Positions 1 through 64,000 of a stretch of 64,000 nt of DNA are shown here, in pieces. Source of the DNA: Bacillus sp. EAC (lineage in GTDB: Bacteria; Bacillota; Bacilli; Bacillales; Bacillaceae_G). Each line of letters opens with the position of its first letter. The stretch's first letter is position 1. The position numbers and the translations under genes were made by a program. Where the stretch lies: the NCBI RefSeq assembly GCF_002156875.1, contig NZ_NCSY01000014.1, forward strand, positions 124,001 to 188,000. The letters are read 5' to 3'. The notes beneath the pieces were generated by a model, which did not search any database, was not told the DNA's origin, and saw only the letters and a program-made list of their open reading frames with translations.

Positions 1-154
1 TCAACAATATGAAACTGAGAATAATCAACCAATTACTGAGCCGGAGTTATTCGAATTGTTAATTAAGCATACTGTTTCGCTAGGATACAGCAGACTTGAA
101 GAAGGAAATGGACTATTGAAACTTGGTGTTAAAGTTCCTGCTAATCTAAAATGA
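1..154 (+). CDS. C-terminal end of a truncated upstream protein (possibly an S8 subtilase)
   Basis: The frame starting at base 2 is open from the window edge to the TGA at 152-154 and gives about 50 residues. The segment HTVSLGYSRLEEGNGLLKLG resembles the last helix and G-x-G-L turn that closes subtilase catalytic domains. That resemblance is weak and the catalytic residues would lie outside the window, so the family call is tentative. A strong terminator follows 25 bp after the stop, which supports this as a genuine gene end. Confidence 0.45.
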   Translation, partial: QQYETENNQPITEPELFELLIKHTVSLGYSRLEEGNGLLKLGVKVPANLK

Positions 155-178
155 AAAAGTAATATATAAATTGGAAGA

Positions 179-210
179 AGTCCCGATCATTAAAGTCGGG
201 ACTCTTTTTT
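179..210. terminator. Rho-independent terminator shared by convergent genes
   Basis: AGTCCCGA at 179-186 pairs with TCGGGACT at 196-203 and is followed by a six-T run at 205-210. It lies between the upstream + strand gene end and the end of the - strand rraA-like gene, so it can serve the + strand directly and perhaps both. Confidence 0.85.
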
Positions 211-216
211 ATACAC

Positions 217-834
217 TTACTTTGCAATCATACTATCTAAGTAGGCCTTTATGGCTTCAATATTCCCGGATACTTTTTCTTCTCTCAATTCGTCTTTTCT
301 CAATTTATCTATTGATTGCTCTAAGATTGACTGCGCCTCTGACTCCGGAATTACTACTACTCCATCAGCATCTCCCACTATGATATCCCCAGGATTGACT
401 GCAGTACCACCACAAGAAATTGGAATATTAATTTCACCTATTCCAAATTTCCCACTAGCTGCTACAGAAGTTCCTCTAGAGAAAACAGGGAAGTTTAATT
501 TTTTGACTCCAATAATATCACGAATTACACCGTCTACCACGATTGCGCTTACACCAAGTGTTTGAGCCATACCTACGACAAAGTCTCCAGCAATTGCTCG
601 ATATTGATCCTCTTTTGCGTCAATAACGATTACATCTCCGGGTTTTGCTACTCTAATAGCTTTTAATACTGCTAGGTTGTCCCCGACTGGAATCTTTACA
701 GTTAATGCTCTTCCGGCAAACTTATATTCTTCCTTTAAAGGCGTAATTGCTGAATGCATATTATTTAGTCCGTTCATTACATCTGATATACAGGTTGTTG
801 GGATGTTTGAAAATTGTTTGATGATAGATTCCAT
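217..834 (-). CDS. RraA family protein
   Basis: This 205-residue protein has the RraA / 4-hydroxy-4-methyl-2-oxoglutarate aldolase fold signature: an early SDVMNG segment, PGDVIVIDA, GVSAIVVDGVIRD and a late GDADGVVVIP. Length is usual for the family. Members are either class II pyruvate aldolases or RNase E inhibitors; Bacillaceae lack classical RNase E, so a metabolic aldolase or decarboxylase role is more likely. In true aldolases the R-D pair is followed two residues later by an acid. Here the sequence reads RDIIGV, with no acid at that place, so catalysis is uncertain. The ATG is preceded by AAAGGAG on the minus strand. The gene stands alone. Confidence 0.85.
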   Translation of the reverse strand: MESIIKQFSNIPTTCISDVMNGLNNMHSAITPLKEEYKFAGRALTVKIPVGDNLAVLKAIRVAKPGDVIVIDAKEDQYRAIAGDFVVGMAQTLGVSAIVVDGVIRDIIGVKKLNFPVFSRGTSVAASGKFGIGEINIPISCGGTAVNPGDIIVGDADGVVVIPESEAQSILEQSIDKLRKDELREEKVSGNIEAIKAYLDSMIAK

Positions 835-906
835 AAAGTTTATCTCCTTTTAGTTGATTCATTTAGGCTGTTTTCTTATTTATTGTTGCTATTTGAGAGT
901 GTGCTA

Positions 907-1097
907 GTTGATTTCCACTTCAGGATGCTCCCTTTTTAGTGGGGCGTGAGTTGAGCCTCCTTGAGCCCACACGATGTGGGTCATGCATGCGTTACGACAG
1001 GACGTCATGGTTTTAGCATGCCTACCTTTTTGACGCCTGCTAAGGTCTCATCCTCCCGCTAGTCCCACAGGAGTCTCGCATATCCGTTCCAATCAAC
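907..1097. repeat. 191-bp structured intergenic element with GTTGATT ends
   Basis: The 485-bp gap 835-1319 holds no gene. Within it lies a compact element starting GTTGATTTCC and ending TTCCAATCAAC, so the ends are imperfect inverted repeats. Inside are blocks of clearly higher GC than the surroundings, for example GTGAGTTGAGCCTCC and CTAGTCCCACAGGAGTCTCG, and several short self-complementary stretches. From memory, sequences of this layout recur between genes of many Bacillaceae. It could be a non-autonomous mobile element or a structured RNA. It encodes no protein. The remainder of the gap, 1098-1261, shows nothing recognisable. Confidence 0.6.
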
Positions 1098-1261
1098 TTC
1101 TGTCTATAAAGTTACAAAAAACTTGCTTAAAAGCAACAATCTCTTAGAAAAGAGACTTCATATAAGAAAATTATATAGTTAATTGGGTTAAATGAGTCAT
1201 TTAAAAAAGTTATCGGACATCATAATAAAATATTATTGAGAGATCTTCTCTGTATCAGCAA

Positions 1262-1293
1262 TAAAAAAAGGACTTTCAATTGAAATTCCTTTT
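1262..1293 (-). terminator. Terminator of the Ena-like gene 1320-1796
   Basis: The near-perfect palindrome at 1268-1291 (AAGGA, central TTTCAATTGAAA, TCCTT) is flanked by an A-run at 1263-1269. On the minus strand this reads as a hairpin followed by a U tract, 27 bp after the stop codon. Confidence 0.8.
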
Positions 1294-1319
1294 AATATTT
1301 ATAGAATGAACTAGACGAA

Positions 1320-1796
1320 TCAATTGAAAAAGAAAGTTTTGTCACGGAAAGGAAAACATATTTCCAAACAGTATGTTCCCTCTGCAACTCCTTCTTTTTC
1401 GTGATCTACTGTAATAGTAGTAGCCCCTTCAACTGTTGCGGAAAGTGTGTTTCCTCTGGGAACTTTAAATATAACTGGGCTTTGCCCCAATCGATTTATA
1501 GTAACTCGTAGAAAAGTAGTACTCGCAGCACTGTTGAATACTGAAACAGAAACAATTGCCTTTTCATTCAGTTGCTTTTTCCAAATTTCCAAATTTTTTA
1601 TATCATGATCTAAGAATAGGTTACCACAGAGCTTATTACAGATAATTTCTATTTCTTTACATGGAGGACAGCAATCTTTCTCATCTGGGGGAATTGGAAT
1701 GGGTGGCTTCGGTTTTGGTTTTGGAGGAGGCGGGGGGAGTTTCTTAGTTCTTTCTTCACATTCACAATCACATTTTTTATGTTTTTCTTCTCTCAA
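1320..1796 (-). CDS. Ena-like endospore appendage subunit (DUF3992) with proline-rich N-terminal linker
   Basis: This 158-residue protein ends in a domain like the S-type endospore appendage (Ena) subunits: ICNKLCGNLF, SVSVFNSAAS, RGNTLSATVEG and a closing GTYCLEI. Ena pilins are jelly-roll proteins of the spore surface, polymerised through an N-terminal Cys-Cys connector and further cross-strand disulphides. Here the CC pair is at residues 42-43, with more Cys at 46, 53 and 57. Unlike a plain subunit, it has an extra N-terminus: Cys at 9, 11 and 13, then a run of proline and lysine at about 21-37. That suggests a specialised subunit, for instance a base or anchor. Start is TTG, preceded by GAGG. 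It follows the second Ena-like gene and has its own terminator. Confidence 0.75.
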   Translation of the reverse strand: MREEKHKKCDCECEERTKKLPPPPPKPKPKPPIPIPPDEKDCCPPCKEIEIICNKLCGNLFLDHDIKNLEIWKKQLNEKAIVSVSVFNSAASTTFLRVTINRLGQSPVIFKVPRGNTLSATVEGATTITVDHEKEGVAEGTYCLEICFPFRDKTFFFN

Positions 1797-1883
1797 GAAT
1801 AATTCCTCATTTCTGCAAAAGGGACTACCTTATAAATTATTAGAATATCAGTCAATTGTTTCCATAAAAACACTATTTCTTAA

Positions 1884-1917
1884 ATAAAAAAAGTTTCCTA
1901 TACAAGATAGGAAACTC
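1884..1917 (-). terminator. Terminator between the two Ena-like genes
   Basis: GTTTCCTA at 1893-1900 pairs with TAGGAAAC at 1908-1915. The A-rich run at 1884-1892 becomes a U tail on the minus strand. It ends transcription of the 1930-2280 gene, so the two Ena-like genes are probably separate transcripts or linked by read-through. Confidence 0.85.
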
Positions 1918-1929
1918 TATTTTCACTTT

Positions 1930-2280
1930 CTATGCCAAAATTCGTTTATATAACGTAATACAGTACGTACCATTTGTACCTGCTGGAACTTGTATAGCAA
2001 AAGAAGTCGGGCTTTTTACTGCACTTGTAAACGTATTTCCTGGTGGTACGGGTCCGACTGGAACTGAAGGTGGCGCAACAGCGGAATTGACTGTTCCTGT
2101 TACATTTGTAACGCTTGAAGCAGAATTAAAAAGCTCGAATGTCCCCTCAAAATAATCACCAAGAGGAGCTGTAAATACAGTTTCATCTGTTACTCCATTG
2201 GTGGGTCCATTAAAGTTACCGCAAATCTTTTCTTGGAAAATTTGCGCTGGAGGACAACAAGATCCAAGTGATCCACACAT
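1930..2280 (-). CDS. Ena-like endospore appendage subunit (DUF3992)
   Basis: This 116-residue protein has the usual size of S-Ena subunits. The N-terminal connector carries Cys 2, a CC pair at residues 8-9 and Cys 20 in KICGNF, matching the CC-spacer-C pattern used for inter-subunit disulphides. The body is rich in Thr, Val and Ser, contains FELFNSASS, and closes with GTYCITLYKR, whose Cys is the expected C-terminal partner. These features predict a spore-surface fibre subunit. The minus-strand upstream region has AAAGGA about 11 bp before the ATG. I could not identify a convincing sigma-K promoter by eye. Confidence 0.8.
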   Translation of the reverse strand: MCGSLGSCCPPAQIFQEKICGNFNGPTNGVTDETVFTAPLGDYFEGTFELFNSASSVTNVTGTVNSAVAPPSVPVGPVPPGNTFTSAVKSPTSFAIQVPAGTNGTYCITLYKRILA

Positions 2281-2551
2281 AATACCAGTATCCTTTCAAA
2301 TAGAATAGATGGCTTGTACAACCATATATTAATAGATGTGAAGATTTTATAATTGTTACTGAAATAGTCGAAATTTGGTGATGGTAAAATATTACAATTA
2401 CTAAAAGGCAATAAAGTATGTGCAAGACAATTGTTTTCTATGGCAGATACAAATAAAGAATCTTAAAGGTGAGAAAATTAAGCTGCAAAATTATTCGATA
2501 TTACAATTACCTTAAGATTTAAGTGTTTTTATCGAATTGACAGGAGATTAA

Positions 2552-2583
2552 TTAAAAATAAAGGGACCTAAATAGGTCCTTTC
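2552..2583 (-). terminator. Terminator of the DUF952 gene
   Basis: The palindrome GGACCTAAATAGGTCC at 2564-2579 is flanked by an A-rich tract at 2553-2562, which gives the minus strand a hairpin and U-rich tail just past the stop at 2591. The rest of the 310-bp gap 2281-2590 is AT-rich and shows no gene or further structure. Confidence 0.8.
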
Positions 2584-2590
2584 CTAACAA

Positions 2591-2941
2591 TTAAAATTCA
2601 GCTTCTTTAAGTTCAATTGGATAGATAAATTCCCCATTCTGATTTGGTGTGAAATCTACAACCTTGAAAACACAGTCTAAATTTAAGTTGCCATATATAT
2701 GAGGAAATACTTGTCCGTAGTTTTCTGTATCCTCAAAAACAATTTTAGCTTTCACTTTTTCAGGGTTTATACAGAGTATTTTTAAGTTAGTTGCCCCTTT
2801 AAAGAATAAATTTGCGATTTCAACTACTTGTTCAGGTGTCGCACAATGAATAAACCCTTCTGATTGTAAGGATGAAGGAGAATACTGCCCTTTTTCAATT
2901 GCATTTTTCCATTCTTCTGTGTTTAGCATATGTAATATCAT
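2591..2941 (-). CDS. DUF952 domain-containing protein
   Basis: This 116-residue cytoplasmic protein has the DUF952 pattern: an N-terminal ILHML, then SEGFIHCATPEQ with the conserved G-F-I-H-C, and HIYGNLNLDCVFKV near the C-terminus. The family is uncharacterised; its fold has been compared with glutathione-S-transferase-related or ADP-ribose-binding scaffolds, but no activity is established. GGAGG lies six bases before the ATG. The gene is 36 bp downstream of the UDG-like gene on the same strand, so the two are probably co-transcribed. Confidence 0.85.
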   Translation of the reverse strand: MILHMLNTEEWKNAIEKGQYSPSSLQSEGFIHCATPEQVVEIANLFFKGATNLKILCINPEKVKAKIVFEDTENYGQVFPHIYGNLNLDCVFKVVDFTPNQNGEFIYPIELKEAEF

Positions 2942-2977
2942 TTTATTCCTCCAATTATTGTTTTGTATTGATGAAAT

Positions 2978-3724
2978 TTATTTCGCAAAATATCTTTTTA
3001 ACTTTTCTTTCATACCTTCCTTATTTTCAGCAAATTGCTTATGTCGATGTCCGTTTCCGCCAGAAGTATGAGGAAATCCATGTAGTATCGAATTTGAATC
3101 TATTAAACCATTACTTTCTAAGTAATTCAAAACTTTTGAAACATTTACTCCTAATGGAATAATGAGTGGATTATTTAATTTAACTAGTTCAGTCGCAAAG
3201 TTTTCAATTATGTACTTTCTCAGTAAATCTGTATTTACGATATTTGGAGTTGAGCCATTATAATTTTTACCTTTATAAAAAACAGGATAAGGTATGACCG
3301 ATGTTGTTTGAACAAGATGACTAGCTGAGTTAAATAGTTCACTAGTTGATGATATTTCTAAATAACGATGTAATTGTAATTCATCTAAAAAAGCGATTAG
3401 ATTTTTCCTCATTGGCCCTTCAAAACTAGAATTCTTTTTAACTTCAAGTAACAGTTCTTCGTCACTTAGTTTTTCATTTTTAAGATTAATGATCGTTGAA
3501 TAAGATTGTTTCATTTGATGGTATCCAGGCGTGATCCCAATGATGACCACTTTTGCTTTTTCATTTACATATTCAAACGGAGCATAATAGATTTCTAGAT
3601 GTTTCTTCGCATCTTTATCCAGTAAAAATTGATGATTTTTTAGGAAAGATTCTTCAACTGGCGTACTTAAGGAAGAAATTAAATTCTTATAAACGTTGAA
3701 TTTTGAATAGGCCACAATTCCCAT
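2978..3724 (-). CDS. Uracil-DNA-glycosylase-superfamily-like protein
   Basis: This 248-residue protein carries VVIIGITPGYHQM at about residues 58-70, like the G-E-x-P-G nucleotide-binding loop of UDG families 4 and 5. It also has LHGFPHTSGGNGHRHKQF near the C-terminus, like the His-Pro-Ser motif that contacts the flipped base. Between them is a predicted alpha/beta core with LIIPLGVNVSKVL. It is probably a divergent base-excision or nucleoside-binding enzyme, not a classical UDG, because the catalytic Asp-Pro-Tyr motif is absent. AAGGAGG precedes the ATG. It heads a two-gene unit with the DUF952 gene. Confidence 0.6.
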   Translation of the reverse strand: MGIVAYSKFNVYKNLISSLSTPVEESFLKNHQFLLDKDAKKHLEIYYAPFEYVNEKAKVVIIGITPGYHQMKQSYSTIINLKNEKLSDEELLLEVKKNSSFEGPMRKNLIAFLDELQLHRYLEISSTSELFNSASHLVQTTSVIPYPVFYKGKNYNGSTPNIVNTDLLRKYIIENFATELVKLNNPLIIPLGVNVSKVLNYLESNGLIDSNSILHGFPHTSGGNGHRHKQFAENKEGMKEKLKRYFAK

Positions 3725-3845
3725 TAATCTGTCCTCCTTAAAAAACTTTCCTTTTTCTATTGTATCGTTTGAAATTGCTAAATTCTAATTTTATAAATTT
3801 TAACTTAAATTTTAATCATTTATCAGATCGAAGTAAGAGCTTTAA

Positions 3846-3877
3846 ATCCTTTTATAGGTTTAAAAGGATCGATTTTT
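3846..3877 (+). promoter_or_regulatory. Orphan hairpin in the gerA upstream region
   Basis: ATCCTTTT at 3846-3853 pairs with AAAAGGAT at 3862-3869, followed by CGATTTTT. It looks like a terminator, but no + strand gene precedes it, because the neighbour at 2978-3724 is divergent. It is either a leader hairpin of the ger operon or a chance structure. Confidence 0.4.
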
Positions 3878-3936
3878 GCGCAAACTATTTAGCTGAAAAT
3901 GTAATTAGGCTTCTTCGTTAGAAGGTGGGTGATTAA

Positions 3937-5388
3937 GTGGATAGTTCAGAAGGAACGAGAAGTAGAATGAAGAGATATAATTTGCGTTCATCTGTTATTC
4001 ATACAGAGGGAAGTATTGAAGAAAATGTCACCATTATGAAAAAAGTATTCCCTACCTCTGACTTAAAAATAAAAAATTTGAATATCAACGAAAAACCTGC
4101 TCTATTCATTTATCTATCTGCTTTAGTAGATGAGCAAAAAATCGATCAGATCGTAAATAATTTCATTACGAATAAAGATGAACTCGAACTCTTTATTAGT
4201 AATCATACTGAACAAACTAATCTGATTAGTGAAATTGAAAAGTCAGTATTAGATGGAAAGAGTATTTTATTTATGGATGGTAATCCATCAGCTTATATAT
4301 TTTCGACTGAAAAATGGCCCCAAAGACCATTTATGCCACCTACGATCGATAACTCTTTAAAAGGATCGAAAATAGCATTTGTTGATACTTATCAAGCGAA
4401 TATTGCATTACTTAGAAGATTTATTCATAGCCGTAATTTTCAAACGAAGCAAACTGAAATTGGAACTGATAACAAAAGCTTGGTCACGACAGTATATATC
4501 GAGGGTTTAGTAGATGAAGATTTATTATCGGATGTAGAACAAGCTATTTCAAAAATTAAAGTTGATTCAATTATAAATTCAAATCAATTAATGCAAATAT
4601 TGGAGAGGAATCCGTTTTCTCCATTTCCACAATTTCTTACAACGGAACGTCCAGATGCAGCTGCGGCAGAATTACTGAAAGGAAGAATTGTACTGATTTT
4701 AGATCGATCTTCTGATGTAATCATATTGCCTGTTGACTTTACAACTTTTTTTAAGAGTGTAGATGATTATTCCGCAAGATCAATCGTCGCATCATTTAAT
4801 CGAATCCTTAGGCTTTTAGCATTCGTCATTACACTCTTTCTACCGGGGTTTTATATCGCAATTATTTCGTTCAATTATGAAATCGTTCCTTTAAAATTAC
4901 TCTTATCAATCGGTGAGTCTCGTGCACAAGTACCATTTGATCCGCTAGTTGAAGCAATCTTAATGGAAATTACATTGGAAATGTTAAGGGAAGCAGGGAT
5001 AAGATTACCTTCACCTATTAGTACGACAGTAGGAGTCGTTGGTGGGATTGTAATCGGTCAAGCTGCGGTTCAAGCAGGGATTGTAAGTAATATCATGATA
5101 ATAGTAGTAGCACTAACAGCTATTTCCTCTTTTATTATTCCAAATTATGAAATGGCATCAAGTTTACGAGTAGTTAGGTTTCCAATTATGATCATGGCTT
5201 CACTATTTGGATTAATTGGTTTAATAGTTAGCACAATGGTTTTAATGATTCATAGTCTGACATTAAGTAGCTTTAAAACTTCTTATACAAAGCCTTTTTC
5301 TCCTATAAATATTGAATTGTTTAAGGATACAATTATTCGAATACCTTTAAACTTTCTTTGGAAAAAGCAAGATAATAATAATGAATAA
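3937..5388 (+). CDS. Spore germination receptor subunit A (GerA family)
   Basis: This 483-residue protein is of usual size for the A subunit of nutrient germinant receptors in the inner spore membrane. The N-terminal half is soluble and made of two alpha/beta subdomains. The C-terminal half has hydrophobic segments with the family motif PFDPLVEAILMEITLEMLREAGIRLP (given here only as the segment beginning at about residue 332) and IPNYEMASSLRVVRFP. The usual R-G-P-R-x-x-F-T-E motif before the second soluble subdomain is replaced by LKGSKIAFVDT, so the subunit is divergent. Start is GTG, after GAAGGTGGG. It is first in a gerA-gerB-gerC operon, with gerB 24 bp downstream. Confidence 0.92.
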   Translation: MDSSEGTRSRMKRYNLRSSVIHTEGSIEENVTIMKKVFPTSDLKIKNLNINEKPALFIYLSALVDEQKIDQIVNNFITNKDELELFISNHTEQTNLISEIEKSVLDGKSILFMDGNPSAYIFSTEKWPQRPFMPPTIDNSLKGSKIAFVDTYQANIALLRRFIHSRNFQTKQTEIGTDNKSLVTTVYIEGLVDEDLLSDVEQAISKIKVDSIINSNQLMQILERNPFSPFPQFLTTERPDAAAAELLKGRIVLILDRSSDVIILPVDFTTFFKSVDDYSARSIVASFNRILRLLAFVITLFLPGFYIAIISFNYEIVPLKLLLSIGESRAQVPFDPLVEAILMEITLEMLREAGIRLPSPISTTVGVVGGIVIGQAAVQAGIVSNIMIIVVALTAISSFIIPNYEMASSLRVVRFPIMIMASLFGLIGLIVSTMVLMIHSLTLSSFKTSYTKPFSPINIELFKDTIIRIPLNFLWKKQDNNNE

Positions 5389-5412
5389 TAGAATGTTGGA
5401 AGGGATTCATAC

Positions 5413-6510
5413 ATGGATGTAAAGAAATCAAAGATTACACACTATCAATTCATCCTAATGATTTATGGTATACAAGTTGGGGTCGGCATGTTGTCTCTTC
5501 CAAGAGAATTAGCTGCAAAATCTGGGACAAGTAGTTGGATATCCATTATTTTCGGAGGATTAATTTCAACATTAATCAGTATCTTTTACATTAAATTAAG
5601 AGAAAAATCACCCAATACAAACTTCCTATCTTTTTTTACTTTTTATTTAGGGAAATTTCTTGGATCAATCGTTCTATTACTTCTTTCTATTTATTTTATT
5701 TTTGCAGGGTATGTTGTGTTAATTAGGGCGATATTATATATCCAATCTTATATACTTCAAGAAACAAGTGAATATGTATTAGTCATTTTATTCTTAGTGC
5801 CTACTTATCAATTAATAACTGGTGGTGTGCATATACTCGCTAAATATGTTGAGGCCATTTTCCCACTCGCTATATTTGGACAAATCATGCTACTGTTTAC
5901 ACTAAAAGATACAGATATTAATTTTATTTTACCGATTATAAAAGACGGCTGGTTGCCTATTTTTAAAACAATTCCCACAACAGCGACTTCATTTTTGGGG
6001 GTTGAATTAATACTCATTTATTATCCATATTTAAAAACAAAGGAAAAGGCAATAAAAGGTGTAGTTATAGCGAATGCGATGACTACAATTACCTATGTAT
6101 TTGTTACGATTATCTGTTTTGTTATTTATAGTCCTTATGAAATAAGCAAAATTTTTGAACCTGTTATCGATATCTTAAGTGTGATTGAATTTCAATACGT
6201 GGAAAGATTGGATTTTATTTTATTTTCATTGTTTTTAATGATTATATCTAAAACATGGGTGACTTATATTTGGGCAGGAATGACAGGAGTAGCAGAATTA
6301 TTTAAAATAAAACGTTTTACATTATTCGTTTTAATCCTTTGTATATTATTTATTATTAGTACGTTTTTATTCATACCTACATTCACAAATACGACTCAAG
6401 AATTACATATTATTACAGTCGGTGGACTGATAATTTTGATTGGTGTACCTATTCTTTTATGGATTGGTGGCAAAGTGAAAAATAGTTTAAATAAGGTGAA
6501 AATAAATTGA
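5413..6510 (+). CDS. Spore germination receptor subunit B (GerB family permease)
   Basis: This 365-residue integral membrane protein has about ten hydrophobic segments and belongs to the amino acid-polyamine-organocation superfamily. The N-terminal QVGVGMLSLPRELA is the characteristic GerB segment that replaces the transporter substrate loop. B subunits bind nutrient germinants and pass the signal in the GerA-B-C complex. An AGGGATT sequence stands before the ATG. The last bases overlap the start of the C subunit gene by 4 bp, which indicates translational coupling. Confidence 0.92.
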   Translation: MDVKKSKITHYQFILMIYGIQVGVGMLSLPRELAAKSGTSSWISIIFGGLISTLISIFYIKLREKSPNTNFLSFFTFYLGKFLGSIVLLLLSIYFIFAGYVVLIRAILYIQSYILQETSEYVLVILFLVPTYQLITGGVHILAKYVEAIFPLAIFGQIMLLFTLKDTDINFILPIIKDGWLPIFKTIPTTATSFLGVELILIYYPYLKTKEKAIKGVVIANAMTTITYVFVTIICFVIYSPYEISKIFEPVIDILSVIEFQYVERLDFILFSLFLMIISKTWVTYIWAGMTGVAELFKIKRFTLFVLILCILFIISTFLFIPTFTNTTQELHIITVGGLIILIGVPILLWIGGKVKNSLNKVKIN

Positions 6511-7625
6511 AAGTATTTCAAGTATGTTTTCTAACTGTTTTATTAATCATTGGTGTTTATGGATGCAAAGGGAAAGTGAATATTGAAGATGTCACTTTGT
6601 CACTCATATTAGGGATAGACGTAAATGAGAAAAATGAAGTTGAAGTGTATATGTCAAGCCCAGTATTCAGTCCGGATGCAAAAGAAAAAAATGAACAATT
6701 TCAAATAAAAACTTTATCACTTAAAGAAGCAAGAAATTATTTTGATTCAATGGCGAGTGGAATTACAGCAGGTGGAAAAATTCAAGCAGTTTTAATCGGT
6801 AAAAAAGCTATCGAGCATAAAAATTGGTTTTCTATAATGGACATGTTATACCGAGACCCAAAAGTACGATTAAATGCAGATGTTGTATTTGTGAACGGAC
6901 CTTTGAAGGACATTTATGATTTGAAACTTGAAGATAAACCTAGATTATCTATTTTTATTCCTCAATTGTTACAAACTGCTGATTTTAGAAATGTTGCATT
7001 TAGAACATCATTGCGAAAGTTACATCTTTATGAATATGAGAGAGGAATTACACCATTTGCCCCTGAATTAACTTTAGACAAAGGTATTCTAAAGGTGACT
7101 GGAACTACATTATTGGATAGACAAGACTTGTATAGTCGAACATTAACATTACAAGAAACGCAATTGTTAAAAATAATAACAGATCATCTCGAAGGGCAAT
7201 TATCTGTAACAATCCCATTGAAAAAATATAAAAAGGATGAGGACGTATTCATTAATGACATTACAAGTTTTTATGTGAAGGAAATTAAAAGGAAAGTGAT
7301 AAAGAAATATTCGGATGGTCGATATGAATTTACAGTTAATCTTAAAATGCCAATTATGATTACAGAATCACCTATTAGATTAGAGGATAACTCAGGAGAC
7401 GAGTTTAAAAATGCGATTCAGAAGGAATTAGAAAAACAGTTAAATGAGTTTGTTACTTCATTACAGAAAGAAAAATTAGATCCTGTCGGTTTTGGTATTT
7501 TTGCGCATTCGTTTAAGTATTCTGAATGGGAAAAAGTAGAGGATAATTGGCTTAAGGAATATCAGCAAGCCAAAATTAAAGTAAATGTAGAAATTATTCT
7601 ACAAGATAAAGGAATTACTTCATAG
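6507..7625 (+). CDS. Spore germination receptor subunit C lipoprotein (Ger(x)C family)
   Basis: This 372-residue protein starts with a lipoprotein signal, and the lipobox GVYGC puts the lipid-modified Cys at residue 20. Downstream motifs typical of the family include LILGIDVNEKNEVEVYM and the ASGITAGGKIQAVLIGK segment. C subunits sit on the outer face of the inner spore membrane and complete the receptor. The start is TTG inside the gerB stop region, with AAGGTGA about 10 bp upstream. The operon ends at a terminator 20 bp downstream. Confidence 0.92.
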   Translation: MKVFQVCFLTVLLIIGVYGCKGKVNIEDVTLSLILGIDVNEKNEVEVYMSSPVFSPDAKEKNEQFQIKTLSLKEARNYFDSMASGITAGGKIQAVLIGKKAIEHKNWFSIMDMLYRDPKVRLNADVVFVNGPLKDIYDLKLEDKPRLSIFIPQLLQTADFRNVAFRTSLRKLHLYEYERGITPFAPELTLDKGILKVTGTTLLDRQDLYSRTLTLQETQLLKIITDHLEGQLSVTIPLKKYKKDEDVFINDITSFYVKEIKRKVIKKYSDGRYEFTVNLKMPIMITESPIRLEDNSGDEFKNAIQKELEKQLNEFVTSLQKEKLDPVGFGIFAHSFKYSEWEKVEDNWLKEYQQAKIKVNVEIILQDKGITS

Positions 7626-7645
7626 TAGATTATTTGGAAAAAGAA

Positions 7646-7675
7646 AAACCACCAATAGAATGGTGGTTTATTTTT
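7646..7675. terminator. Bidirectional terminator between ger operon and MFS gene
   Basis: AAACCACC at 7646-7653 pairs with GGTGGTTT at 7662-7669. There is a T-rich run on the right for the ger operon, and an A-rich run on the left that gives a U tail for the convergent MFS gene. Confidence 0.85.
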
Positions 7676-8858
7676 ATGCTGCTTTCTTTTCATAGATAGC
7701 AACTGATTTTTGTTTACGGTCATGTAACATGTAATAGAAAACAGTTGTTAATAAAACTACAATAGCTGAAATAACGTACATTGAATGGAAAGTCGTTTTT
7801 GCAGAAACGATTCCTAAAATATAAGAACCTAATCCCATGCCGATATCAAAAAACATAAAGAATGTTGCAGTTGCCATGCCTCTTTTTACTGGAGCAGCGT
7901 TATTAATAGCCAATGTTTGGAAGCTTGGGACAATTGATCCATAACCTAATCCAACTAATACAGCGGATAATAAGAAGATTGATGGGATCGTTGAGAAGCT
8001 TAATACCAAAAGGCCAATAGCAAAAAGTACGATTCCTGGATAAACAATTGTATTTGCGCCTCTACGATCGAAGAGTTTTCCTGTAAATGGTCTGGATGCT
8101 AAAATAGCGATAGCATAAATGATAAAGAAAAAACTAGCGACTTCCACAAAGCCTAATTCTTTTGCGTATAAAGTAATAAATGAAATGACACCACTGTAAC
8201 CGAAAGCAATCATTGATGCTGTAATTGAAACAGGCAATGCCGAACGTTCAATTAATTGAGACGCTTTTATACGAGTTTTTTCTGTAATTACCTGTTTAGG
8301 AATTGCAATATTCATAGCAAAAATAAATGCGATAACTGCAAAAATTCCACAAACTAAAAACAAACTTGTAAAGCTAAATTTATTCATCATTGTAATTCCA
8401 AGATAAGGACCAAAAACCATCGCAAGGATCATTGATGAACCATAGTAACTCATGCCTTCGCCTCGGCGTTTAGCTGGCACGATTTCTGCAACAATCGTGC
8501 CGGTAGCTGTTGTTCCTAAACCAAAGACAATTCCTTGTGCAAATCGTAAAATAAGTAAAAGTGCAAAATTTTGTACAAATGGATATAAGAAAGTCGTTAC
8601 TGTAAAGAAAATTAATGAAAATATTAATATTTTTCTTCGCCCAATTGTATCTAACCAAATACCCGCAAACGGTCTAATTAGTACAGATGCGATAAGAAAA
8701 GCAGTAATCACTAAGCCTACACTACTTTCCTTTTGACCTAAATTATCGATGACAAAGATTGGAAGTGTAGCCATTAAAGTATAAAATACTAAAAATACAA
8801 AAAAACCACTCAAGCTAACACTGATAAAATCCTTTGTCCATAAACGTTCATTTTCCAA
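7674..8858 (-). CDS. MFS transporter
   Basis: This 394-residue protein has twelve predicted hydrophobic segments. It contains the MFS loop motifs RPFAGIWLDTIGRRKIL after segment 2 and SRPFTGKLFDRRGANTI in the second half, the two-fold repeat typical of 12-TM drug/H+ antiporter-like carriers. The substrate cannot be read from sequence. Start is TTG after AGGAGG. The gene lies 3 bp after the MarR-family gene, so export of a compound sensed by that regulator is the simplest reading. Confidence 0.85.
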   Translation of the reverse strand: MENERLWTKDFISVSLSGFFVFLVFYTLMATLPIFVIDNLGQKESSVGLVITAFLIASVLIRPFAGIWLDTIGRRKILIFSLIFFTVTTFLYPFVQNFALLLILRFAQGIVFGLGTTATGTIVAEIVPAKRRGEGMSYYGSSMILAMVFGPYLGITMMNKFSFTSLFLVCGIFAVIAFIFAMNIAIPKQVITEKTRIKASQLIERSALPVSITASMIAFGYSGVISFITLYAKELGFVEVASFFFIIYAIAILASRPFTGKLFDRRGANTIVYPGIVLFAIGLLVLSFSTIPSIFLLSAVLVGLGYGSIVPSFQTLAINNAAPVKRGMATATFFMFFDIGMGLGSYILGIVSAKTTFHSMYVISAIVVLLTTVFYYMLHDRKQKSVAIYEKKAA

Positions 8859-8861
8859 ATT

Positions 8862-9305
8862 TTATTCCTCCTGTTGTACTACCTCGGAAGCTTTCATATT
8901 GTTCATCATTTTAAGAAAAACTTGCTGAGCAATATCAAGTTCTTCTTCAGATATATTTTTTATGACTTCATTCTCAAATTTCATAATTCTTTGCTGCCAT
9001 TCTTCTTTTTGACATAATGCCTTTTCAGTAAGATGAATTACTTTTTCTCTCTTGTCAGAACCTTCTTTACGAATGATCAGTTCCAGACTTTCCATTCTAC
9101 ATAATGTTTTTGTTAATGTGGGCGGCTCAATGTTTAAATTCATGCAAATCGTTCGTTGGGTACACGGACCATGTTCACTGATATAACGAATAACGGACCA
9201 TTGTGCTAAATATAATCCGGTCGGCACAAGGTTCTCATTAAATGATTTCGAAAACTGTCGTGTAACTTGATTTAATGAAAAAAAGAAAGGCTGTCTATTA
9301 CGCAT
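8862..9305 (-). CDS. MarR family transcriptional regulator
   Basis: This is a winged-helix protein of about 147 residues. The helix-turn-helix is TQRTICMNLNIEPPTLTKTL, followed by the wing with the conserved D-K-R (EGSDKREKVIHL). I place the start at the ATG at 9305 because TAGGAG stands eight bases before it; a TTG six codons earlier lies inside that ribosome binding site. It is the first gene of a two-gene unit with the MFS transporter. A dyad directly upstream suggests autorepression, with relief by a ligand of the transporter. Confidence 0.88.
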   Translation of the reverse strand: MRNRQPFFFSLNQVTRQFSKSFNENLVPTGLYLAQWSVIRYISEHGPCTQRTICMNLNIEPPTLTKTLCRMESLELIIRKEGSDKREKVIHLTEKALCQKEEWQQRIMKFENEVIKNISEEELDIAQQVFLKMMNNMKASEVVQQEE

Positions 9306-9325
9306 ATTTAATCTCCTAAACAAAA

Positions 9326-9364
9326 TAGTTAGTTAGCTAATTAAATTAGTTGACTAGCTAATTA
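9326..9364. promoter_or_regulatory. Candidate MarR operator
   Basis: AGTTAGCTAATT at 9331-9342 and AATTAGTTGACT at 9344-9355 form an imperfect dyad with two mismatches. The flanks repeat TAGCTAATTA. It lies 20-60 bp upstream of the MarR start codon, where autoregulatory MarR operators usually lie. Confidence 0.6.
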
Positions 9365-9488
9365 TATTTGATTTTAATAGAAATGTCTATGGAAAGAATT
9401 ATAGTGAAAAAGTATAAATACGTATAAAAATAGACTTTGTGTAGATATTAAATTAAGTAAAAATCAATTAGACAGGGCGGAACGATTG

Positions 9489-10367
9489 ATGGCAGAGCTG
9501 AAAGAAGAAACTCATAAAAAAACACATAAATTAAAAGTCTTTCAAAGAGCAATTGCGATGCTTATTGGCGCAGTAGCTGTAGCTACTGGATTAGAAATAT
9601 TTCTAGTGCCGAATGATGTAATCGATGGTGGAATTACAGGTATATCCATCATGGTTTCACATTTGACCGGTTTACCATTAGGAGTATTTATCTTTGTACT
9701 CAACTTGCCATTCTTTTATTTAGGTTATAAACAAATCGGAAAAACCTTCGCTATATCTACTATATTTGGAATTATTGTACTATCATACTTTACAAGCATG
9801 TTTCATCATATCCCGGCCTTTACGGAGGATATACTTCTTGCAACCATTTTTGGTGGAATGATTGTAGGTGTCGGAGTAGGATTGGCCATTCGATTTGGTG
9901 GCGCATTAGACGGGATTGAAATACTAGCGATTATCATAAATAGTAAAATTCCATTCTCAGTAGGCGAAATCATAATGGTTTTTAACTTATTTATTTTAGG
10001 AGCAGCAGGATTCATTTTTTCATGGGATCGTGCAATGTATTCAATTATTGCTTACTTAATCGCATTTAAAACAATTGATATAGTTGTTGAAGGAATGGAA
10101 CAATCAAAATCAGCATGGATTATTAGTGACAAAAGTGAAGACATCGGTGAGGCCATTCTTTTTAGAATGGGAAGAGGCGTTACATACATAAGTGGAAGAG
10201 GCGCGTATACAGGCGAAAATACAAAAGTAATCTTTTGCGTTATTACACGACTTGAAGAAGCAGAACTCAAATCAATCGTTGATGACTATGATCCGAATGC
10301 TTTTTTAGCAATTGCTGATATTGCTGAGGTTCGTGGAGGACGATTTAAAAAGAAGAATGTTCATTAA
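9489..10367 (+). CDS. YitT family membrane protein
   Basis: This 292-residue protein has an N-terminal block of five or six hydrophobic segments (DUF161, with LEIFLVPNDVIDGGITGISI) and a C-terminal soluble DUF2179 domain beginning near SKSAWIISDKSEDIG and ending FLAIADIAEVRGGRFKKK. YitT proteins are common in Firmicutes in multiple copies; transport is suspected but no substrate is established. The ATG at 9489 is preferred over the overlapping TTG at 9486. It is a single gene with its own terminator. Confidence 0.9.
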   Translation: MAELKEETHKKTHKLKVFQRAIAMLIGAVAVATGLEIFLVPNDVIDGGITGISIMVSHLTGLPLGVFIFVLNLPFFYLGYKQIGKTFAISTIFGIIVLSYFTSMFHHIPAFTEDILLATIFGGMIVGVGVGLAIRFGGALDGIEILAIIINSKIPFSVGEIIMVFNLFILGAAGFIFSWDRAMYSIIAYLIAFKTIDIVVEGMEQSKSAWIISDKSEDIGEAILFRMGRGVTYISGRGAYTGENTKVIFCVITRLEEAELKSIVDDYDPNAFLAIADIAEVRGGRFKKKNVH

Positions 10368-10378
10368 TGGAGAAGAAA

Positions 10379-10407
10379 AAGGAACTTCCTTAGAAGGTCC
10401 TTTTTTT
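10379..10407 (+). terminator. Terminator of the yitT-like gene
   Basis: AAGGAACTTC pairs imperfectly with GAAGGTCCTT around a CTTA loop, followed by seven T residues at 10401-10407. Confidence 0.8.
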
Positions 10408-10456
10408 GTTTACCTTTTCGTTAGCTTTAAAAGTTCGTCTTCACGACAATCCTGTG

Positions 10457-10792
10457 TTATTGTTTCCAAATAATTAGCAAAATGCGGTTAATTACGAATA
10501 TCATTCCTATTAGAATGGCTAAGATGGTTTTATCAGCAATATAAAGAGCGGATGAGGCAACTGCGAAGATTATTAATTCAAGAATAAACCTGTATGGTTC
10601 TGGCAGTTTGAACGATGCTTTAGGAGAAATGAAAGTCCCCCATAAAAGCGCTAAAAGTAGCGGCGATCCAATACCAAATAAAAATTTTGTATACACATTG
10701 CTTCCAACATGAAAGCCCCAATAGCCTAGTGATATAAGAGCACATAGTTCTAGAAGAAATCTGATAGCTAAATTTACAGATTTAATGATCAC
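10457..10792 (-). CDS. YrdB family protein (DUF2568)
   Basis: This 111-residue protein has three or four hydrophobic segments and the DUF2568 signature: RFLLELCALISLGYWGF near the N-terminus, LLWGTFISPKASFKLP in the middle and RFILELIIFAVA after it. The family function is unknown. Start is GTG with AAGGGG-like purines about 11 bp upstream. It is monocistronic and convergent with the YitT gene. Confidence 0.85.
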   Translation of the reverse strand: MIIKSVNLAIRFLLELCALISLGYWGFHVGSNVYTKFLFGIGSPLLLALLWGTFISPKASFKLPEPYRFILELIIFAVASSALYIADKTILAILIGMIFVINRILLIIWKQ

Positions 10793-11000
10793 TTAAAGAA
10801 CAACCCCTTTTAAAAACTCTCCTATTTGAAATATCCTAGCTCCTCGTCAACAACGATGCTTCATTTATTATAAATTAAGAATACAAATTTTTAGAACATA
10901 AAAATTATAGCTACATTATACTTTCAAGTATTAGTTAATTTATTAATATTCCATTTGATACCAGCAAATCCATATCTTTTTCAATTAATCTGCCTGTGAT

Positions 11001-11064
11001 CATAAAAAGGACTGCCAAAACAACCCTATATGATCTTCAACTAATGAATGGGCCAGTTGAATAA
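11001..11064 (-). repeat. Palindrome-terminator repeat, degenerate copy in reverse orientation
   Basis: Read on the minus strand this gives TTTATTCAACTGG, then CATTAGTTGAAGATC, then a G/C-rich block and CAGTCCTTTTT. That matches the layout of the intact copy at 24632-24723. It lies just past the end of the minus-strand kinase-like gene, so its hairpin and T-run may terminate that gene. The rest of 10793-11000 shows nothing. Confidence 0.6.
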
Positions 11065-11070
11065 AGAATA

Positions 11071-11688
11071 TTATTTCAACCCTAAAATACTCTCAATATA
11101 GTTAAAGTTTTCTTCTATATTTTTACTCCCATCGACCTGTAAAAATTGTAATTTTAAATAATTTACTTCTTGATTAACAAACTTAGCAAATAGAGCATCT
11201 CTCTTCATCCAATTATCAAATGAAACAGCTGGATCTTCTGTGCTTTCTAATACACCTTGCAACCAATCCCTTTTTTTATAGTATTTCTTTTGAAAATCAT
11301 CTGTAGGAATTATCCAAATTGCTTTTTGATTTTTATTTAAATAAGGATAGACTAACGATGGTAATAATTGATTACCTTCTACAACTATTGATGATGTATT
11401 ACTATTTGAAATATCATTTATTACAAACTGAAAGTCTTCTATAAAAGATTGTTTGTATACGTTTAATTGTTCTTCAATATCCCTTAAATAAAAAGCTTCA
11501 TTCGCGTTCATTGTTGATACCTTATACATTGCGGGATTCGTAATAGGTGATATATTTTTCAAATGCTCATTAAAATGTTCATCACAAGAATAAAGGGCCA
11601 TTTCATACTTATCAGCCAACATAGTTGCTAACGTACTTTTACCAGCACAAGCAGAACCACCAATCCAATAAATCACTTTATTTTCCAA
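11071..11688 (-). CDS. P-loop NTPase, kinase-like
   Basis: This 205-residue protein has a Walker A motif, GGSACAGKST, at residues 10-19. It continues LATMLADKYEMALYSCDEHF, where the Asp-Glu pair resembles the substrate-binding region of small nucleotide or shikimate kinases, and has IVVEGNQLLPSLV as a probable Walker B strand. The lid contains KKYYKKRDW. It is probably a small-molecule or nucleoside kinase; the substrate is not identifiable. Start is TTG after GAGGTGG. No operon partner is evident. Confidence 0.7.
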   Translation of the reverse strand: MENKVIYWIGGSACAGKSTLATMLADKYEMALYSCDEHFNEHLKNISPITNPAMYKVSTMNANEAFYLRDIEEQLNVYKQSFIEDFQFVINDISNSNTSSIVVEGNQLLPSLVYPYLNKNQKAIWIIPTDDFQKKYYKKRDWLQGVLESTEDPAVSFDNWMKRDALFAKFVNQEVNYLKLQFLQVDGSKNIEENFNYIESILGLK

Positions 11689-12034
11689 TTTTATTCCACC
11701 TCAAAACTTGATAAACTTCTTTATTTTTACTTACTTCTTTTATTGATTAGAAATTCCTTCTTTAATTACTATTTGATTAAAAACTAGCTAGTTTTTCGTG
11801 CAAATAGTATGCAAATCTAGTTTTTTACAGTACTCTAATTCATCAACTACTAGTTCGCTCACAATTAGATTTAGGTCCCTTTTCCAGATACTATCGCAAC
11901 TTTAAGCTCAACTATTCAATTGTGAAAGTACCATCTTATTTTGCTAGTTTAGTTTGTAATAAAAAGTAATGTGGACATATAATTAAATAGAACAATTTTG
12001 ATATTTGAAAATGGGTAAGGAAGAGGTGCTACTA
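11689..12034. other. Intergenic region, nothing recognised
   Basis: This divergent promoter region lies between the kinase-like gene and the LysR gene. It is AT-rich, and I see no open frame, dyad or repeat of note apart from the LysR ribosome binding site GGAAGAGG at its right edge. Confidence 0.5.
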
Positions 12035-12910
12035 TTGGCTACTTTCCAGTATGAAGTTTTTTTAGAGGTTGTCGAAAGTGGAAGTTTTACGAAAGCTGGT
12101 GAAAAGTTAGGTCTAACTCAATCAGGAGTCAGTCATAATATATTAACGCTTGAAGGTGAATTAGGTGTTGTATTACTTCATCGAAATCGAAATGGAATCT
12201 CTTTAACAGATGCCGGTGAGCGTGTCATTCCTCATATTCGTCAAATTATCCATCATGCAAGATTGCTTGAACAAGAAGCAGCGCTTATAAAAGGAATTGA
12301 AGTAGGGAGAATTAAAATTGGTAGCTTCCCAAGTTTTTCAGCTAAATTCCTTCCAGGTTTGATGAATGAATTTAAAAGAGTGTATCCTGGAATTAAGATT
12401 GAACTTTATGAAGGCGATTATGACATCATTAAAAGCTGGATTGCTTCAGGAACAATTGATATTGGGTTTATTGCTCTTCCGGCAGATGAATTTGAAACGA
12501 TTCAATTATTAAAAGATAAATTAGTAGTTTTAGTGAATGCAACTCACACTTTAAGTAATTCGATTTATGCTAAAGATGAGGCGATAAATAATGAAGCTTT
12601 TATTATGCCGAAATCAGGTTGTGAGGTATTAATAAAAGATTTTCTTAAACAAAATAAGATTAAACCTGATGTTGCGTTTGAAGTGCATGATAATAATACA
12701 ATCATTTCAATGGTTCAAGAAGATTTAGGGATTTCGATTTTACCTGAATTAGTTGTACCTGAGAACATTCCAAATGCAAAAGTGATACCACTTGAAAAGG
12801 AAGTATATCGTGAAATTGGTTTGGCAGTTAAATCAATTAAACAGGCTTCTCCGTCTTTAAAAAAATTTATGGAAATTGTGAAAGCAAGATTTCGAATAGA
12901 AAAAACTTGA
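12035..12910 (+). CDS. LysR family transcriptional regulator
   Basis: This protein of about 291 residues has an N-terminal winged HTH (FTKAGEKLGLTQSGVSHNILTLE as the recognition region) followed by the type 2 periplasmic-binding-protein-like effector domain starting GRIKIGSFPSFS. I chose the TTG at 12035 because GGAAGAGG stands nine bases upstream and the protein then begins ATFQYEVF, as LysR proteins usually do. A TTG at 12005 and an ATG at 12011 lie in the same frame without a good site. The convergent PhzF gene shares the terminator region; regulation of it is possible but not shown. Confidence 0.88.
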   Translation: MATFQYEVFLEVVESGSFTKAGEKLGLTQSGVSHNILTLEGELGVVLLHRNRNGISLTDAGERVIPHIRQIIHHARLLEQEAALIKGIEVGRIKIGSFPSFSAKFLPGLMNEFKRVYPGIKIELYEGDYDIIKSWIASGTIDIGFIALPADEFETIQLLKDKLVVLVNATHTLSNSIYAKDEAINNEAFIMPKSGCEVLIKDFLKQNKIKPDVAFEVHDNNTIISMVQEDLGISILPELVVPENIPNAKVIPLEKEVYREIGLAVKSIKQASPSLKKFMEIVKARFRIEKT

Positions 12911-12937
12911 ACTGGTTAACCAATTCAAGCTTTTTTT
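12906..12937 (+). terminator. Terminator of the LysR gene
   Basis: CTTGAA-TTGGTT type pairing: CTTGAACTGG at 12906-12915 pairs with CCAATTCAAG at 12920-12929, with seven T residues at 12931-12937. The stem overlaps the stop codon. Confidence 0.85.
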
Positions 12938-12938
12938 G

Positions 12939-13835
12939 TTAGATTGAAAGGATTCCTCGAATTGTAATTGTTGCCTCACCAGCTACTTTAATAACTGCTT
13001 TATCACCAACAGGAACGACAGTTACATATAATGTTCCTGGTCTTCCGATTGCATCACCTTGTGCTATTTTAAGGTTAGTCGTGTCCTTCTTAGATAGTAT
13101 TCCTTCTAAGTAGAGAAATCCTGCTAAGGCACCATTTGCAGCACCAGTGACAGGGTCTTCATCGATACCGATTCCTGGAGCGAAATCTCTTGTATAGAGA
13201 TCATAATCATTTTCCGTATTAAATGTATAAAGATGAGTCGTTGCAAGTTGATGTTCTTTATTCTGTTTACCTAAAGCTTTGAAGTCAGGAGATGCTTCAT
13301 TAATTGCCGAGACAGTTTTAATTGGAACTAGTAAATGCCAATTACCTGTACTTGCAAGTTTAATCGGATAGGTAGAATCGATACTTTCTTTGTTTACTCC
13401 AATCAACTCACTTAGAACTTGAAGGTCGATTTCAAAATCCTTTGTACTTGGAGCAACTTGCGTCATTTCAACTTTAGTTACTTTTCCATTTTCCTTATGC
13501 CAAATGATAGGAATATTTCCGACATTTGTTTCTAATACAATACCGTCTTTTTGTTCAGCCAGACCGAACTCATTTGCTAATACCCATGTTAAGCCAACAG
13601 TCGCATGCCCGCAAAAATTGATTTCTTCAGTAGGTGTAAAATATCTTACTTTATAATCAACTGCACTATTCGTTGAAGGAAATAAAAAGACAGATTCAGG
13701 TAGATTTAGTTCCTTCGCAATACTTTGCATCTCAGCTTCAGTTAATTTTTCCGCATCTAAAACGACACCTGCTGTATTCCCACCAAATTTTTCAGATGTA
13801 AATGCATCCACATGATAAACTCTAATTTCTCTCAT
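12939..13835 (-). CDS. PhzF family isomerase/epimerase-like protein
   Basis: This 298-residue protein has the PhzF / diaminopimelate-epimerase-like double fold. The N-terminal VYHVDAFTSEKFGGNTAGVVL, the catalytic Glu 47 in LPESVFLFP, and the conserved EINFCGHATVG and IDEDPVTGAANGALA segments are all present. PhzF proteins catalyse isomerisations on metabolites such as the phenazine precursor; no phenazine genes are nearby, so this is a stand-alone member of unknown substrate. AAAGGGG precedes the ATG. Confidence 0.9.
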   Translation of the reverse strand: MREIRVYHVDAFTSEKFGGNTAGVVLDAEKLTEAEMQSIAKELNLPESVFLFPSTNSAVDYKVRYFTPTEEINFCGHATVGLTWVLANEFGLAEQKDGIVLETNVGNIPIIWHKENGKVTKVEMTQVAPSTKDFEIDLQVLSELIGVNKESIDSTYPIKLASTGNWHLLVPIKTVSAINEASPDFKALGKQNKEHQLATTHLYTFNTENDYDLYTRDFAPGIGIDEDPVTGAANGALAGFLYLEGILSKKDTTNLKIAQGDAIGRPGTLYVTVVPVGDKAVIKVAGEATITIRGILSI

Positions 13836-14163
13836 TTTGTTATCCCCTTTTAGTGTAATTGTTTTGTTAACTCTATCTTATGTCCGGCGTTAGCATTAGT
13901 AAAATGAATCTTTCTTATTTGAAGTATTAGTAAAACTAATTTAAAACAAGAATATAAGGGAGTATCTTATGAATAGAAACAGACTAAGGATAGAAAGTAT
14001 CTAATTGTGCAACATCAAAATGTAATGTATCATTTAATTGATAACTGAAAATTTAGAAATCTAAACTTCTAAGCGTTAAAATAAGTTGAAGTATAAGGAT
14101 TTTTCATTCAATATTAAACTAGCTGAATATAGTTAAGAGATAAATGTCTAGGGGGCATATGTG
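13836..14163. other. Intergenic region between divergent genes
   Basis: This 328-bp AT-rich stretch lies between phzF-like and FAD dehydrogenase genes. Apart from AGGGGG at about 14151-14156, the ribosome binding site of the right-hand gene, I see no structure or open frame. Confidence 0.5.
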
Positions 14164-15822
14164 ATGGAGAAATTCGAGGTGATTGTAGTTGGGGCTGGAT
14201 TGGCAGGGCTTGTTGCAACTGCTGAAATTGCTGATGCAGGGAAAAAAGTGTTGTTAATCGATCAAGAACCAGAGGCTTCTTTAGGTGGACAGGCTTGGTG
14301 GTCTTTTGGAGGATTATTTTTAGTTGATTCACCTGAGCAGAGAAGATTAGGGATTAAAGATTCAAAGGAATTAGCTTGGCAAGATTGGCTAGGAACAGCG
14401 GGCTTTGATCGTGAAGATGATGAAGATTATTGGGGGAAAAAGTGGGCCGAGGCATATGTTGACTTTGCAGCAGGTGAGAAGAGACAGTGGCTTTATGATA
14501 TGGGTGTTCGATTTTTTCCAGTAGTTGGTTGGGCAGAACGAGGTGGCTATCTTGCTGATGGTCATGGTAATTCGGTTCCCAGGTTCCACGTAGTTTGGGG
14601 AACAGGACCTGGTGTGGTTGCTCCTTTTGAACGAAGAGTAAGAGAGCATATGAAAAATGGGCTTGTTGAATTTCGTCCGCGACATCGTGTTGATAAATTA
14701 CTAACAAATGAGGGGACAGTTGTTGGCGTTAGTGGTTCACTCCTAGAGCCAAGCAATGCAGAACGTGGAGAAGATAGTTCACGGGAAGTTGTTAGTGAGT
14801 TTACATATGAAGCGAATGCAGTATTAGTTTCGAGTGGTGGAATCGGTGCAAACTTTGATTTAATTCGTCAAAATTGGCCAACTCGACTTGGCACTCCACC
14901 GAAGAAGATGATTTCAGGTGTACCTGCACATGTTGATGGTCGAATGCTTGGGATTACCGAAGAAGCTGGAGGTAGAATCGTCAATCGTGATCGCATGTGG
15001 CATTATACGGAAGGGATTAAAAATTGGAATCCTGTTTGGAGTCATCACGGAATCCGAATCCTTCCAGGTCCATCATCAATTTGGTTTGATGCAACGGGGA
15101 AACGATTCTCTGCGCCAAATTTTCCTGGCTTCGATACGTTAGGAACTTTAGAAGCAATTCAGAAAACTGGCTATGATTATTCATGGTTTATTTTAACGAA
15201 AAAGATCATCCAAAAAGAGTTTGCACTTTCAGGATCTGAACAAAATCCTGATTTAACTGGTAAAAGTATTAAACAAGTAATGAAGAGAGCAACTGCTGGA
15301 ATTCCTGGACCAGTCAAAGCTTTTATGGATAAAGGAGAGGACTTTATCGTTGCAGAAAGTTTAGAAGAATTAGTTGCTGGGATGAATAAACTGACTGGTG
15401 AAAATCTTATCAAGTTGGATGAAATTGAACGCCAATTAAAAGCACGTGATCGAGAGATAGATAATAAGTTTACGAAGGATTTACAAGTTACAGCTTTAAG
15501 AGGTGCACGTAATTATATTGGTGATAAATTAATCCGTGTTGCACCACCTCATAAAATTTTAGATCCGAAAAATGGTCCATTAATTGCTGTTCGACTAAAT
15601 TTAGTGAGTCGTAAAACGCTTGGAGGCCTTCAAACTAATTTAGACGGAAATGTATTAAACGCTGCGGGAGAAGCAATTCCTGGTTTATATGCAGCTGGTG
15701 AAGTTTCTGGTTTCGGAGGCGGTGGCGTCCATGGCTATCGTTCAATGGAAGGAACATTTTTAGGTGGATGCTTGTTTTCAGGAAGACAAGCTGGTAGAGC
15801 CATTGGGAAAGTATTAAAATAA
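14164..15822 (+). CDS. FAD-binding dehydrogenase (fumarate reductase flavoprotein type)
   Basis: This 552-residue flavoprotein starts with the dinucleotide-binding motif VIVVGAGLAGLVATAEIADAG (GxGxxG at about residues 10-15). It continues DQEPEASLGGQAWWSFGG and ends with the FAD-contact segment PGLYAAGEVSGFGGGGVHGY. The size and internal motifs match putative FAD-binding dehydrogenases related to 3-ketosteroid dehydrogenase and fumarate reductase flavoprotein subunits. There is no signal peptide, heme or iron-sulphur partner nearby, so the electron acceptor is unknown. The ATG at 14164 has AGGGGG eight bases upstream. It is monocistronic. Confidence 0.85.
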   Translation: MEKFEVIVVGAGLAGLVATAEIADAGKKVLLIDQEPEASLGGQAWWSFGGLFLVDSPEQRRLGIKDSKELAWQDWLGTAGFDREDDEDYWGKKWAEAYVDFAAGEKRQWLYDMGVRFFPVVGWAERGGYLADGHGNSVPRFHVVWGTGPGVVAPFERRVREHMKNGLVEFRPRHRVDKLLTNEGTVVGVSGSLLEPSNAERGEDSSREVVSEFTYEANAVLVSSGGIGANFDLIRQNWPTRLGTPPKKMISGVPAHVDGRMLGITEEAGGRIVNRDRMWHYTEGIKNWNPVWSHHGIRILPGPSSIWFDATGKRFSAPNFPGFDTLGTLEAIQKTGYDYSWFILTKKIIQKEFALSGSEQNPDLTGKSIKQVMKRATAGIPGPVKAFMDKGEDFIVAESLEELVAGMNKLTGENLIKLDEIERQLKARDREIDNKFTKDLQVTALRGARNYIGDKLIRVAPPHKILDPKNGPLIAVRLNLVSRKTLGGLQTNLDGNVLNAAGEAIPGLYAAGEVSGFGGGGVHGYRSMEGTFLGGCLFSGRQAGRAIGKVLK

Positions 15823-15843
15823 GTCATAACATCTTTAAAATTT

Positions 15844-15886
15844 AAAAAGTGAAGTCGTTGGAAAATAGCGACTTCACTTTTTAATG
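15844..15886 (+). terminator. Strong terminator of the FAD dehydrogenase gene
   Basis: AAAAAGTGAAGTCG beginning at 15844 pairs with CGACTTCACTTTTT ending near 15882, with a loop of about 10 bases. The symmetric A/T flanks would allow it to work in both directions. Confidence 0.85.
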
Positions 15887-15891
15887 CGTCT

Positions 15892-15935
15892 AAAAGCCAT
15901 GTTCCGTATGTGTTATAGGGGATATGGCTTTTTTA
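15892..15935 (+). terminator. Second hairpin with T-run after the FAD dehydrogenase gene
   Basis: AAAAGCCAT at 15892-15900 pairs with ATGGCTTTT at about 15924-15932, with a long loop and T-rich tail. It may be a back-up terminator. The rest of 15936-16189 is AT-rich without a gene. Confidence 0.5.
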
Positions 15936-16189
15936 TTTGTTTATGTACTTAAGTAGGAAGAGTGATTTACAACAGATTAATAGTTACTAAGGAGAGGGTG
16001 GAGCTTTATTGTGTTATTTTTAATAGTTCTTAAGAGTATGTTTGTTACTTGGTTTAAATAAAGGCAGCATGTATTATTTTTAAAATATGAAATTAAATTA
16101 ATAAAAACCTCATTAAGTTGTATAAGCTATTTTGTATTTCTAAGTAATTTTATAAAAAAATTCAGAATAGAATGAAAAGTGATTGAAAA

Positions 16190-16237
16190 ACGACGTTAGT
16201 GTCGTTATAATTTTAAATAAAACGACACTAATGTCGT
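16190..16237. promoter_or_regulatory. Tandem TetR-type operators before the MFS-TetR operon
   Basis: Two 16-bp palindromic sites, ACGACGTTAGTGTCGT at 16190-16205 and ACGACACTAATGTCGT at 16222-16237, lie exactly 32 bp apart. Each has ACGAC/GTCGT arms, and the two are reverse complements of each other with one mismatch. They end 6 bp before the ribosome binding site AAAGGAGG, so a bound repressor would block transcription or be sited within the leader. The TetR protein encoded by the operon's second gene is the obvious ligand. Confidence 0.8.
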
Positions 16238-16260
16238 TTTTGAAAGGAGGAAAAAATCAT

Positions 16261-17529
16261 TTGAAAGAATTAATGAAAAATAAAGGTTATTTAACATTAA
16301 TGACTGCTCAGGCAATTTCTAGTATAGGCGATTGGTTAAGTATTGTTGCCATCATTACACTTGTCGGATTGAAATGGAATGCTACACCAATCGAAGTATC
16401 ATTTATCATCTTGTGTCTTGCAGTGCCTATGGCGTTATTAGGACCTGTCGCAGGAACTGTAGCTGATCGGTTTAGTAGAAAGACTTTAATGATCTTATCT
16501 GATGTTGTTCGCGCTGGGCTATTTTTATTGCTTGCTTTAGCAGATACATTATGGTTAGTTTATATTTGTTTGTTTACGATTGGGCTGTTTTCTGCTGTTT
16601 TCAATCCGGCAAAAAACGGAAAGCTAAAAGAATTAGTTTCAAATAGCGAAATGAAGAGTGCTATATCTTTAACATCAATGATCGACTCGACTACTAAAGT
16701 ATTGGGTCCAATCATTAGTGGAATATTGGTTGCTGCAGTTGGTACTACACCGGTTTTTTATATCGACTCTGTTACGTTTATCTTGTCAGCGATATTAATT
16801 TGCTTCTTACCTAAAGCTGTTGAACAAATTGCTGCGGAGCCAAGCAAAAAAGAAAAAAAATCATCATTTAAACAAGAATTTTTAGAAGGTATTACTTTTA
16901 TTAAATCGAGTACACAAATATTAGTAGGAATGCTATTTTTAGGATTCAGTCTATTAATCTTACAGCTATCAGACTCTCAAATCATTGTTTTACTTAGAGA
17001 GCTCCCAAACGCATCTCCCGGTTTATTTGGATATATAGTTACAGGATCAGGTGTAGGGATGTTTTTTTCTGGTCTGCTTTTAGCTAAAAAGACAGATTAC
17101 CGTGCCTATACGCTAATGCTTTTAGGGGTTTGCGGAATAGGACTTAGCTTTGGTATCATGGCTGTATTAACTCATTTTAATTTTGATTATTCAATCATTT
17201 GGGGGCCAGTATTAGGGCTAATTGCGGGATTTACTGCTGGATTTGTGTTTGTCCCTTTTCAAGCATCCGTTCAAATAGAAACGCCAGTCCATTTAACAGG
17301 CAGAGTATTTGGCGTTATTAGTAGTGTAACGACAACCGCAACGATTATTGGCCCATTACTAGGAGGTTGGCTCTCAACAATAATAGGTGTCATACCGACG
17401 TTTATCATTACAGCATCACTTTTAGTATTTGTCTCATTAATTGGGTTCTTAACAAAAAATAAAATAGAGCAGGTGAAGAAAGATGTCTCCGAAAGTCAGC
17501 AAGGAGCACCTACAGCAACGTCGAACTAA
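16261..17529 (+). CDS. MFS transporter, efflux type
   Basis: This protein of about 423 residues has around twelve hydrophobic segments. The N-terminal LTLMTAQAISSIGDWLSIVAII and GPVAGTVADRFSRKTLMILSD (MFS loop 2-3 motif) are typical of the macrolide-efflux / enterobactin-exporter branch. The TTG at 16261 is chosen because AAAGGAGG ends ten bases upstream; an earlier in-frame start would run through the operators. The tetR gene overlaps its 3' end by 47 bp, which indicates a two-gene operon for inducible export of an unknown compound. Confidence 0.85.
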   Translation: MKELMKNKGYLTLMTAQAISSIGDWLSIVAIITLVGLKWNATPIEVSFIILCLAVPMALLGPVAGTVADRFSRKTLMILSDVVRAGLFLLLALADTLWLVYICLFTIGLFSAVFNPAKNGKLKELVSNSEMKSAISLTSMIDSTTKVLGPIISGILVAAVGTTPVFYIDSVTFILSAILICFLPKAVEQIAAEPSKKEKKSSFKQEFLEGITFIKSSTQILVGMLFLGFSLLILQLSDSQIIVLLRELPNASPGLFGYIVTGSGVGMFFSGLLLAKKTDYRAYTLMLLGVCGIGLSFGIMAVLTHFNFDYSIIWGPVLGLIAGFTAGFVFVPFQASVQIETPVHLTGRVFGVISSVTTTATIIGPLLGGWLSTIIGVIPTFIITASLLVFVSLIGFLTKNKIEQVKKDVSESQQGAPTATSN

Positions 17530-18100
17530 CATAGTAGAGGCAGCTAAACAAGTATTTATAGAATATGGGTATGAACGGACTACTATGAAACATGTAATGG
17601 ATGCCGCAGATGTTAGTAGAGGGGGATTATATCAATATTTTTCTAATAAAGAAGAATTATATGAAGTAATATTAGATGAAGCATTATCCCGAGTTCTAAA
17701 TGAAACACGTCAGTTATTAGGTGAAAAGGTAGATTCGTATTGGGAATTACTATTGCTTAGAATGTTTGGTGAAGGTCGAGAGCCAGATGATCAGATGGAT
17801 CCATTAGCTTCAAGTAATTTAGAGTTTTTCATTACGGGCAGAAACGACGAGCGTAGAAGGAAATATGGACAAAAGCGATATAGTTATGGTTTGAAACTAT
17901 ATTCAGAAGTAATTGAAGCAGGACAAAAAAATAAAGAATTTAGCAAGAAGTATACTAGTGAAATTATAGCTCGATCCATTGTCTCTTTTTTTGACGGGCT
18001 TGCACTTGACCACGCAATCCTATCAAAGGAAGATCTAAAGATGAAGGAGCAATCTATTATGTTAGTTGAATATTTAAAAATGGCATTGGATGTAAAATAG
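17483..18100 (+). CDS. TetR/AcrR family transcriptional regulator
   Basis: This 205-residue protein has an N-terminal TetR HTH at about residues 15-60: IVEAAKQVFIEYGYERTTMK, then MDAADVSRGGLYQYFSNKEEL. A divergent ligand-binding domain follows. It overlaps the MFS gene and is therefore co-transcribed with it. The pair of matching operators at 16190-16237 implies autoregulation with induction by a transported substrate. A clear terminator follows 69 bp downstream. Confidence 0.9.
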   Translation: MSPKVSKEHLQQRRTNIVEAAKQVFIEYGYERTTMKHVMDAADVSRGGLYQYFSNKEELYEVILDEALSRVLNETRQLLGEKVDSYWELLLLRMFGEGREPDDQMDPLASSNLEFFITGRNDERRRKYGQKRYSYGLKLYSEVIEAGQKNKEFSKKYTSEIIARSIVSFFDGLALDHAILSKEDLKMKEQSIMLVEYLKMALDVK

Positions 18101-18168
18101 AAAGAAAAACTTCGAAAAGTAAAAAACCAAATTCAATTTGGCCCAAACACGTAGTTGGTAAAGACTAA

Positions 18169-18201
18169 GAAGGACTGTTTTGTTTAAACAGTTCTTTTTT
18201 T
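18169..18201 (+). terminator. Terminator of the MFS-TetR operon
   Basis: AAGGACTGTTT at 18170-18180 pairs with AAACAGTTCTT, and a run of T residues follows to about 18201. Confidence 0.85.
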
Positions 18202-18350
18202 ATCTCCTCGCAACAAAGTTTACACAAACAGCCTAAAGTTTTTAAATGAATTTTCATAAATAAAAAACTCAAATAATAAATAACTTAATATAGGATTCCA
18301 ATTAACTATGAACCTAGTTCTAAGTATTCAGTAAGAAGGGATTGAGTGTC

Positions 18351-20579
18351 TTGGAGATTAGAGAGGAACCTAAAAGCTCAGACAAAAAAACTGACCTCAA
18401 TGTAATTTATATTGTTTTGGATGATGTGGGGTACTCAGCATTAGGATGCTTTGGTTCTGAAATTGAAACGCCCTATATTGATTCATTAGCTAAAAATGGC
18501 TTACGCTACAATAACTTTAATGTAACTCCATTGTGCTCTCCAACACGGGCTAGTCTTCTAACAGGTCGTAACTGCCACGCGGTGGGTGTAGGAATAATAA
18601 CCGAAATAGATTGGGGTCCTGAATACCCTAATAAACGAGGAAGAATTTCAGATACTGCTACTACTTTGGCTGAGATATTAAAGATGAATGGAATGGCAAC
18701 ATATATGGTTGGGAAGTGGCATTTGGTTCCTGGTCATGAAGCAGCTTCAAGCGGACCTTTTGATAATTGGCCACTTTCAAAAGGATTTCAACGATATTAT
18801 GGATTCTTATTAGGAATGACTGACCAATATTCACCAGATTTAGTATACGATAATCATCGAGTACCCAGGCCTAATTATTCTAATTATCATTTATCAGAAG
18901 ACCTAATTGATAAAACGCTGGAATTTTTGGCTGATCATATTTCAGTCACACCTGACCGGTCATTCTTTCAATATATAGCTTTTGGCGCACAGCATGCACC
19001 GCATCAAGTACCAAAGGAATTTATTGATAAATATGAAGGAGTTTATGATAAAGGATGGGATCGAATAAGGGAAGAGAGGTTCAAACGACAAAATGAAATG
19101 GGAGTGATTCCACCAAACACAGAGCTCGTTGAACGTAACCCCGGAATTAAGGCGTGGGATGAACTAACAATAAAAGAAAAAGAATTGTTTATCAAGTTTC
19201 AACAAACGTATGCTGGCTTTCTAACTCACACCGATCAGCAAATTGGGAGACTTCTTCATTTCCTAGAATCAAAGAATAAGTTAGATAACACCTTGATTGT
19301 TTTACTTTCTGATAATGGAGGTAGTCAAGAAGGTGGCTGGAATGGTTCCATTAATGATTCCGCATTCTTCAATGGAATCGAAGAAAACGTTGAAACAATG
19401 TATAAATATATTGATGAAATTGGAGGACCTCTCTTAAGGCCAAATTATCCGAAAGGGTGGGCTCAAGTTTGTAATACTCCATTTAAATATTATAAACAAA
19501 ATACTTTTTATGGAGGGACACATGTCCCGCTCATTATTCAATACCCTCAATGTATTCCAGACCGCGGAGGAGTTCGCTCCCAATTTTACCATGCAATCGA
19601 TATTACTCCTACTATACTTGACATCTTAAACATTGATGCACCGCAGGTTTATCAAGGAATTCCACAGATGTCTATTCATGGTGTAAGTATGATGGATTCA
19701 CTTACCGAACCACATATTCCTTCCAATAGAAAAACACAATATTTTGAAATGCTTGGACATCGAGCAATATGGCATGATGGATGGGTTGCTGTAACGTATC
19801 ATAAAACAGGCATCCCTTTTTATAAAGATCAATGGGAGTTGTACAATGTCAACGAAGATTTTTCGCAAAAGTATAATCTAGCAGAAAAATATCCAGGGAA
19901 ATTAAGAGAGCTTCAAGAAATATGGTGGCAAGAAGCTGTAAAATACGATGTACTACCACTAGACGACAATGTGTTTAGAAAAGGGTATAACGGTTTGCAG
20001 GAGGGGAGAACCACTTTTGTATTCTATCCCGGCATGGCTTATTTGCCTACAAGTGTTGCTCCTAATCTAACTCTTACATCTTACTCTATTATTATTACAA
20101 TCTTTCGATGGGACAGTTCAGATGAAGGAGTATTAATAGCGCATGGCAATCATTCAAGTGGATATACATTATATATAAAAGACAATTATTTAGTATATGA
20201 ATATAATTATGTTGGCACTGTCTATAGAGTTGAATCTTCTATCGAAGTTCCTATAGGTTTTTCAACTATCCAATTTGATTTTAATCGAGAAATGATTATT
20301 AAGGGCACGGGAAGACTTTATATAAACGATCAACTTGTTGGTTCAATTTTTATGCCACGTACATTACCTTTTTTAATTTCTGTTGAGGGGTTGGATATAG
20401 GAAGGGACAGATTAACATCAGTAAGCTTTAACTATCCAGTGCCAGAATTTCCGTTTAGTGGGCAAATAGAGAAAGCAATCATACAACTTTATGAAGAACG
20501 AGAGCCAGAGAATTTTTTTGAAAGTGAAAGAAAAGATTCGATTACGATTAATATTAATGGAACGATTATTTTACGTTAA
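18351..20579 (+). CDS. Arylsulfatase-type S1 sulfatase with C-terminal beta-sandwich
   Basis: This protein of about 742 residues is of the alkaline-phosphatase superfamily. VIYIVLDDVGYSALGCFG carries the metal-binding Asp pair. LCSPTRASLLTGR is the sulfatase signature, whose Cys must be converted to formylglycine; MVGKWHLVPG and LIVLLSDNGG supply further active-site residues. The last 180 residues or so (from about FVFYPGMAYLP) look like a concanavalin/LamG-type domain. No signal peptide is visible, so it appears cytoplasmic, which is unusual for this class. Start is uncertain: TTG 18351 has AGAAGGG ten bases upstream, and TTG 18342 is too close to it. No maturase gene is in the window. Confidence 0.87.
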   Translation: MEIREEPKSSDKKTDLNVIYIVLDDVGYSALGCFGSEIETPYIDSLAKNGLRYNNFNVTPLCSPTRASLLTGRNCHAVGVGIITEIDWGPEYPNKRGRISDTATTLAEILKMNGMATYMVGKWHLVPGHEAASSGPFDNWPLSKGFQRYYGFLLGMTDQYSPDLVYDNHRVPRPNYSNYHLSEDLIDKTLEFLADHISVTPDRSFFQYIAFGAQHAPHQVPKEFIDKYEGVYDKGWDRIREERFKRQNEMGVIPPNTELVERNPGIKAWDELTIKEKELFIKFQQTYAGFLTHTDQQIGRLLHFLESKNKLDNTLIVLLSDNGGSQEGGWNGSINDSAFFNGIEENVETMYKYIDEIGGPLLRPNYPKGWAQVCNTPFKYYKQNTFYGGTHVPLIIQYPQCIPDRGGVRSQFYHAIDITPTILDILNIDAPQVYQGIPQMSIHGVSMMDSLTEPHIPSNRKTQYFEMLGHRAIWHDGWVAVTYHKTGIPFYKDQWELYNVNEDFSQKYNLAEKYPGKLRELQEIWWQEAVKYDVLPLDDNVFRKGYNGLQEGRTTFVFYPGMAYLPTSVAPNLTLTSYSIIITIFRWDSSDEGVLIAHGNHSSGYTLYIKDNYLVYEYNYVGTVYRVESSIEVPIGFSTIQFDFNREMIIKGTGRLYINDQLVGSIFMPRTLPFLISVEGLDIGRDRLTSVSFNYPVPEFPFSGQIEKAIIQLYEEREPENFFESERKDSITININGTIILR

Positions 20580-20710
20580 TTGAATTGTGGTCATTAATAA
20601 CAGCTTTAATTGGATCAGAAAGCAACTCGAATTATATTTAATGAATTGTTAAACTTTATAAGGAACGAAAATTTTAAAAATGTAGTCATAAAGGTAAAAT
20701 TTTGATTGAA

Positions 20711-20748
20711 ACAAAGCCGATTTCTATTATAGAAGTCGGCTTTGTCTT
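20711..20748 (+). terminator. Terminator of the sulfatase gene
   Basis: ACAAAGCCGA at 20711-20720 pairs with TCGGCTTTGT at 20736-20745. The T-rich tail is short. The hairpin may also act for the convergent protease gene. Confidence 0.8.
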
Positions 20749-20797
20749 TATGGACTAGATGGTGATAAAAATTATATAAATGTTACAAATAAATTGT

Positions 20798-23065
<2,268 letters not shown>

Positions 23066-23150
23066 CTTGTTCAACTAACGCATGCGTTAGTTGAAAATCG
23101 AAGACTGCTTCTGTAGTCTTTTTTTAATTGGACTAGCGGACAGGTTAGTT
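23066..23150 (+). repeat. Palindrome-terminator repeat, near-consensus copy
   Basis: The head is a perfect 26-bp palindrome at 23070-23095, with half-site TTCAACTAACGCA. It is followed by AAGACTGCTTCTGTAGTCTT (stem-loop) and a T-run, then ATTGGACTAGCGGACAGG. It has the same order as the copy at 24632-24723 and flanks the flavin monooxygenase gene on its left. Confidence 0.85.
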
Positions 23151-23268
23151 CTGTGGATCTGTATCGGAGTGAATTTGAAGGGATTAGGTTAAGTACATAA
23201 GTAAAAAAGCCATGAATATACTGTTGTTATGTTGTTTAACTTTAATTGGATGGAGTGATTAAGCAAGT

Positions 23269-24465
23269 ATGAAGCAAACGATGCGTGTTCTTATTTCCGG
23301 TGCGAGTATTGCTGGTCCAGCACTAGCCCACTGGCTTCAAAGTTTTGGTTTTGACGTAACGGTAATAGAACGTGCGCCCACATTGCGCTCAGGTGGATAT
23401 GGTGTTGATATTCGTGGAGCTGCCGTTTCAGTGCTTAAACGGATGGGTATTCTTGAGCAAGTTCGTGCAGCAGATACTCGTATGAATGGTGTTTACTTCG
23501 TGAACAAAAAAGGTAAGATTCAAGGTCAAATAAGCGAAGCAAGTCTAGGTAATCAAGAGGGACTGGACATTGAAATTTTGCGGGAGGATCTTAGTAACAT
23601 TTTGTACGATTTGACCAAAGATAGGGTTGAATACATTTGGGGAGATTCAATTACATCAATACATGAGACTAAAACAGGGGTAGAAGTCCAATTTACCTAT
23701 GGAAAGCCACAGACTTTTGATTTGATCATTGGTGCGGATGGGCTCCATTCAAATGTGCGTACCTTGACTTTTGGTGACGAAGAACAGTTTAAACGTACTC
23801 TTGGCTGTTATATCTCAATTTTCAATCTTAACAATTACCTTAACCTCGACCACTGCCAGATGCTTTATACTATCCCAGGTAAAACTGTTGGCATGTATAG
23901 TGCACGTGATAACACTGAGGCAAAGGGCATGTTCTTGTTCCAATCAGAAACACTTAAGTACGACCGCTATAATCTGGAAGAACAAAAGAATCTTATTAAT
24001 GTTACTTTTGAAGAAATTACTGGTTGGGAAACCTCGAGACTACTCAAAAATTTGAAAGAAGCTACAGATTTTTATTTTGATGAAATTTGTCAGATTCACA
24101 TGCCGACATGGTCAAAAGGTCGGGTGACATTGGTAGGTGATGCAGCATATTGTCCATCACCCCTTTCGGGTCAAGGCACTAGTCTGGCGCTTGTCGGAGC
24201 TTATGTACTGGCAGGTGAACTCAAAGCTACTTATGGTGATTACACCAAGTCTTTTGTTTCCTATGAACAAGAGATGAGAAATTTTGTTGAGAAAAATCAA
24301 AAAATAGGACTATTAACTGCTGGAGGTATGATTGAAAAATCAAACTTCAAAATTTTACTGCGCAATTTAATGATAAGATTCCCCATCATTATGAGCGTAA
24401 TGTTTAAGATGATTACGAAAATGATAGCTAAAGCTGCCAATGAGATTGAACTAAAAGATTATTAA
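23269..24465 (+). CDS. FAD-dependent monooxygenase (group A flavin hydroxylase)
   Basis: This 398-residue protein starts RVLISGASIAGPALAHWL, the Rossmann GxGxxG region (here G-A-S-I-A-G). It has the middle motif DLIIGADGLHSNVR and the FAD ribityl-binding segment RVTLVGDAAYCPSPLSGQG. The layout matches TetX/PHBH-like aromatic or antibiotic hydroxylases. The substrate cannot be deduced. It stands alone between two copies of the palindrome-terminator repeat, so it may have arrived as an accessory gene. GGAG about 16 bp before the ATG is a weak ribosome site. Confidence 0.85.
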   Translation: MKQTMRVLISGASIAGPALAHWLQSFGFDVTVIERAPTLRSGGYGVDIRGAAVSVLKRMGILEQVRAADTRMNGVYFVNKKGKIQGQISEASLGNQEGLDIEILREDLSNILYDLTKDRVEYIWGDSITSIHETKTGVEVQFTYGKPQTFDLIIGADGLHSNVRTLTFGDEEQFKRTLGCYISIFNLNNYLNLDHCQMLYTIPGKTVGMYSARDNTEAKGMFLFQSETLKYDRYNLEEQKNLINVTFEEITGWETSRLLKNLKEATDFYFDEICQIHMPTWSKGRVTLVGDAAYCPSPLSGQGTSLALVGAYVLAGELKATYGDYTKSFVSYEQEMRNFVEKNQKIGLLTAGGMIEKSNFKILLRNLMIRFPIIMSVMFKMITKMIAKAANEIELKDY

Positions 24466-24631
24466 TCTAATAGGTTTGAGTTCGTGGAGAAATTCTCTGT
24501 TATAAAGTTATTCTATGTGAAATATATTTTAGTTTATTTCTAAAGTTGAATATGACAACTATTCTTGGAGACGAAATACTATGGCTTAGAAGAAGGTAAT
24601 TCGCTTGAAATATAAAATGAATAAATATAAA

Positions 24632-24723
24632 CTTATTCAACTAACGCATGCGTTAGTTGAAGATCGTGAGCCACAGATGTGGTTCATTTTTTATTGAAGT
24701 AACTAGCAGGTTTGTTGAATAAG
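24632..24723 (+). repeat. Palindrome-terminator repeat, intact type copy
   Basis: This 92-bp element begins CTTATTCAAC and ends GTTGAATAAG, a perfect 10-bp terminal inverted repeat. The head is a 26-bp palindrome at 24636-24661. A hairpin GAGCCACA-GAT-GTGGTTC then leads into ATTTTTTATT, and the tail reads GAAGTAACTAGCAGG. It lies after the monooxygenase gene and can act as its terminator. Confidence 0.85.
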
Positions 24724-24907
24724 AGAAAACTAATTTGTCCATTAATTAGTTAACTAGAATTAATTATTGATTATTTGAATTAAATAATTTTACAATACAA
24801 AACATAAGCTAACATAACATATTATCTATTATTAAATTACATGTTTCTTTACATAAAAATATATTCATTATGATATTCTGCGAATTAAAAAAGAGAGGAG
24901 TTTGCAA

Positions 24908-25555
24908 TTGCGGGAATCTCAATTTTCAGATAACCACCATTTTAAAGTTCCACGGGGAGCATTCTTATTTACAGTACTAATCATTGGTACGCTACTTAGT
25001 ATTATTTCGGAAAAATTAACACTAGGTCCCAGTTGGACAATAGTTACTGTCGTAATCATTCTACTTGTACCAATGGTAATAAGTATAGTTCGCGGACATC
25101 ATGGATGGACCCGTATTTTGTCCATTGGTATAATTGGAGTAATAACGATAGGCTTAGTCAGCAGTGTGTCATTTTTGATTTATGCATTGTTCCACCATAC
25201 TGCTAGTGCAGCGAGTTTATTCCGGAGTGCAGGGTTGCTTTGGATTATCAATATTGGGGTTTTTGCAGTATGGTATTGGGAAATAGACGCAGGAGGTCCA
25301 TTAAAGAGACATAGTGGAAAAAGTGAACCAATCGATTTTTTATTTCCTCAAATGACCTTCGAAATCCCTGGATGGGAAAAATGGACGCCGTCATTCTTTG
25401 ATTATTTATATCTTGCTTTCAATACAAATACAGCATTCAGTCCAACCGATACGATGGTTATTTCCAAAAGGGCTAAGATTTTTATGATGATTCAATCATC
25501 TATCTCACTTCTAATAGTAGCTGTTTTAGCTGCACGGGCAATAAATATAGCCTGA
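24908..25555 (+). CDS. Multi-pass membrane protein with pore-like C-terminal hairpin
   Basis: This protein of about 215 residues has five or so hydrophobic segments. The last part, SFFDYLYLAFNTNTAFSPTDTMVISKRAKIFMMIQS, has the layout of the pore loop and inner helix of two-TM ion channels, but the usual T-V-G-Y-G-D filter is replaced by T-A-F-S-P-T-D-T. Related proteins of unknown function exist in actinobacteria, as far as I recall. Function is not established. TTG 24908 is chosen because GAGGAG ends seven bases upstream. It is flanked on both sides by palindrome-terminator repeats. Confidence 0.7.
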   Translation: MRESQFSDNHHFKVPRGAFLFTVLIIGTLLSIISEKLTLGPSWTIVTVVIILLVPMVISIVRGHHGWTRILSIGIIGVITIGLVSSVSFLIYALFHHTASAASLFRSAGLLWIINIGVFAVWYWEIDAGGPLKRHSGKSEPIDFLFPQMTFEIPGWEKWTPSFFDYLYLAFNTNTAFSPTDTMVISKRAKIFMMIQSSISLLIVAVLAARAINIA

Positions 25556-25585
25556 TACAACAATTTTCCTTACTTTGGCAATTTT

Positions 25586-25680
25586 GTAACAAACGCATTC
25601 GTTAGTTCAATAACGATTTTTAGAGTCGATTTCAAAAAAGGAAGTCGGCTTTTTTGATTTAACTAAACAAAAAGCTATCA
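25586..25680 (+). repeat. Palindrome-terminator repeat, diverged copy
   Basis: AACAAACGCATTCGTTAGTT at about 25589-25608 is the head, followed by GAGTCGATTTC / GGAAGTCGGC, which pair as a hairpin before TTTTTTG. It lies 30 bp after the membrane protein gene and probably terminates it. Confidence 0.7.
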
Positions 25681-25803
25681 AAAGTTATCCAATTTCAGGC
25701 GAGCTTTAGTGTGAATATACTGATGGTTAAGATGATAAAATAGAAGGTTGTTCACACAAATCTCAATTATATAGATTGTAATAAAATAAATCGGATCAAG
25801 TGT

Positions 25804-26712
25804 TTAACTTAAATGACAATGCAATTCAGTTTTAAGAAATTTGATTAGATGTTCCTCAATTTTAGAAGTTTGTTTTTTCTTTGGCCGGATTAACCCGAGA
25901 GCAACATTTATTGGTTCATAATCAGTTATATCTACTTCAGCAATTTTGCCTTCTAATAGATAAGTATTATTTTTCATAGCAAAATCTGGAGCAAAGCCTA
26001 TACTAAAACCACTTGAGATTATTCTTGTTAGTTCGCTAATGTTGTTTGATGAAAATAAAATATTCAATATTCCAAATGTAAGTTGAAAATTATTAATAAA
26101 ATACTTTGTATAATCACCGTTATATAGGACTACCGATTGTTTAAGGATTTCGTTAGTAGTTATCGTTTTCGTATTGGCAAAAGGTGAGTCACTACTTACA
26201 TAGACTTTCATTTTTCCTTCAAGGATTACATCGATATCTAAATCCACATAATTTTTTATATTTTCTCCATAGATGCAAATAACTCCAATATCTGCTAAAT
26301 TCTTTTGAACAATTTCAAGGGTATGCTCTGTTGCATTTTCTTCAACTTCGAAATTTGAATTCGAATGTAGTTTTTTAAATTCCCTTAAAGGTTTTAATAA
26401 ATAAGTTATTAAAGTTGGAATTGTAGATACTCGTAGTTTATTTGAATGAATATCTGCACTTTTGCGAGCTCTCTCAACTAATTCTTCATATTTCAGCAAT
26501 ACTTCAATTGATTTTTTAACAATTTCTGATCCAACTTCTGTTAAAGTAACCCCAAAACGAGAACGTTTGAATATTTTGACCTTTAGCTCTTCTTCTATTT
26601 GTGTAATAGTCTGGCTAACTCCTGATTGACTTAAATGAAGATTTTTACCAGCAGTGGAAACAGAACCTGTTTTAGCAACTTCAACAAGTATCTCTAATTT
26701 TTGTATGCGCAT
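25804..26712 (-). CDS. LysR family transcriptional regulator
   Basis: This 302-residue protein has an N-terminal HTH (VAKTGSVSTAGKNLHLSQSG) and the LysR effector domain from about residue 90 (KLRVSTIPTLITYLLKPL). GGTGG precedes the ATG by a few bases. No divergent partner gene lies within 460 bp, so its target is unclear; the neighbours on each side are separately transcribed. Confidence 0.88.
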   Translation of the reverse strand: MRIQKLEILVEVAKTGSVSTAGKNLHLSQSGVSQTITQIEEELKVKIFKRSRFGVTLTEVGSEIVKKSIEVLLKYEELVERARKSADIHSNKLRVSTIPTLITYLLKPLREFKKLHSNSNFEVEENATEHTLEIVQKNLADIGVICIYGENIKNYVDLDIDVILEGKMKVYVSSDSPFANTKTITTNEILKQSVVLYNGDYTKYFINNFQLTFGILNILFSSNNISELTRIISSGFSIGFAPDFAMKNNTYLLEGKIAEVDITDYEPINVALGLIRPKKKQTSKIEEHLIKFLKTELHCHLS

Positions 26713-27180
26713 ATTATATCCACCTTTTTACTTAAATCTCAAAGAATTAAAGTATACAAGTTTATGGTATTAACTTTATTTTAACTTAAGCCTTTATTAT
26801 CAGTAAATTGGGGGAATTATTTACTAGATCATGTGTTTTTTTTGAGAGATAGTTTACAAAACTACAAGATTCTTATCAAATTTATAGTGAAATGTTAAAT
26901 AATATCGTGAAAATAAGAAGTAAACTGAAAATGAATAGAAAAAATGATTTAAAGACTTGGGGGAATTAGCCAGTAAGAGATGGATGGTTGACAATTTGAT
27001 TTGACAGGGGAAAGTCCAAAATTAGACCTATTTCTTATTGAACTAACGTATGTGTGTCTGGTAATGAAAAAGGAACTTATCAGTTGTATTACGGAATGGT
27101 TAATTTTGTGATAAAAGCTTCAAGTTTTTCACCACACATGGTAGAATTTTGACATTCTCAGTTTTGGGAGAGTGGTTAGA
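26713..27180. other. Intergenic region with a fragment of the palindromic repeat
   Basis: CTTATTGAACTAACGTATGTG at 27034-27054 (shown here as its first 20 bases: CTTATTGAACTAACGTATGT) matches only the head of the palindrome-terminator repeat. No hairpin or T-run follows, so this is a decayed copy. The rest is AT-rich without a gene. Confidence 0.4.
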
Positions 27181-27768
27181 TTGAATAATTTTCAAGGGAA
27201 TTCACGTGTAACGTCAAGAGCGAAAAGAAAAAAAACTAAAATTATTTTATACGGATCAATTGTAATCGTACTAATACTTATTGCATTTGTGTCGTTTTCG
27301 ATTTATTCGTCGGGAGATAACAAGGCTGCATCCGAAAAAAGTGTTCATGCCTCAGTTGCGAAAAAAAGTTCAACAATCAATGAATCAAATGAAGGGTCGT
27401 CGTCCCAAAATCAAACTCAAAATGATCAAACGAATAGTGATACAGCATCAGCTGGTAATTCATCCTCATCTGATAGCTCGGAGTCAAGTTCAACAATTGC
27501 TCCGGAAACACCTGCACAAACGGGGTTGGAACATATTACAAGCTATGATTCAAGTTCTCAAGATTGGCAGGAGATGCTGCAAACAATTTCTTCTGCAACT
27601 GGAATAGATCAAAGTAATATGACTGTATGGTATTTGGGGAGCGATAAAAGCAACCCAGGCGGCTCAGTCGGGACTGTTTCAGCAAAAGCAAAAGACTCGC
27701 AAAAATATCGTGTGTATCTCCAATGGAATGGCTCAGGTTATATAGCAACAAAAGTTGAACCTGCCTAA
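27181..27768 (+). CDS. YrrS family protein (DUF1510)
   Basis: This 195-residue protein has a basic cytoplasmic N-terminus, one membrane anchor (about residues 21-41), a long Ser/Gln/Asn-rich linker, and a C-terminal YrrS/DUF1510 domain: SSQDWQEMLQTISSATGID, MTVWYLG and KYRVYLQWNGSGY. In Bacillus subtilis yrrS lies next to a penicillin-binding protein gene; here it is isolated. I chose TTG 27181 because GGGAG lies ten bases upstream, while GTG 27172 overlaps that site. Function is probably linked to the cell envelope but is not established. Confidence 0.8.
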   Translation: MNNFQGNSRVTSRAKRKKTKIILYGSIVIVLILIAFVSFSIYSSGDNKAASEKSVHASVAKKSSTINESNEGSSSQNQTQNDQTNSDTASAGNSSSSDSSESSSTIAPETPAQTGLEHITSYDSSSQDWQEMLQTISSATGIDQSNMTVWYLGSDKSNPGGSVGTVSAKAKDSQKYRVYLQWNGSGYIATKVEPA

Positions 27769-27807
27769 TAAAAAGGTAAATAGGATGATACTAAAGTACA
27801 TCATCAG

Positions 27808-27838
27808 GCTGTCGAGAAATAATCGACAGCTTATTTTT
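27808..27838 (+). terminator. Terminator of the yrrS-like gene
   Basis: GCTGTCGA at 27808-27815 pairs with TCGACAGC at 27823-27830, followed by TTATTTTT. Confidence 0.8.
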
Positions 27839-27951
27839 AGTCGATTATTCATTAAGTCGATCTTTTTTATTGGGCTAAAGGGCAGGAAAGTTTAAGTATA
27901 TTTCTACACAAAATTAACTATATACCCAGAAAACTTCTGAATAAAATAAGA

Positions 27952-27989
27952 TAAAAAAAATGCATTAATCAATAAACGGATTAATGCAT
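27952..27989 (-). terminator. Terminator of the AraC gene
   Basis: ATGCATTAATC at 27960-27970 pairs with GATTAATGCAT at about 27979-27989. The preceding A-run forms the U tail on the minus strand, directly after the AraC stop. Confidence 0.85.
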
Positions 27990-27992
27990 TCA

Positions 27993-28895
27993 TTATAAAT
28001 ATGTTGCCTTCAAGCGGTTAATATCTTCTTTTGGTGGTAAACCAAATAATCGGGAATATTCACGGCTAAATTGAGACGGGCTCTCGTAACCTACTCGGAA
28101 TGCTGCTTCAATGGCATCTGTTGACTCAGATAATAATATCCGACGCGCTTCCTGTAGCCTTAGTTGTTTTTGGAATTGAATGGGACTCATTGCTGTCACC
28201 ACTTTAAAGTGCCTATGAAGCGAAGAAACGCTCATATTTGCAATTTCCGCTAGGTCTTCAATTCGAAAAGACTGGTTATAATTAATCATGATATGGTCGA
28301 CAACGTCACCTATTTGATTGGCGGAACTGCCTTCTATAGCTATTTGTCCTAGAGTTAACCCGTGCTGTCCTTGTAAAACTCTATAAATGATTTCCTTCAT
28401 AATAAGTGGTGCAAGTACTGATATATCATTAGGATGATCAAGCAAACGAACTAATCTGTTTACCGTTTCCAATAGAGATAACTCTATTTGGCTTACATAC
28501 ATGCCTCTTTTAGCATTTTCTTTCTGGTTAATAACAAGTTGTGAATCCTGTAAAACCTGCAAAATTTGATTAGGTGTAAATTCGAGTTTGAGTGCCAAGT
28601 ATGGATTTTCAGAAGAGGCTTCTGTGACTATTCCGGTAACTGGCAAATTTACAGAGGAAATCAGGTAATCGGCTGGACCGTATACATAATGCTCTTTTGC
28701 CAATACTACCTCCTTTTTACCTTGAACGATGATACACATAGAAGGCTTGTAAACTCCATAATGTGGTCCAGTAACATTAGAATAACGGGAGAAAAATAAA
28801 GAAGGAATTGCAGTCGCATGAGACCCATCCTGATCTGTGTGACTCTCAATGAGTTTAATGAGATCTGATTGGTGTTTATAGATTTGATCAGACAT
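27993..28895 (-). CDS. AraC family transcriptional regulator
   Basis: This 300-residue protein has an N-terminal cupin-like AraC domain (SMCIIVQGKKEVVLAKEHYVYGPADYLI) and a C-terminal pair of HTHs, the second containing AAFRVGYESPSQFSREYSRLFG. AAAGGAGG lies before the ATG. It is divergent from the aldo/keto reductase gene across a 309-bp gap. The AraC-next-to-reductase layout is common, and the reductase is the likely target. Confidence 0.9.
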   Translation of the reverse strand: MSDQIYKHQSDLIKLIESHTDQDGSHATAIPSLFFSRYSNVTGPHYGVYKPSMCIIVQGKKEVVLAKEHYVYGPADYLISSVNLPVTGIVTEASSENPYLALKLEFTPNQILQVLQDSQLVINQKENAKRGMYVSQIELSLLETVNRLVRLLDHPNDISVLAPLIMKEIIYRVLQGQHGLTLGQIAIEGSSANQIGDVVDHIMINYNQSFRIEDLAEIANMSVSSLHRHFKVVTAMSPIQFQKQLRLQEARRILLSESTDAIEAAFRVGYESPSQFSREYSRLFGLPPKEDINRLKATYL

Positions 28896-30056
<1,161 letters not shown>

Positions 30057-30167
30057 AGCCTAACTTCTAGATTTATTTCTTAATACATTTATATGTTACT
30101 TTCAAAGACAGCCAGTTTAAATAACTAGCTGTTTTTTCTTATTTAGGGGGTTGAGCTGAAATCTGTT

Positions 30168-30260
30168 CCATGTTCAACAAATGCATGCAATAGGTGAAGA
30201 ACATCTGGCTACTTCGGCAGTCTTTTTGTTTTAGGAAATGGCAGTTTTAGTTGAACTAGC
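30168..30260 (+). repeat. Palindrome-terminator repeat, diverged copy
   Basis: TTCAACAAATGCATGCAATA forms a damaged head at about 30172-30191, followed by GAAGAACATCTGGCTACTTC, a CGGCAGTC arm and CTTTTTGTTTT. It lies 110 bp after the aldo/keto reductase gene. Confidence 0.65.
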
Positions 30261-30505
30261 AATTTTACTACATTTAAAGAAATGTATCATATAGAATTGA
30301 ACTTTCCATGGAGTATTACGAAAAGAAGTAATGATATTCATTAACGCTATTGGTTTTAACTCCTTGTGGTCATATTGATAAAGAAGAAACGTAACAGCAC
30401 CCAATTTATTATGAGTCCCAAAATTTTTTGTAATTAGAGGAGGTTACTATGTCCAATATGATGGAATAGTTCCTCTTTTTTTACATTATGTACGGGATTA
30501 CGTAA

Positions 30506-30661
30506 GCAACAAACTTGGCCATTACATCTAAGTTGATCAAACGAGAGATTAATGAGTATAACAAAGATGGCTTGGTTGCTTCCTAACTGAACCGCATTAA
30601 GAAGCTAGAACGTGAATACAATGAATTAAGAGAAAAATTGAGAGTGGCTTATATAAGAATT
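30506..30661 (+). pseudogene. Decayed coding fragment, possibly an HTH/coiled-coil OrfA-like remnant
   Basis: One frame reads ATNLAITSKLIKREINEYNK followed by DGLVAS, a TAA stop, then LNRIKKLEREYNELREKLR. The second part is a heptad-like coiled coil. The layout resembles the end of a transposase OrfA or a small recombinase-associated protein. There is no start codon with a ribosome site, and the stop splits the frame, so this is a remnant. The family is not certain. Confidence 0.35.
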
Positions 30662-30820
30662 TATATATATATCTTAGGGAACAACGATCGCTCCTGTCTT
30701 CACCTAAGTGGACAGATGGTGGGGGATTATAGATTTTATTACATTGGTAAAAAACAAATTATTTTATTTTTTTTACGTAACTGCTTGATAAGTTCGCTAC
30801 TTAGTGTTACGATGTAATGG

Positions 30821-31074
30821 TACTAAGTAATACTGAATATATGTAACACTATATAGTTTATATAGTTAAAAAAATATTTTAAAAAAAGAGGAACAAAATT
30901 AACTACTATGTAATACAATATACTATTACTAAGTAACACAGAATATCAGTAATGCTAGATAGCTAAAGAGCGTTCATAGAAGAATTATCAAATAAAATCC
31001 TTAACGCATAAGCTATTCGGTATTGCTACGTTTTAGTACTAAGTGACACTAAATATCTGTATTACTAATTAGCT
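30821..31074. repeat. Three iterated 38-bp motifs upstream of the PadR-ABC operon
   Basis: Copies start at 30821, 30927 and 31037, spaced 106 and 110 bp. Each begins TACTAAGT, continues with GTAAYACT-like then GAATAT, then a second GTAAYRCT-like half, and ends ATAGTT or AGCT. Two related 8-mers within each motif suggest a protein-binding site. They fill the 1.1-kb gap 30057-31185 together with the repeat and the fragment listed above, and the last copy ends 111 bp before the PadR start. Confidence 0.65.
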
Positions 31075-31185
31075 CGAGAGGTGGTTTTATTAAGATACTA
31101 TTGATATTTTTAACCCTCCGCTCCAAGTTACAGTTTATCTTTACTAAATAGAACGAAAATCAATTTAATTAAGGAGGTGTATGCT

Positions 31186-31509
31186 ATGGAAAATTTAACA
31201 GAAATGCTCAAAGGTTCGTTGGAGGGTTGTGTACTGGAAATCATCAGTCGAGGTGATACTTACGGCTATGAAATTACCCGCCGCCTTAATGACCTGGGAT
31301 TTACAGAGGTCGTCGAAGGTACAGTCTACACCATTTTGGTACGACTGGAAAAGAAAGAATTAGTAAATATAGAGAAAAAACGTTCTGAAATGGGCCCGCC
31401 TCGTAAGTTCTATTCATTAAACGAAGCTGGGGATGAGGAATTACAACAATTTTGGGGAAAATGGGATTTTGTATCATCAAAAATAAATACATTAAAGGAG
31501 GAAAAATAA
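31186..31509 (+). CDS. PadR family transcriptional regulator
   Basis: This 107-residue protein is a winged helix of the PadR type: LKGSLEGCVLEIISRGDTYGYEIT at the N-terminus, GTVYTILVRLEKKELV as recognition helix and wing, and PPRKFYSLNEAGDEEL. It has the short PadR-s1 layout with a dimerisation helix at the end. ATG 31186 is preferred, as AAGGAGG ends nine bases upstream. It is the first gene of a four-gene operon with DUF1048 and an ABC exporter, and probably binds the iterated motifs upstream. Confidence 0.92.
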   Translation: MENLTEMLKGSLEGCVLEIISRGDTYGYEITRRLNDLGFTEVVEGTVYTILVRLEKKELVNIEKKRSEMGPPRKFYSLNEAGDEELQQFWGKWDFVSSKINTLKEEK

Positions 31510-31860
31510 ATGTTAGACTTTCTGAAAAAAATGGTTGGAGATAAAAAAGAGTATAAGGCAATGATGGCAAGAGTGGAAAAATTTCCTGAGGATTATCAAT
31601 TCGTATATAAAAAAATTCAAGGATATATGTGGAATTTTGCTGCAGGAAACGGTTTCGATATGCTGCAAATTCAATATGAATTAATTGATTTATTTGAAGC
31701 AGGTATAGCAGATGGCAAACAAGTTTTAGAAATTACTGGCGAAGACGTTGCTTCATTCTGTGATGAATTATTGGAAAATGCAAAAACCTACACTGCTAAC
31801 TGGCGTAAGAACCTAAATGAAAGTATTTTAAAAGAATTGGGAGGGAAAAAAGATGAGTAA
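31510..31860 (+). CDS. DUF1048 family protein
   Basis: This 116-residue helical protein has the DUF1048 pattern (KEYKAMMARVEKFPEDYQFVYKKIQ, then a second helical part with ITGEDVASFCDELL). Its start codon follows the PadR stop directly, and its end overlaps the ABC ATPase start by 8 bp. Such proteins are regularly coded between PadR regulators and ABC exporters; they are thought to be co-regulators or accessory factors, with no established activity. Confidence 0.88.
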   Translation: MLDFLKKMVGDKKEYKAMMARVEKFPEDYQFVYKKIQGYMWNFAAGNGFDMLQIQYELIDLFEAGIADGKQVLEITGEDVASFCDELLENAKTYTANWRKNLNESILKELGGKKDE

Positions 31861-32611
31861 CTTTGCTGTTTCAGTAAGAGGACTTGAAAAATCCTACAAA
31901 AATGTCCCAGTATTAAAAGGTGTGGATTTTGAGGTGAAAAAAGGCAGTGTTTTCGCTTTATTAGGCTCAAATGGTGCCGGTAAAACAACAATTATTAAAA
32001 TTTTAACTACTTTACTGCAAGCAGATAAGGGGGAAATAGAAGTTTGTGGTGTCAACCTTCAAACGAACCCGCAACAAGTACGTGAGAAAATCAGCCTAAC
32101 CGGACAAAATGTGGCGGTAGATGATATTTTGACTGGGCGTGAAAATCTCGATCTAGTAGCAAAACTTCGCCACTTGCCTGATCGAAAAACAGCTGTTGAG
32201 GAAAGCCTACGTCGCTTTGATTTAATAGAAGCTGGTGATCGAGCTCTTGCTACGTATTCAGGCGGTATGAAACGGCGCTTGGATTTAGCAATGACAGTAC
32301 TTGGGTCACCGGAACTTGTTTTTCTTGATGAACCTTCTGTGGGACTTGACCCGGAAGCACGTTTGGCTTTATGGGATGTAATTCGTGATATGGTCAAAGC
32401 TGGTATTACCGTTTTTCTCACTACCCAATATTTAGAAGAAGCCGAACAATTAGCTGACTGCATTGCTATTTTACATGAAGGAAAAATTCTCGTGCAAGGC
32501 ACAATGGATGAACTAAAATCAATTCTGCCACCTAAAAAAGTGGAATACGTGGAAAAACAACCGACACTTGAGGAAATTTTTCTCGCTGTTACGACAAAGA
32601 AGGGGGAATAG
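31853..32611 (+). CDS. ABC transporter ATP-binding protein (DrrA-like)
   Basis: This 252-residue ATPase has Walker A GSNGAGKTT at about residues 38-46, the signature YSGGMKRRLDLA, Walker B LVFLDEPSVGLDP and a H-loop replaced by TQYLEEAEQLAD; the usual His is Gln here, as in the DrrA/antibiotic-export group. It pairs with the permease 2 bp downstream. Likely role: energising export of a drug or bacterial metabolite, induced through PadR. Confidence 0.93.
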   Translation: MSNFAVSVRGLEKSYKNVPVLKGVDFEVKKGSVFALLGSNGAGKTTIIKILTTLLQADKGEIEVCGVNLQTNPQQVREKISLTGQNVAVDDILTGRENLDLVAKLRHLPDRKTAVEESLRRFDLIEAGDRALATYSGGMKRRLDLAMTVLGSPELVFLDEPSVGLDPEARLALWDVIRDMVKAGITVFLTTQYLEEAEQLADCIAILHEGKILVQGTMDELKSILPPKKVEYVEKQPTLEEIFLAVTTKKGE

Positions 32612-32613
32612 TA

Positions 32614-33378
32614 ATGAACGGAAAACATTTTTTCAGTGATACTTTTACAATGAGTAGTCGGGTGATGAAACATTCACTCAGAAGTGTTGACACGATTATC
32701 ACAACTATTCTCATGCCGATTATGCTTATGCTTGCTTTTGTCTATATTTTCGGAAGTGCCATGACTATGGATAAAGTTGATTATGTGAATTTTATCGTAC
32801 CCGGTGTATTGCTTATGTGTATTGGAATGGGGATTTCCTATACAGCAGTCCGAGTAAATACAGATATGACTAAAGGAATTTTTGACAGATTCCATTCCAT
32901 GCCAATCGCCAAATCATCCATAATGGGTGGGCATGTCATCTCAACATTGATTTTAAACTTATTATCAGTTGTTGCGGTAATTCTCATTTCATTTCTCATG
33001 GGATTCCGTCCTCACGCTGATTTTGTTGAATGGCTACTAGCAGGGGGAATGATCCTGCTCATCATTTTCTCTTTCACTTGGATGGCAGTAGCATGCGGAC
33101 TTATGTCAAAATCATACGAAGGTGCGAGCGTGTTCTCTTATTTACTAATGGGGCTAATGTTTGTAAGTTCATCATTTGTTCCGACAAACAATATGGGTAG
33201 CAAACTTCGCGCTTTTGCCGAAAATCAGCCGATGACACCAATTGCCGAAAGTGTGCGTTCACTTTTGGCTGGGCAGCCGGACTCTGGTGCGATTGTAACA
33301 GCAATTATATGGTTAGTAGGAATTGGAATTTTGTTTTATGTAATTTCGATGAAGGTGTATAAAAAGCGAATGAAATAG
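32614..33378 (+). CDS. ABC transporter permease (ABC-2 type)
   Basis: This 254-residue protein has six predicted hydrophobic segments and the ABC-2 family motif FDRFHSMPIAKSSIMGGHV. GGGGGA stands before the ATG. It is the last gene of the padR-DUF1048-ATPase-permease operon, so the complex is probably a half-size pair that dimerises into an exporter. Confidence 0.92.
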   Translation: MNGKHFFSDTFTMSSRVMKHSLRSVDTIITTILMPIMLMLAFVYIFGSAMTMDKVDYVNFIVPGVLLMCIGMGISYTAVRVNTDMTKGIFDRFHSMPIAKSSIMGGHVISTLILNLLSVVAVILISFLMGFRPHADFVEWLLAGGMILLIIFSFTWMAVACGLMSKSYEGASVFSYLLMGLMFVSSSFVPTNNMGSKLRAFAENQPMTPIAESVRSLLAGQPDSGAIVTAIIWLVGIGILFYVISMKVYKKRMK

Positions 33379-33385
33379 AATGGCG

Positions 33386-33425
33386 AAGTACAGACTGGAA
33401 TTTTCTTTCGGTCTGTACTTTTTTC
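33386..33425 (+). terminator. Terminator of the PadR-ABC operon
   Basis: AAGTACAGAC at 33386-33395 pairs with GTCTGTACTT at 33411-33420, followed by a T-run. Confidence 0.88.
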
Positions 33426-33566
33426 ATTTTTAATAGAATGTTTGGATTAAGAACTTGTCTAGTTTAGATAATTTAACACCAAATAGCATATGTAGTACGT
33501 TAATTCGAAAAGGAATATTAATAGAAAGTATCGAACCTATATATTGCTAGATAGGAGGTTATTAAA

Positions 33567-34193
33567 ATGGCAGATTTTAAAAATATTAATGTAGAAAATA
33601 TAAATATTGTTGATAAAGATGGAACAGTACGGATGAAACTTTTTAATAATGATAATATTCCACCTGCAATTATGGATGGAAAAGACTTTCTTCCCGGTCA
33701 TAGGCAGGAAGATCCGATAGCTGGATTAATGTTTTATAACGGAGAAGGTGATGAGTGTGGAGGTCTCATATTTGGAAGTAAAAAAGATGAAATCGGAAAC
33801 TATGAATCGTATGCAACATTGACTTTTGATCAGTATAAACAAGATCAAGTTGTACAAATGCATTATATTGATGAGAATGGTCAAAGGAATTACGGTTTTT
33901 CAGTTTATGATAGACCTAATACACCTTTACCAGAACTTATTGAAAAAACACACAGTCTACAAAATTCCGATCTAACTGAAGAGGAAATGGATAAAGAGTT
34001 AGAAAAAGTTTGGGAAGGTAATACGCCTCGTGCGTTTATGGGGAAAAATTCAAAGGGAGAAGTTACGGTTCAGCTTTCAGACAGTAAAGGAAAACCTCGA
34101 ATCAGAATGGTAGTAGATGAAAACGATATTCCCCGTATGGAAATTTTAGATGGAGATGGAAAAGTTACTTATAAAATTCCGCCAGAATTGTAA
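33567..34193 (+). CDS. Uncharacterised protein with repeated beta motif
   Basis: This 208-residue soluble protein is unrecognised by named family. It begins with VENINIVDKDGTVRMKLFNN and repeats a similar D-x-x-G-x-x-R-x motif at the C-terminus (DSKGKPRIRMVVDENDIPRM, DGDGKVTYKIP). The middle part has GLMFYNGEGDECGGLIFG. The repeated V-D-x-D-G pattern suggests beta-helix or beta-sandwich units. Related hypothetical proteins occur in other Bacilli, from memory. AGGAGG precedes the ATG. It is monocistronic and followed by a palindromic repeat. Confidence 0.8.
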   Translation: MADFKNINVENINIVDKDGTVRMKLFNNDNIPPAIMDGKDFLPGHRQEDPIAGLMFYNGEGDECGGLIFGSKKDEIGNYESYATLTFDQYKQDQVVQMHYIDENGQRNYGFSVYDRPNTPLPELIEKTHSLQNSDLTEEEMDKELEKVWEGNTPRAFMGKNSKGEVTVQLSDSKGKPRIRMVVDENDIPRMEILDGDGKVTYKIPPEL

Positions 34194-34220
34194 ATTACTC
34201 TTATTGGATTACTTTCCTAT

Positions 34221-34285
34221 ACTCAGTTAAGGCATGCGTTAGTTTAACAATAGCTAGGAGCTGAGCAATCAGTTCCTATTTTACA
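34221..34285 (+). repeat. Palindrome-terminator repeat, partial copy
   Basis: CTCAGTTAAGGCATGCGTTA at about 34222-34241 retains half of the palindromic head. AGGAGCTGAGCAATCAGTTCCT then forms the hairpin and is followed by ATTTTAC. It follows the 33567-34193 gene. Confidence 0.65.
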
Positions 34286-34356
34286 TTCTGACAATTTAAT
34301 TAAATAATGGGTAAGTAATCTTAATATTAATAGATTACTATTTTAGGAGGATAAGA

Positions 34357-34911
34357 ATGTTAGAAAGAAGATTTGGAGACCGTTCTAAATGGAAGCGTGT
34401 TTTAAAAAGAAGTTATTTACAATCGTTTTTAAATACGAAGGAGTTTAAAGGATATGTAACTTGATTAAATATTGAAAAAGTCTCCGAGCCATTAATTGTT
34501 CAATATAAAGAAAAAGAGGTATGTATTGTTAATGACGGATTTAGTTGGCTCCAGCACTTCCCTTCTGATGAGCATTATTCTCTAACTACAATGTTTAATT
34601 TTGACGGAGAAATTGTTCAGTGGTATATCGATATATGTTATCGAAATGGCATCGAAAACGGTGTACCTTGGATGGATGATTTATATTTAGATATTATTGT
34701 TCTTCCGACTGGAGAAGTTTTTTTAATAGATATAGATGAACTTGAGGATGCCCTAAATACTGGAGTTATTGATAGAAATCTCTATAATTTGGCTTGGGAT
34801 GAAGCGAAAAGAATAAAAAAATTAATAGAAAACGGGAATTTTGATTTACTTAAATTTTCAAAAAGACATAAAGATATTCTTGCCAACAAAATAACTTGTT
34901 GTAACTTATAG
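34357..34911 (+). pseudogene. DUF402 domain protein interrupted by one in-frame TGA
   Basis: A single frame from the ATG at 34357 (TAGGAGG six bases upstream) to the TAG at 34909 codes 184 residues and is broken only by TGA at 34462-34464 (codon 36). After the stop come DGFSWLQHFPSDEHYSLTTM, VQWYIDICYRNG, MDDLYLDIIVLPTGEVFLID and a helical end, the complete DUF402 core. DUF402 proteins include nucleoside phosphohydrolases. An internal ATG at 34591 would start too late to give a whole domain. The gene is probably a recent nonsense mutant, or a sequencing error. Confidence 0.8.
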
Positions 34912-34985
34912 GCCTGACACAGGAATTAATTGAATAGTGTACGTTACAATATTTAATTTAAGCTAGCTAAAAGGAGATAACCTTT

Positions 34986-35381
34986 TTGAGAAATAGAGGA
35001 TCTGCAATAATAATTGAACATCAAAAAGTTGTTTTGATTAAAAGAAATAGAAATAATTGTGTTTATTATGTATTTCCAGGTGGAGGAATTGAGGAAGGAG
35101 AAACACCTGAACAGACAACGAAAAGAGAAGCATTTGAAGAATTAGGAGTTAAGATCAATGTTAAAGAATGCATTGAAAAGGTTGAATTTAATGGAATGCA
35201 ATATTTTTTCTTATCTGAAATAATTGAAGGAGAAGTTGGTTCTGGTGAGGGTGAAGAATATACCGAAATAAGTAGGGATAGAGGTACATATCAACCTATT
35301 TGGATGGAAATAAAACAGCTTTCTTCAATTGATATCAGACCTAAAGAGGTAGCAGTTAAAATTCAATCCTTATTGAACTAA
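34986..35381 (+). CDS. NUDIX hydrolase
   Basis: This 131-residue protein has a full Nudix box at residues 33-55: G-x5-E-x7-R-E-A-F-E-E-L-G-V, within GGGIEEGETPEQTTKREAFE. The N-terminal IIIEHQKVVLIKRNRN is the first beta strand. The C-terminal part has the WMEIKQL strand. It is probably an NDP-X or nucleotide-sugar pyrophosphatase; specificity cannot be read. Start is TTG with AAAGGAG upstream. It lies after the DUF402 pseudogene on the same strand with a 74-bp gap. Confidence 0.9.
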   Translation: MRNRGSAIIIEHQKVVLIKRNRNNCVYYVFPGGGIEEGETPEQTTKREAFEELGVKINVKECIEKVEFNGMQYFFLSEIIEGEVGSGEGEEYTEISRDRGTYQPIWMEIKQLSSIDIRPKEVAVKIQSLLN

Positions 35382-35496
35382 ATCATACTTTTGATACAGA
35401 TATTTAAAGAAGAAAAGGAATAAAACTCATAAAGGGATTATTCAACCTAACATTAATATGATTAAATTAGGATTAATCCTTAAAGGAGTGACATAG

Positions 35497-35913
35497 ATGG
35501 CTGAAGTTAAAAGCAAAATGGGTATTAAAAAGAACCTTATTTTATTATTGGTTTTAATTTTAGTATTTATTTTTTTAGCTATAAGTGCCCCAAAAGTACA
35601 AAATACATATAAACCAACTTTACAAGGAACTTATCTATGTGAAAAGCTTCCTTTTGCAACTTTAGTATTTGATGAAAAAGATGATCATGCTTTTTATTAT
35701 TATAATTTTACCGGATCAGACGAAGTAACTGAAAAAGGGAAGTACTCAAAAGAAACAGATAAAACGTATGTTATAGATAGTAATTCATTTCAGAATGTAA
35801 TAATCAACTATGATGGAAAAGGTCGATCTTTTAAAATCCATATTAACAATGGAATATATGTATTTAAACAATTTAGTCCATTGCCTTCGATTATTACTAA
35901 CAATTATGAATGA
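35497..35913 (+). CDS. Membrane-anchored protein of unknown function
   Basis: This 138-residue protein has a short basic N-terminus, one hydrophobic segment at about residues 13-29, and an extracytoplasmic domain of about 100 residues: LQGTYLCEKLPFATLVFDE, DDHAFYYYNF and SEKGKYSKE-like turns. The G-T-Y and later K-x-Y patterns resemble small lipocalin-like lipoprotein folds, but there is no lipobox Cys. AAAGGAG precedes the ATG. I do not recognise a family. Confidence 0.75.
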   Translation: MAEVKSKMGIKKNLILLLVLILVFIFLAISAPKVQNTYKPTLQGTYLCEKLPFATLVFDEKDDHAFYYYNFTGSDEVTEKGKYSKETDKTYVIDSNSFQNVIINYDGKGRSFKIHINNGIYVFKQFSPLPSIITNNYE

Positions 35914-35974
35914 TAGATTCTGAATATCAATTAAAGTTCAAATTATACTAATTTGTTTAACGGGATAATAATTC

Positions 35975-36066
35975 CTTATGCAACTAACGCATGTTCTAGT
36001 TACATAACAAAATCGGCTGTTAATCGGTCAGTTTATTCCACTAAATGGCAAGATAGTTAAATAAGG
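35975..36066 (+). repeat. Palindrome-terminator repeat, diverged copy
   Basis: CAACTAACGCATGTTCTAGT at about 35981-36000 is the head. AATCGGCTGTTAATCGGTCA gives a weakened hairpin, and the tail CTAAATGGCAAGATAGTTAA keeps the right-hand half ending near ATAAGG. The surrounding 35914-36221 gap has no gene. Confidence 0.65.
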
Positions 36067-36221
36067 ATATGATAAAATTAGAATTATTGATAATTGTATT
36101 TACAAAGTTAATAAGCATCATGAAGAAGTACATGAAATAAAAAAAAATAATAATATAAAAAATTGCTACAAACTACAAAACTCCTATTAAGTGAAATAAC
36201 TGTAAAGGAAAAAAACAAAAT

Positions 36222-36677
36222 ATGAACAGACTTTTAAAGATAATTACATTAATTATAATCCTTTTAGTTGTTTTATTTTATCTTAAAAATACAAAGACTA
36301 AAGTATTAAAAGAGAACATCAGTTTAAAAAACAATATTGCAACAATCGTTAATTCTAGAAATTCAATCGACTTTGCAAAAGAAACAGATTTCCAATGGGA
36401 TGAAATGATCATTTTTCCTCCTTACGCTCAATTAGAAACAGATTTTAAAAAGCTTAAAATAAAAACAAATGTTAAAAAAATCCAAACACCAATTGAATCA
36501 AATGATGGTATAAATCTTATCGTGTATACTAAAAATCATAAAATTGTTTCTTATGTAAACAATAGACGAGATAAAGGAGATTTTCCGTTTACTAACAATA
36601 GAATTTTCACTAATAAGAATGCAAAATTTAAAATTATTAAAGATGAAAATGGATGGATAAAATTTGTTGATAATTAA
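36222..36677 (+). CDS. Single-pass membrane protein of unknown function
   Basis: This 151-residue protein has an N-terminal hydrophobic segment at about residues 5-22, then a short Lys-rich coiled region and an extracytoplasmic domain with DFQWDEMIIFPPYAQLET and VYTKNHKIVSYVNNRRDKGD. That pattern is shared by small hypothetical proteins of Firmicutes in which a W-D-x-M/L-x-x-F-P-P-Y motif recurs. Function is unknown. AAGGAAA purines precede the ATG. Confidence 0.75.
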   Translation: MNRLLKIITLIIILLVVLFYLKNTKTKVLKENISLKNNIATIVNSRNSIDFAKETDFQWDEMIIFPPYAQLETDFKKLKIKTNVKKIQTPIESNDGINLIVYTKNHKIVSYVNNRRDKGDFPFTNNRIFTNKNAKFKIIKDENGWIKFVDN

Positions 36678-36779
36678 AATGTAAAAACAAAGAATTGGTG
36701 TATGAAAAGTGCCGCTTCTTTGATATCTAGAAGATTTTAACTTAAAAAGGATCTACCTCGGAAGATTCTTTTAGGTTCT

Positions 36780-36869
36780 TTTACAACTAAAGAATGCGTT
36801 TGTTGAAGAATATGAGCTGCTAAAAAGCGGCTTTTTTTATTGAAATAATGGAAGTATGGGTGAATAAGA
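36780..36869 (+). repeat. Palindrome-terminator repeat copy
   Basis: TTACAACTAAAGAATGCGTT opens the element. The hairpin GAGCTGC-TAAAAA-GCGGC is followed by TTTTTTTATTGAAATAATGG and a tail ending GGGTGAATAAG, matching the right end of the type copy. It lies about 100 bp after the 36222-36677 gene. Confidence 0.75.
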
Positions 36870-36915
36870 ACTGTTAGAATGGAGATAAAATCTTAATTGG
36901 TATGAGGAGAATGAA

Positions 36916-37299
36916 ATGTTAAAAAAAATGAAGGATTGGGCGAGGAATTTAAAACGACAAATATTTGTTCTTTACTTTGCTTGTAAAGATGAAAGAGTAC
37001 CTTGGTATGCGAAAGTATTTACAGCATGTGTAGTAGCGTATGCATTTAGTCCGATTGATCTAATTCCTGATTTTATACCAATTTTGGGTTATTTAGATGA
37101 TGTGATTCTTATTCCATTAGGAATAATGATTGCTTTAAAGATGATACCAAAGAATGTAATAACTGATTGCGAAGTGAAGGCTGAAGAAATGATGAAAAAC
37201 AGTAAGCCAAAGAACTGGATTGTCGGTTCAATAATCGTATTGATCTGGGGCATAATTTTAATATGGGTTAGTTTGATTATTTATCGTTTATTTAAATAA
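36916..37299 (+). CDS. YkvA family protein (DUF1232)
   Basis: This 127-residue membrane protein has the DUF1232 signature FSPIDLIPDFIPILGYLDDVILIP preceded by WYAKVFTACVVAYA. A second hydrophobic segment forms the C-terminus (GSIIVLIWGIILIWVSLIIY). YkvA proteins are widespread, small and uncharacterised. GAGGAG stands before the ATG. It stands alone between palindromic repeats. Confidence 0.9.
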   Translation: MLKKMKDWARNLKRQIFVLYFACKDERVPWYAKVFTACVVAYAFSPIDLIPDFIPILGYLDDVILIPLGIMIALKMIPKNVITDCEVKAEEMMKNSKPKNWIVGSIIVLIWGIILIWVSLIIYRLFK

Positions 37300-37327
37300 C
37301 GCTTTCGGTAGTTCAATAGCTTGAGTT

Positions 37328-37447
37328 ATGTTTGAGTATGATGATTTAAAAAAGAGATATGAAGGAAAAGAAATGGACGATTATAGGGAGGCCAAAAACG
37401 AATTCTTCAAAAGGCTAATGCATTCTCCTGAATATAAAAAAATGTGA
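37328..37447 (+). CDS. Possible 39-residue small protein
   Basis: A frame from ATG 37328 to TGA 37445 codes a charged 39-residue peptide (MFEYDDLKKRYEGKEMDDYR at its start). Residue choice looks protein-like and helical, but there is no ribosome binding site. It could be a remnant of a larger gene. The rest of the gap 37300-37629 holds a repeat copy. Confidence 0.25.
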   Translation: MFEYDDLKKRYEGKEMDDYREAKNEFFKRLMHSPEYKKM

Positions 37448-37482
37448 CAATAGCAATATATTAAATAAAATTATTTTTATAT

Positions 37483-37570
37483 TATCCAATTAACACATGT
37501 GTAAGTTGAAGAACAAGAGTTGCCAATGGCAGCTTTTTTTTGTGCGAGCTAGTAGGATTGTTGAAGAAGG
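37483..37570 (+). repeat. Palindrome-terminator repeat copy
   Basis: CCAATTAACACATGTGTAAG at about 37486-37505 is a partly preserved palindromic head. GTTGCCAATGGCAGC forms the hairpin, followed by eight T residues, and GCGAGCTAGTAGGATTGTTG is the tail. Confidence 0.75.
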
Positions 37571-37629
37571 ATTTTCCAAATTTTGGTTGAAACATAATAA
37601 CAAGAATTTGAATTGAAAGTGGGAGTTAT

Positions 37630-38286
37630 ATGAAAAGGAATGAACTAGTATCGGAAATCGCAAATAGGATCTTAAGGTTAAACCTTACTCATCCTATTAG
37701 AGTCGGTGTTAGCGGAATAACAGCATCTGGCAAGACAACGCTTGCTAATGAACTCATGGAAGAACTTCGGGTTAGAAAGATAGATGTCGTTAGGACAAGC
37801 ATTGATAATTTCCATAATCCGAGAAATGTACGATATAGACAAGGGAAGGAATCAGCTATTGGTTATTACGAGGATGCCCACGACTACAATTCGTTTAAAC
37901 AGAAACTTTTAATTCCGTTAGGACCAGGGGGGAACCTTCAGTATCAACCGATCTCTTTAGATTTAGAAAAGGATGAATATATAAGTTCAGATTCAAAAGT
38001 AGCTAAAAGAGATTCGGTTTTTGTTATAGATGGTACGTTTCTTTTCAAAAAAGATTTAAGCAATCTATTTGATTATAAAATTCTTGTTAACACTGACTTT
38101 GATTTAGCAAGAAAAAGAGGTGCTAAAAGAGAAGAAGTGAATTTTGGTAGCTATGAAAAAGCTGAAGAAATGTTTCTAAATAGGTATCACGCTGCTTCTA
38201 AATTGTATTTAAATCAACATTTACCTCAACTAAAAGCGGATGTAATCATTAATAATGATGATTTAGATAATCCATATTTTGTTTAA
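37630..38286 (+). CDS. Uridine kinase-like P-loop protein
   Basis: This 218-residue protein has Walker A GITASGKTT at residues 29-37, TSIDNFHNPRNVRYRQGKES (the Asp and Phe typical of the uridine kinase / phosphoribulokinase group), DSVFVIDGTFLF as Walker B and a lid with ARKRGAKREEVNFG. It probably phosphorylates a nucleoside or related small molecule. AAGTGGGAG precedes the ATG. It is monocistronic. Confidence 0.85.
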   Translation: MKRNELVSEIANRILRLNLTHPIRVGVSGITASGKTTLANELMEELRVRKIDVVRTSIDNFHNPRNVRYRQGKESAIGYYEDAHDYNSFKQKLLIPLGPGGNLQYQPISLDLEKDEYISSDSKVAKRDSVFVIDGTFLFKKDLSNLFDYKILVNTDFDLARKRGAKREEVNFGSYEKAEEMFLNRYHAASKLYLNQHLPQLKADVIINNDDLDNPYFV

Positions 38287-38295
38287 AAGAAAATT

Positions 38296-38358
38296 CTTGT
38301 TCAACTAATGAATACAATAGTTCAACAAAAAAAGAGTTACCAAAAGTAACTCTTTTTT
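38296..38358 (+). repeat. Palindrome-terminator repeat fused to the uridine kinase terminator
   Basis: TTGTTCAACTAATGAATACA with AATAGTTCAAC is the damaged head at about 38297-38326. AAAAGAGTTAC-CAAAA-GTAACTC with TTTTTT at about 38328-38357 is a perfect intrinsic terminator. Here the repeat clearly supplies the terminator of the preceding gene. Confidence 0.8.
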
Positions 38359-38514
38359 ACACATATATAGTTAACTAATAAAAATATTTTGCAGACATTT
38401 TACAGTTTAACGACTGTTATAGGCCAAACCACATGATTAAAGTAAATGGAGGTATAGTAAAATAAGAAGATGTAATTCTTGAATTTGGTGGATTAGATAA
38501 AAAGGAGTGAGCAA

Positions 38515-38832
38515 ATGAAGATATATTTACTAGCTTTATCAATATTTCTTATAGGTGTATGTATTGTGATAGGAAGTTGGATTATCCCAAATTTAAAGCC
38601 TTAAACCGGAAGTGACAAAATCGACTGTTCAGGATCAACTACTTACACAGTCAGAATTAGGTAAATATTTAGGATTAAGTAAAATAGAAATTCTAAAATT
38701 AACTGAGTTACGCGATGGTGAGAATAGTTATACAAGTGAACTGCCACATATAAAAATCGATCTAAGTATGATTATCCAAAGCCAGCGATCGATAAATGGT
38801 TGTTAAGCGTGGAATTAACAACTATCGCTTAA
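38515..38832 (+). pseudogene. Membrane-anchored HTH protein with two frameshifts
   Basis: ATG 38515 follows AAAGGAG and starts MKIYLLALSIFLIGVCIVIG, a membrane anchor, ending at a TAA at about 38602. In the next frame the sequence continues KPEVTKSTVQDQLLTQSELG with the HTH core KYLGLSKIEILKLTE and SELPHIKI. A second shift near 38757 is needed to read SKYDYPKPAIDKWLLSVELT before TAA 38830. Joined, the pieces resemble Bacillus proteins with an N-terminal TM and an excisionase-like HTH ending Y-P-K-x-A-I-D-K-W-L. Two frameshifts make a true pseudogene more likely than a sequencing error. Confidence 0.75.
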
Positions 38833-39016
38833 CTATGTAAATAATGAATATAATTTATTCCAAGTAATGAAGTTTTCTAATTAAACTAATGCTGATTTAG
38901 TTAGAAATCAGTGTAGTTTCTAGGACAGCAATGTTTAATAAGCAGGATAATACAGATGAAAATAGAATCTATGATAATTAAACTCTTTTTTAATAATCTG
39001 TTTTTAGGAGTATTTT

Positions 39017-39313
39017 ATGAACATAACTTTAAGGCAATTAAGTAATAGTTTATTTAGAAATAGAATAAAAGAAATAGTGGTCATTCAGTTGCTATTGATG
39101 ATTCCGTTGATAGTTAATTTTATTGTAATATTGAATTCTAATAGTATAAATTATTTAAGCAATGGCATATTTGATATGATAATAGCGGTACATAACTTAC
39201 TTCTTTGTATTGAACAGTTTATTTTGAAAAAGAAGGGTATTGGTATTGTTTTTTTAATCCTAACAATTCTTTTTTTGAATTCAGGAATACAAAGTTTTAA
39301 TTTATACTTTTAA
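39017..39313 (+). CDS. Small membrane protein, paralogue of 40062-40361
   Basis: This 98-residue protein has three hydrophobic segments and the motif LLLCIEQFILKKKGIG before the last one. The protein at 40062-40361 has CLLSSLENKILKKKITN at the same place and similar size, and both begin with a short basic stretch containing N-x-L-F. TTTAGGAG stands before the ATG. Function is unknown. Confidence 0.7.
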   Translation: MNITLRQLSNSLFRNRIKEIVVIQLLLMIPLIVNFIVILNSNSINYLSNGIFDMIIAVHNLLLCIEQFILKKKGIGIVFLILTILFLNSGIQSFNLYF

Positions 39314-39350
39314 GGAAAATTAAGTAATATTGGTAGTGGTGATAGTTTTC

Positions 39351-39412
39351 ATTATTCAACTAACGCATGCATACATTAGTTGAGTAACAAGAACCACAAT
39401 TGTGGCTAATTA
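39351..39412 (+). repeat. Palindrome-terminator repeat, head plus hairpin
   Basis: ATTATTCAACTAACGCATGC followed by ATACATTAGTTG keeps both palindrome arms with a short insertion. AACCACAATTGTGGCT is the hairpin. The T-run is weak. It follows the small membrane protein gene by 40 bp. Confidence 0.75.
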
Positions 39413-39450
39413 AATTACAATTTACAATGATGAATAAATTGAAATAGAAA

Positions 39451-39483
39451 AAGACTGATTCTTAAATTTGAATCAGTCTTATT
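39451..39483 (-). terminator. Terminator of the 39505-39774 gene
   Basis: AAGACTGATTC at 39451-39461 pairs with GAATCAGTCTT at about 39470-39480. The A-run on the left gives the U tail on the minus strand. Confidence 0.85.
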
Positions 39484-39504
39484 ACTATTTTCTTCATTTA
39501 CATA

Positions 39505-39774
39505 TTAATACGGTGTAGGTAATGGAGTACCTGGTGGTCTCCACCAAGATTCTACAGTTTTCCAAGCAGTATTATAGTCGTAACCTTTTCCCATTAAATA
39601 TCCAATGGCAACTGCTTCTGTCATTGCATGTTGATAGCCAAGGTGTTGGGCTTCACGTAATCCATGACTAATAGCTGGATTTAATAATGTTAGAGTTTGT
39701 TGTGGAGATATTGCTTGCTGTGGATTTCGATAATAATCATCATAAGTATATGGATATTGGTTATAAAAGTTCAT
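39505..39774 (-). CDS. Small Tyr/Pro-rich protein of unknown function
   Basis: This 89-residue protein has a Tyr-rich N-terminus (MNFYNQYPYTYDDYYRNPQQ), a helical middle with LREAQHLGYQHAMTEAVAIG and a C-terminal AWKTVESWWRPPGTPLPTPY. The Y/P/Q composition recalls small coat-associated proteins, but nothing proves a spore role. AAAGGAGAG precedes the ATG. A terminator of its own follows. The upstream gap 39775-40061 holds a T-run and a tail-like fragment of the palindromic repeat near 39935-39965, but no gene. Confidence 0.7.
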   Translation of the reverse strand: MNFYNQYPYTYDDYYRNPQQAISPQQTLTLLNPAISHGLREAQHLGYQHAMTEAVAIGYLMGKGYDYNTAWKTVESWWRPPGTPLPTPY

Positions 39775-40061
39775 ATTTACTCTCCTTTCATTTATTTAAA
39801 GTAATTGTAATATGAAATTATGAGCTTTCGATTTTTAATATATGTAGATTTGGGTGTATGTGGAATAGGCTATTAGCACGTCTTCTACTTTTTTTAGGTA
39901 AAATAACTAAAAAGTGGTTCCACTTAACCCTTGGCTCGTTTTTTTATTGAAGTGACTGGAAATTAAGAAGTTTTAGAATTGGTAATTATTAGAGATAAAG
40001 TGTAAGAGAAACATATGTTAAAATGTAGTATAACTACAAGAAGATTTTTAGGGAGATTATT

Positions 40062-40361
40062 TTGAGAACAATTCAAAAAAGTTTTACTAATAGATTATTT
40101 AAAATCAGTATAAATCAAATAGAACTTACTAAAAGAATATTGACCTTTCCCATTTTCATCTATTTGGTTTATTCTTTTTGGACTGAAAACGAAAATCATA
40201 TTTTCCAAGGTTTGTTTTATCTTATATTTGCAACGATATGTTTGTTGAGTAGTCTTGAAAATAAAATTTTAAAAAAGAAAATAACAAATGATTTTGATGC
40301 TTGGTTGTTAGGTGGAATTTTGTTTTTTATTTTTGGAATACTTGAATTGTTCGGTTTTTAG
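40062..40361 (+). CDS. Small membrane protein, paralogue of 39017-39313
   Basis: This 99-residue protein starts at TTG after AGGGAG, has three hydrophobic segments and carries LLSSLENKILKKKITNDFDA before the last. It is alike in size and layout to the protein 750 bp upstream, so the two probably arose by duplication. No family is recognised. Confidence 0.7.
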   Translation: MRTIQKSFTNRLFKISINQIELTKRILTFPIFIYLVYSFWTENENHIFQGLFYLIFATICLLSSLENKILKKKITNDFDAWLLGGILFFIFGILELFGF

Positions 40362-40374
40362 TATTGTAGATCAA

Positions 40375-40408
40375 TAAAAAGAGGATCTCTTCGGAGACCC
40401 TTTTTTTA
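40375..40408. terminator. Terminator between convergent genes 40062 and 40416
   Basis: GAGGATCTC-TTCG-GAGACCC is a tetraloop hairpin with one mismatch, flanked by AAAAA on the left and TTTTTTT on the right, so it can work in both directions. Confidence 0.8.
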
Positions 40409-40415
40409 TTGCTGT

Positions 40416-41900
40416 TTAAGTCTGAAAAAATGTTCTTGGTAAGTTGTTGACTTCCCATGCAGCGTGTACTGCGGACTCGATTGCACCTTGAATCCAGCCG
40501 TGGGTAGATGAAGCATGCTCGCCAGCAAAATGTACTCTTCCTTCAGGTGTGGAAATATATGGAGACAGTTCCAGTGCCTGATAAGGTTTAAACATTGCGA
40601 ACGCGCCGCCAGAGAACTGATCACGAAGCCAACTATGCGTCGCCCCAGTTTGAAACTCGCTATATACCTTTTTACCATGAATGGTTGCCAAGTTATTCAA
40701 CGCATATTGCATCCGATCTTCATCTGCTAAACTGTCCCATGGAATCGCATCATCCTCCCATGTATAACTAGCCAAAATAACACCTGGTCCAGATGAACCC
40801 ACATCCCGGCTTGGATATTGAGTATACGTAATTGGGAGATCAGAGGATGTTTTTCCGCCATACATTTCATCGCTTTCCCAAAATCTATTTTTAAACTGGA
40901 TGCCGGTTTTGGTAGAACCCACATAGTGAAGCTCACGAATCGCCTTCCATTTCTCATGAGAAAAAGAAGTTACAGGTTCGACTTCGACAAATTGTAGGAC
41001 TGAAAATGGAATCGTAATAATCGCAAGATCACCAGTAGTTTGAAAAGACCCCAAGACATTATGCTCTGAATGTATGGTTACTTGGTTGTTATGCTGGACA
41101 ATTTTTTTTACCTTATGTCCGTAATGTATATCCGCTTCCAATTGAGGAGCAAATGCATTAGGAAGTTGATCGTTCCCACCAGTAATCTCATAGAATTGTA
41201 TATCGGGGGTTAAAAAGACTGCTAACTCACGTAATAGTTCAAGGAAAGCAAGCTCTGGAAATCCCTCTAAAGAAAGAATAACTTTTAGTATGTCTACGGC
41301 ACCTTGAGATAAGCTCAGTCCAAATGGATTATTTTTTAAATAAGACTCCATAGAGTATTTATCAAATTTTTCTACAATTACTGGCCAATTTTTTATAGGG
41401 TCTTGGTTAATAAAATCTGTGACTGGTTTTAATGCATATTGAAGCAATTGAATGGCAGATTTACCTCTTTCATGGGGGGCTACCAAAAAGCCCAAAATAT
41501 CTGGGTTCTGTTCATATTCGTATAATCGAGTTTTGATTCCTCTAAGATAGATGATGTCATTAGGGCTCGTGTTGATAAATGTATTAGTAGGTAGGTTGAA
41601 TTTTTTTACATATTCTAAAGTCAACAAATGAGTGTTTGGAAAACGCATTGCACCCGCCTCAAGATACTGCCCATTCCTAAATTCGGAACGCATCGTATAG
41701 ACCCTTCCACCCAATCTATCAGAACCTTCTAAAATTGTGACATCGTGTCCTGCTTGCTTAAGCAGTGAGGCGGAGACTAGTCCTGCCATACCTGCACCAA
41801 CAATGATGATTTTCTTTGGGATATCCGTCGGTTTAAGTCCATTTTTGATAATTGAAATCATTTGATCAGTTGATAGCTCAGGAGTGATGTAACTTGACAT
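40416..41900 (-). CDS. Flavin monoamine oxidase / L-amino-acid oxidase-like
   Basis: This 494-residue FAD enzyme has an N-terminal IIIVGAGMAGLVSASLLKQA (GxGxxG at about residues 34-39), then DVTILEGSDRLGGRVYTMRS. The C-terminal FAD motif is GRVHFAGEHASSTHGWIQGA. It oxidises an amine or amino acid to an imine with release of hydrogen peroxide; the substrate is unknown. No Sec or Tat signal is visible. AAAGGAGG stands before the ATG. It is single, with its own terminator. Confidence 0.9.
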   Translation of the reverse strand: MSSYITPELSTDQMISIIKNGLKPTDIPKKIIIVGAGMAGLVSASLLKQAGHDVTILEGSDRLGGRVYTMRSEFRNGQYLEAGAMRFPNTHLLTLEYVKKFNLPTNTFINTSPNDIIYLRGIKTRLYEYEQNPDILGFLVAPHERGKSAIQLLQYALKPVTDFINQDPIKNWPVIVEKFDKYSMESYLKNNPFGLSLSQGAVDILKVILSLEGFPELAFLELLRELAVFLTPDIQFYEITGGNDQLPNAFAPQLEADIHYGHKVKKIVQHNNQVTIHSEHNVLGSFQTTGDLAIITIPFSVLQFVEVEPVTSFSHEKWKAIRELHYVGSTKTGIQFKNRFWESDEMYGGKTSSDLPITYTQYPSRDVGSSGPGVILASYTWEDDAIPWDSLADEDRMQYALNNLATIHGKKVYSEFQTGATHSWLRDQFSGGAFAMFKPYQALELSPYISTPEGRVHFAGEHASSTHGWIQGAIESAVHAAWEVNNLPRTFFQT

Positions 41901-42278
41901 ACTTACCTCCTTTACAATGTTCTTAAGAAACTTTAATGAGCAGACAATAATATGGCTTATAGCTATCTTATTCAGCGCTAATGTACTTTTATGTTAAAAG
42001 GAACTGTTTATAGACTACAAACTCTTAAGTAGGTCCGATTTGGTTTTACTTAGTAAAAAAACTTGTTGAAAATCATTAATTATTTTGGCATCTCTTTTTC
42101 TAATTCTAAAAGAAATTAATGCTAAATTCTGTATTATAATAGGTAGTGATTTAAGTAAGAAAGTGAAGTTGCACAAAATTAGTAATTTTCTATTTAAATA
42201 ATATAGTAAACAATCAACAAATTCAGTCGATAATTCAATAATTATAAGAAAATCAAATAATGTTAGGAGAATGTTAAA
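41901..42278. other. Divergent intergenic region, nothing recognised
   Basis: This 378-bp AT-rich stretch lies between the amine oxidase and the alpha/beta hydrolase genes. Besides the two ribosome binding sites at its ends I see no frame, dyad or repeat. Confidence 0.5.
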
Positions 42279-43097
42279 ATGCCTAAGTGTTTAATTAATG
42301 ATTTGGAAGTTAACTTTGATGTAATCGGCAAAGGAAAACCAGTAATAATGATTCACGGTTTCACTCCAGATTCTAGATTGATGAAGGGATGTATGGAACC
42401 GATATTCGCTAAAAGAGAAGGCTATAAACGGATTTATTTTGACTTACCAGGAATGGGTGAAACAAAAGGAAGCAATTACATAAATGGCACAGATGATATG
42501 TTGAATTTCGTATTGGATTTTATTGATTCAGTTATACCTGACCAATCTTTCTTGTTAGTTGGTGAATCGTATGGTGGGTACTTATCGCGAGGAATTATTG
42601 CAAATAGAAAAGAAAAAGTTGAAGGAATAGCCTTTATTTGTCCAATGATCATTCCAGATATGGAGCAAAGGTCATTACCGGAGCATGTTGTACTAAGTGA
42701 AGAGAAGGAATTAATTGAACAGTTAAGTGAAGATGAGAAAACTGATTTTCGTTTGAACAATGTTGTATTAAATAAAAATACTTGGAATCGTTATACGAAA
42801 GAAGTGGTAAGTGGTTGCTCGATTGCTGATCAGAATTTCTTATCAAAAATAAGGAATAATTATGGTTTCACATTTGAAATAGACAAAATAACATTTGAAC
42901 AACCGAGTGTTTTTCTATTAGGATTACAAGATTCAGTTGTTGGATATAAAGATGCGTTTAGACTAATGGACAAATTTCCACGTGCTACTTTTGCAGTATT
43001 AGATAAAGCAGGTCATAATCTACAAATTGAGCAAGATGGTTTATTCAACACACTTGTAAATGAATGGTTGGACAGAGTATTAGAGTTAAATGATTAA
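42279..43097 (+). CDS. Alpha/beta hydrolase
   Basis: This 272-residue protein has the oxyanion-hole motif VIMIHGFTPDSR at about residues 22-33, the nucleophile elbow GESYGG with Ser 97, an acid in FLLGLQDSVVGY, and the catalytic His in KAGHNLQIEQ. It is a soluble esterase or lyase-like enzyme of unknown substrate. TTAGGAG precedes the ATG. The following DUF3885 gene is 93 bp downstream on the same strand. Confidence 0.92.
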   Translation: MPKCLINDLEVNFDVIGKGKPVIMIHGFTPDSRLMKGCMEPIFAKREGYKRIYFDLPGMGETKGSNYINGTDDMLNFVLDFIDSVIPDQSFLLVGESYGGYLSRGIIANRKEKVEGIAFICPMIIPDMEQRSLPEHVVLSEEKELIEQLSEDEKTDFRLNNVVLNKNTWNRYTKEVVSGCSIADQNFLSKIRNNYGFTFEIDKITFEQPSVFLLGLQDSVVGYKDAFRLMDKFPRATFAVLDKAGHNLQIEQDGLFNTLVNEWLDRVLELND

Positions 43098-43190
43098 GTT
43101 AGTGATATTTATGCAAAGCTAGTTAATTGAAGAAATCTAGTTTTTCATTGACTCTTATTTTAAGGATTATATGAAAGTGAGAATAATTAA

Positions 43191-43859
43191 ATGAACTTAA
43201 AAGACTATCTCAATGATAGATTTCCTGCAGTCGAATTAATTCCGAGTGTTTATTACCAGTGGGAAATTGGCATTCACTTTACACTTGGAGGGAATATCTA
43301 TCAGTTCATTAAAAAAGATGAATTAAATTATGATAGGTTTCGACTTGTTTATGGACAAACTTTAACGATCTTTAATGAGTTATTTGAGAAGGACGATGAC
43401 TTGTTCATTGTGACTAACATGTACAAGCACAAAACAAATGAAAAACATATTAGAAAACTCAAAGTATACAAACCTTTTATTAAGCGAAAAAGTGATTTGA
43501 ACAGAATACAGGTGAAAACCTATCCGTATCCATTTGAGTTAGATGAAGCAGAAACTTATGAAATGCAACAATTTTCTTTGCTGTGTAAACGAGAAGACTT
43601 CCGTGTTCAAGAATTACTTAAAGCTGCGTGTAATGAAGATTTTCCATTAAATCCAAAGTTAGGTGGTTACTCAATAGATTATCCGGATGTGTTTTTTGTA
43701 AATATTTCAAAAGACATTATTTTTTTCATCTACGACGACCGAGGCTGTGAGGTTATTGCCCGTGAAGCAGACAAAATACTTCCAATTTATGAGAAATACT
43801 ATAATTGGGTAGAAGAAGTTGATCGGAAACGGATTGAAAATGGATTAAGAGTAAGATAA
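43191..43859 (+). CDS. DUF3885 domain-containing protein
   Basis: This 222-residue soluble protein matches the DUF3885 layout: an N-terminal YYQWEIGIHFTLGG, the FELFEKDDDLFIVTNMYKHK-type middle (here beginning FNELFEKDDD), and a C-terminal VFFVNISKDIIFFIYDDRGC with DRKRIENGL at the end. Paralogues occur in clusters in Bacillus and are suspected immunity-type proteins, which is not established. A weak AAAGTGAG precedes the ATG. Confidence 0.82.
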   Translation: MNLKDYLNDRFPAVELIPSVYYQWEIGIHFTLGGNIYQFIKKDELNYDRFRLVYGQTLTIFNELFEKDDDLFIVTNMYKHKTNEKHIRKLKVYKPFIKRKSDLNRIQVKTYPYPFELDEAETYEMQQFSLLCKREDFRVQELLKAACNEDFPLNPKLGGYSIDYPDVFFVNISKDIIFFIYDDRGCEVIAREADKILPIYEKYYNWVEEVDRKRIENGLRVR

Positions 43860-43977
43860 GTCATTATTTACATACTTAAGGTTGCAACACTCCTTTGCTT
43901 GCTAGAAAACTAATTTATTTTGTATAAACTGGTCATTAATTACACAACATATGAAAAAACGAAATAAGGTGATCAGT

Positions 43978-44160
43978 TTGGGTGAAGAATTCACTGTTGG
44001 AAAAGACTATGAACATGCTTCGATAAAGGATGTTTTGCATGATTTAGGCTTTCAAGAAGATGGTCGATCATATTCAAAGGATGGTAAACGATATAAATAC
44101 GGGGGCATTGATAAATATCAGAGCTATGTTTTTTCAGTTACGATGAATCCTTTAAAATAA
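43978..44160 (+). CDS. Small protein of unknown function
   Basis: This 60-residue soluble protein (from TTG 43978, with AAGGTGAT six bases upstream; an ATG at 43951 in the same frame lacks a site) contains SIKDVLHDLGFQEDGRSYSK and KYGGIDKYQSYVFSVTM. It resembles no family I know. It is followed by a strong terminator. Confidence 0.6.
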   Translation: MGEEFTVGKDYEHASIKDVLHDLGFQEDGRSYSKDGKRYKYGGIDKYQSYVFSVTMNPLK

Positions 44161-44193
44161 TGAAAAAGTAATTTATTAAATCAGATGAAAGCA

Positions 44194-44232
44194 AAAAGAA
44201 GCATAACCTTTAAAAAGGTTATGCTTCTTTTA
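44194..44232. terminator. Bidirectional terminator before dsdA
   Basis: AAAAGAAGCATAACCTT at about 44194-44210 pairs with AAGGTTATGCTTCTTTT at 44215-44231. The symmetrical A and T flanks serve both the small gene and the convergent D-serine ammonia-lyase gene. Confidence 0.9.
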
Positions 44233-44240
44233 TAATAAAA

Positions 44241-45587
44241 TCATTGTTTATCTAATGCTAATTTCAATCCATTTTGATAATACTGGTTCATCTCTTCTTC
44301 AGGAACCATACTTCCACCTGTTCCCCAAACAATATGTGTTGCTTTTTTCTTCAATTGTTCTAAATCTTGATTGGTTCCCTCTTTCCCTAATATAATCGGT
44401 CCAATCATTCCTGCTAGCGCAGATGGCTCAAGTTTTATTCCTTCTGTATCGACTAGTTCTTTCAATAATAGATACAAGTGTTCATCGCTAACTGTATAAT
44501 TTCCACTTAAGAAAGGTTCAATCGTTTTTCCGACAAATCCAGAAGGTCTCCCTACTGCAAGTCCGTCGGCGTCAGTAATATTATCAATGCCTACATCTTG
44601 AACTGAAATTTTATCATGGAGACCTGTCATTAAACCGAGTAACATGCAAGGTGAGTGGGTTGGTTCTGCAAAGAAACAGTGAACATTGTCTTGGAACATT
44701 AATTTTAATCCAAATGCAACTCCACCGGGACCACCGCCTACACCACATGGAAGGTAGACAAATAAAGGGTGGGCTTCATCCACTGATATGTTTAACTCAT
44801 CTAATTGTGTTTTAAGTCGGATTGCTGCTACAGCGTATCCTAAAAAGAGGTCATGTGAATTTTCATCATCAACAAAATAACAAGTAGGGTCAGCGTCTGC
44901 TTGACTTCGACCTTCTTCTACAGCTTTGCTATAATCTGCCTCATATTCGATTACTTCAACATTTTTGCTTCTAAGTAAGTCTTTTTTCCATTGTTTTGCA
45001 TCAGCCGACATATGTACTGTTACTTTAAAACCTAACTTTGCACTTATGATTCCTATACTAAGTCCTAAATTACCAGTCGATCCAACTGCGATTGAATAGT
45101 TTGAAAAGAAGTTTTGGAACTTTTCACTAGCTAATATGGAATAATCATCATCCTTAGATAACAGTTGATGCTGAAAAGCTAGTTCTTCTGCATGCTTGAG
45201 CACTTCATAAATCCCGCCTCTAGCTTTAATTGAACCTGAAATAGGCAGATGACTATCACATTTAAGTAATAATTCACCTAAGATTGGCTGTTGATATGCT
45301 ACTTCTAACGACTTTTTCATTGAAGGAATTCTGACTAAAGGTGATTCAATGATGCCATTTGTCTTCTTTGTTTCAGGGAAGACACTTGCAATATATGGTG
45401 CAAATCGATTTAATCGATCTTCAGCATCTTTAACATCCGCAAGTGTAAGAGCAGATTTCTTAATTCCTTTTTGAAATGCTTCAAGTTTTGGATTTATCCA
45501 AAAAACTTCCTCTAACGAAATGATCTTGTTTAGTGAAGGTAATTGGTCTTTCAGGTTTTGTAGTTCGACTATTTCAATCGGCTTCAT
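44241..45587 (-). CDS. dsdA: D-serine ammonia-lyase
   Basis: This 448-residue PLP enzyme has the usual length of DsdA. The internal aldimine Lys is in [17 protein letters not shown]; the phosphate-binding [27 protein letters not shown] and the glycine-rich [19 protein letters not shown] are present. It deaminates D-serine to pyruvate and ammonia and protects against or feeds on this amino acid. No dsdC or dsdX partner is adjacent. AGGAGG precedes the ATG. Confidence 0.95.
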
Positions 45588-45986
45588 TTAATCCTCCTAT
45601 GTAGCTTGTGGTTAGTTGTCTGTACAATGTATTCATTTTTAATAGTAATTTACCTTTTCATATAAATCAAAATTCTGTCATTCAATTTAAATTGGAATAA
45701 AAACATCCATTTACTACCAATTATACAGTTAGTTAGCTTGAAAATTAAAAGAGTTATATCCAATTGCCCCATTAAAACGGAGGAAATCTGTCGGATAAAG
45801 AAGTATTTTATTGGAATTACTGATAAAACTGGAAGTCATAACCCCCATTGACCCTAAATTGAATTTTTTAAATAATATTAAGTGAACGTTAGTTTTTCAT
45901 TAGAATTATTAAAAAAAGTTAACACTATTGAAAATGTGATTTTAATAGAATTCCATTTTCGTAGTGATTAAACTGGGAGGAAGAAG
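45588..45986. other. Intergenic region upstream of the subtilase
   Basis: This 399-bp AT-rich divergent region lies between dsdA and the subtilase gene. GGAGG before the subtilase ATG is the only clear signal; no open frame or repeat is seen. Confidence 0.5.
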
Positions 45987-48900
45987 ATGGGAAGTAGCAT
46001 ACAAAAAAATAAGTTTGTAAAAAGCATGACTGTTTTAGCGCTATCAACTAGTTTTATTTTAGCCTCATTTGGAAATGTAACGAATGTATCGAAAGCCGTG
46101 AGTTTGACGAATGTTGATGACATGCTTACTAAGTTAACGCCAATGCAAAGGGCTGCTTTAAATCAACTAACAGCAAAGGCTACGACGGGTCTTCAAATTT
46201 CTCATGATATTGATTTAAAGTCTACTGAACAAACGAATGTAATTGTTGAGTTTACAAATAAGCCAGCAAAAGTGGCTAAAATTGAAGCAAGTGTAGAAGG
46301 AAAGCAGCTTACTGAGGCCGAAGCTTCAGGGTTAGTGGATCAGGATCATAAAACGTTTCAAGCTGAAGTGGGCCAAGTATTAACTGATGAAAAAAAGTCA
46401 AAAGTAAGTTTCAAGATAAATCGATCATATAAAACTGCCTTTAATGGTGTATCAATGAATCTACCTGCAAATCAAATTGAAAATCTATTAAAATCAAAAG
46501 TAGTAAAAAATGTTTGGAGTAATGAACAATTCAAGATTGATCCTCCAGACCAAAAAGAAATTACTGACCAATTTAAAGCTGATGAATTTAACATTGCGAA
46601 TTATTCACCTTACGATGGATTAGACCGTATTCACGAAGAAGGTTTAACAGGGAAAGGAATTAAAATAGGTATTCTGGACACAGGGATTGATTATAATCAT
46701 CCAGATTTAAAGGATGCTTATAAAGGAGGATACGATTTCGTCGATAATGATAGCGATCCAATGGAAACGACTTTTGCAGATTGGAAAAAATCAGGCCAAC
46801 CAGAAATTATTAATTCGAATACATATTATACCGAGCATGGAACACATGTAGCTGGAATCATCGGCGGCCGAGGAGTTGCTGACAGTGAGTATAAAACGAT
46901 TGGCGCAGCACCTGAAGCAGATCTTTATTCTTACCGAGTACTCGGACCATATGGAAGTGGTACGAGTGATGACATCATTGCAGCGATTGATCAAGCGGTG
47001 AAGGATGGAATGGACGTCATTAATATGTCATTAGGTGCTACGATCAATAACCCACTTTTTGTCACATCTGTAGCCGTTAATAATGCGGTATTAAGTGGAG
47101 TGACAACTGTTGTAGCTGCGGGGAATAGTGGAGATCAGATGTATACACTTGGTTCGCCAGGAGCAGCGGCATTAGCATTAACGGTTGGTGCATCATCTAG
47201 TGCGATTGATGTGTACGAATATACAGGTAAACAAAATAGTAATGATTATAGATTAAGAGAATTAGCTAGAAACTATTCTGATGATTTAACTAAATTACAA
47301 GGTAAAACATTTAATCTAGTTGAAGTCGGACTTGGGTATCCAGTTGATTACAATGGAAAAGATGTAAATGGAAAGATTGCCCTTGTAAAGCGGGGGGAAA
47401 CTGCATTTGTTGATAAAATCAAAGCCGCGAAGAATAAGGGTGCAGCAGGAATTATCATTTATAATAATGAAGAGAACAAAGCAGAAGGAAACATTCAAAC
47501 GTATGTAGGTGAATCAATATTTGCAATTCCAACTTTCTCTATTTCATATGAAGATGGACTAGCAATTTCAGAGACAATTAAAGCCGGTAAAACAGATTTC
47601 TCATTTGGTGATTTTACAAAAATAAAAACACCTGAAGATGAATTAGCTAGTTTCAGTTCAAGAGGACCATCTCGTATAAATTATGATATCAAGCCTGAAA
47701 TAACTGGGCCAGGTGTTGCCATACTTTCAACTGTCCCATTTTATATAAATGATAAAACAGTAGATGGCACAAAACCTGGGGATTATAAAATTGCATACGA
47801 ACGATTATCTGGTACATCTATGGCTAGCCCTTTTGTTGCAGGCGTATCCGCACTATTACTTCAATCAAATAAAGATTTACAGCCAGCAGATATAAAATCT
47901 ATTTTGATGAATACAGCAGATCCATTATCTAAAGAATACAGTGTATTTGAAGTAGGAAGCGGACGAGTTGATGCGTATGAAGCAATTCACTCAAATGTTG
48001 AATTAAGTGTCGTAGATAAAACGCGTACTCTTATTAATGGAAAGGAAAAATTAATTAATGAGTTAACGGGTGCAATGAGCTTCGGATCACTAAGCTTTAA
48101 TGACAAAAATCAATTAGCATCACGAAATATTACACTTAAAAATCGAAGTGAAAAGGCGAAAACCTTTAACATTAATGTTCACTATCAAACTGGATTAAAA
48201 GGATCAAAAGATGCATCTAAAAATAATGTGACATTAACTTCTCCAACAACTGTAAAATTAAATGGAATTAGCCAAAAATCAATTCAATTTAATTTGGATA
48301 TCCCGAAAACTGCTGAAAAAGGAATTTATGAAGGCTATATCGTTTTTACAAATAGTGTGGATTCTACAGAACAATATCAAATCCCATTTGGTGTTCACTA
48401 TGTAGAAGAAGGATTTAACTCAATGAAAGCACTAAATAAAATGATGACTTCTGATTATACGAATTGGTATCCTTTATTAGATTACGACACTACCGTACTG
48501 TTTAATTCTAGATCAAATATGGAAACACTGGATTTCGTTTTGTTAGATGGTGAAACCAATCAAGAGATTGGGTATTTAGGACAAATGGACGCTTCTCAAC
48601 TTAATGATGATACTGATTATTATGTAAATGGAGTATTTACCGGAATGTATTTACCATTTACTGGAGACACAAAACAACCGATATCAACTAAAGCGGTAAA
48701 AGTACCGTATGGACCAGCCCATTATAAAGTGAAAATGATTGGAACAAATAAACAAGGGAAAACATTCGGGGTGATTGACCATACAATGATTGATATTACA
48801 GGTCCAACATTGACGACAGATTTAAATGATGGCTTTATTGAAATTAAGCCTGGTACGACATCTTATCCGATTTCAGGGAAAGTTTTTGATAAAACAAATG

Positions 48901-50114
48901 ATGACTATAGAAAGCAAGGAATTGCGATTGATCAATCAAGCAATTTTATAATGGAAAAAAATAATCATTATTTATATACGAATGGATTCTATGTTGATAC
49001 GGAAGGAAACTTTTCGTATGATATCCCGATTGATCCGACTGCAAGTAGCGTAAATGTAGAATTACAAGGGTACAATACAGCTGGAATTGGAACAAGATAT
49101 AAAAACTTTACATTTGTTCCAGAAGGCACACCATATGTATATGGAAGTACTGAAAATGATTATGTGAATTTAGGTGAGAACGTAAAAGTTACTTTAACAG
49201 CTAATAATCTTACAGATGCGAGAAAACTAGCTACTAGTTTCTCATTTTCAAATAGTCAATTAGAAGTGATTGATGTAAAAGTACATCCTACGATCGAAAA
49301 AATTGGACACGCAAAGCTTACAACTGAAACAGTTCCATCTGGTTCAAGTACAGAATTAAATGTAAAGATGGAATTTACAGAAGGAAAAGTATCAGGTGAT
49401 GTTCCATTTGCTGAAGTAACACTTAAAGTGAAAGACGATCTTTATGAAATAATGTATCCTTTCGAGGAATCATCCGCTTCTTATGCAAATGAATCAAACG
49501 AAACATTCTCAATGGTCTCTGCAATTGTCCCAATTTGGACGAAACCATTAAAATCAGCAACTTCGGGTTCACTTGGAATACCAGAATCATTCGTAAGAGA
49601 AGGTAGAAATACTTGGAGAGTCGACCCATCTCAAATAGGAGCAGTTTTATCTGTGAAAGATAAAGAAGGTAATAATTATCCTGGTGTACTCAATCGATAT
49701 GGACAACTTAGCGTTGAAAAATTACCTATTACACTTGAAGAGTTGGTCGAATCAATCGATCTTCCAGGGCATTTCACGATTTATAAACCATTTCATGTAG
49801 GGTTTGTGAATGATGAAGGGAAAGCTACTGCACACCATAATCCAGAAATCAATTTAATCGCTCCAGTTCCAGGAGATGTTAATAAAGATAATGTGATCGA
49901 TATAAAGGATGCAATTTTCATCCAAACATACTGGGGTACGAATAAACGTAGTGCAGATATAAATTTTGATGGTAACGTCGATGCAAAAGACTTTGCGTTT
50001 TTTGAGAAGAATTATTTAATGCAGAATCCGACTGTGGCTGATGCTCCTAAGCCTGTTAAGAAATATAAAGGTAAGGCAATTGAGGATATAAAAACTGAGT
50101 TAGGAATAAATTAA
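45987..50114 (+). CDS. Secreted Vpr-like S8 subtilase with C-terminal dockerin domain
   Basis: This 1375-residue exported protease has a signal peptide (about 1-38) and an inhibitor-I9 propeptide (about residues 75-190, with VEFTNKPAKVAKIEASVEGK and NGVSMNLPANQIENLL). The catalytic domain has Asp 231 (GILDTGIDYNHPD), His 284 (EHGTHVAGIIGG) and Ser 611 (LSGTSMASPFVAG), with a PA-type insertion around residues 450-520. Several beta-sandwich/Fn3-like modules follow. The C-terminus is a type I dockerin: PGDVNKDNVIDIKDAIFIQT and ADINFDGNVDAKDFAFFEKN, each with a calcium loop. A dockerin without visible scaffoldin suggests calcium-dependent self- or cell-surface association. Two stand-alone I9-like genes follow downstream. 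Confidence 0.93.
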   Translation: MGSSIQKNKFVKSMTVLALSTSFILASFGNVTNVSKAVSLTNVDDMLTKLTPMQRAALNQLTAKATTGLQISHDIDLKSTEQTNVIVEFTNKPAKVAKIEASVEGKQLTEAEASGLVDQDHKTFQAEVGQVLTDEKKSKVSFKINRSYKTAFNGVSMNLPANQIENLLKSKVVKNVWSNEQFKIDPPDQKEITDQFKADEFNIANYSPYDGLDRIHEEGLTGKGIKIGILDTGIDYNHPDLKDAYKGGYDFVDNDSDPMETTFADWKKSGQPEIINSNTYYTEHGTHVAGIIGGRGVADSEYKTIGAAPEADLYSYRVLGPYGSGTSDDIIAAIDQAVKDGMDVINMSLGATINNPLFVTSVAVNNAVLSGVTTVVAAGNSGDQMYTLGSPGAAALALTVGASSSAIDVYEYTGKQNSNDYRLRELARNYSDDLTKLQGKTFNLVEVGLGYPVDYNGKDVNGKIALVKRGETAFVDKIKAAKNKGAAGIIIYNNEENKAEGNIQTYVGESIFAIPTFSISYEDGLAISETIKAGKTDFSFGDFTKIKTPEDELASFSSRGPSRINYDIKPEITGPGVAILSTVPFYINDKTVDGTKPGDYKIAYERLSGTSMASPFVAGVSALLLQSNKDLQPADIKSILMNTADPLSKEYSVFEVGSGRVDAYEAIHSNVELSVVDKTRTLINGKEKLINELTGAMSFGSLSFNDKNQLASRNITLKNRSEKAKTFNINVHYQTGLKGSKDASKNNVTLTSPTTVKLNGISQKSIQFNLDIPKTAEKGIYEGYIVFTNSVDSTEQYQIPFGVHYVEEGFNSMKALNKMMTSDYTNWYPLLDYDTTVLFNSRSNMETLDFVLLDGETNQEIGYLGQMDASQLNDDTDYYVNGVFTGMYLPFTGDTKQPISTKAVKVPYGPAHYKVKMIGTNKQGKTFGVIDHTMIDITGPTLTTDLNDGFIEIKPGTTSYPISGKVFDKTNDDYRKQGIAIDQSSNFIMEKNNHYLYTNGFYVDTEGNFSYDIPIDPTASSVNVELQGYNTAGIGTRYKNFTFVPEGTPYVYGSTENDYVNLGENVKVTLTANNLTDARKLATSFSFSNSQLEVIDVKVHPTIEKIGHAKLTTETVPSGSSTELNVKMEFTEGKVSGDVPFAEVTLKVKDDLYEIMYPFEESSASYANESNETFSMVSAIVPIWTKPLKSATSGSLGIPESFVREGRNTWRVDPSQIGAVLSVKDKEGNNYPGVLNRYGQLSVEKLPITLEELVESIDLPGHFTIYKPFHVGFVNDEGKATAHHNPEINLIAPVPGDVNKDNVIDIKDAIFIQTYWGTNKRSADINFDGNVDAKDFAFFEKNYLMQNPTVADAPKPVKKYKGKAIEDIKTELGIN

Positions 50115-50222
50115 CATATAGTTAAGGGATTTCTAATAATATTAATTTAATTCAGTAGATCATTTGCAGACATTTTTTATTTGGGCTATAATAACTTAAA
50201 CCATTTTCTTTACTAGATATAT

Positions 50223-50260
50223 CCCTTATTCGTTCTATTGAATAAGGGTTTTTTATTTTT
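50223..50260 (+). terminator. Terminator of the subtilase gene
   Basis: CCCTTATTC at 50223-50231 pairs with GAATAAGGG at 50240-50248, followed by a long T-run. Confidence 0.9.
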
Positions 50261-50263
50261 TTA

Positions 50264-50299
50264 GAAAAAAAAAAGACAAATTCGATAAGAATTTGTCTT
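50264..50299 (-). terminator. Terminator of the cold-shock gene
   Basis: AAGACAAATTC at 50273-50283 pairs with GAATTTGTCTT at 50289-50299; the A-run from 50264 gives the minus-strand U tail. Confidence 0.9.
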
Positions 50300-50312
50300 T
50301 GTGTATGTTATA

Positions 50313-50513
50313 TTATGCTTTTTTAACGTTTGTAGCTTGTGCACCACGTTGTCCTTGTTCTACTTCAAATGTAACTGCTTGACCTTCATCTAAAGATTTG
50401 AAACCTTCACTTTGAATTGCTGAGAAGTGAACGAATACATCATCTCCATTTTCGCGTTCGATGAATCCAAAACCTTTTTCTGCATTAAACCATTTTACTT
50501 TACCATGTTCCAT
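50313..50513 (-). CDS. Cold-shock protein (CspA/CspD family)
   Basis: This 66-residue OB-fold RNA chaperone carries RNP1 (EKGFGFIE) and RNP2 (DVFVHFSAI). The C-terminal [13 protein letters not shown] is typical of Bacillus Csp proteins. The ATG at 50513 has AAGGAGG upstream; ten further codons exist in frame but lie across that site. It sits between the subtilase gene and the I9-like genes, on the other strand. Confidence 0.95.
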
Positions 50514-50704
50514 TAAAAAATCCTCCTTGTGTGGGTTGCACACATTGTAATTTAATTATAATAACAATAAAGTTAAAAATAATCAAATAGACCAAAATTG
50601 TTTAGTTCAAAAGATTTTACTTAACTTCTTTAAAGGGTAGTTTATATTAATAGAAATAGACAGAATTCTAAAGAGAGAGTTTAGGATTAAATGGATTGAG
50701 AATG

Positions 50705-50748
50705 AAAAGACAATCTAAGGGAGACAATCCTGATAGATTGTCTTTTTT
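50705..50748 (+). promoter_or_regulatory. Leader hairpin before the first I9-like gene, with alternative pairings
   Basis: AAAAGACAATCT at 50705-50716 can pair with AGATTGTCTTTT at about 50735-50746, giving a terminator-like stem and T-run. A second copy of GACAATC at about 50723-50729 can pair with the same GATTGTC through a six-base loop. No + strand gene precedes it before the divergent cold-shock gene, so it belongs to the leader of the I9-like gene. An almost identical leader precedes the next gene. Confidence 0.55.
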
Positions 50749-50790
50749 CATTAAAACATGAATACAGTTTTTAAAGGAGTGGTAGTTAAT

Positions 50791-51297
50791 ATGAAGAAGT
50801 TTACTAGTGGGGCCATTTTTATGGTGACAATCCTTTCAATCTTGAGAGGATGTAGTGAGAATACATTTAATAGAAATAAGATAATGAGTCAGGTAGAGGA
50901 GGCGAAAGAAACGATGGGTACTTCAGTATTTGTAGATCCTAGCATTGATCAATCTAGTAATAAGACTGTATCGATTATCATTGAATTTAAAACTAAGCCA
51001 GCGAAAATCGCAGTAATTGAAGCAGAAGCGCAGGGGAAACAATTAAGTTTGGATGAGGCTAAGCAAAAAGTAGAGGAAAGTCATGAGCAATTCCAAAAAG
51101 AACTACAAACTTTACTAGCTCAAAATCAAGTACCATTTACCGTAAAGCATGTTTATAAGACAGCTTTGAATGGGGTTTCGATGGAATTGCCTGGGAATGA
51201 AGTGAAGCGATTGATGCAGTCAAGTGTGATCGGAAGAATTACTTTAAATAAGGAAATACATCTTGATCCACCGATTCAGCCGTTTAAGCAGATGTAA
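50791..51297 (+). CDS. Stand-alone I9 propeptide-like exported protein 1
   Basis: This protein of about 168 residues starts with a signal ending SILRGCSENT, an imperfect lipobox with a possible lipidated Cys 21. The rest aligns with the I9 propeptide of the upstream subtilase: SIIIEFKTKPAKIAVIEAEA, GKQLSLDEAKQKVEESHEQF and KTALNGVSMELPGNEVKRLM, ending IHLDPPIQPFKQM just where a propeptide would end. No protease domain follows. It may be a dedicated inhibitor or folding helper for subtilases. ATG 50791 lies about 11 bases after AAAGGAG; an ATG 11 codons earlier lacks a site. Confidence 0.75.
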   Translation: MKKFTSGAIFMVTILSILRGCSENTFNRNKIMSQVEEAKETMGTSVFVDPSIDQSSNKTVSIIIEFKTKPAKIAVIEAEAQGKQLSLDEAKQKVEESHEQFQKELQTLLAQNQVPFTVKHVYKTALNGVSMELPGNEVKRLMQSSVIGRITLNKEIHLDPPIQPFKQM

Positions 51298-51355
51298 CAT
51301 GTTAGAGTAATAGTTACTTTTAGTAGTGAGATGAGTTTTCAGTGAATTAAGAATG

Positions 51356-51398
51356 AAAAGACAATCGAAGGGACACAATCCTGATAGGTTGTTTTTTT
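51356..51398 (+). promoter_or_regulatory. Duplicated leader hairpin before the second I9-like gene
   Basis: AAAAGACAATCGAAGGGACA at 51356-51375 and ACAATCCTGATAGGTTG followed by seven T residues repeat the leader at 50705-50748 with few changes. The stem is weaker here. It may terminate the previous gene, but its equal position before both genes suggests it was duplicated as part of the gene unit. Confidence 0.55.
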
Positions 51399-51415
51399 AT
51401 TTTAGAGGAGTAGAT

Positions 51416-51928
51416 ATGAATATGATGAGATTATATAAAGGTACCATACTAGTTGTAGCAATTCTTTCAAGTATATTTAAATGGAATGAAAATACACTTA
51501 ATAAGAATCAATTTATAAATGAGGGAAAGGTGGTAAAAGAAACGATGAGTGCTTCTTTTTATGTAGACCCTACCATTGATTTTTCAAGTGAAAAAATCAT
51601 TTCAATTATCATTGAATTTAAAATAAAACCTGCTAAAATTGCTGTTCAAGATGCTGAGGCTGAAGGAAAACAATTAACGTTAGAAGAAGCAACTAAAAAT
51701 GTTGAGGAAAGTCATGAGATGTTTCAAAAAGAACTAAAAACTTTACTCGATGATCACCAAGTTCCTTATACGATAAGACGTACATATAAGACGGTCCTCA
51801 ACGGTGTTTCGATGGAGTTACCAGCAAAGGAAATCAAAAGATTACAGCAGTCTACAGTGATAGAGAAAATCTATCCAAATAGAAAAGTTCACCTTTTTCC
51901 ATCTATTACACCATTTAATCAAATGTAA
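51416..51928 (+). CDS. Stand-alone I9 propeptide-like exported protein 2
   Basis: This 170-residue paralogue of the preceding protein has a hydrophobic N-terminus (LYKGTILVVAILSSIFKWNE), and the Cys of protein 1 is replaced by Trp, so it is anchored or secreted, not lipidated. It then has SIIIEFKIKPAKIAVQDAEA, GKQLTLEEATKNVEESHEMF, KTVLNGVSMELPAKEIKRLQ and the end VHLFPSITPFNQM. ATG 51416 has AGAGGAG five bases upstream. The tandem arrangement and shared leader show a duplication after separation from a protease gene. Confidence 0.75.
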   Translation: MNMMRLYKGTILVVAILSSIFKWNENTLNKNQFINEGKVVKETMSASFYVDPTIDFSSEKIISIIIEFKIKPAKIAVQDAEAEGKQLTLEEATKNVEESHEMFQKELKTLLDDHQVPYTIRRTYKTVLNGVSMELPAKEIKRLQQSTVIEKIYPNRKVHLFPSITPFNQM

Positions 51929-51957
51929 TTTCCTTTTAATAGGAATTCTGAATTAGT

Positions 51958-51988
51958 CAGATTGATTTCATAGATCAATCTGCTTTTT
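51958..51988 (+). terminator. Terminator of the second I9-like gene
   Basis: CAGATTGAT at 51958-51966 pairs with ATCAATCTG at 51974-51982, followed by CTTTTTCTG. Confidence 0.85.
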
Positions 51989-52191
51989 CTGTTGCAAGAA
52001 GACTAACATAAGAGACCTTAACAAAAGAATTGCTAACTCGACATTTCAATCTTAATACTGCTTATTTTGTTGGATGAATTTTATGCTAAAAGTACTATTC
52101 TATTTATAGACTTACTGTAGCATTATATTTATTTCTCGGAGGTGACTTCCCGGGAGAGCTGATTGACTAAATACATAAATGGGGGAGTAGG

Positions 52192-52977
52192 ATGAAAGCT
52201 TTGTCTAGATTTAGACTACCAATTTCTGTAATGCTTACTTTTTTACTAATTTTTACGTTTTCATTCCCAAAAGGATCTCATGCGGCAACACTTAAAACGA
52301 ACGTAAAGTATGTCTCTCTTGGCGATTCATTGGCAGCAGGACAAACGCCAAATAAAACGATTGATAAAAGTTATGCTGATTTTCTCTCAGATCAACTTAA
52401 ACAAACAGGTTATAATGTAACGACTCAAAAATTTGGCGTGCCAGGCTACACGACAAAGAACTTATATACACAGATATTACAAGATACAAATGTGCGAAAT
52501 GCGATTGATAAATCATCAATTGTTACGATTGATATAGGAGCAAATGATTTGCTTCAAGTTCCTGGCATCCTTAGCGGAAATGCTAGTCCAAAAGCTGTTG
52601 ATGATGCTGTGTGGAATGCATATTTATATACTGTTTTAATCCTTGGAGAAATTAAATTTATCAATCCAAAGACGCAGGTGTATTTAATGGGATATTACAA
52701 TCCATTCTTGCGTCTGCAACTAATCAATTCTCCGTTAGCAGGTCCTTTTGCAGCTTTACTTAATCAATTGAATAACAATATTTTACAAGCTTCAAAGATG
52801 TATCCATCCGTTTATTATGTACCGACAGCTGAAGTTTTTTCTGCAAATATACAAAATTATTTAAGGTATGTACCAAATGCTGCTGATATTCACTTAAGTT
52901 TAGAAGGATACCAGGTCGTAGGTAATCAATTTTTCCAAAAAATAGTTAGTGTGAATGCATTACCGATTGCTCAGTAG
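52192..52977 (+). CDS. Secreted SGNH/GDSL hydrolase
   Basis: This 261-residue protein has a signal peptide with probable cleavage after SHA (residue 31). The block I motif is YVSLGDSLAAGQ with nucleophile Ser 46; block III is VTIDIGANDLLQV with the conserved Gly and Asn; the C-terminal DIHLSLEGYQVVG supplies Asp and His. It is probably an extracellular lipase or esterase. GGGGGAG precedes the ATG. A good terminator follows. Confidence 0.92.
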   Translation: MKALSRFRLPISVMLTFLLIFTFSFPKGSHAATLKTNVKYVSLGDSLAAGQTPNKTIDKSYADFLSDQLKQTGYNVTTQKFGVPGYTTKNLYTQILQDTNVRNAIDKSSIVTIDIGANDLLQVPGILSGNASPKAVDDAVWNAYLYTVLILGEIKFINPKTQVYLMGYYNPFLRLQLINSPLAGPFAALLNQLNNNILQASKMYPSVYYVPTAEVFSANIQNYLRYVPNAADIHLSLEGYQVVGNQFFQKIVSVNALPIAQ

Positions 52978-53067
52978 AGCTGAAATTAGCTGATGAAAAA
53001 TCAATTAAATAGATTAATATTCGTTTGGGAATATTAAATTTTCATGTCTATTATTGATAAATAAGTA

Positions 53068-53107
53068 AACCCTCGTTAATAATTTACATGTAACGAGGTT
53101 TTTTTGT
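53068..53107 (+). terminator. Terminator of the SGNH hydrolase gene
   Basis: AACCCTCGTTA pairs with TAACGAGGTT and is followed by seven T residues, with a loop of about a dozen bases. Confidence 0.85.
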
Positions 53108-53457
53108 ATTCATTTTTAATTATCATTTCTGTTTAAACTTTTATACAATAATTTTATATGGAGTGATTATAAGAGGGGATTGTAAATGTTTGATCGTAAC
53201 ATTATACTCATATTTTTTTATTGTTTCTTAGGGAAAATAATATGGTGAAAACAGCAATGGTTTCTTTTAAATAAGTTAGCTGGTAAAATACTAACAAAGT
53301 ATTTTGATAGGATGCATGAGTGGAGAAAAATTCCATTCCTACTACTCTGCTAAAACATACATAAATAGATAAAAGATTCGAATGATATGAGGGGTTCTTC
53401 GGTCACTCTTTGAAAAGCGTGAAATGAATGGGATTTGATTGACGAGGAGGAATAATC
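53108..53457. other. Region upstream of the FtsZ paralogue
   Basis: A short frame at 53186-53248 codes a 20-residue hydrophobic peptide (MFDRNIILIFFYCFLGKIIW) with GAGGGG seven bases upstream. It could be a tiny membrane peptide or an accident. No other structure is clear. GAGGAGG at about 53442-53448 serves the FtsZ start. Confidence 0.3.
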
Positions 53458-54783
53458 ATGTTGGAATTTGATACGAATATAGAACAATTAGCAAAGATAA
53501 AGGTCATCGGAGTTGGCGGTGGCGGTAACAATGCCGTGAACCGTATGATTGAGGATGGAGTTGAAGGGGTAGAATTTATTGCCTTTAATACAGATGCACA
53601 AGCTCTTAAGCAATCAAAAGCTAGCATCACGATGCAAATCGGTGCAACTTTGACAAGAGGTTTAGGTGCGGGTGCAAATCCGGAGATAGGAAAAAAAGCT
53701 GTAGAAGAAAGTAAACAGCAGATTGAAGAAATAATTGCAGGCGCGGACATGGTATTCGTAACAGCCGGAATGGGCGGTGGGACAGGCACAGGAGCAGCGC
53801 CTTCTATTGCTAAGATTGCCCGAAATCTTGGAGCACTAACAATTGGGGTTGTCACACGACCATTCAAATTTGAAGGTAAAAAGCGTGCAGTCAACGCGGA
53901 AATGGGTATTAAAGCACTTAGGGATGCAGTTGATACTTTAATTATCATTCCAAACGATCGATTATTGGAGCTTGTCGATAAAAAGACACCTATGCTTGAA
54001 GCCTTCCGTGAAGCGGATAATGTACTTCGCCAAGGGGTTCAAGGGATTTCCGATTTAATTGCTGTACCTGGTTTAATCAATCTAGATTTTGCTGACGTCA
54101 AAACAGTCATGTCCCATAAAGGAACGGCTTTAATGGGAATCGGTATTGCTAAAGGTGATGGACGAGCTGTTGAGGCTGCGAAGAAAGCATTAAATAGCCC
54201 ATTATTAGAAACTTCGATTAATGGAGCTCACGGTGTAATCATGAACATAACTGGTGGACACAATTTAAGTCTATTTGAGGTACAAGAAGCAGCCGATATT
54301 GTTGCATCTGCGTCTCACGAGGAATTAAATATGATATTTGGTTCAGTCATAGATGAAAGCTTAAAAGACGAAATTATCGTAACAGTCATTGCGACTGGAT
54401 TCACTGAGCAAAATGAGACAGTGGTAAAAACGTCTCCTCAGCCTGCAATGGAAGAAGTGACTAATCGATATATGACCAATCGTTATCAAAGGGAAGAACG
54501 TCATCAATATGAACCAGTAAATCGTAACGAACAGGTTCAAGAATATGACCGATACCAATATGAACCGAGAAACCGTAATGAACAGGTTCAACAAGATTAT
54601 GATCGATATCAAAATGACCCAAGAAGCCGAGGCGAACAGGTTCAGGAATATGATCGATACCAATATGAGCCAAGGAATCGTGAAGAACATGTTCAGGTTC
54701 AAGATCTAGACAATTATTCGAAACAACAAGAAGATTCTTTGTATATTCCAGCGTTTTTACGTAAGAGGAAGAATCGATTTTGA
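53458..54783 (+). CDS. ftsZ: FtsZ cell-division GTPase, paralogue with repeat-built C-terminal linker
   Basis: This 441-residue tubulin-like GTPase has a GTP-binding core that is complete: [18 protein letters not shown], the tubulin signature [19 protein letters not shown], and the synergy loop with [15 protein letters not shown]. The C-terminal peptide [15 protein letters not shown] matches the FtsA/SepF-binding tail of Bacillus FtsZ. Between them the linker consists of four tandem copies of a 17-18-residue unit ([17 protein letters not shown]). The neighbours are an SGNH hydrolase and a secreted protein; ftsA and other dcw genes are absent, so it is likely a second ftsZ. GAGGAGG precedes the ATG. 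Confidence 0.92.
54505..54702 (+). repeat. In-frame tandem repeats in the FtsZ linker
   Basis: Units start at 54505, 54556, 54610 and 54661, with lengths 51, 54 and 51 bp and a last partial copy of about 42 bp. Each begins CAATATGA or CAAAATGA and contains GAACAGGTTCA or GAACATGTTCA. High nucleotide identity suggests recent expansion by slippage or unequal exchange. Confidence 0.85.
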
Positions 54784-54823
54784 ACGATTAAATAGTTGAC
54801 TCTTTAAGTTTAAAATTAATATG

Positions 54824-54870
54824 AAAAGCCTAATTTCTCAGTAACAAAAGATGAGAAATTAGGCTTTTTA
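54824..54870 (+). terminator. Terminator of the ftsZ paralogue
   Basis: AAAAGCCTAATTTCTC at 54824-54839 pairs with GAGAAATTAGGCTTTT at 54853-54868, a 16-bp perfect stem. Confidence 0.9.
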
Positions 54871-55063
54871 TGTGAGACATTCGTATTGTTAAAATCTGAA
54901 AAAGAGCAAGTCATTTAACCTTAGCCCTTTAGTATTAAGAAGGAACATAGTATTCTATAATAATCATACTTTGGAATGAACTTTCTGTTTAACTTGTTCT
55001 TAATATTCAGTTTACATTAATATGTTAGTTTAGATATGAATACACCAAAAAGGAGTGAATGGA

Positions 55064-56701
55064 ATGACTCGTCAAAGGATTTCAATTTTAGCATTATTGA
55101 TTTTGATTTTGTCTCCAGCTTTTTATTTTGTTGTACCTAATGTTTCTGCTGAAAATGCGCTCGACCCTGCACCACAGTTGCAACCAGTCGGAACTGCAAA
55201 TGGCAAGAAGATTTTATTTGATAATACCCATGGTCAAACTGCAGGAGCAGCAGATTGGGTATTGGATGGAGGATTTTCGGATTTTGCGAATGCATTAGCT
55301 AACAAAGGTTATTATGCAAAAGAGTTACGAAAAAGTACTCCGATTACATATGAAGATTTACAAGGATACAATGTGTTTATCATTGGAGAAGCAAATATAC
55401 CATACAAAACTTCTGAGCAGGACGCTATGATCCAATTTGTCCAAAACGGTGGGAGTATCTTTTTTATTGGAGATCACTATAATGCAGACCGCAATAAAAA
55501 CCGCTGGGACGCATCAGAGGTTTTTAACGGTTACCGTCGAGGAGCTTATTCCAATCCAACAAAAGGAATGGGAGCAGAGGAAGCTTCGTCTACTGCAATG
55601 CAGGGCGTAACAGGATCTGATTGGTTGTCAACGAACTTCGGAATCAGGTTCCGTTATAATGCGATAGGTGATGTTACTGCCAATGACATTGTAGCACCAA
55701 GTCAGGCTTTCGGAATAACTACTGGAGTCTCAACGGTTGCTATGCATGCAGGCTCAACATTAGCTATCACTGATTCAAACAAAGCAAAAGGGATTGTGTA
55801 TCTGCCTTCAACATCTACGAAATGGGCAAGTGCTGTTGATCAAGGTGTATACAGTGGTGGAGGAAGAGTAGAGGGGCCTTTTGCTGCGGTTTCCAAGCTA
55901 GGATTAGGTAAGGCGGCGTTTATTGGTGATTCTTCACCAGTAGAGGATGCGACTCCTAAATATTTACGTGAGGAAAACGGTGCAAAGAAGACAACATACG
56001 ATGGTTTTAAGGAACAAAATGATGGTACTTTACTTGTTAATATAATTGATTGGCTATCAAAACAGGAAAGCTATACAGCATTATCACAAGTTAGCGGATT
56101 ACAGCTTGATCAGCCGACTACATTACTTTCTATGGAAAATCCGCAAACATCTACTGAACCAATTGCGGAACCATGGGCAGCACCTGATGCAGGTTATAAA
56201 TGGTATGATCCTTCAACATTTAAGACCGGATCATACAACTCTGGCTCTGGTGGACCTGTTGTCCCGGCGACATTGAATGAGAATTTTGAGTCTGGTACAA
56301 AAGCAGCTTATACTTCAGGTAATGTAACGCTTCCGAGTGGTTCATGGTATTTTGACAATGCACTTATTGGCAATTTAGCTGGGGATAAGAAAACGGGTGT
56401 GCAGTCTGCTCGTGTCCGTTCAAATGGTGCACTTACGATGAATTTCGATGTAAACGGCGCAAAGACTCTTAAAATCTCTCATGCGAATTTTAGTACGGAC
56501 AGTGGAGCGAATTGGCAGCTACAAATGTCTACTAATGGTGGCTCTACATGGACAAATGTCGGCAGTACAAATACTAGTACATCTACATTGACTGTTAAAA
56601 CATTTACCCTTTCTCAGGCGACTTCTGTTCGATTCCGGATTGTTGTATCAGGTACTACAGGGCAGAGGATTAATTTTGATGATATTGTGATAAGTAATTA
56701 A
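55064..56701 (+). CDS. Secreted protein: GATase-like N-terminal domain plus C-terminal beta-sandwich
   Basis: This protein of about 545 residues has a signal peptide (LALLILILSPAFYFVVPNVS region). The first domain, about residues 35-345, has KILFDNTHGQTAGAADWVLD, YNVFIIGEANIPY and GGSIFFIGDHYNAD, like DUF4350/GATase-like or ThuA-type folds, with an unusual A-D-R-N-K-N-R-W run. A Gly/Ser linker precedes a C-terminal domain of about 140 residues (LNENFESGTKAAYTSGNVTL to GQRINFDDIVISN), a jelly-roll of a kind attached to secreted nucleases and glycosidases. The role is probably extracellular binding or hydrolysis, not established. ATG 55064 follows AAAGGAG by nine bases. Confidence 0.75.
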   Translation: MTRQRISILALLILILSPAFYFVVPNVSAENALDPAPQLQPVGTANGKKILFDNTHGQTAGAADWVLDGGFSDFANALANKGYYAKELRKSTPITYEDLQGYNVFIIGEANIPYKTSEQDAMIQFVQNGGSIFFIGDHYNADRNKNRWDASEVFNGYRRGAYSNPTKGMGAEEASSTAMQGVTGSDWLSTNFGIRFRYNAIGDVTANDIVAPSQAFGITTGVSTVAMHAGSTLAITDSNKAKGIVYLPSTSTKWASAVDQGVYSGGGRVEGPFAAVSKLGLGKAAFIGDSSPVEDATPKYLREENGAKKTTYDGFKEQNDGTLLVNIIDWLSKQESYTALSQVSGLQLDQPTTLLSMENPQTSTEPIAEPWAAPDAGYKWYDPSTFKTGSYNSGSGGPVVPATLNENFESGTKAAYTSGNVTLPSGSWYFDNALIGNLAGDKKTGVQSARVRSNGALTMNFDVNGAKTLKISHANFSTDSGANWQLQMSTNGGSTWTNVGSTNTSTSTLTVKTFTLSQATSVRFRIVVSGTTGQRINFDDIVISN

Positions 56702-56731
56702 GTGCGCCCTATATAAGTGTATCAATAGTTT

Positions 56732-56763
56732 AGACCTATCCAAAATGGATAGGTCTATTTATT
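56732..56763. terminator. Terminator between convergent genes 55064 and 56792
   Basis: AGACCTATCC at 56732-56741 pairs with GGATAGGTCT at 56747-56756, followed by ATTTATTT. Confidence 0.85.
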
Positions 56764-56791
56764 TCTCGGTAGAAAATCTTAATTTATGTCC

Positions 56792-57292
56792 TTATTTAAG
56801 CAATCCGACTAGCGGCTTTAAGCTAAAATAATCCAACGCTTCATTCACGAGATTGATATCATAAATCTTCTTTTCCAAACAAAATTGAATAACTAAATCA
56901 CTTATATCACTGTCTGATAATGAGTAACCAGCAGAGCCTAATAGTTCTTCTGTTTCATCTTGATTTAGTTCTAGGGCTAAGGCGAGAGCTATTATGGTAT
57001 TTTTCTTTGGACGGTAACTTGGATTGGAGCGGATTTTTGAAAAATGTTTTCGATCGATTCCGGCTTTTTTATAGATTACTGGATCACTAGTATTTTTTTG
57101 ATCTATAAAGTTAAACAACACTTCGCTCAGTGTAGGTTTACGTTTATTTTTTATAAAATCTTCTATTTCTAAAGAGTGAAGGTCGAATGTATCTTCTTTA
57201 AGTGAATATCGTTTGTTTTCTAAAACTTTAATAGTGTTTAAGTGGCTTTCTACATACTCCTGTAATTCTATTAAAAAATTTTTGTTTAGCAT
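56792..57292 (-). CDS. HTH-type protein paired with the vWA gene
   Basis: This 166-residue protein has a C-terminal Cro/C1-like HTH: PVIYKKAGIDRKHFSKIRSN, then KKNTIIALALALELNQDETE and a tail KKIYDINLVNEALDYF. From memory this is the conserved partner of small vWA proteins in many bacteria, sometimes misnamed sigma-70 subunit. ATG 57292 follows AGGAGGG; 15 further codons upstream have no site. It is divergent from the vWA gene with a shared promoter region of about 100 bp, so it may control both. Confidence 0.75.
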   Translation of the reverse strand: MLNKNFLIELQEYVESHLNTIKVLENKRYSLKEDTFDLHSLEIEDFIKNKRKPTLSEVLFNFIDQKNTSDPVIYKKAGIDRKHFSKIRSNPSYRPKKNTIIALALALELNQDETEELLGSAGYSLSDSDISDLVIQFCLEKKIYDINLVNEALDYFSLKPLVGLLK

Positions 57293-57392
57293 ATAGTTTT
57301 TCTGCCCTCCTAGAAATGTCGCTTTACAGGCGACCAATTAACGAAGCAATTTAGTTACTATTATAACATCAAGAAACAGGAGGATGATGAGA

Positions 57393-57986
57393 ATGAATAG
57401 TAACGTAACAGAAATCATTTTTTTATTAGACAGAAGTGGATCAATGGCTGGACTTGAAGGTGATACGATCGGTGGATTTAACTCGTTTATTGAAAAACAA
57501 TGTAAGCTTGAAGGAGAAACTTTTCTAACAACAGTGCTATTCGATGATAAATATGAGGTTTTATGGAATGGTATTCATGCAAATAATGTGAAATTAACCG
57601 AAAATGAATATTATGTAAGAGGGACAACTGCACTATTAGACGCGGTCGGAAAGACGATCTTAGATGTTGGTTACAGGCTGGCTAGAACGAATGATGATCA
57701 AAGACCAGGTAAAGTTATTTTTGTGATAACAACGGATGGAATGGAAAATGCAAGTAGTGAATTTACTTATAGAAAAGTTCAAGAGTTTATTAAACATCAA
57801 CAAGAGAAGTATAATTGGGAGTTCATTTTCATGGGGGCAAATATTGACGCAGTTAAGGAAGCAGAAAGTATTGGAATTTTGAAAGAAAATGCTTATAACT
57901 TTGAAGCAACTGGGGAAGGTGTAGTGAGTTTGTATGATTCAATTTGTGATGCTGTGTCTAAGAAAAGACAAAAAAACTTCGATTAA
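57393..57986 (+). CDS. VWA domain-containing protein
   Basis: This protein of about 197 residues is a single von Willebrand A domain. The MIDAS metal site is FLLDRSGSMAG (Asp 13, Ser 15, Ser 17), with Thr in RGTTALLDA and Asp in ITTDGMENAS. No signal peptide is present, so it is cytoplasmic. ATG 57393 is chosen since AGGAGG ends nine bases upstream. It is divergent from its HTH partner. A truncated second copy of its 3' half lies at 62385-62603. Confidence 0.9.
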   Translation: MNSNVTEIIFLLDRSGSMAGLEGDTIGGFNSFIEKQCKLEGETFLTTVLFDDKYEVLWNGIHANNVKLTENEYYVRGTTALLDAVGKTILDVGYRLARTNDDQRPGKVIFVITTDGMENASSEFTYRKVQEFIKHQQEKYNWEFIFMGANIDAVKEAESIGILKENAYNFEATGEGVVSLYDSICDAVSKKRQKNFD

Positions 57987-58001
57987 TTTAATTGAATTGA
58001 A

Positions 58002-58145
58002 TCGTATCACAAGTGATGGTAAACAAAAAAGACCAGGTTACAATTGAAATGTATAAATTGAATATGTTAAAGAATCAAATAATATAGTAAACATTTAAAA
58101 GTATTAGAAGAAGAACAAGCATAATATAGCTTGTTCTTTTTTATT
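58002..58145 (+). repeat. Second repeat family, copy A, ending in a terminator
   Basis: ATCACAAGTGATGGTAAACA begins the copy; AGACCAGGTTACAATTGAAA and TTAAAGAATCAAATAATATA follow, and it closes with AAGAACAAGC / GCTTGTTCTT and a T-run at 58111-58145. It lies directly after the vWA gene and terminates it. Related copies are at 59196 and 62308. The gap 58146-58463 after it has no gene. Confidence 0.75.
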
Positions 58146-58463
58146 TTTTAATTAAGCTAGATTTATTTTTTAATAGTAGATGGTATATTGGTATGGACTA
58201 TTTTATTAATAGTAGAAAGGAACCAAGAAAAAAGAAATGCTTATAATTCAATTAACTAATGCCAAGGTTATAGCCTTTGTAGTGGAGTCATTCTTCCTTT
58301 TGAAATTACTTAAATTAATATGGGCTTTTTAAACATTACTTATAGTGAGGAAAAATTAACCGATATACAACCGATATACCTTAAAGTAAGTAATTTTACA
58401 TAAATTGGGTTACGTGTTTAAGGAAAAATACCTATCTATGACTTCATTTTGGGGGAGAATATA

Positions 58464-59087
58464 GTGACAACAAATAGTTTAACTGAAAGTAAAATGACAC
58501 AAGTATTAGATTGGGCTTTTGAAAAAGCCGTTAATGGACTACCAGGAACTGAAACTGCAGCAGAATTAGCAGAAAGTTATTTAAGTAAAAATTCATCGGT
58601 TGAGAAAGCTATCGATAGCTTAATACGTTGGCAAAATGCTAAAGGAGCAACAAGCGGTTTTCTAACTGGATTAGGTGGACTTATCACATTACCAGTAGCT
58701 ATTCCAACAAACGTTGCATCAGTTATGTACGTACAAATTAGAATGATTGCTACAATAGCTCATATAAGAGGCTACGATTTAAAGGATGACCAAGTTAAAA
58801 CTTTTGTATTTGTTTGTTTAACTGGACAAGCTGCTACTGATATTCTAAAACAAGCTGGTATAAAATTGGGAACGGCACTTGCAAAAGAAGCCATAAAAAA
58901 AATACCCGGAGAGGTTATTAAGGCAATTAATAAAGCCGTAGGTATTAGGCTGGTAACAAAGTTCGGACAAAAGGGAATTGTTAATTTGGGAAAAGCTGTG
59001 CCTTTAGTAGGGGGAGTAATTGGCGGAGCAGTTGATGGCATAAGTACAAATGCTATAGGAAAGACTTCTAAGAAAGTTTTTGCTTAA
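58464..59087 (+). CDS. EcsC family protein
   Basis: This protein of about 207 residues has the EcsC-like pattern: AIDSLIRWQNAKGATSGFLT, GLGGLITLPVAIPTNVASVM, YVQIRMIATIAHIRGYDL and a C-terminal glycine-rich VPLVGGVIGGAVDG. Several amphipathic segments suggest membrane association. The function of EcsC outside the ABC-linked context is unknown. GTG 58464 is chosen, with GGGGGAG six bases upstream. It is monocistronic. Confidence 0.85.
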   Translation: MTTNSLTESKMTQVLDWAFEKAVNGLPGTETAAELAESYLSKNSSVEKAIDSLIRWQNAKGATSGFLTGLGGLITLPVAIPTNVASVMYVQIRMIATIAHIRGYDLKDDQVKTFVFVCLTGQAATDILKQAGIKLGTALAKEAIKKIPGEVIKAINKAVGIRLVTKFGQKGIVNLGKAVPLVGGVIGGAVDGISTNAIGKTSKKVFA

Positions 59088-59195
59088 ATATGAGGAATTT
59101 GAAAAAAGATATTAACATTAAAGTTAGCAGGGTGGAAAAAGTGAAGAAAGAAGTAATGGCAATATAAAAGCAGCATTTTGAAATTCTTGACGGGT

Positions 59196-59326
59196 CAAAA
59201 AATAACGGGTTACTGTTGAAATGTGTAGAATATTTAAGTTAAAGAATCAAAAAATTAGATCGAAATTTAATAAACATATAGAAATATTTAAAGAAGGACA
59301 AGTAGAAAAAGCTTGTTCTTTTTGTT
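59196..59326 (+). repeat. Second repeat family, copy B
   Basis: AACGGGTTACTGTTGAAATG, TTAAGTTAAAGAATCAAAAA and AAAGAAGGACAAGTAGAAAA with GCTTGTTCTTTTT align with copy A over about 120 bp. It lies after the EcsC gene and ends in the same terminator hairpin. Confidence 0.7.
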
Positions 59327-59430
59327 TTAAAATAGGAGAGATTAGCTTTTAAAGGGATACAGTATATTTTTTGGCAATGACTAAAGACAGATTATTTTAG
59401 GTTGTTAAAAGAATAAGTTGTTGAAACGAA

Positions 59431-59512
59431 TGTCGTATTATGTAATAAAATGTCGTTTATTATCGCTTGCTGGAAATAAATGTCATATTATAAAATTTTA
59501 ATATCGTTTTAA
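59431..59512. repeat. Iterated TGTCRT motifs resembling a transposon end
   Basis: TGTCGTATTA at 59431, TGTCGTTTAT at 59451, TGTCATATTA at 59481 and the weaker TATCGTTTTA at 59502 stand in the same direction at spacings of 20, 30 and 21 bp, each preceded by A-rich sequence. Such arrays mark the ends of Tn7-, Tn5053- or Tn552-like elements that use a DDE transposase of the TnsB/TniA type. No transposase gene is near. The rest of 59327-59747 shows no gene. Confidence 0.45.
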
Positions 59513-59747
59513 ATTATTTTAACTCAACTTTTGGACATAAAAAAATTCAGTGTGACCCTTGATATAACTAGACAGAGACTCAAACCATTGTATTAATTGA
59601 TAGTTATCGAATTCAAATAAACAATGCCTTTGCCTGGTAGCTGCTGTAGTGCTGTTAGGATATAACTAGATGTCACAAAGGATTGTAGCCAAAAATCAAC
59701 TACGAAAGTTAAATAATGGAATTATCTAAAGGAAAGAGGAGATTTTA

Positions 59748-61136
59748 TTGAAAAAAACACTTGGAATTATTACTGCAGGTGTATTAATTTTAAATTCAAT
59801 TTTTTTAGCTCCAAAAGAATCGAGAGCAGTTACTACAAATATAGGTTTTCCACAAGGTGAAATGTACGAAAATGGTGGATATGATCCAAGTGCCGCTGCA
59901 CCTGTTTTCGGGAACTGGTCATATAACTCGCCTTTTTCTGGGACAGAAACAAATGTATTAAAATGGGAAAAAGACATTACTGATATGATTTCTTACTTTT
60001 CTCCAACTGTTATAGATAAAGATGGAAATATCTATTATACAACAGGTGATGAAGAAGTTGTGTCGATTGATAAACATGGAGTACAAAGATGGAAAGTAAA
60101 ACTTGACACTTCTGCTTCACAAAATGTTGCACCAGCTATTGGATATGATGGAACAATATACGTTGCAGGAGGTCTCAGTATATTTGCTTTAAATCCCGAT
60201 GGTACCGTGAAATGGAAATCTACACCGACAGTTGGTACATTTTATAGTAGTCCGGCCATTGGAAGTGATGGGACACTTTATGTACAAGATGCAAAAGAAT
60301 ACAAACTCTATGCATTTAATGGGAATGACGGTAGTGTGAAATGGATCTCAGCTGCAGCTCCCAAAGCATGGGATCGCAATACAAGTCCTGTTATTGATAG
60401 CGAGGGTACGATCTATGTAAGAAATGATGCTTTTATTAATGCTTATAATAAAAGTGGTACATTAAAATGGTCTTATCAGACTGCCACTGCTTCAAACTTA
60501 ATTTTATTAAAAGATGGTAAGATAGCCGTATCAAATTACAATCCTGGTAGCCCTGGTACTGTGAAAATTATTGATCGTAGTGGGAATTTAGTTAAATCAT
60601 TTGTAACAGCAAACAGTGGGGGGCGTTTTATAGTTCAAAACCTTTTTAATGATCAACTTATAGTAGATGATGGGTATAACATTACTTCATTCAACGAAGA
60701 TGGTACAAAAAATTGGTCCTATAACACTTCGGGTTCGACTCAGCATCAACCTGTTATTGATAAAAATGGTGTCATTTATTTCGGCAGTGATGTTGGTAAA
60801 ATGTATGCTTTAAAACCAGATGGTACAGTCAAATGGCAACTTAATTTATTACAACATTACGGTGGCAGTGTTTTCAGGTTTTTTAATGGCGGAATAAGTA
60901 TGGATAAAAATGGGACACTTATTACTGCCGGTGAATTATTTAAAAATGCTGTTTTTACAACAAAAATTATTGCTATCGGAGATGACTCAGTTCCGCCAAT
61001 TGATGAAACATGTAGCGGCTATTTAGAACAAATTGAAACAAAAATAGCAAACGGCACTATCACCCAAGAAGAAATTAAAGAAGCTCAACTTAGACTAAGT
61101 AAAGATTTATATAATTTAAGTTTAAAAGAAAATTAA
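59748..61136 (+). CDS. Secreted PQQ-type beta-propeller repeat protein
   Basis: This 462-residue protein has a signal peptide (about 1-27, KESRAVTT at its end) and then repeated blades with D-G-T-x-K-W: NPDGTVKWK, NGNDGSVKWI, KSGTLKWS, EDGTKNWS, KPDGTVKWQ. The pattern is the beta-propeller of the PQQ/BamB superfamily. A C-terminal helical tail (CSGYLEQIETKIANGTITQE) follows. No dehydrogenase motifs are seen, so the role is probably binding or assembly. The start is TTG after AGAGGAGA. Confidence 0.82.
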   Translation: MKKTLGIITAGVLILNSIFLAPKESRAVTTNIGFPQGEMYENGGYDPSAAAPVFGNWSYNSPFSGTETNVLKWEKDITDMISYFSPTVIDKDGNIYYTTGDEEVVSIDKHGVQRWKVKLDTSASQNVAPAIGYDGTIYVAGGLSIFALNPDGTVKWKSTPTVGTFYSSPAIGSDGTLYVQDAKEYKLYAFNGNDGSVKWISAAAPKAWDRNTSPVIDSEGTIYVRNDAFINAYNKSGTLKWSYQTATASNLILLKDGKIAVSNYNPGSPGTVKIIDRSGNLVKSFVTANSGGRFIVQNLFNDQLIVDDGYNITSFNEDGTKNWSYNTSGSTQHQPVIDKNGVIYFGSDVGKMYALKPDGTVKWQLNLLQHYGGSVFRFFNGGISMDKNGTLITAGELFKNAVFTTKIIAIGDDSVPPIDETCSGYLEQIETKIANGTITQEEIKEAQLRLSKDLYNLSLKEN

Positions 61137-61652
61137 GAATATCCCATTTATAGGTGATAGTCTTACAGCGAGTTGAATAACAAGTCTGTCTAGAAATATT
61201 ATTAAAATACTTTAGAAAGATCCCCCTTTGTAGGAAATAAATACACAGGGGATTTTTTATGTATTACCTCAAGGGAACATTGACAACACGAAAATTTGTA
61301 AATGTTGTGAAGCTATGTATGGTAAAAAACATAATCTAGTTCTAATGAATTGGAATATTGTTTAAGAGCTATTCGAAGCTTTTATAATTCTTCAATCGCT
61401 AGACCGACTATCGAACCTTACGAATTCAATATAATGTAGATTGTTTGATTAAATAGGTTTTATAGTTTTAAATGTGTGGTAGATCAAGGATATAGCTGTT
61501 AAATAAGGGATTCAGACAACTAATCTATTTTAACAGTATAAAACAACCTCATTTAGATTAATCAAGGAAAATCACATATTAATAAACATGAGTGAATTTC
61601 GAGTTGTTAGATTATAAGGGTGTTATATATTACTAAATTAATTGGAGGAAAA
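61137..61652. other. Intergenic region with the propeller-gene terminator
   Basis: A terminator with GATCCCC and GGGGAT arms at about 61219-61253 and a T-run ends the propeller gene. After it, a frame reads NIDNTKICKCCEAMYGKKHN, with a Cys pattern like a zinc ribbon, but it lacks a start and ends in TAA after about 30 residues, so it is either a remnant or chance. Nothing else is recognised. Confidence 0.4.
61219..61258 (+). terminator. Terminator of the beta-propeller gene
   Basis: ATCCCC pairs with GGGGAT across a loop of about 22 bases, followed by six T residues. The long loop lowers confidence. Confidence 0.6.
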
Positions 61653-62282
61653 ATGATAACTATATATGTAATAATAGGAATATTAGTAATAATGGGCCTA
61701 ATATTTATTGATATTAAGCGCAATTATAATGAAATCCCGATTTTTAAATGGACCTTTGAAAATGGAGATTTTTATTTTTCAGTCCCATATTATATTTGGC
61801 AGGTAAATAAAAAAATGCTAGCTAGAAAAATGTATTTTCAAAATTCTATATTAGATTTTGAGGGGTATAAATATGAAATCACAAATTTTGGAGGGGATTT
61901 TCCAAGAACTAAAGGTGGATTATTTTTTGAGAGAGAACTACGTTTTTGGGGAAATCCATTAAATATATTAAGAACAAATAGTAATATGCATATAACAATA
62001 AATCAATATGGTTCGGGAAATATAAATATTGAACTGAATAATAACGAATACATAAATAATATTATGAATATACAAGAATATTTATCTAAAGATATATATA
62101 TAAATGGAACAGACAAAGAATTAATGCAAAACTTTTTAAACAAAATATTAAGTGGACAAAGCATAAATATTAAGGAAGCTAAAGGGGCATATGATACTTT
62201 TTTAAAGTATGAACCTTTGCTAAGTTTTGCAGTAGATATTTTGTCATTAATAAAAGAGTTCTTCAGTGGAGCGAGTTCCTAA
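61653..62282 (+). CDS. Membrane-anchored protein of unknown function
   Basis: This 209-residue protein has one N-terminal hydrophobic segment (TIYVIIGILVIMGLIFIDIK) and a cytoplasmic or external domain with KWTFENGDFYFSVPYYIWQV, FGGDFPRTKGGLFFERELRF and a helical C-terminus. I do not recognise the family. ATG 61653 has TTGGAGG before it, while the frame also contains earlier in-frame codons without a site. Its base composition is more AT-rich than neighbours, which may reflect transfer. Confidence 0.7.
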   Translation: MITIYVIIGILVIMGLIFIDIKRNYNEIPIFKWTFENGDFYFSVPYYIWQVNKKMLARKMYFQNSILDFEGYKYEITNFGGDFPRTKGGLFFERELRFWGNPLNILRTNSNMHITINQYGSGNINIELNNNEYINNIMNIQEYLSKDIYINGTDKELMQNFLNKILSGQSINIKEAKGAYDTFLKYEPLLSFAVDILSLIKEFFSGASS

Positions 62283-62307
62283 CTCAATAAACATCGAAAT
62301 GAACCCA

Positions 62308-62384
62308 ATCACAAGTTATATTAAACAAAAAAGAGCAGGTTAGAGTTGAAATACATAAATTATAAGTTGAAGATATAAATAATA
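62308..62384 (+). repeat. Second repeat family, copy C, truncated at the vWA fragment
   Basis: AATCACAAGTTATATTAAAC, AGAGCAGGTTAGAGTTGAAA and TACATAAATTATAAGTTGAA match the first half of copy A. The match stops where the vWA fragment begins at about 62385, so this is a recombination junction. Confidence 0.65.
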
Positions 62385-62603
62385 GAGTTTACATATAGAA
62401 AAGTACAAGAGCTTATTAAACACCAACAAGAGAAATATAATTGGGAGTTCATTTTCATGGGGGCAAATATTGATGCAGTTAAAGAAGCAGAAAGTATTGG
62501 GATTTTGAAAGAAAATGCTTATAACTTTGAAGCATCTCGTGAAGGTGTAGAGCATTTGTATGATTCAATTTGTGAAGTTGTATCTGAGAAAAGGCAAAAA
62601 TGA
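62385..62603 (+). pseudogene. Truncated duplicate of the vWA gene (3' third)
   Basis: The frame from 62385 to TGA 62601 codes 72 residues: EFTYRKVQELIKHQQEKYNW, IDAVKEAESIGILKENAYNF, ending VSEKRQK. This is nearly identical to the end of the vWA protein at 57393-57986. The MIDAS part is missing and there is no start codon with a ribosome site. The high identity means the duplication is fairly recent. Confidence 0.9.
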
Positions 62604-62611
62604 CTGAAGAA

Positions 62612-62643
62612 AAAGAACCATATCATATATGATATGGTTCTTT
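62612..62643. terminator. 32-bp perfect palindrome after the vWA fragment
   Basis: AAAGAACCATATCATA and its exact reverse complement meet with no loop. With A and T runs at the ends it can act as a terminator for either strand or as a protein-binding dyad. It keeps the place where the parent vWA gene has its own repeat and terminator. Confidence 0.7.
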
Positions 62644-62708
62644 AAGTTGCTAGAAAATCGATTAACACGATACGAAGAAACGTATTAATGTAATGATCCT
62701 CCTGCTAA

Positions 62709-62816
62709 TTCAAAATAGACAAAATTGATAAAAGTGAAACATTTATAGATAAACTAGACAATACTTTGAATGATCAAATACTAGCATTTCTTGTCCACAT
62801 TCAAGGTGAAAAATAA
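62709..62816 (+). pseudogene. Possible gene-end remnant
   Basis: A 35-codon frame without a start codon reads FKIDKIDKSETFIDKLDNTL, then NDQILAFLVHIQGEK before TAA. The sequence looks coding and helical, but lacks both a start and a ribosome site. It may be the end of a deleted gene. Confidence 0.2.
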
Positions 62817-62855
62817 GATATTGAACCGTAAATAGACATACCTCAAACTTACAAG

Positions 62856-63242
62856 TTAAATCTCTCTTCTAGTAGGTCTGCTTAACTTTGGCAATCTAAA
62901 TTCTGTCGTTTCCGATTCTGCATTTTCAGCTCCACCGGCAGTTTCCGAAGCTGTTACGATTGCGCTCTTTTTGACTTCACTATCTCTTACCTTTATACCT
63001 TGCTGACCGCCCAATTCATCGTTCTGCTTACCAGCAATCCCACTTCTGCCATTACCATTTGCAAATTGTGATTTATTATTTGCAGTTTCACTATGGTCAT
63101 TAGCATTTTGGCCACCTTGATTGGCGTTCATACCAACATTCCGTAGAATCTGACCTCCACCTTCAGCTCTTTGTTCAATATGGTCTCCAATATGAATGTG
63201 GTATTCAATATTAATTTCAACTTCAATTTTCTTTTTTGACAT
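62856..63242 (-). CDS. Low-complexity Asn/Gly/Ala-rich protein of unknown function
   Basis: This 128-residue protein has a short ordered N-terminus with charged beta-like KKKIEVEINIEYHIHIGDHI, then a disordered Gly/Asn/Ala/Ser region (NANQGGQNANDHSETANNKS) and a basic end FRLPKLSRPTRREI. No signal peptide is seen. The composition would fit a spore-layer or surface protein, but that is speculation. AGGAGGAG precedes the ATG. It is monocistronic. Confidence 0.65.
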   Translation of the reverse strand: MSKKKIEVEINIEYHIHIGDHIEQRAEGGGQILRNVGMNANQGGQNANDHSETANNKSQFANGNGRSGIAGKQNDELGGQQGIKVRDSEVKKSAIVTASETAGGAENAESETTEFRLPKLSRPTRREI

Positions 63243-63417
63243 AGGAATGACTCCTCCTTTCCTATTAATACTATAAATATATTCAATGGTAATAGTTTTT
63301 GATTAGACGGTTTAATAGACTATTGTTAATTTTGACTTCAATTTAATAGTTTTCGAAACGAGATATATAAAAAGAGGGGTTAATATAAATGGTATGAAGG
63401 GTATTACGTGATCCGGT

Positions 63418-64000
63418 TCATTGTAATGGTAGATTCAAAGGATACATTTTCTTGTATTTTTCATAATCCCAAGTTAGTAGAAATTTTTTAGAAGCATGAT
63501 AACCATTTGAATATAGTTCCGATTTTTCTTCCTGCGTCAAATGGAAATCTGTACTTGAAATATCTCCTGTAGGAATTTTAATTGTACGCTCATTAACTGA
63601 TTTTGTAAGATGTCGTAGGTCATGAGCTTGCCTCATTGTTTTAAATATTGCTTTATATAAAGAGATAGGTCCGAGATCCTCAATAGGTTCCCCTATAATT
63701 TCATCTTCTACTAATTTAAACCCAAATGTTGGCCAATCATGTTGATCGTCAAAAATCCAAATTGGAAAATTGCTAAGAATTCCACCATCTACAATAAAAT
63801 AAGGGGATTCAGAATTTGGAGTTTTTAATTTAATAGGTTGAAAGAAAAAGGGAATCGTTCCACTCATTCTAACTGCATGAGCAATCGTAATGTCCTTTGT
63901 TGTTAACCCATAATCTGGTAAATCATCAGGTAGTACGACCATCTTCCCATTACTGATATCTGAAATGATGATTTTTAATTTTCCTTCCTCTTTAAAGTCA
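63418..64000 (-). CDS. Patatin-like phospholipase, C-terminal part
   Basis: The minus-strand frame is open to the window edge; 194 residues are visible, and the start lies beyond 64000. IIISDISNGKMVVLPDDLPD, then IAHAVRMSGTIPFFFQPIKL and the catalytic Asp motif VDGGILSNFPIWIFDD belong to the patatin family. The nucleophile G-x-S-x-G lies outside the window. Patatins are lipid acyl hydrolases; this type is usually cytoplasmic in Bacillus. Confidence 0.9.
   Translation of the reverse strand, partial: DFKEEGKLKIIISDISNGKMVVLPDDLPDYGLTTKDITIAHAVRMSGTIPFFFQPIKLKTPNSESPYFIVDGGILSNFPIWIFDDQHDWPTFGFKLVEDEIIGEPIEDLGPISLYKAIFKTMRQAHDLRHLTKSVNERTIKIPTGDISSTDFHLTQEEKSELYSNGYHASKKFLLTWDYEKYKKMYPLNLPLQ

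Follow-up and report, generated by a model that had tools for sequence, protein, structure and literature searches.

Stand-alone I9-domain proteins encoded near Vpr-like subtilases in Bacillus sp. EAC and its relatives: candidate inhibitors of the producer's own proteases

A dockerin-bearing subtilase and two small I9 genes

The window analysed here, a stretch of 64,000 nucleotides from contig NZ_NCSY01000014.1 of the soil bacterium Bacillus sp. EAC, encodes a large exported subtilase followed by two small genes, hereafter the orphans (Table 1). The description of the protease in the initial annotation, as a dockerin-bearing subtilase with an I9 propeptide, is confirmed by Pfam, which recognises S8 (E-value 9e-59), PA (4.1e-18), Dockerin_1 (3e-09) and Inhibitor_I9 (3.2e-09) domains in the 1375-aa protein. 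Its closest solved structure is that of Vpr (8jmw, E 2.4e-104), and the I9, S8 and PA architecture, together with sequence similarity to Vpr, places it among the Vpr-like S8 proteases. The mature form of Vpr starts at residue 158 (PMC10657474); transferred through an alignment to 8jmw read without gaps, this position predicts cleavage of the propeptide at N202/I203. Residues from about 1040 to 1180, ahead of the dockerin, appear cohesin-like by eye, which would permit self-assembly with the dockerin, while Pfam gave no cohesin match in the C-terminal part.

Table 1. Features of the subtilase and orphan region (window coordinates) and of regulator genes near orphans (coordinates of the named loci)
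Feature	Position	Strand	Basis
Vpr-like exported subtilase, 1375 aa (I9, S8, PA, fn3_5, dockerin)	45987..50114	+	Pfam; 8jmw similarity
Subtilase I9 propeptide domain (residues 86-184)	46242..46538	+	Pfam; structure model
Subtilase S8 catalytic domain with PA insert (residues 222-659)	46650..47963	+	Pfam
Subtilase type I dockerin domain (residues 1295-1339)	49869..50003	+	Pfam
Cold-shock-protein-like gene between protease and orphans	50313..50513	-	Named by eye from sequence; start set at MEHGKVKW
Leader hairpin of orphan 1, terminator-like, with U run	50697..50750	+	
Orphan I9 protein 1, 168 aa; damaged lipobox (LRGC)	50791..51297	+	PF05922; start from ribosome-binding site
Conserved C-terminal tail, orphan 1 (PPIQPFKQM)	51268..51294	+	Orphan alignment
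Leader hairpin of orphan 2	51348..51401	+	
Orphan I9 protein 2, 168 aa; Trp where lipid Cys expected; alternative start 51416	51422..51928	+	
C-terminal tail, orphan 2 (PSITPFNQM)	51899..51925	+	Orphan alignment
Terminator-like hairpin 3' of orphan 2	51958..51982	+	Consensus match
HTH+TPR regulators near orphans	L018 22-951; L020 10800-12011; L021 10826-12127; L024 8588-9838		

Each orphan consists of a signal-like N-terminal stretch and one I9 domain and is probably exported, as had been proposed from the sequence. The matches to PF05922 score 31.9 bits (2.1e-7) and 40.9 bits (3.4e-10) against a curated cut-off of 21.2, and the I9 fold is found in the structure model described below. The suggested alignment of the three I9 domains gave 40% identity between orphan 1 and the subtilase propeptide over 123 aligned positions (E 2e-31) and 58% between the two orphans; by profile, the nearest solved relative of the orphan I9 domain is again Vpr (8jmw, 1.5e-6). 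The genome contains 21 I9 matches, 19 of them in frames of 1182-2926 aa, so that only these two orphans stand alone. As in known stand-alone propeptide-like inhibitors, the domain is encoded by separate genes, with their own open reading frames of about 168 aa and a distinct clade in the I9 tree.

The first ATGs are unlikely to be the starts, since ribosome-binding sites precede 50791 (AAAGGAG) and 51416/51422 (GAGGAG), which makes the orphans about 168-170 aa long; the first-listed start of orphan 2 (51353) falls within a hairpin. A common operon with the protease is improbable because orphan 1 is separated from it by the cold-shock-protein-like gene, on the opposite strand, and by a terminator-like hairpin (50223-50248). 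A promoter scan for the orphans found 6 sites against 10.5 in shuffled sequences, fewer than expected by chance, and no promoter is therefore claimed.

Elsewhere the window encodes a second FtsZ (53458-54783, plus strand), which shares 79% identity over 315 aa with the product of the genome's other ftsZ (G000:C1:46866-47810) and whose C-terminal tail contains a 51-nt tandem repeat (54505-54695); an FtsZ relative also adjoins the orphan of G. solisilvae (locus L014). A Bacillaceae-1 RNA (RF01690, 69.2 bits) lies at 966-1032 on the minus strand.

Distribution, descent and anchoring of the orphan family

Scanning named genomes yielded 18 orphan loci, in organisms labelled Gottfriedia, Bacillus, Neobacillus, Rossellomorea, Cytobacillus, Peribacillus and Sporosarcina globispora. 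Within the genus, 12 of 13 genomes carry the orphan gene, which is single in 11 and present twice in the window's genome. A 204-aa I9 frame in genome G011, which is part of the split protease of locus L012, was left out of these counts. The family is narrow: in the sample of the order it was found in at least 16 of 397 genomes (E<=1e-44), including one match (G017) with two stop codons, and in the class sample (398 genomes) only the window's genome had an orphan among the scored matches (E<=1e-40). Both counts are lower bounds because at most nine candidates were scored per genome. The family is not plasmid-borne, since the one plasmid record that was matched was hit at an S8 family serine peptidase, and it has probably been passed on vertically. 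That record, CP053689.1, is labelled Arthrobacter citreus and matches at the coordinates of a contig of the window's genus (G012:C2, 191257-191688), so its species label is probably wrong.

The orphans were thought at first to be copies of the propeptide of the adjacent protease, an idea that the I9 tree contradicts. In this unrooted tree of 125 columns, from which the divergent propeptides L098, L038 and L050 had been omitted beforehand, 21 orphans fall into a single clade (100/99; recovered in 100% of 200 bootstrap trees) apart from 42 propeptides. The orphan alignment, A1, contains 37 invariant columns. Orphan 2 groups with other Gottfriedia orphans (100/98), while orphan 1 sits near the base with poorly supported placement, which rules out a recent tandem duplication as the origin of the pair. 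Pairwise dN/dS values of 0.06-0.30 (14 pairs) indicate that the orphans are under purifying selection and exclude their being relics.

Lipoboxes were scored in 25 N-termini (the 21 of A1, L100-L102 and L035) using PS51257-like and G+LPP-like patterns. The first pattern is found in 18 and the second in 17 of the 25. L100-L102 miss the PS51257-like pattern through a Tyr at -4, and the two window orphans, L014 and L022 fail. The initial annotation was correct in reading a Cys in one window copy and a Trp in the other, but the lipobox around the Cys is not intact, the LRGC of orphan 1 fitting neither pattern; Trp likewise replaces Cys in the G. solisilvae copy, and the Peribacillus orphan has no signal part. 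Membrane tethering, as then proposed, is thus suggested for the family at large and is uncertain for the two window orphans, because neither has an intact lipobox; with damaged anchors, both may be signal-anchored or released.

The structure model of orphan 1 has pLDDT >=90 in 103 of 169 residues, the same order of elements as the protease's own I9 domain, and subtilase prodomains or pro-forms as all of its top eight structural matches. The C-terminal strand that was expected to precede an active-site tail is present (residues 148-153), and the end of the tail is disordered in this free, uncomplexed model. The orphans do not end at the propeptide cut site, as had been supposed; they stop about 8 residues before the position of the predicted N202/I203 cut. 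The stretch after the last strand has a near-constant length and reads PP-x2-P-x2-Q-x: in A1 numbering (that of the 168-aa protein plus 1), P161 and P165 are invariant among the 21 orphans, and P162 and Q168 are conserved in at least 90%. Among the 42 propeptides the PP pair is common (90%) and the residues that follow are variable. According to the available text of PMC10580911, the propeptide tail binds in a product-like manner in other subtilases, and it is dispensable in some subtilase propeptides, on which the accessible part of PMC6993865 agrees. The conserved orphan tail may occupy the active site, where its prolines would slow cleavage.

Association with Vpr-like proteases and the leader hairpin

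Vpr-like proteases were detected in 52 of the 397 order-sample genomes at E<=1e-90, some of their frames being only about 770-810 aa long and the dockerin having been checked in the window and L024. The co-occurrence of orphans with such proteases anticipated in the initial annotation was found, random placement was not seen, and proximity is recurrent. A Vpr-like protease is present in 16 of 16 orphan genomes against 36 of 381 others (Fisher 8e-16, ignoring kinship), and in 4 of 4 against 10 of 131 when counted by genus (8e-5). G004, the only member of the genus without an orphan, lacks Vpr-like proteases at E<=1e-90, with two reaching E<=1e-60. In the genus as a whole, Vpr-like I9+S8 proteases are greatly expanded: at E<=1e-60 the genomes have between 2 and 59 matches each, the most being in G012.

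These data would also fit the main rival to inhibition, namely that a membrane-held I9 domain serves as a folding template for exported subtilases emerging from the Sec channel, in the style of an intermolecular propeptide chaperone. PrsA-type lipoprotein foldases, of unrelated fold, are likewise membrane-held and act on exported proteins, and a location outside the membrane would suit this role. Such a foldase nevertheless seems unlikely. Help in trans looks redundant because these proteases carry their own I9 domains (19 of the 21 genomic matches lie in long frames), templating would have no obvious need of the conserved proline-containing tail, and 36 of the 52 protease genomes manage without an orphan. 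Inhibition of the proteases is tentatively preferred to assistance in their folding.

The genomic neighbourhood was read at 25 distinct orphan loci (the window, 18 from the named-genome scan and six others; L103, a repeat of L022, is not counted). At 15 of them the orphan has protease sequence no more than 5 kb away, intact in 10 and split or relic in 5, and always on the strand of the orphan. At the other 10 no protease was found within 5 kb, although the sequence extends only 2.9 kb upstream in L018 and 2.9 kb downstream in L009. At a 26th locus, G003, a protease is nearby, as judged from coordinates only. Among 17 orphan genomes with counted proteases, G003 included, a protease is within 5 kb in 9 against at most 0.93 expected (3e-8, uncorrected for kinship), and the count by genus is 2 of 4 (0.009, a rough estimate).

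In the protease tree four linked Gottfriedia proteases, including that of the window, form one clade (100/99), and those linked to L020, L021, L100 and L101, one of which is labelled Rossellomorea, form a second (100/99), while the linked proteases of Cytobacillus L024 and of L016 fall elsewhere. The neighbour has been lost at L009 and L026, and at L010 only scraps are left, with the orphan still under purifying selection. The link to subtilases is real but loose. The dedicated pairing with the adjacent protease that was first envisaged is not borne out, because the neighbours differ between genera and are absent within 5 kb at 10 of the 25 loci; non-orthologous neighbours, and orphans that persist after neighbour loss, make a protease family the likely target rather than one partner.

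At L012 the linked protease is split into a frame with the I9 part (5344-5922), which ends a few residues past SIDPP, and one with the rest (5855-9463). This arrangement resembles a possible orphan birth, or else is a pseudogene or an assembly error.

Most orphans are preceded by a conserved hairpin that carries a U run and stops some 15-40 nt ahead of the start codon, and folding z-scores in four examples are -3.2 to -5.7. In the hairpin alignment 96.1% of cells pair, against 49.5-70.7% in slid and 94.5% in shuffled alignments (6 of 500 as high). Covariation is weak: its score was reached by 3 of 500 shuffles, and the one pair changed on both sides is not above chance (146 of 500 shuffles). 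A covariance model was trained on 16 sequences, many of which come from the loci searched, with one (L111) taken from downstream of a protease. It has matches in 14 of 18 genomes, ahead of 12 of 13 Gottfriedia orphans (the exception being that of G. solisilvae) and of all 3 orphans in genus g30. Of five weaker matches, four (L127-L130) lie just past a protease stop codon and the fifth (L131) looks like chance. In 199 genomes of the order, all six matches at E<=1e-4 among those scored are orphan leaders; further copies may be missed because only 150 candidates per genome were scored in the 18-genome scan and 28 in the 199-genome scan. By eye, the hairpin is absent or unrecognisable at the Cytobacillus, S. 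globispora, Peribacillus and G. solisilvae loci.

No Rfam family matched the hairpin at the gathering threshold, and a permissive search gave only matches far below family cut-offs, which excludes a known RNA. It is not a general protease terminator either, since it was not seen by eye at the 3' ends of 25 protease frames and the model places it behind a protease stop codon only at L127-L130. The hairpin is thus a conserved sequence able to fold, which may regulate the orphan gene by attenuation. One reading of its distribution is that the orphan originated behind a protease gene within a tandem array and retained the protease terminator as its leader.

Such an origin raises the question of whether the proximity is only its trace, the orphan having been born by truncation in a tandem protease array and now acting on some other exported protease. 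The resemblance of the leader to the terminator behind one protease clade would agree with this, as would the differing neighbours between genera and the purifying selection on the L009 and L026 orphans after neighbour loss. It is nonetheless quite improbable as an account of the target: the low dN/dS argues for function, all sampled orphan genomes possess Vpr-like proteases, and the argument concerns proximity and target and leaves the inhibitor fold untouched.

Clustering of the flanking reading frames at 19 loci showed that the neighbour most often shared within 5 kb is the protease (11 of 19). Downstream of the orphan, 7 of the 19 loci encode an AraC-type protein of 488-495 aa; these loci belong to one Gottfriedia-like group. 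At 4 of the 19 an HTH+TPR protein is encoded no more than 2 kb from the orphan, with Pfam HTH_3 recognised in three and TPR in all four. HTH+TPR regulators are of the kind that reads Phr-like peptides, which suggests peptide sensing. Since Vpr processes the precursor of a quorum-sensing peptide (PMC10657474, in its available part), a regulatory role of the orphans is possible. The orphan would then be a sensor or bait, its I9 domain binding, or being cut by, active protease and reporting extracellular proteolysis to a neighbouring regulator, with the conserved leader hairpin switching its own gene. This is the least probable of the alternatives, because no regulator is common to all genera, the commonest shared neighbour being the protease itself, and the hairpin combines weak covariation with near-identity to a terminator behind one protease clade.

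A putative inhibitor family and its known counterparts

The orphans are best explained, with somewhat better than even probability, as a family of I9-type inhibitors, ancestrally membrane-tethered, which act on the producer's own Vpr-like subtilases. The observations on which this is based are the I9 profile and fold, the stand-alone genes forming a single clade under purifying selection, the tail, the lipobox in most members, the co-occurrence and the same-strand proximity. The ancestral orphan was probably a lipoprotein on the outer face of the membrane. Its I9 domain would bind the producer's Vpr-like subtilases at their catalytic domain, in the manner of their propeptides, with the conserved proline-containing tail lying in the active-site cleft. 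The enzyme would thereby be inhibited close to the membrane of the producer, across which these bacteria export 2 to 59 proteases of this type, and the producer would be protected from them. Relatives that keep the orphan, often in a form marked for anchoring, probably restrain their own proteases at the cell surface in this manner.

More tentatively, and with considerably less confidence, the whole may be viewed as an immunity-like system directed against the cell's own secretome, in which lipid-anchored, propeptide-derived inhibitors with a leader hairpin derived from a protease terminator shield the envelope from the exported Vpr-like subtilases, of which a genome may encode up to about 59. 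The two diverged members in the window would have lost, or be losing, the anchor and would work at a distance from the membrane. The presence of a conserved bacterial family, most of whose members have a lipobox, in genomes rich in Vpr-like subtilases would point to a way in which Gram-positive producers restrain their own surface proteases. The family could also yield small subtilase inhibitors, and two small proteins and one protease are enough to test the proposal directly.

No description of bacterial stand-alone I9 lipoproteins was recognised among the matches listed in the open-access literature, which is weak evidence of novelty. Stand-alone I9 inhibitors as such are known, namely the yeast proteinase B inhibitor, Pleurotus POIA1 and Arabidopsis SPI-1, and the stand-alone propeptide-like inhibitors on record in the available text of PMC6993865 are from fungi, a plant, Toxoplasma and Plasmodium, with none bacterial. 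The first three are eukaryotic and without significant sequence similarity (PMC6993865), whereas the orphans are bacterial, have a signal-like N-terminus and mostly a lipobox, and are, in orphan 1, 40% identical to the propeptide of the host protease. In Vpr of Bacillus (8jmw), an 803-aa chain, the I9 domain is within the enzyme precursor, unlike the separate orphan I9, and the available part of PMC10657474 mentions no orphan gene. A further parallel is Plasmodium SUB1-ProM, which is also a stand-alone propeptide-like protein with a signal peptide, encoded by a gene adjoining subtilase genes (PMC6993865). Its inhibition of SUB1 is experimental, while that of subtilases by the orphans is predicted, and SUB1-ProM has no predicted membrane or lipid anchor, in contrast to the lipobox-bearing orphan family (PMC6993865, as far as its available text goes). 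In comparison with these systems, the fold and the likely mode of action are rated as known, and the organismal setting, the anchor and the leader as new.
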